Assembly (NCBI GenBank): GCA_017455785.1
Contig: JAFSYZ010000014.1
Location: forward strand, 1 to 13,685
DNA: 13,685 bases
Direction of reading: 5' to 3'
Source of the DNA: Candidatus Methanomethylophilaceae archaeon
Lineage (GTDB): Archaea > Thermoplasmatota > Thermoplasmata > Methanomassiliicoccales > Methanomethylophilaceae
In this document: in pieces, positions 1 through 13,685 of the stretch
How positions within the stretch are numbered: the stretch's first letter is position 1
Layout: every line of letters starts with the position of its first letter
Translations under genes and position numbers: made by a program
The notes under the pieces: model-generated
Seen by the model: only the letters and a program-made list of their open reading frames with translations
The model's database searches: none
Told to the model about the DNA's origin: nothing

Positions 1-14
1 GTCTATATAATACT

Positions 15-1613
15 GTGAACAAGGGACGTATAGTCGTTGCTTTCATCGTCTTCGCGATATCATTCACGATTGTACAGAGTGCAGACTCTACCTCGGCCAT
101 AAATAATGACGATTTCAAACTATCCATCCCTGGATACGATTGGTCCATACCGATTCAGGCCTACATAGGTAACGGCCATTCCCAAACGTACACACTTTAC
201 ATAACGAACTATACGGACCATACGTTGGATGTATCCTTCCTATATTCTGGAGACAACCCTGATATCTATATTCAAGAGATTGAAAGCATCACGGTTCCAG
301 CGAATAAGGATGGCGGGCCTATCGTAACCGTAGAACAGGATATCACCATCTGTGTGAAGAGTGTCACCGAATCCTGTAATGGCGCCAGATCATTCATCGA
401 TATCCGCGTGGCCGACATCAACGATGACACCATAACGCTCATCCCGCTCGCATTCATCATCAATGTGACTTCGAGTTTCGATGCCTCCGGAAATTACAAT
501 AAATTCTTCGGATTCATCGATAATACCCTCCCTGAACCCTTCAATTCGCCGTTCGTACCGTTCTTCGTTTCCCTGATAGTACTCATACTTGTGACGTTTA
601 TCACAGTGAGACTGGCCGTTCCTGCATTGATAAAGACGGTCGAACAGTACCAGGACAAGAAGACTTCCATCAGGGTCAGAAGACTTCTGACTGTACTGAC
701 ATTGATGATCGCAGTGGCATTGTTCATAGATCCGGGACTCAGGATCCTGGGTGCGAACATCGTGTACATCTATGAAGCGGAAAGGATCGCCACCACCATT
801 CTGATCATACTGGCGGCCATAGCCATCTGGAAGGTCTACACCATTTCGATTATGGCTATCTTAAGGAAACTGAGTGAAGGCAGGGATTCCGATCTTGATC
901 TGAGCCTCATGCCGATATTCTCGTTCATCGGTAAACTTATCCTTTGGGTCGTCGGAACCGCAGCGATCCTTAAACTATACGGATTCGACCTTCAGACCAT
1001 TTTGATAAGTGCGGGATTCGTTACTCTCGGAATCACAATGGGAGCAAAAACGGTCCTTTCACAGTTCTTCAGCGGATTATCATTGCTGCTCACTAAAAGA
1101 TTCGCCGATAATGATTACATCAGTCTCAATGGGAAATACTATATCGTCAAAAAAATCGGCATTATGTATACCGAATTGACAAGTACCAAAAAGGACCGCA
1201 TCATATCCGTACCCAACAATATCATGGAGTCGGCCACACTTGTCAATACCAGTGACAGGATGATCAAGACCTACAGCATCTATATCACAATCAACGTTCC
1301 GTACGAATCGGATCTGAAAAAGATAGAATCCATACTTCTGGAAATGACCCACGAATATGAAGCTATAATGCAGGATGATAAACACAAACCTGTAGTCCGT
1401 CTTACAGAATTCGCAGATTCGAGCATTCAGCTCACACTTAAATTCTTCCTATCGCAGTATGCCAAAACTTCATCCATGATGAAGGCGATTTACATAAGAT
1501 TGAGGGAGAACGGCATCGACATCCCGTTCAACAGAATGGAAGTGGATATAATCGATAAGGACATGTCCGAATATCATACCAAGAACGTCAACGGGGATGA
1601 GTGTAGTGTATGA
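15..1613 (+). CDS. MscS-type mechanosensitive ion channel with extracytoplasmic domain (copy 1)
   Basis: This is a membrane channel of the small-conductance mechanosensitive (MscS) family, which opens under membrane tension to release solutes during osmotic downshock. Residues 5-20 form a hydrophobic signal segment. Residues about 30-175 form a beta-rich extracytoplasmic domain that I do not recognise as a named family, with an Ig-like feel. Membrane segments follow near 178-203, 224-240, 257-277 and 298-320. Residues 327-360 form the Gly/Ala-rich pore helix with the FFSGLSLLLT ending typical of MscS. The beta domain after it carries the hallmark ISVPNN...N (398-411), and an alpha/beta C-terminal domain runs to about 512. 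At 532 residues it is longer than E. coli MscS (286) because of the ectodomain. The GTG start gives a good signal peptide, but the frame stays open to the left edge, so an upstream start is possible. The stop overlaps the next gene by 4 nt. Confidence 0.87.
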   Translation: MNKGRIVVAFIVFAISFTIVQSADSTSAINNDDFKLSIPGYDWSIPIQAYIGNGHSQTYTLYITNYTDHTLDVSFLYSGDNPDIYIQEIESITVPANKDGGPIVTVEQDITICVKSVTESCNGARSFIDIRVADINDDTITLIPLAFIINVTSSFDASGNYNKFFGFIDNTLPEPFNSPFVPFFVSLIVLILVTFITVRLAVPALIKTVEQYQDKKTSIRVRRLLTVLTLMIAVALFIDPGLRILGANIVYIYEAERIATTILIILAAIAIWKVYTISIMAILRKLSEGRDSDLDLSLMPIFSFIGKLILWVVGTAAILKLYGFDLQTILISAGFVTLGITMGAKTVLSQFFSGLSLLLTKRFADNDYISLNGKYYIVKKIGIMYTELTSTKKDRIISVPNNIMESATLVNTSDRMIKTYSIYITINVPYESDLKKIESILLEMTHEYEAIMQDDKHKPVVRLTEFADSSIQLTLKFFLSQYAKTSSMMKAIYIRLRENGIDIPFNRMEVDIIDKDMSEYHTKNVNGDECSV

Positions 1614-3259
1614 CGTCCAAAACGAGGATAGCCTTTTTCTACAATCTAAGTGATATGATATTCATGGATAGGAGGATGGTCATCTTCGCACTCGCCCTCA
1701 TCATGATCTCAGGGGCACTTGTTCCGCTATGCTCCGAGGATACTGATGCAGTCGGTCCCGATGACTACAAGGTATCCATCCCGGGATACGATTGGTCCAT
1801 TCCTATAGAGGCAAACATAGGAAACGGCCATTCCAAGAACTATACCATCTATCTCACCAACCTCTCCGATCATGTGTTGGACATTTCCTTCGTGATCGAG
1901 AATGTGCCTGATGTCATCAGGTACACCCCGATAGATAGCATCACACTCATGCCCGCAGGTGACAAATCGGGCCAGGATATGGCGAAGATCAACTTCGTGA
2001 TATCTGTGATCGAGGTGACCACATCTCAAAGTAATCTGAAATTCTGGTTACAGATACGTGTCTGCGATATCACCGATGATTCGATCACGCTTAAGCCCCT
2101 GTCCTTCGTCATCAATGTGAAATCCAGCTTCGATATGTCCGGAAGCTACAACAAATTCTTCGGATTCATCGATAACACCCTTCCTGAACCCTTCAATACA
2201 CCTTACGTACCATTCTTCGTAACACTGATCGGCTTCGTAATCATAGCATTGATCGTGGTGAGGCTGTTGATCCCTACGCTATCCAAATTCATGGATGGGT
2301 ATACAAAAGGCAATGATCGGAAGAGATTCCAGAAATTACTGACATTGGCCGTACTGTTGATCTCCCTGGCCCTGTTCCTTGATCCAGGATTGAGGATTCT
2401 GGGTGCCGACCTCAGTCTGATATTCTACGTGGAGAAGTTCAGTCTGACGCTACTCATTGTGATCCTTGCCATAACCATATGGAAAGTCTACATAATGGTC
2501 GCCGAGAGTGTACTGAAGAAAATGGGCGAGATGGAGGATTCAAAGATAGATTCCACTCTGCTGCCGATCTTTTCCATGATCGGTAAGCTGTTTCTATGGG
2601 TGGGTGGTATCGCGGCCATCCTGCATGTCCACGGTTTCGACCTGTCAGGTATCCTCCTGAGTGCCGGAATCATATCATTAGGTATCACACTGGGCGCGCA
2701 GAGCGTACTCTCACAGTTCTTCAGCGGAATCTCTCTACTGCTCACCAGACCGTTCGCCAAAGGAGATTATCTCCAGATAGCGGGTGAGACCTATATAGTG
2801 AAGAGGGTTAAGCTCATGTACACCGAGTTCACCGGTACCGATAAGGACCGTGTGATCACTATACCCAACAACGTTGTGTCAGGTGCGACCATCGTCAATA
2901 TGACGAAGTATGACAAATCATTCAGGCTCCAGGTCTTCTTCCAGATTCCCTATGACGTGGAAGTGGCTAAGGCGGAGGAGGTCGTCCTCAAGATGGCTGA
3001 GGAAAGCCCTCATGTCATGCACAACTACAACAAGTACAAGAGACCTGCAGTGAGGCTTATAGAATTCCAGGATTCCGGGGTATTGCTGAGATTGGACGTC
3101 ACCATAGCCGATTACGCCAATATGCCCGTCATTCAGTCGGATCTCAAGAAGGAACTGTACATAAGACTGGCAGAGGCCAACATAGAGATGCCGTACAACA
3201 GGCTCGAGGTCACGATAATGAAGGACCAGGATGTTGCACATGATACGAATCCTGCATGA
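1610..3259 (+). CDS. MscS-type mechanosensitive ion channel with extracytoplasmic domain (copy 2)
   Basis: This is a tandem paralogue of the preceding channel with the same layout: signal segment (about 23-40), extracytoplasmic beta-rich domain (50-192), several membrane helices between about 199 and 340, the pore helix (349-380) and the MscS beta domain with ITIPNN (416-421) and a conserved N430. The stretch around residues 172-203 is almost identical to copy 1, including GFIDNTLPEPF, and so is SIPGYDWSIPI near the N terminus. The ATGA overlap at 1610-1613 suggests translational coupling in one operon. Start choice is uncertain: aligning the signal segments of the two paralogues favours the ATG at 1664 (531 residues, against 532 in copy 1), while coupling favours 1610. 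No convincing Shine-Dalgarno site decides it. A GGAGG at 1671-1675 abuts the ATG at 1677 too closely to be usable. Confidence 0.87.
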   Translation: MTSKTRIAFFYNLSDMIFMDRRMVIFALALIMISGALVPLCSEDTDAVGPDDYKVSIPGYDWSIPIEANIGNGHSKNYTIYLTNLSDHVLDISFVIENVPDVIRYTPIDSITLMPAGDKSGQDMAKINFVISVIEVTTSQSNLKFWLQIRVCDITDDSITLKPLSFVINVKSSFDMSGSYNKFFGFIDNTLPEPFNTPYVPFFVTLIGFVIIALIVVRLLIPTLSKFMDGYTKGNDRKRFQKLLTLAVLLISLALFLDPGLRILGADLSLIFYVEKFSLTLLIVILAITIWKVYIMVAESVLKKMGEMEDSKIDSTLLPIFSMIGKLFLWVGGIAAILHVHGFDLSGILLSAGIISLGITLGAQSVLSQFFSGISLLLTRPFAKGDYLQIAGETYIVKRVKLMYTEFTGTDKDRVITIPNNVVSGATIVNMTKYDKSFRLQVFFQIPYDVEVAKAEEVVLKMAEESPHVMHNYNKYKRPAVRLIEFQDSGVLLRLDVTIADYANMPVIQSDLKKELYIRLAEANIEMPYNRLEVTIMKDQDVAHDTNPA

Positions 3260-3278
3260 ATGCTCCTCCTCTATAATT

Positions 3279-3292
3279 AATATCATGATATT
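3279..3292. other. 14-bp perfect palindrome downstream of the channel operon
   Basis: The sequence AATATCATGATATT is its own reverse complement and lies 20 bp after the stop of the second channel gene. It could be a protein-binding site or a weak hairpin at the transcript end. It is AT-rich and not followed by a T tract, so a terminator role is not supported. Chance is possible. Confidence 0.25.
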
Positions 3293-3357
3293 CGACTCTT
3301 GGGAGAGACATAGATTGAATGAGCACAAAATTTCATAAAAATTCTGACCCATCTAAA

Positions 3358-3371
3358 AGATATTCATATCT
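3358..3371. promoter_or_regulatory. Inverted repeat upstream of a promoter, possible operator
   Basis: The arms AGATAT and ATATCT are separated by TC. The repeat ends 15 bp before the TATA box of the 3414 gene, a position where archaeal regulators often bind. The assignment rests only on symmetry and position. Confidence 0.2.
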
Positions 3372-3386
3372 CTTGTGATAATCCTA

Positions 3387-3394
3387 TTTATACC
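3387..3394 (+). promoter_or_regulatory. TATA box of the 3414 surface-protein gene
   Basis: TTTATACC lies with its first base 27 nt upstream of the ATG at 3414. In archaea transcription starts about 25 nt downstream of the TATA centre, which falls on the start codon and implies a leaderless mRNA. The same geometry recurs at 4661, 8032 and 9900. Confidence 0.65.
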
Positions 3395-3413
3395 GTAATT
3401 CCGATAATTATGT

Positions 3414-4592
3414 ATGTCCAGTTACATATCAACTACTAAAAAACGTTCTATGCTGGCTATTTTCATCGCGGTCGCAGCCGCCCTGATGATGCTGGCAGTG
3501 CCGATTGTGACGTCCGTTGATTCGGACGCATCACTGAAAGAAGATAAAGCAGGGTATTCCATCAAAATGGTGAACCCTACTGACGCTGAGATTGCCACTT
3601 ACGATCTATCCTGTGAGGATAAGAGCGATGAGGTCTACGATGCATCAAACATCTTCATGGGCATATTCAATGTTGACCTCTTTGAAACGACCAGTCTTAC
3701 CACCTCATCTTACAAGGTCAATATTGCAGACGGTACGAAGGTGAATTCAGGATCGGTCGATTTCATCAAAGATAATGAGTTATTCGTCGAGAATCTTATT
3801 TGGAAGGCAACAGCTGTCGAGAATGGTACCATCATCGATCCGGAGTTCCAGAATCCCTTCTTCAACTACTCCAAGGCCATCAGTGCCATCAAATCATACT
3901 TCGGTACGAACATTAGTATCGGTGACAAGGTCACAATAACCGGTAAGATCAACGTAAGAACGGCCATCAACCTGTCCAACTACTATGGAGAAGTAGACAG
4001 CACCCACAGTGTAATCTACGAATATTGCAACACGGCTTATTACATCGCTGACATCGATGTTACCATCGGCCTAATCAAGGCTGGAGAAGATGTAGGAAAA
4101 ACGATATCATTCCGTTCCGACAGTAGCTTCTCGATCTTCCTGAAGGTAACATACGACTACAAGGGCGTAGCATACAAGGACCTCACTTCCACCAGCCCTT
4201 GCACCATCACCAGCAAAGCATCGATAATGAATTTCGCTAAAGGAAGTTCGTACTACACAGTGAATGGTACAGATTATTCAATCGACTTTATCGGAACAAA
4301 GGAGAAGACAGAGGATACGTACGCTAATATCGTATCCAATACAGCCACGGATCTCGATAATTACAAGGCAATGATCGCAGCCATCCCTGCTTCCACCGCG
4401 AATGTGACAGTGGCCAAGACCTACGAGGATGCGCAATCCCTTTACAACTCCGTTGTCATCGGTGTCGCCGGAGAGGAAGTCGCCAGTTTCATCCTGATCC
4501 TTGTCGGGGTGTTCGTCGCCATCATCCTGATAATCGTCGCCATCCTTGTTGTGATATACTTCATAAGGAAGAAGAAACGCGAAACTCAGTGA
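3414..4592 (+). CDS. Surface protein with signal peptide and C-terminal membrane anchor, unknown function
   Basis: I do not recognise this 392-residue protein. Residues 8-11 are basic (KKRS) and 12-34 hydrophobic, followed by VDSDAS, as expected of a secretory signal with a cleavage region. Residues about 45-350 are polar, Ser/Thr/Asn-rich and predicted beta-rich, with N-glycosylation sequons at about N137, N151, N166, N186 and N284. Residues 358-384 form a strong membrane helix followed by RKKKR, so the bulk should face outside with a short basic cytoplasmic tail. There is no recognisable catalytic motif. It has its own promoter and a hairpin terminator, so it is probably monocistronic. The start is fixed by the TATA box 27 nt upstream. 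It could be an adhesin-like or structural envelope protein, but nothing proves this. Confidence 0.85.
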   Translation: MSSYISTTKKRSMLAIFIAVAAALMMLAVPIVTSVDSDASLKEDKAGYSIKMVNPTDAEIATYDLSCEDKSDEVYDASNIFMGIFNVDLFETTSLTTSSYKVNIADGTKVNSGSVDFIKDNELFVENLIWKATAVENGTIIDPEFQNPFFNYSKAISAIKSYFGTNISIGDKVTITGKINVRTAINLSNYYGEVDSTHSVIYEYCNTAYYIADIDVTIGLIKAGEDVGKTISFRSDSSFSIFLKVTYDYKGVAYKDLTSTSPCTITSKASIMNFAKGSSYYTVNGTDYSIDFIGTKEKTEDTYANIVSNTATDLDNYKAMIAAIPASTANVTVAKTYEDAQSLYNSVVIGVAGEEVASFILILVGVFVAIILIIVAILVVIYFIRKKKRETQ

Positions 4593-4622
4593 GGTCCTTC
4601 GGGACCTCCTCCCTTCTTTTTT
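4591..4622 (+). terminator. Hairpin with UUCG loop and T-rich run
   Basis: GAGGTCC (4591-4597) and GGACCTC (4602-4608) form a perfect 7-bp stem closed by the very stable TTCG tetraloop. A pyrimidine run with six T's (4617-4622) follows. The hairpin begins at the last two bases of the preceding stop codon, so it directly ends the 3414 gene. Archaeal termination depends mainly on T runs, which is consistent. Confidence 0.7.
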
Positions 4623-4660
4623 AATCTCCCTGTTACTATCGAGCCTGGACGATTGACTGT

Positions 4661-4668
4661 TTTATATC
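4661..4668 (+). promoter_or_regulatory. TATA box of the anchored nucleoside phosphorylase gene
   Basis: TTTATATC has its first base 28 nt before the ATG at 4689, predicting a leaderless transcript. It also argues against the longer in-frame TTG start at 4653, which would lie upstream of the promoter. Confidence 0.65.
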
Positions 4669-4688
4669 TAGATTGTCATCCATACATT

Positions 4689-5639
4689 ATGTCCGTGAGC
4701 CATGATAGGATCATCGCCATAGTCGCGTTGATCGTTGCGATCTCATCTCTTGCTGTAGCAGTTACCGTTACTGTACAATCGAACAATGATAACAATAACT
4801 ATAACGAACCAACAAACGAATACAATCGCATCACTTCATGTGCCGATTATATCCGTGGCAAGACTACGATCCAGCCTCAGATCGCCATCGTTCTGGGAAG
4901 CGGGTTATCAACCTTCGTCACGGGCATAGATGTTGAAACCACAATACCTTATTCCGATATCCCCGGATTCCCCGTATCCACTGTGGCCGGACATAATGGG
5001 AACTTCGTTCTGGGAAGGATGTCTGGATTCGATGTTATAATCATGCAGGGCAGGGTCCACTATTACGAAGGATACTCAACCCAGGACGTTGTACTCCCGA
5101 TCAGGGTCATGCATGAGCTGGGTGCCAACATGCTCATTCTGACGAATGCTGCCGGTTCATTGAATTACGATTTCGAGCCCGGAGAGTTCATGCTGTTGAC
5201 CGATCACATATCTATGGTTAGTTCACCTCTTATCGGTCCTAACATCAGTGAGTTGGGCGAGAGATTCACCCCCATGAACGACGCATATGACCCGGCATTA
5301 CGTGAGAAGGTGAAGTCTATCGCCGCGGAAATGGGTATCGAAATGAACGAGGGAGTCTACATACAAGTCACCGGACCCCAATATGAGACCCCTACAGAGA
5401 TCGATATGTACAGGAGTTGGGGAGCGGACGCAGTCGGTATGAGTACGGCCATAGAGACCATAACGGCCAAACATATGGGAATGCAGGTCTGCGGAATATC
5501 CTGTATCACCAATATGGGCGCTGGAATGGGCGGATCCGTACCATCGCACGAGGAGGTACAGGAGATGACCGCCAAGATGGCGTGGGAGCTCAAGAACATC
5601 GTCTATGAATTGCTCAACCGTCTCAACCTAGAGTCCTGA
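4689..5639 (+). CDS. Purine nucleoside phosphorylase with N-terminal membrane anchor
   Basis: Family members cleave purine (deoxy)nucleosides with phosphate to free base and pentose-1-phosphate for salvage. Residue numbers count from the ATG at 4689 (316 residues). The catalytic part, about 50-316, has the length of trimeric class-I PNPs: phosphate-binding GSGLS (70-74), GRVHYYEGYS (121-130), TNAAGS (152-157; TNAAGG is commoner), TGPQYETPTEI (228-238) with the base-binding Glu, VGMST (249-253), CITNMGAG (272-279) with the catalytic Asn, and SHEEV (286-290). What is unusual is the front. Residues 8-30 are a strong membrane helix preceded by an Arg, predicting an N-in/C-out signal anchor, and 31-47 are an Asn-rich linker. 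This would place the enzyme outside the membrane. No internal Met before residue 111 could give a soluble full-length enzyme. The stop lies 6 bp from the stop of the convergent LRR gene. Confidence 0.9.
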   Translation: MSVSHDRIIAIVALIVAISSLAVAVTVTVQSNNDNNNYNEPTNEYNRITSCADYIRGKTTIQPQIAIVLGSGLSTFVTGIDVETTIPYSDIPGFPVSTVAGHNGNFVLGRMSGFDVIIMQGRVHYYEGYSTQDVVLPIRVMHELGANMLILTNAAGSLNYDFEPGEFMLLTDHISMVSSPLIGPNISELGERFTPMNDAYDPALREKVKSIAAEMGIEMNEGVYIQVTGPQYETPTEIDMYRSWGADAVGMSTAIETITAKHMGMQVCGISCITNMGAGMGGSVPSHEEVQEMTAKMAWELKNIVYELLNRLNLES

Positions 5640-5645
5640 GTAGTC

Positions 5646-8003
5646 TCATCTCCTCCTGATCAGTAGGAACGCACCAGCGAGAATGACCAGAACAGCTACC
5701 GCTATCGCAACATACATCAATGTCTGATCCTCCGGAATCGGTTCAGGTACGTGATAGACGAAACTAACATTAGCACTAGCTGCCTCCTGCGGTATGGTGA
5801 ATCCTTCCTTTGCGGTCACATCGATCACATGTTCAGACTCATCGTAGTAGTGGATGGATTCATCTTCGAATGATATGTCGGCATCGCATAAGAAGGCCAG
5901 CTTCTTCAGTTGCAAGCAGCTGAATAATGCATTGGACTTCATTGTCTTCACGGAATCAGGCATTATGATCGATTCCAAGTGGGCACATTCACAGAAAGCC
6001 TCATACCCTATCGTCTTCACGGAATCAGGAATCCTATAGATGGTAGCATCCCCTCCGGCCGGATAGCACAGCAATACACTGACGGACTTATCGAACAGGG
6101 CCCCGTTCACGGATGTGTATGTGGCATTATCCTTATCGACTGTGAAGGATTTCAACGAGGTACAACCCTCGAATACACCATCCCCGATGGATTCCACAGA
6201 ACTGCCGATACTGATCTCCTTGAGTGAGGTACAATACTGGAAAGACCCCATATTTATCGCTCTGACTGAATTCGGTATCGATATCGATTCCAAAGAGGAA
6301 CAGCTCCAGAATAAGGAATTCCCGATGGATTCTAAAGATGAGGGCAATTTCACCGAGGTCAGTGATGAACAACTCCAGAACACGATATCGCCCATTGATG
6401 TTACCGATTCCGGGATATCGACTGTAGTAAGGGCAACACATGTCTGGAACAGTCCATCATCCAACAGTGTGATGCCGTCCGGTATATTGACAGAGGTCAA
6501 GGACCTGCATCCTGAGAACACGTACTTCCCTATGGTTCTGACGGAATCGGGCACATCCACTGAAATTAGAGCCGTGCAATCCATGAATATGTTGTCTTTC
6601 AATAATGTCAATCCTTTAGGTAATGTGACTGATTGCAGTGACCTGCATCCGAAGAAAGCACTCTCCTCAATCTCTGTAACGGAATCGGGTATCGAGATGG
6701 ATTTCAACGAAGTACATTCCCAGAAAGTACCGTTTCCGATCTTGTTTATGGAATCCGGTAGTTTGATCGAAACAAGAGCGGAACAGCCTTCGAATGAATT
6801 GGAGTATGTGGCCTCAACGCCCTCTGGAATATCATATTGCGTATCTGTCTTCCCTACCGGGTAGAGTATCAGTACCTTCATCTGTTTATCGAAGAGGACC
6901 CCGTTTTCTGAAGAGAACGTCTCATTTGCCTCATCGACTATGAATCCGGTGAATGCAGTGGAACCGCTTACAGCCGAATTTTTGATCGTCGTTACAGAGG
7001 CTGACAGAGAGACCGACTCCAGTGACGTACATTCGGAGAAAGCAAAGTTTTCAATGGATGTAACGGAATCACCCGTGATGATATGCTTGATTTGTTTGCA
7101 TGAGAGGAACGAATACTGACCTATCGTCGTTGTTGAAGCGGGCGTAGTGTACGTTTCGGCAGTACGCCCTATCGGATATGATATCAATGTCTTTCCTTCT
7201 TTATCGAACAGAACACCGTCTACAGAAGAGTATTGCATGTTATCTTCATCGACATTCAACATTTCAAGAGCATAACATCCGTCGAAAGCATCGGTGTCGA
7301 AGGATGTCACCCCTTTGCCTATAGATGCTGATTTCAGAGAAGTACATCCGCTGAAGGCATGACCGCCTAAGAATGTGAGACCATCACCCAATACCAGTGT
7401 CTCCAGTGATGTACAATCAGCGAAGGCTTGCTGTTTCATGGTTGTGACCGAGTCCGGTATCTCCAAGGATGTCAAAGAGGAGCATTTGAAGAATGCATGG
7501 TCGCCGATACTGATGAGAGAATCGGGTATCTCTAAAGATGACAATGAATAACATTTGTAGAACACGTAGTACTCAATGGATTCCAATGATTCCGGTAGAT
7601 CGATCGACTGTAAAGAGTCGCATTCACTGAACGCATCCGCACCTATGGATGTAACACCCTCAGGGACTACTATGGTCGTTATCGGGATTTTGGAGAATGC
7701 ATACTCGCCGATATATGTCAGACCATTGGGTAATGATACGGTCCTTACCTCGTTACCTCCCCATTTGACATCCTTACTCTTATAGTCATACATCGCACCC
7801 GTACCGGTTATGACCAATTCTCCGTTGGTACTGTCATATGTCCACGTCAGATCATCACCGCACTTACCGGTAACCTCTTTGACGGAATCGGAGTCCGTGC
7901 CTTCAACAATGATCAATGAGAATAATGCAACAGCTACAATCAACACTGCCGAAAAGGACAGCAGTCTTCCAGAGAACGTCCTGAGGACCGATCCGCGTGC
8001 CAT
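5646..8003 (-). CDS. BspA-like leucine-rich-repeat (LRR_5) surface protein, membrane anchored
   Basis: This 785-residue protein has a signal segment (12-33) followed by GTDSDS. An N-terminal BspA-type cap follows (about 46-90: CGDDLTWTYD, LVITGTGAMYDY). A long series of about 23-residue repeats covers about 87-700, of the form IP-DSVTSIG--AF--CTSL. Three repeats are interrupted by the family's typical insertion: GVLFDKEGKTLISYP (263-277), GVLFDKQMKVLILYP (368-382) and GALFDKSVSVLLCYP (634-648). Residues 762-782 form a membrane helix followed by RRR, so the repeats face outside. Bacterial relatives such as BspA bind host or microbial surfaces, and gut methanogens of this type also carry them. 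The start is set by a TATA box 29 nt upstream. The repeats are diverged at DNA level. A binding role is inference. Confidence 0.92.
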   Translation of the reverse strand: MARGSVLRTFSGRLLSFSAVLIVAVALFSLIIVEGTDSDSVKEVTGKCGDDLTWTYDSTNGELVITGTGAMYDYKSKDVKWGGNEVRTVSLPNGLTYIGEYAFSKIPITTIVVPEGVTSIGADAFSECDSLQSIDLPESLESIEYYVFYKCYSLSSLEIPDSLISIGDHAFFKCSSLTSLEIPDSVTTMKQQAFADCTSLETLVLGDGLTFLGGHAFSGCTSLKSASIGKGVTSFDTDAFDGCYALEMLNVDEDNMQYSSVDGVLFDKEGKTLISYPIGRTAETYTTPASTTTIGQYSFLSCKQIKHIITGDSVTSIENFAFSECTSLESVSLSASVTTIKNSAVSGSTAFTGFIVDEANETFSSENGVLFDKQMKVLILYPVGKTDTQYDIPEGVEATYSNSFEGCSALVSIKLPDSINKIGNGTFWECTSLKSISIPDSVTEIEESAFFGCRSLQSVTLPKGLTLLKDNIFMDCTALISVDVPDSVRTIGKYVFSGCRSLTSVNIPDGITLLDDGLFQTCVALTTVDIPESVTSMGDIVFWSCSSLTSVKLPSSLESIGNSLFWSCSSLESISIPNSVRAINMGSFQYCTSLKEISIGSSVESIGDGVFEGCTSLKSFTVDKDNATYTSVNGALFDKSVSVLLCYPAGGDATIYRIPDSVKTIGYEAFCECAHLESIIMPDSVKTMKSNALFSCLQLKKLAFLCDADISFEDESIHYYDESEHVIDVTAKEGFTIPQEAASANVSFVYHVPEPIPEDQTLMYVAIAVAVLVILAGAFLLIRRR

Positions 8004-8024
8004 AAGGCCAATACTTCTTGTAAA

Positions 8025-8032
8025 AATATAAA
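8025..8032 (-). promoter_or_regulatory. TATA box of the LRR surface-protein gene
   Basis: On the minus strand the sequence reads TTTATATT with its first base at 8032, 29 nt before the start codon at 8003, predicting a leaderless mRNA. It lies in the 33-bp gap after the stop of the upstream reductase-like gene, so the LRR gene can be expressed independently of it. Confidence 0.65.
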
Positions 8033-8036
8033 GCGT

Positions 8037-9872
8037 TCAACGGAGCATGCGCACCGCTGGGCATATTTCTAGACATTTACGGCAACCGTTGCATTTCGAT
8101 GCATCTAAGTGAATGCCCTGGTCCTTGAATGTCAATGCGGACCTCTTACAGATGAATATGCATCCCGTGCATTCAAGACAATGTGTGGCCATCAGAGAAA
8201 TATTGAAGATGTCGTCCGCTTTTGAACGAATGCTGCCCTTGTCCCCGTTGATAGCCTTTATCCTTCCATCCCGGGAGATGATCATGTCTCCAACAATTAG
8301 CGAATCCCCGTCCATGCGACCCTTCATCCTGACGATCGGTAGCAACGGCAGTAGTCTGGATGGATCGAAAGGCCTCCCTGAGTACAGGAAATCACCGTCA
8401 TAACGTGTGTTATAATGGGGGATCACCTGTTTTGATTCGATCTCTGCTTGGATATCAGGTCCGACATCGTTTATACGGTCAGGGAGTCTGCGGTATCTCC
8501 AAAGCCTCTTATCGAACCAAACCTGGGGCATTTCCATCCGTTCACCATACTCATTGATGCATTCCTCCCACCGTACAGCGACAGGATCCGTCCATTTGTA
8601 TTGAAGGTGACTCGTCAGAGGCGAAACGGGACAGAGATAGCAGCCTATACGGTCTGATCCTTCCTCGTACAGCTTGTTGTAAGGTGCCTTCTCTCTGGTC
8701 AGGAACATCCATATGTGGAGGGCATTCCATTCCTGAACAGGCGATGCGCATAATTGATTCGGTACCGATGGATTCTTCCATTCACTACCGACGGACATCC
8801 TCATAGTACCCTCGTACCTACGCTGTCCGATGAACGTCAATGATTCCCCTCCGATCATTTGCGACAGTATGTAGAACGGGATGAGCTGATGGACCTTACA
8901 GCACCATCTGAAATCGACCGATGGGGGACCTAGACGCTCGATGTTCCTATATAGGGCATCCTCGGGTATGCCATATGTGATTATCTCCAATCCGTACTTT
9001 TTGGCTATGCCCTTCACAAGACCCGATGACCCGCAATCCATATGCGTGTCTGCATAGATGATCTTAGGTCTGAGACCTGCCTTGACCACCAACAACAGCG
9101 TTGCCAGGCTGTCCTTCCCGCCCGAAAGTGATACGGTCATCGGTATCTTGGGGTGCTTCTTCGCCACCTTGCGTACGAATGATACCGACTTTTGAACGGC
9201 CCTATCAAGGAAAGGTCTGTTGAGTGCAATAGTCTCCTCCCAAGTATGACCTTTCGCCGGAGGACATGATGAAGCTTTGACAGTGAGTGTGTTCCTGACA
9301 ACGATACCGCTGTCCGCCTCCATCATCACCCTGCCGTTCATGGATGCCTTTCCGATGGAGACAGTCCTACCGCCATCATCGATTATGAACACAACATCCC
9401 CTTTCACGATATCCGGATCGGCGGAGATCACATCGGAAGCTGCCAGTCCCTTCTGTCTCCTTGACATGGAGATGCCACGGGATGTGACAGAGATCTTCTT
9501 TCTCTGTACTTTTTCACTCATCAGTGAGGCGGCCTTGGCACTCGGTTCGAATGACCATTTGCCCTCATACGCATAGTAGTCCCCGAGGTCGCATCCGTCA
9601 CTTATGACAGTATATCCCACATCCTTCTTGAAAGCGATACCGAACAGAATTACACGATCGTCCGGGACCATGGCATCGAAAGAACCTTCACCATACGATT
9701 CGTCCACCGTCTTTTTCAGATTCCTACGGTCATAAGGGAAGGCGGGACGTATATCGAAAGGATAATTGATCCTCGGAACCTGACCGTGACATACAGGACA
9801 GGTATCAGAATCAAGGATCGCCAGATTACATTCGTGACACCAGGACAGAACGGAAGGACCGAGGGGCTTCAT
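8037..9872 (-). CDS. APS/PAPS-reductase-like protein with zinc ribbon and C-terminal ferredoxin (copy 1)
   Basis: This 611-residue protein belongs to the PAPS-reductase superfamily. Domains in order: zinc ribbon (C12, C15, C25, C28), a middle region including a PUA-like stretch (about 125-205), a nucleotide-binding domain with SGGKDS (250-255), then two dicluster-ferredoxin cysteine sets (C565, C568, C571, C575 and C594, C597, C600, C604). C324-C325 and C411/C414 match the CC...CxxC signature that holds the [4Fe-4S] cluster in APS reductases, with GQRRYE and the PYN...IGCYLCP context also matching. The family's catalytic C-terminal ECG(I/L)H motif is absent, so sulfonucleotide reduction is not assured. 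A thiol- or sulfur-transfer role is equally possible. It is cytoplasmic, with electrons presumably supplied through the ferredoxin. It is divergent from a full-length paralogue across 92 bp. The ATG is supported by a TATA-like box 28 nt upstream. Confidence 0.86.
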   Translation of the reverse strand: MKPLGPSVLSWCHECNLAILDSDTCPVCHGQVPRINYPFDIRPAFPYDRRNLKKTVDESYGEGSFDAMVPDDRVILFGIAFKKDVGYTVISDGCDLGDYYAYEGKWSFEPSAKAASLMSEKVQRKKISVTSRGISMSRRQKGLAASDVISADPDIVKGDVVFIIDDGGRTVSIGKASMNGRVMMEADSGIVVRNTLTVKASSCPPAKGHTWEETIALNRPFLDRAVQKSVSFVRKVAKKHPKIPMTVSLSGGKDSLATLLLVVKAGLRPKIIYADTHMDCGSSGLVKGIAKKYGLEIITYGIPEDALYRNIERLGPPSVDFRWCCKVHQLIPFYILSQMIGGESLTFIGQRRYEGTMRMSVGSEWKNPSVPNQLCASPVQEWNALHIWMFLTREKAPYNKLYEEGSDRIGCYLCPVSPLTSHLQYKWTDPVAVRWEECINEYGERMEMPQVWFDKRLWRYRRLPDRINDVGPDIQAEIESKQVIPHYNTRYDGDFLYSGRPFDPSRLLPLLPIVRMKGRMDGDSLIVGDMIISRDGRIKAINGDKGSIRSKADDIFNISLMATHCLECTGCIFICKRSALTFKDQGIHLDASKCNGCRKCLEICPAVRMLR

Positions 9873-9892
9873 ACCTTCTATATCTATTAGAC

Positions 9893-9900
9893 ATTATTAA
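9893..9900 (-). promoter_or_regulatory. TATA-like box of the minus-strand reductase-like gene
   Basis: On the minus strand TTAATAAT starts at 9900, 28 nt before the ATG at 9872. It is weaker than the other boxes but has the same spacing. Confidence 0.45.
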
Positions 9901-9934
9901 CAGTATCCGACAGGCACTGAATACTATGGCAACA

Positions 9935-9942
9935 ATCATATC
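9935..9942 (+). promoter_or_regulatory. Weak TATA-like box of the plus-strand reductase-like gene
   Basis: ATCATATC matches TTTATATC at six of eight positions and starts 30 nt before the GTG at 9965. With the box at 9893-9900 it would make the 92-bp gap a compact divergent promoter region. Confidence 0.3.
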
Positions 9943-9964
9943 ATAAGTAGCCTATGTCCTTTTC

Positions 9965-11875
9965 GTGTTCCTTAATCTCGGTAAAAACTGTCTATTCTGG
10001 TGTCGCAACTGCAACATGGCAGTGGTTAGTTCGAACAAATGCCCGAGATGCGGCTCCAAGGCAGAAGAGGTGAAAGCATCCAATCCTGCGGACCTGAGGC
10101 CCGCTTTCAAAAAGGAGACCGAATTGATCCGGAATCTCGTTGATGAAAAATATGGGAGAGGATGCGGACATGACCTGATACCTGATGACCGCACCGTCAT
10201 CATGAATGACAACTCACGTGGCAAGAACTCCGTGGAGATAATCGTAGACGGAAAGATCGTTGGCGTGATGCGGTTCAAATACGATATGAAGTGGCACATC
10301 AACCTCGATCCTCCGGGTTTCGAGATGATCGCACATCATATGGTCCGCTACCGTGTCGTTGCCAATCACAGCGGTTTATTCATGCTGAAGAAGCATAACA
10401 ACCTGATGGTAAAAGGCGTATCCGAATGTGACAAGGATGCGGCGATCGATGACAGAGTCGCTGTATTCTCACCAAAGGGAGATCTCATATGTACTGGAAT
10501 ACTGCGCATCTCCCCTTCCGAGATCGGTAATGCTGAACGCGGTGTCTTCGTTAAGGTGAGGGATTGGTACATCAAAGGCAGTATCGATAGGAGCAGATCG
10601 ACCAATTGGGAACAGACGGTCAGATGGAACTCCAAGATGATGGAACGGATGGTGAAAGAGGCCACATCCTTCATGAAGAAGATGATCAAGGAACATCCGA
10701 ACATCCCTTATGCAATTTCATTCTCAGGCGGTAAGGACAGTCAGGTACTGGTGATGCTGTCCAAGGATGCTAAACTCAAACCCACTATCGTCTTCGCCGA
10801 TACTGGATTGGAATACCCGGAAACAGTGGAATTCGTCAAATCCTATGTCAAGCGTAATAATATGAAGCTGATCGTTGCGGAGGCCTCCTTCGAATCGTTC
10901 CTCAATAATATGAAAACGTTCGGCCCACCGGCAGAAGGTTACAGATGGTGCTGCAAGACCAACAAGCTCAGTGCCATTGCGTCTGCGGAATCTGAGGCCT
11001 TTCCCAACGGATCCCTCCAGTTCATTGGACAACGCAGATATGAGTCTCTGAATAGGATGAGGAACGGAAGGGTCAGTACCAATCCGTGGATGATCAACCA
11101 GATATCCGCATCTCCGATCCAGGAATGGAACGCCCTCCATGTCTGGATGTACATAACGTTGAGGAAGGAACCTTTCAACCCGAAATACGCAGAAGGTATG
11201 CCCCGCATCGGATGTATGCTCTGTCCTTTCATGTCGATCTCCGAGATAGAGATGAACAAAGGTACCTCGGAAAAGTTCGACAGGTGGTATCAAGGTATAG
11301 TCGATTATGGAAAATCCAGAGGTATGCCTGAGGAATGGGTGAAGTATCACTTATGGAGGCACAGAGAGCTTCCGATGGAAGTCTACGATGAGGTGGGGCC
11401 GTTATGCGGGAAAACATATGAGGAACTCACCAAACGTACCCTTCCTCCGGTTAAGGAACCATTGAAGATCAATATCCAATCAGGATACTCACCATGTGTA
11501 CTGGGCTACAGCGTTGAAGCCGGACTCTCTCGTCCTGTCGATATAGCCAGATTGCAAAAGTTCGCTAAGATATTGGGAAAGGAGACCGCCTTGGAAGAGG
11601 GTATGTATGTGTCCATCGGAAACCTCACGGTCTATGCAGAGGGGGCCATAATATCCAAAGGTGATGACCTCAAGGATGTGAAGAGGGCGATACGTTCCGT
11701 CTTCGAACTTCTGGTCAAATCCGAGGAATGCTGCGGATGCAGACAATGCAGTTCCAGATGTCCCACTGGTGCCTTGACTATGGTCTCCGATAGGGTCGAG
11801 ATCGACCCATCCAAATGCATCTCGTGCAGAAGCTGTTTCTGTATGTGTCCCGCACTGAAGTATTCAGCGGAATAA
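9965..11875 (+). CDS. APS/PAPS-reductase-like protein with zinc ribbon and C-terminal ferredoxin (copy 2)
   Basis: This is a 636-residue paralogue of the divergent neighbour with the same domain order: zinc ribbon (C13, C16, C26, C29), a variable middle region, nucleotide-binding SGGKDS (254-259), APS-reductase-type cluster cysteines C329-C330 and C417/C420, GQRRYE (355-360), and two ferredoxin cysteine sets (C589, C592, C595, C599 and C618, C621, C624, C628), both followed by Pro. The catalytic ECG(I/L)H tail of true APS/PAPS reductases is missing. In the stretch where copy 1 has EEC (436-438), this copy has no Cys, so the two may differ in chemistry. The GTG start is the only good one: an in-frame TAA lies at 9944-9946, and the zinc ribbon then begins at the same distance from the start as in copy 1. 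Sulfur or redox metabolism is likely; the exact substrate is unknown. Confidence 0.86.
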   Translation: MFLNLGKNCLFWCRNCNMAVVSSNKCPRCGSKAEEVKASNPADLRPAFKKETELIRNLVDEKYGRGCGHDLIPDDRTVIMNDNSRGKNSVEIIVDGKIVGVMRFKYDMKWHINLDPPGFEMIAHHMVRYRVVANHSGLFMLKKHNNLMVKGVSECDKDAAIDDRVAVFSPKGDLICTGILRISPSEIGNAERGVFVKVRDWYIKGSIDRSRSTNWEQTVRWNSKMMERMVKEATSFMKKMIKEHPNIPYAISFSGGKDSQVLVMLSKDAKLKPTIVFADTGLEYPETVEFVKSYVKRNNMKLIVAEASFESFLNNMKTFGPPAEGYRWCCKTNKLSAIASAESEAFPNGSLQFIGQRRYESLNRMRNGRVSTNPWMINQISASPIQEWNALHVWMYITLRKEPFNPKYAEGMPRIGCMLCPFMSISEIEMNKGTSEKFDRWYQGIVDYGKSRGMPEEWVKYHLWRHRELPMEVYDEVGPLCGKTYEELTKRTLPPVKEPLKINIQSGYSPCVLGYSVEAGLSRPVDIARLQKFAKILGKETALEEGMYVSIGNLTVYAEGAIISKGDDLKDVKRAIRSVFELLVKSEECCGCRQCSSRCPTGALTMVSDRVEIDPSKCISCRSCFCMCPALKYSAE

Positions 11876-11895
11876 ACGATTACCATATTGTCAAA

Positions 11896-11904
11896 ATTAT
11901 ATAT
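11896..11904 (+). promoter_or_regulatory. TATA box upstream of the structured-RNA region
   Basis: ATTATATAT sits in an AT-rich patch 20 bp after the stop of the reductase-like gene. With the 27-29 nt spacing seen at the coding genes, transcription would start at about 11918-11926, at or just inside the first hairpin of the RNA region. Confidence 0.45.
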
Positions 11905-11990
11905 TACGTCGAATTCCACCAGGGGGTATCGCCCCCTGGCCCGCCAATAAGGCGGCGTGGTGATGACGGCCTATCGCTAGGCCGAGTGTC

Positions 11991-12079
11991 GTACGGATGT
12001 GTGATTTTTGGTCATACCCCTGTAGGAAATACGGCTTGCGCCGTATGCGCCGGATGGCGCGGACACCCTACTTCCGTAC
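11991..12079 (+). repeat. RNA module 1
   Basis: Outer stem: GTACGGA (11991-11997) with TCCGTAC (12073-12079), 7 bp. Hairpin: GTGTGA (11999-12004) with TCATAC (12012-12017), one G-U pair. Inner stem: GTAGG (12022-12026) with CCTAC (12067-12071). Inside it are a hairpin of ATACGGC/GCCGTAT (12029-12046, loop TTGC) and a hairpin of GCGCC/GGCGC (12047-12060, loop GGAT), followed by GGACAC. Both junctions are compact, with 0 to 4 unpaired bases between helices on most sides. Confidence 0.65.
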
Positions 12080-12134
12080 CGATAGTTGACCCCGCCTGGC
12101 GAGAGTGGCGCGAGGCGCCACTCCCCTAGGAAGT

Positions 12135-12224
12135 GATAGATGTATGATCCCTTACGGGAACAGCTAAACGGGATAACGGCTTTGACGCCGTGTGCGCCGG
12201 ATGGCGCGGACACCCCGATCTATC
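12135..12224 (+). repeat. RNA module 2
   Basis: Outer stem: GATAGAT (12135-12141) with ATCTATC (12218-12224), 7 bp. Hairpin: TCCC/GGGA (12148-12159, loop TTAC). Inner stem: CGGG (12169-12172) with CCCG (12214-12217). Inside it are ACGGC/GCCGT (12176-12191, loop TTTGAC) and GCGCC/GGCGC (12194-12207, loop GGAT), then GGACAC. The last hairpin and the GGACAC strand are the same as in module 1. Confidence 0.65.
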
Positions 12225-12266
12225 CGGGACTGCATTGTTCTACGCCGCCCACATCGCTGAGAACGG

Positions 12267-12355
12267 TATGACAGACGCTCCCGTGGTGGGAGAACTGTAA
12301 CGGGGAGGACGGCTTGCGCCGCTGCGAATTAACGCGGACACCCCGATCTGTTATG
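12267..12355 (+). repeat. RNA module 3
   Basis: Outer stem: TATGACAGA (12267-12275) with TCTGTTATG (12347-12355), 9 bp including two G-U pairs. Hairpin: CTCCC/GGGAG (12278-12292, loop GTGGT). Inner stem: CGGGG (12301-12305) with CCCCG (12341-12345). Inside it are CGGC/GCCG (12310-12321, loop TTGC) and GCG/CGC (12324-12335, loop AATTAA), then GGACA. The G-U pairs would be A-C mismatches on the opposite strand. Confidence 0.65.
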
Positions 12356-12399
12356 AACGAACATGCACTGCCGTGGTGGCAGCACATGTTATGATGCAC

Positions 12400-12475
12400 C
12401 TCATGATAGCACGCGGTGTGCTGCAATGGTGCAACGGCTTACGCCGTGCGCGAACGCGGATACACCAACCATGAG
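12400..12475 (+). repeat. RNA module 4
   Basis: Outer stem: CTCATG (12400-12405) with CATGAG (12470-12475). Hairpin: AGCAC/GTGCT (12408-12422, loop GCGGT). Inner stem: TGGTG (12427-12431) with CACCA (12463-12467). Inside it are ACGGC/GCCGT (12434-12447, loop TTAC) and GCG/CGC (12448-12457, loop CGAA), then GGATA. This is the shortest and most diverged copy, but every helix of the other modules is present. Confidence 0.63.
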
Positions 12476-12560
12476 AACTATCGTCACTAAGTCATCGTGT
12501 TCGGAATCACACCGAACCCACGGTACCAAGTCTCCGAGCCTTTAACAGGAACGGTCGACG

Positions 12561-12762
12561 ACATATTCGTGGTGAATTATGTGTAATACTTGGCAATCCT
12601 CATTATTCAATGCGAGTATATATTTTGTTCCCTACATTTTTTTTCCGTACGATTCAACTTTTCGATCTACTCACCTGTCTGATGGCAATCGATCCTATAG
12701 ATACAATCCTTTTGGGACATTAATTCAATATATTATCTTATTTGTGATAATTGCCACGATAA
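12561..12762. other. AT-rich intergenic spacer
   Basis: No gene is supported here. The base composition drops sharply in GC compared with the RNA region on its left. It holds a TATA-like stretch at about 12616-12625 and a run of eight T's at 12637-12644 that could end the upstream RNA. At 12685-12693 lies one arm of a 9-bp inverted repeat whose partner (12762-12770) borders the transposase remnant. The 71-codon open frame across it has no family features. Confidence 0.5.
12637..12644 (+). terminator. T8 run, possible archaeal terminator of the structured RNA
   Basis: Archaeal RNA polymerase often terminates at T runs without a hairpin. This run of eight T's is the first long one downstream of the structured RNA. 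Its use is unproven. Confidence 0.35.
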
Positions 12763-12770
12763 TCGATTGC
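12685..12770. repeat. 9-bp inverted repeat pair at the edge of the transposase remnant
   Basis: GCAATCGAT (12685-12693) and ATCGATTGC (12762-12770) are exact reverse complements 68 bp apart. The right arm sits where transposase-like coding begins, so it could be a remnant insertion-sequence end or a chance repeat. Confidence 0.25.
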
Positions 12771-13685
12771 GATTGGGAATGTACTTCTTTCTGAGGCATT
12801 CTTCAGGAAATACGGGTTGGACAGGGTCATTTCCGATCTGAAGACCAAAGGTATCGATCTTTCCAAACTTGCAGAGTTGATGGGGCGTACAAGCTCGGTG
12901 ATAACATCAGCATATTCAAGGCACATGAATTCATCATGGAACCGGCATAAGAGACCGGTTCCGTCTTGATGAATTCAATGTGAAGACGTTGTACCGTGCT
13001 GTGGAGAGATTGGGGCAGAACAGGGAAAGGATAGTCGCTGCCTTCAGGCAGCGCATCCTTTCCGAGTACGGTCAGCAGATGTCGGATGTTATCTTCGATT
13101 GGACATCCCTGGTGTATTTCGGATACAAGCCCCAATTGGCAATGAGGGGGCATTCCAAGGATGGACATCCGGAGGAGTGCCAGATGACCATCGGTATTGC
13201 ACAGGCGGCGAAGCCCCTGTGCATCCCCATAGGTCTTACTGTAATGCCGGGGAACACCCATGATTCCAAGCATATGGTGCAATCCTATGCCCAGGTGAAG
13301 GATGACCTCAGGAAAGATACCAATATGATATTCGATGCGGGGGCCAACTGCAAGGATGTGCTTGATCGGATCGTTCTGGATGGTAACAATTTCCTGACCA
13401 GGAAGAAGCTGAACAAGTCCGATGACAAGCTTTTCCGGACATTCTCCGAGGACACGTGGGAATGTGTGGACAGGGAAAGAGGGGAGTACTGTCTGAAGAA
13501 GAAGTTCCCTTCAAGAGTGAACTACTACTTCTTCAGCCGGGAGCTGTACGATCCCAATATGGCGGCAAGGAAGAAGAAGGCCGACAGGCTGTACCGCGAA
13601 GCGGTCAGCCTGCAGGCAGATCTCGACAAAGGGAAGAAACTGAAGAAGAGGTACGAGATAGGTAACGACCTGATAGAAGCGCACA
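12766..13685 (+). pseudogene. IS1634-like (DDE) transposase remnant: 5'-truncated, frameshifted, runs off the window
   Basis: Three reading frames joined end to end read as one transposase. Frame A (about 12766-12885) encodes FFRKYGLDRVISDLKTKG and LSKLAELM. Frame B (12885-12947) encodes AYKLGDNISIFKAHEFI and ends at TAA 12948-12950. Frame C (about 12950 to the edge) encodes RDRFRLDEFNVKTLYRAVE, then DVIFDWTSLVYFGY with the first catalytic Asp, KDGHPEECQ, GLTVMPGNTHDSK, and IFDAGANCKDVLDRI with the second Asp. This order and these motifs match the IS1634 group of DDE transposases. The third acidic residue would lie beyond the window. No start codon or usual N-terminal region is present, because a TAA at 12760-12762 precedes the coding homology. 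Two frame changes (near 12885 and 12948) make it inactive unless rescued. Family assignment is from memory of motifs. Confidence 0.75.
12926..12977. repeat. 52-bp near-perfect inverted repeat inside the transposase remnant
   Basis: TGAATTCATCA (12926-12936) pairs with TGATGAATTCA (12967-12977), and GGAACCGG (12938-12945) pairs with CCGGTTCC (12955-12962). That gives 19 paired positions around a 9-nt loop, with a 1-nt/4-nt internal loop. The second frame break of the transposase falls in or beside the loop. Confidence 0.6.

Follow-up and report, generated by a model that had tools for sequence, protein, structure and literature searches.

A predicted large non-coding RNA with a conserved 5' domain and variable bodies in Methanomassiliicoccales

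Introduction

The OLE RNA is large and structured and has protein partners. According to PMC12286853, large ornate RNAs occur in bacteria and phages, and little of their function is understood. In that text, GOLLD is often found near tRNA islands and sometimes has tRNAs in the linker, ROOL is structured, about 660 nt long and located near tRNA islands, and the GOLLD, ROOL and OLE profiles are those of Rfam (PMC12286853).

The locus described here belongs to a gut methanogen, Candidatus Methanomethylophilaceae archaeon (assembly GCA_017455785.1, genome G000 below). The window, i.e. the whole stretch of DNA that was analysed, comprises 13,685 nt of contig JAFSYZ010000014.1. Like GOLLD, as presented in the text cited above, the archaeal RNA is large and structured and has one conserved end, the rest being less conserved; with ROOL, as presented there, it shares the structure, a length of around 660 nt and tRNA islands nearby. 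In contrast to GOLLD, which is conserved at the 3' end in that description, the archaeal RNA is conserved at the 5' end, has linked PUA genes and gives no Rfam match. It differs from ROOL in its repeated modules, its variable body and the lack of an Rfam match, and from OLE, likewise large and structured, in layout, hosts and, again, the lack of an Rfam match. The likeness to GOLLD and ROOL is one of layout, and the archaeal RNA is not assigned to either family. On the best reading it would be categorically new as an RNA class, with the large ornate RNAs as its nearest analogy by kind.

Comparison with known RNAs

A large multidomain non-coding RNA of no known family, with compensatory changes, had been proposed for this locus by the first-pass annotation, and both the Rfam scans and the pair counts given below support it. 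No Rfam 15 model matched the window at the gathering score, and the window element gave one chance-level match at E up to 10. Among the other copies (the G051 copy left out), tRNA alone reached the gathering level, and the covariance models of GOLLD, ROOL and OLE gave no match in the Rfam scans. The RNA had no blastn match in phage records and four short chance-level blastn matches in plasmid records, and two exact RNA patterns were absent from viral contigs at the sensitivity used; the copies come from archaeal genome assemblies, which may include provirus. An H/ACA guide RNA was dropped because the ACA sits inside a module, and group I and group II introns because no intron end motifs were seen by eye. 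Among the matches listed from open-licence PubMed Central papers, no earlier report of the archaeal RNA was found.

Extent and parts of the RNA element

The limits of the element were set by a diverged second copy on another contig of the same genome (G000:C78; 89% and 82% identity, blastn), as the flanks of the two copies differ outside approximately 11905-12596. The initially delimited element, 11919-12560, is structured but too narrow. Open reading frames crossing 11919-12560 have at most 104 aa. The following parts are given in the sense of the minus strand, for which the evidence is presented below.

12617 to 12624, minus strand: TATA-like box AATATATA, about 24 nt upstream of the edge of the conserved domain.
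11905 to 12596, minus strand: whole large RNA, with the predicted 5' end near 12596 and the predicted 3' end near 11905.
12488 to 12596, minus strand: conserved 5' domain, a three-way junction (H3, H4, H5) with GGAGA and UCGACC, then hairpin H1/H2 (covariance models R2 and R3, pair counts).
12526 to 12593, minus strand: closing helix H3, in which CCAAG (12593-12589) pairs with CUUGG (12530-12526).
12400 to 12475, minus strand: module 4, outer stem CUCAUG/CAUGAG, core 12467-12427, GUAA tetraloop.
12267 to 12355, minus strand: module 3, core 12345-12301, GCAA tetraloop.
12135 to 12224, minus strand: module 2, layout as in the other modules, X loop GUCAAA (not GNRA), side hairpin with a GUAA tetraloop.
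11991 to 12079, minus strand: module 1, core 12071-12022, GCAA tetraloop.
11905 to 11990, minus strand: 3' domain with a GCGA-capped hairpin, a CCGCC-UUAUU-GGCGG hairpin and a strong GC hairpin at 11920-11938 near the 3' end.

The four modules, each a nested three-way junction, are present where they had first been placed, with the stems listed then. Compared with dinucleotide shuffles, the window element has a fold z of -6.7 (plus strand, 20 shuffles); a repeat with 16 shuffles gave -6.2 on the plus and -7.8 on the minus strand. In the hairpin domain 11919-11990, stem changes between the window and C78 are matched, e.g. CCAGG/CCUGG to CCGGG/CCCGG, and a few stem positions lose their pairing in C78. 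In this second copy, modules 3 and 4 are separated by an insertion.

Conserved 5' domain and distribution of the family

A third copy, in another genus, was found by blastn in 147 genomes of the order; its ends are conserved and its middle is different. Further copies were found with R2, a covariance model built from the conserved end (about 110 nt) of three copies, and a later model, R3, was built from 11 copies. By R3, and after inspection, 18 copies were accepted, 11 of which had built the model; they belong to 6 of the 147 genomes of the order and to four genera (six copies in G000, seven in G122, two in G127, and one each in G120, G054 and G051). Over 389 genomes from the phylum, R3 matched in four; those in G000 and G054 were accepted and that in G323 (E 0.039) was not counted. 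The two scans, each of more than 40 genomes, were run under stricter filtering, with which weak matches are lost, and the assemblies are incomplete and for the most part fragmented. Weak copies, with E values of 1e-3 to 0.04 per genome, were accepted because all have GGAGA and the closing helix and 17 of the 18 copies have UCGACC. An R3 match in G061, present in both scans, was rejected, as it sits in a reading frame resembling MscS by eye.

The GGAGA sequence is present in 18 of 18 copies, and in the G051 copy UCGACC is replaced by UCGCCC. In the alignment of the 18 copies, 92.5% of 358 cells are paired, compared with at most 43.0% when the pairing partners are slid by one to three columns; 19 of the 22 pairs are changed on both sides (at most 8 in the slid control), as are 68 cells (at most 13). 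The earlier alignment of 11 copies had 93.4% of cells paired, with 16 of 22 pairs and 36 cells changed on both sides; both sets of figures are to be read with the fact that each alignment (A10 and A12) had been adjusted to the structure, itself drawn from three copies. The structure of the 5' domain was not recovered by RNAalifold from a structure-blind MAFFT alignment, in which the copies with CCUAU/AUAGG are out of register. When no alignment is used, all 18 copies have a helix of five pairs or more, changing in sequence, after GGAGA. Variants of H3 are CCAAG/CUUGG, CCUA/UAGG, UCAAA/UUUGA, ACAAA/UUUGU, CCAAA/UUUGG and ACCAA/UUGGU; in G122:C11b the program chose another, longest pairing, and CCUA/UAGG is present. 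At the computational level, the family, the fold of its 5' domain, the recurrence of the modules and the gene linkage are shown. A helix closing the RNA between its 5' and 3' ends (CGUCGA/UCGACG) fits three copies in two registers, is not visible elsewhere and is not claimed.

The modules recur within the window; the part that is conserved across the family is the end at 12488-12596, not the modules.

Gene pair adjoining the RNA

Two genes with the same domain composition lie beside the RNA in the window.

9965 to 11875, plus strand: gene B, 636 aa, PUA, PAPS_reduct (PP-loop SGGKDS) and 4Fe-4S, convergent with the RNA.
8037 to 9872, minus strand: gene A, 611 aa, PUA, PAPS_reduct and 4Fe-4S, divergent from B.

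The SGGKDS motif is intact in both. Two further stretches of the window (15-3259 and 5646-8003) encode two similar membrane proteins in tandem, of which the first has MscS channel domains, as well as a BspA-type LRR protein.

B has relatives throughout the order (41 of 41 genomes). Accessory gene A, counted at 55% identity or more in a survey of 102 genomes of the family that was done with A, is restricted to three, G000, G127 and G122, the next best match having 37%. In a large protein set the close clade of A comprises 17 clusters at 44% or more, followed by a gap down to 35% (among the matches listed). Gene A of the window is 56% identical to its G127 counterpart, and gene B is 64% identical to its partner in G127 (over 407 positions, a partial gene) and 70% to that in G122 (over 636). 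The closest NCBIfam family of B is PRK13795 (2.4e-141), which has the same PAPS-reductase PP-loop, as do BrxP (4.1e-49 for B) and DndC-SspD; BrxP is also described as having a ferredoxin-type region (PMC12839542). With respect to PRK13795, BrxP and DndC-SspD, genes A and B stay below the NCBIfam cut-offs and carry PUA and 4Fe-4S domains. PADLOC matched B to BrxP, SspD and DndC, and A to BrxP and DndC; among the annotated window ORFs, no other BREX or Dnd genes were noticed, the only genes of this kind being PAPS-reductase-like. In NCBIfam, the archaeal PUA and PAPS-reductase family is named hypothetical. Gene B had no match in viral contigs.

In all three genomes with accessory gene A, an RNA copy adjoins the A/B pair. 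The RNA follows B in the window and is found on the far side of A in G127 and G122, and in each case it is convergent with the neighbouring gene if it lies on the strand argued for below. A fourth gene-linked copy, G000:C129, begins about 115 nt past a PUA gene of the same family. The protein encoded directly before this copy (L281 3680-4684) has 334 aa and a PUA domain and resembles PRK13795; PP-loop and ferredoxin domains gave no match in it. No gene of the PUA family was seen adjoining the other 14 of the 18 copies. Given these 14 copies and the three RNA-bearing genomes in which accessory A was not found as far as searched (G120, G054 and G051), the protein would not always be needed in cis.

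The link between A/B and the RNA is a genetic association; binding is suggested by the PUA domain. As the linked gene pair carries PUA RNA-binding domains, a multivalent protein-binding scaffold is a plausible role for the RNA. The alternative of an RNA-only cage as in GOLLD and ROOL, with A and B merely as neighbours, is unlikely in our estimate: the absence of accessory A from half of the RNA-bearing genomes would fit it, as would the layout, alike in words (a conserved end, a variable rest, and tRNAs in the linker or nearby; PMC12286853), but the 3/3 linkage of a rare gene pair to the RNA would need another cause.

Variable bodies and tRNA genes

The bodies behind the 5' domain vary between copies and consist of GNRA three-way modules, hairpin arrays or tRNAs. 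The module array described in the first-pass annotation is real in the window and is only one among several bodies of the family. The body of G122:C17 has four identical hairpins at a spacing of 34 nt, and that of the G120 copy has one hairpin in three copies. In G122:C21 (L287; L280 598-1142), the 5' domain is followed by three tRNA-Cys(GCA) genes, which are the sole full-length tRNA-Cys matches in this genome (blastn; genome 87% complete). Two weaker tRNA matches (42.4 and 30.8 bits) follow the 5' domain in G000:C26.

The core of a module on the minus strand is a stem around two hairpins, the GC hairpin Y and the GNRA-looped hairpin X. The stems vary (CGGGG/CCCCG, AAGGA/UCCUU, CUGAGCAG/CUGCUCAG) and the layout is constant. 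A descriptor of this core had 11 matches on the minus strand, in 5 of 16 elements (three in the window, four in G127:C5, two in G054, and one each in G122:C12 and G120), and one on the plus strand, compared with a mean of 0.46 and a maximum of 2 in 100 shuffles. It was written after the modules of the window, G122 and G127 had been seen, and eight matches remain without the three of the window. None was found in the other 11 of 16 elements, including C78, the near-copy of the window. By this descriptor, GNRA three-way modules recur in two genera.

Module-core pattern matches in the genome and viral collections (89 and 75 stretches) were treated as chance, because no stretch had two matches among the 80 of 89 and 75 of 75 listed. 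With R1, a model of the modules only, 12 other genomes of the 102 had one or two matches each; of the two best, L195 falls in a coding frame, and L194 is isolated and seems intergenic by eye.

Such bodies could also be read as the precursor of a tRNA island, i.e. a leader followed by tRNA and decayed tRNA units, in which the modules would be degenerate tRNA-derived hairpins and A and B sulfur-transfer enzymes acting on the released tRNAs. The tRNA-Cys genes of G122:C21 and the weaker matches of G000:C26 are consistent with this, as are tRNA genes no more than about 200 nt away from the 5' domain in G000:C26, G000:C127 and G122:C3, a tRNA gene about 80 nt past the RNA 3' end in G120, and T-arm-like hairpins seen by eye in C116, G127:C212, G051 and G122:C17. 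A body made of tRNA genes was nevertheless not found, G122:C21 and G000:C26 corresponding to it in part. ARAGORN placed a tRNA inside the body in 2 of the 18 copies, three copies reaching or nearly reaching a contig end, and there is no tRNA gene in the window or in C78. Moreover, decay would not keep GNRA-looped three-way modules recurring in two genera, and we regard the precursor as rather improbable.

The ordinary tRNA genes close to the 5' domain of three copies and past the 3' end of the G120 copy are those at L254 1-74, L276 1263-1336, L255 4415-4487 and L257 3841-3917. Downstream of the short RNA copy in G000:C116, there is a sub-threshold match to sR1, an archaeal C/D box sRNA (L275 1308-1361, i.e. 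G000:C116 7781-7834, minus strand; 34.0 bits, gathering 45).

Dispersed copies

The family thus comprises several dispersed copies in some genomes, with a common 5' domain and differing bodies. Four copies in G122 (C11a, C11b, C3 and C24) are near-identical. Two near-identical short RNA copies are located 1.7 kb apart (L253 65-174 and 1729-1836), and several copies are near contig ends, as expected for assembly-breaking repeats. An IS1634-like transposase ORF (12980-13684; 85.3 bits, cut-off 100) runs off the end of the window.

Dispersal in G000 and G122, the near-identical G122 copies and the nearby transposase ORF would suit a mobile DNA element of the MITE type, in which the structure would be a feature of the DNA or of transposition and the RNA reading incidental. 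Such an element is very improbable here, as the copies keep the TATA-like box and a covarying end and vary inside; a shared terminal inverted repeat was not noticed on casual inspection of the copies.

Coding strand and promoter

Pairings drawn for one strand have a counterpart on its complement, and the strand of the RNA was therefore tested. GNRA loops were counted among 88 four-base hairpin loops of 16 copies (perfect stems of four or more pairs; C11a and C24, which are truncated at contig ends, were excluded): 26 of the 88 are GNRA on the minus strand and 6 on the plus strand, even chance giving 88/32 = 2.75. In the window alone, the counts are 5 of 9 and 0 of 9.

A TATA-like box is present upstream of the domain on the minus strand in 15 of 18 copies, with the best match starting at -27 to -21; in 2000 shuffles the mean was 3.9 and the maximum 10, with the range picked after looking, ties counted and the four near-identical G122 copies included. 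The embedded tRNA genes of G122:C21 and G000:C26 are read in the minus sense as well. A motif TTTSTACATTCACTGA about 56 nt upstream of the domain has copies in L253, L256, L255, L287 and L258 (14-16 of 16 letters), is partial in G122 C17 and C12 (12 of 16), and is absent from the other eleven copies.

The minimum free energy is lower on the minus strand in 13 of 16 elements, in seven of them by less than 4 kcal/mol, and lower on the plus strand in 3 of 16; the fold z favours the plus strand in 5 of 16. When the window modules were folded singly, all four had the described layout or nearly so on the minus strand, module 1 without its side hairpin; plus-strand folding gave it for modules 1 and 3, roughly for module 2 and not for module 4.

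We conclude that the RNA is very probably encoded on the minus strand; strand and promoter are both well supported. The plus-strand multidomain RNA of the first-pass annotation is most improbable, since GNRA loops, the promoter position across copies and the tRNA sense all oppose it. In its favour are the slightly better plus-strand fold of modules 1, 3 and 4 and a TATA-like stretch TTATATAT at 11897-11904, immediately ahead of where the window copy would begin in the plus sense; G-U versus A-C counts do not settle the strand (8 vs 12 and 15 vs 18). In seven other copies, the sequence upstream in the plus sense has no box at a shared position by eye. With the minus strand, the conserved end becomes the 5' domain and the 3' end of the RNA faces the tail of gene B.

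Proposed working and significance

We consider it fairly probable that the locus encodes a minus-strand non-coding RNA of about 690 nt from a new archaeal family, with a scaffold body and likely forming a ribonucleoprotein with A and B. The RNA would be transcribed from its own TATA-like promoter. Its 5' domain, in which CCAAG/CUUGG closes a three-way junction and GGAGA is invariant, would fold as the recognition part of the family. The body, predicted as tandem three-way modules, most of them GNRA-capped, followed by a GC-hairpin 3' end, may pack through its repeated GNRA-rich units into a compact tertiary scaffold. Where present, A and B could bind the RNA or its tRNA-like modules, as their PUA, PP-loop ATP pyrophosphatase and 4Fe-4S domains suggest, and the PP-loop and 4Fe-4S families point to a possible transfer of sulfur to RNA. 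Transcription, protein binding and the scaffold role are predictions. More tentatively, the family may represent a new archaeal ribonucleoprotein system with a constant 5' domain, interchangeable bodies and a dedicated PUA/PP-loop/4Fe-4S pair that modifies or displays RNA cargo.

If this holds, the archaeal RNA would form a class separate from the large ornate RNAs of bacteria and phages, multi-copy and with a variable modular body. The gene linkage provides a candidate protein partner, which makes the function of the RNA directly testable, and may give a role to the accessory members of the archaeal PUA and PAPS-reductase family.
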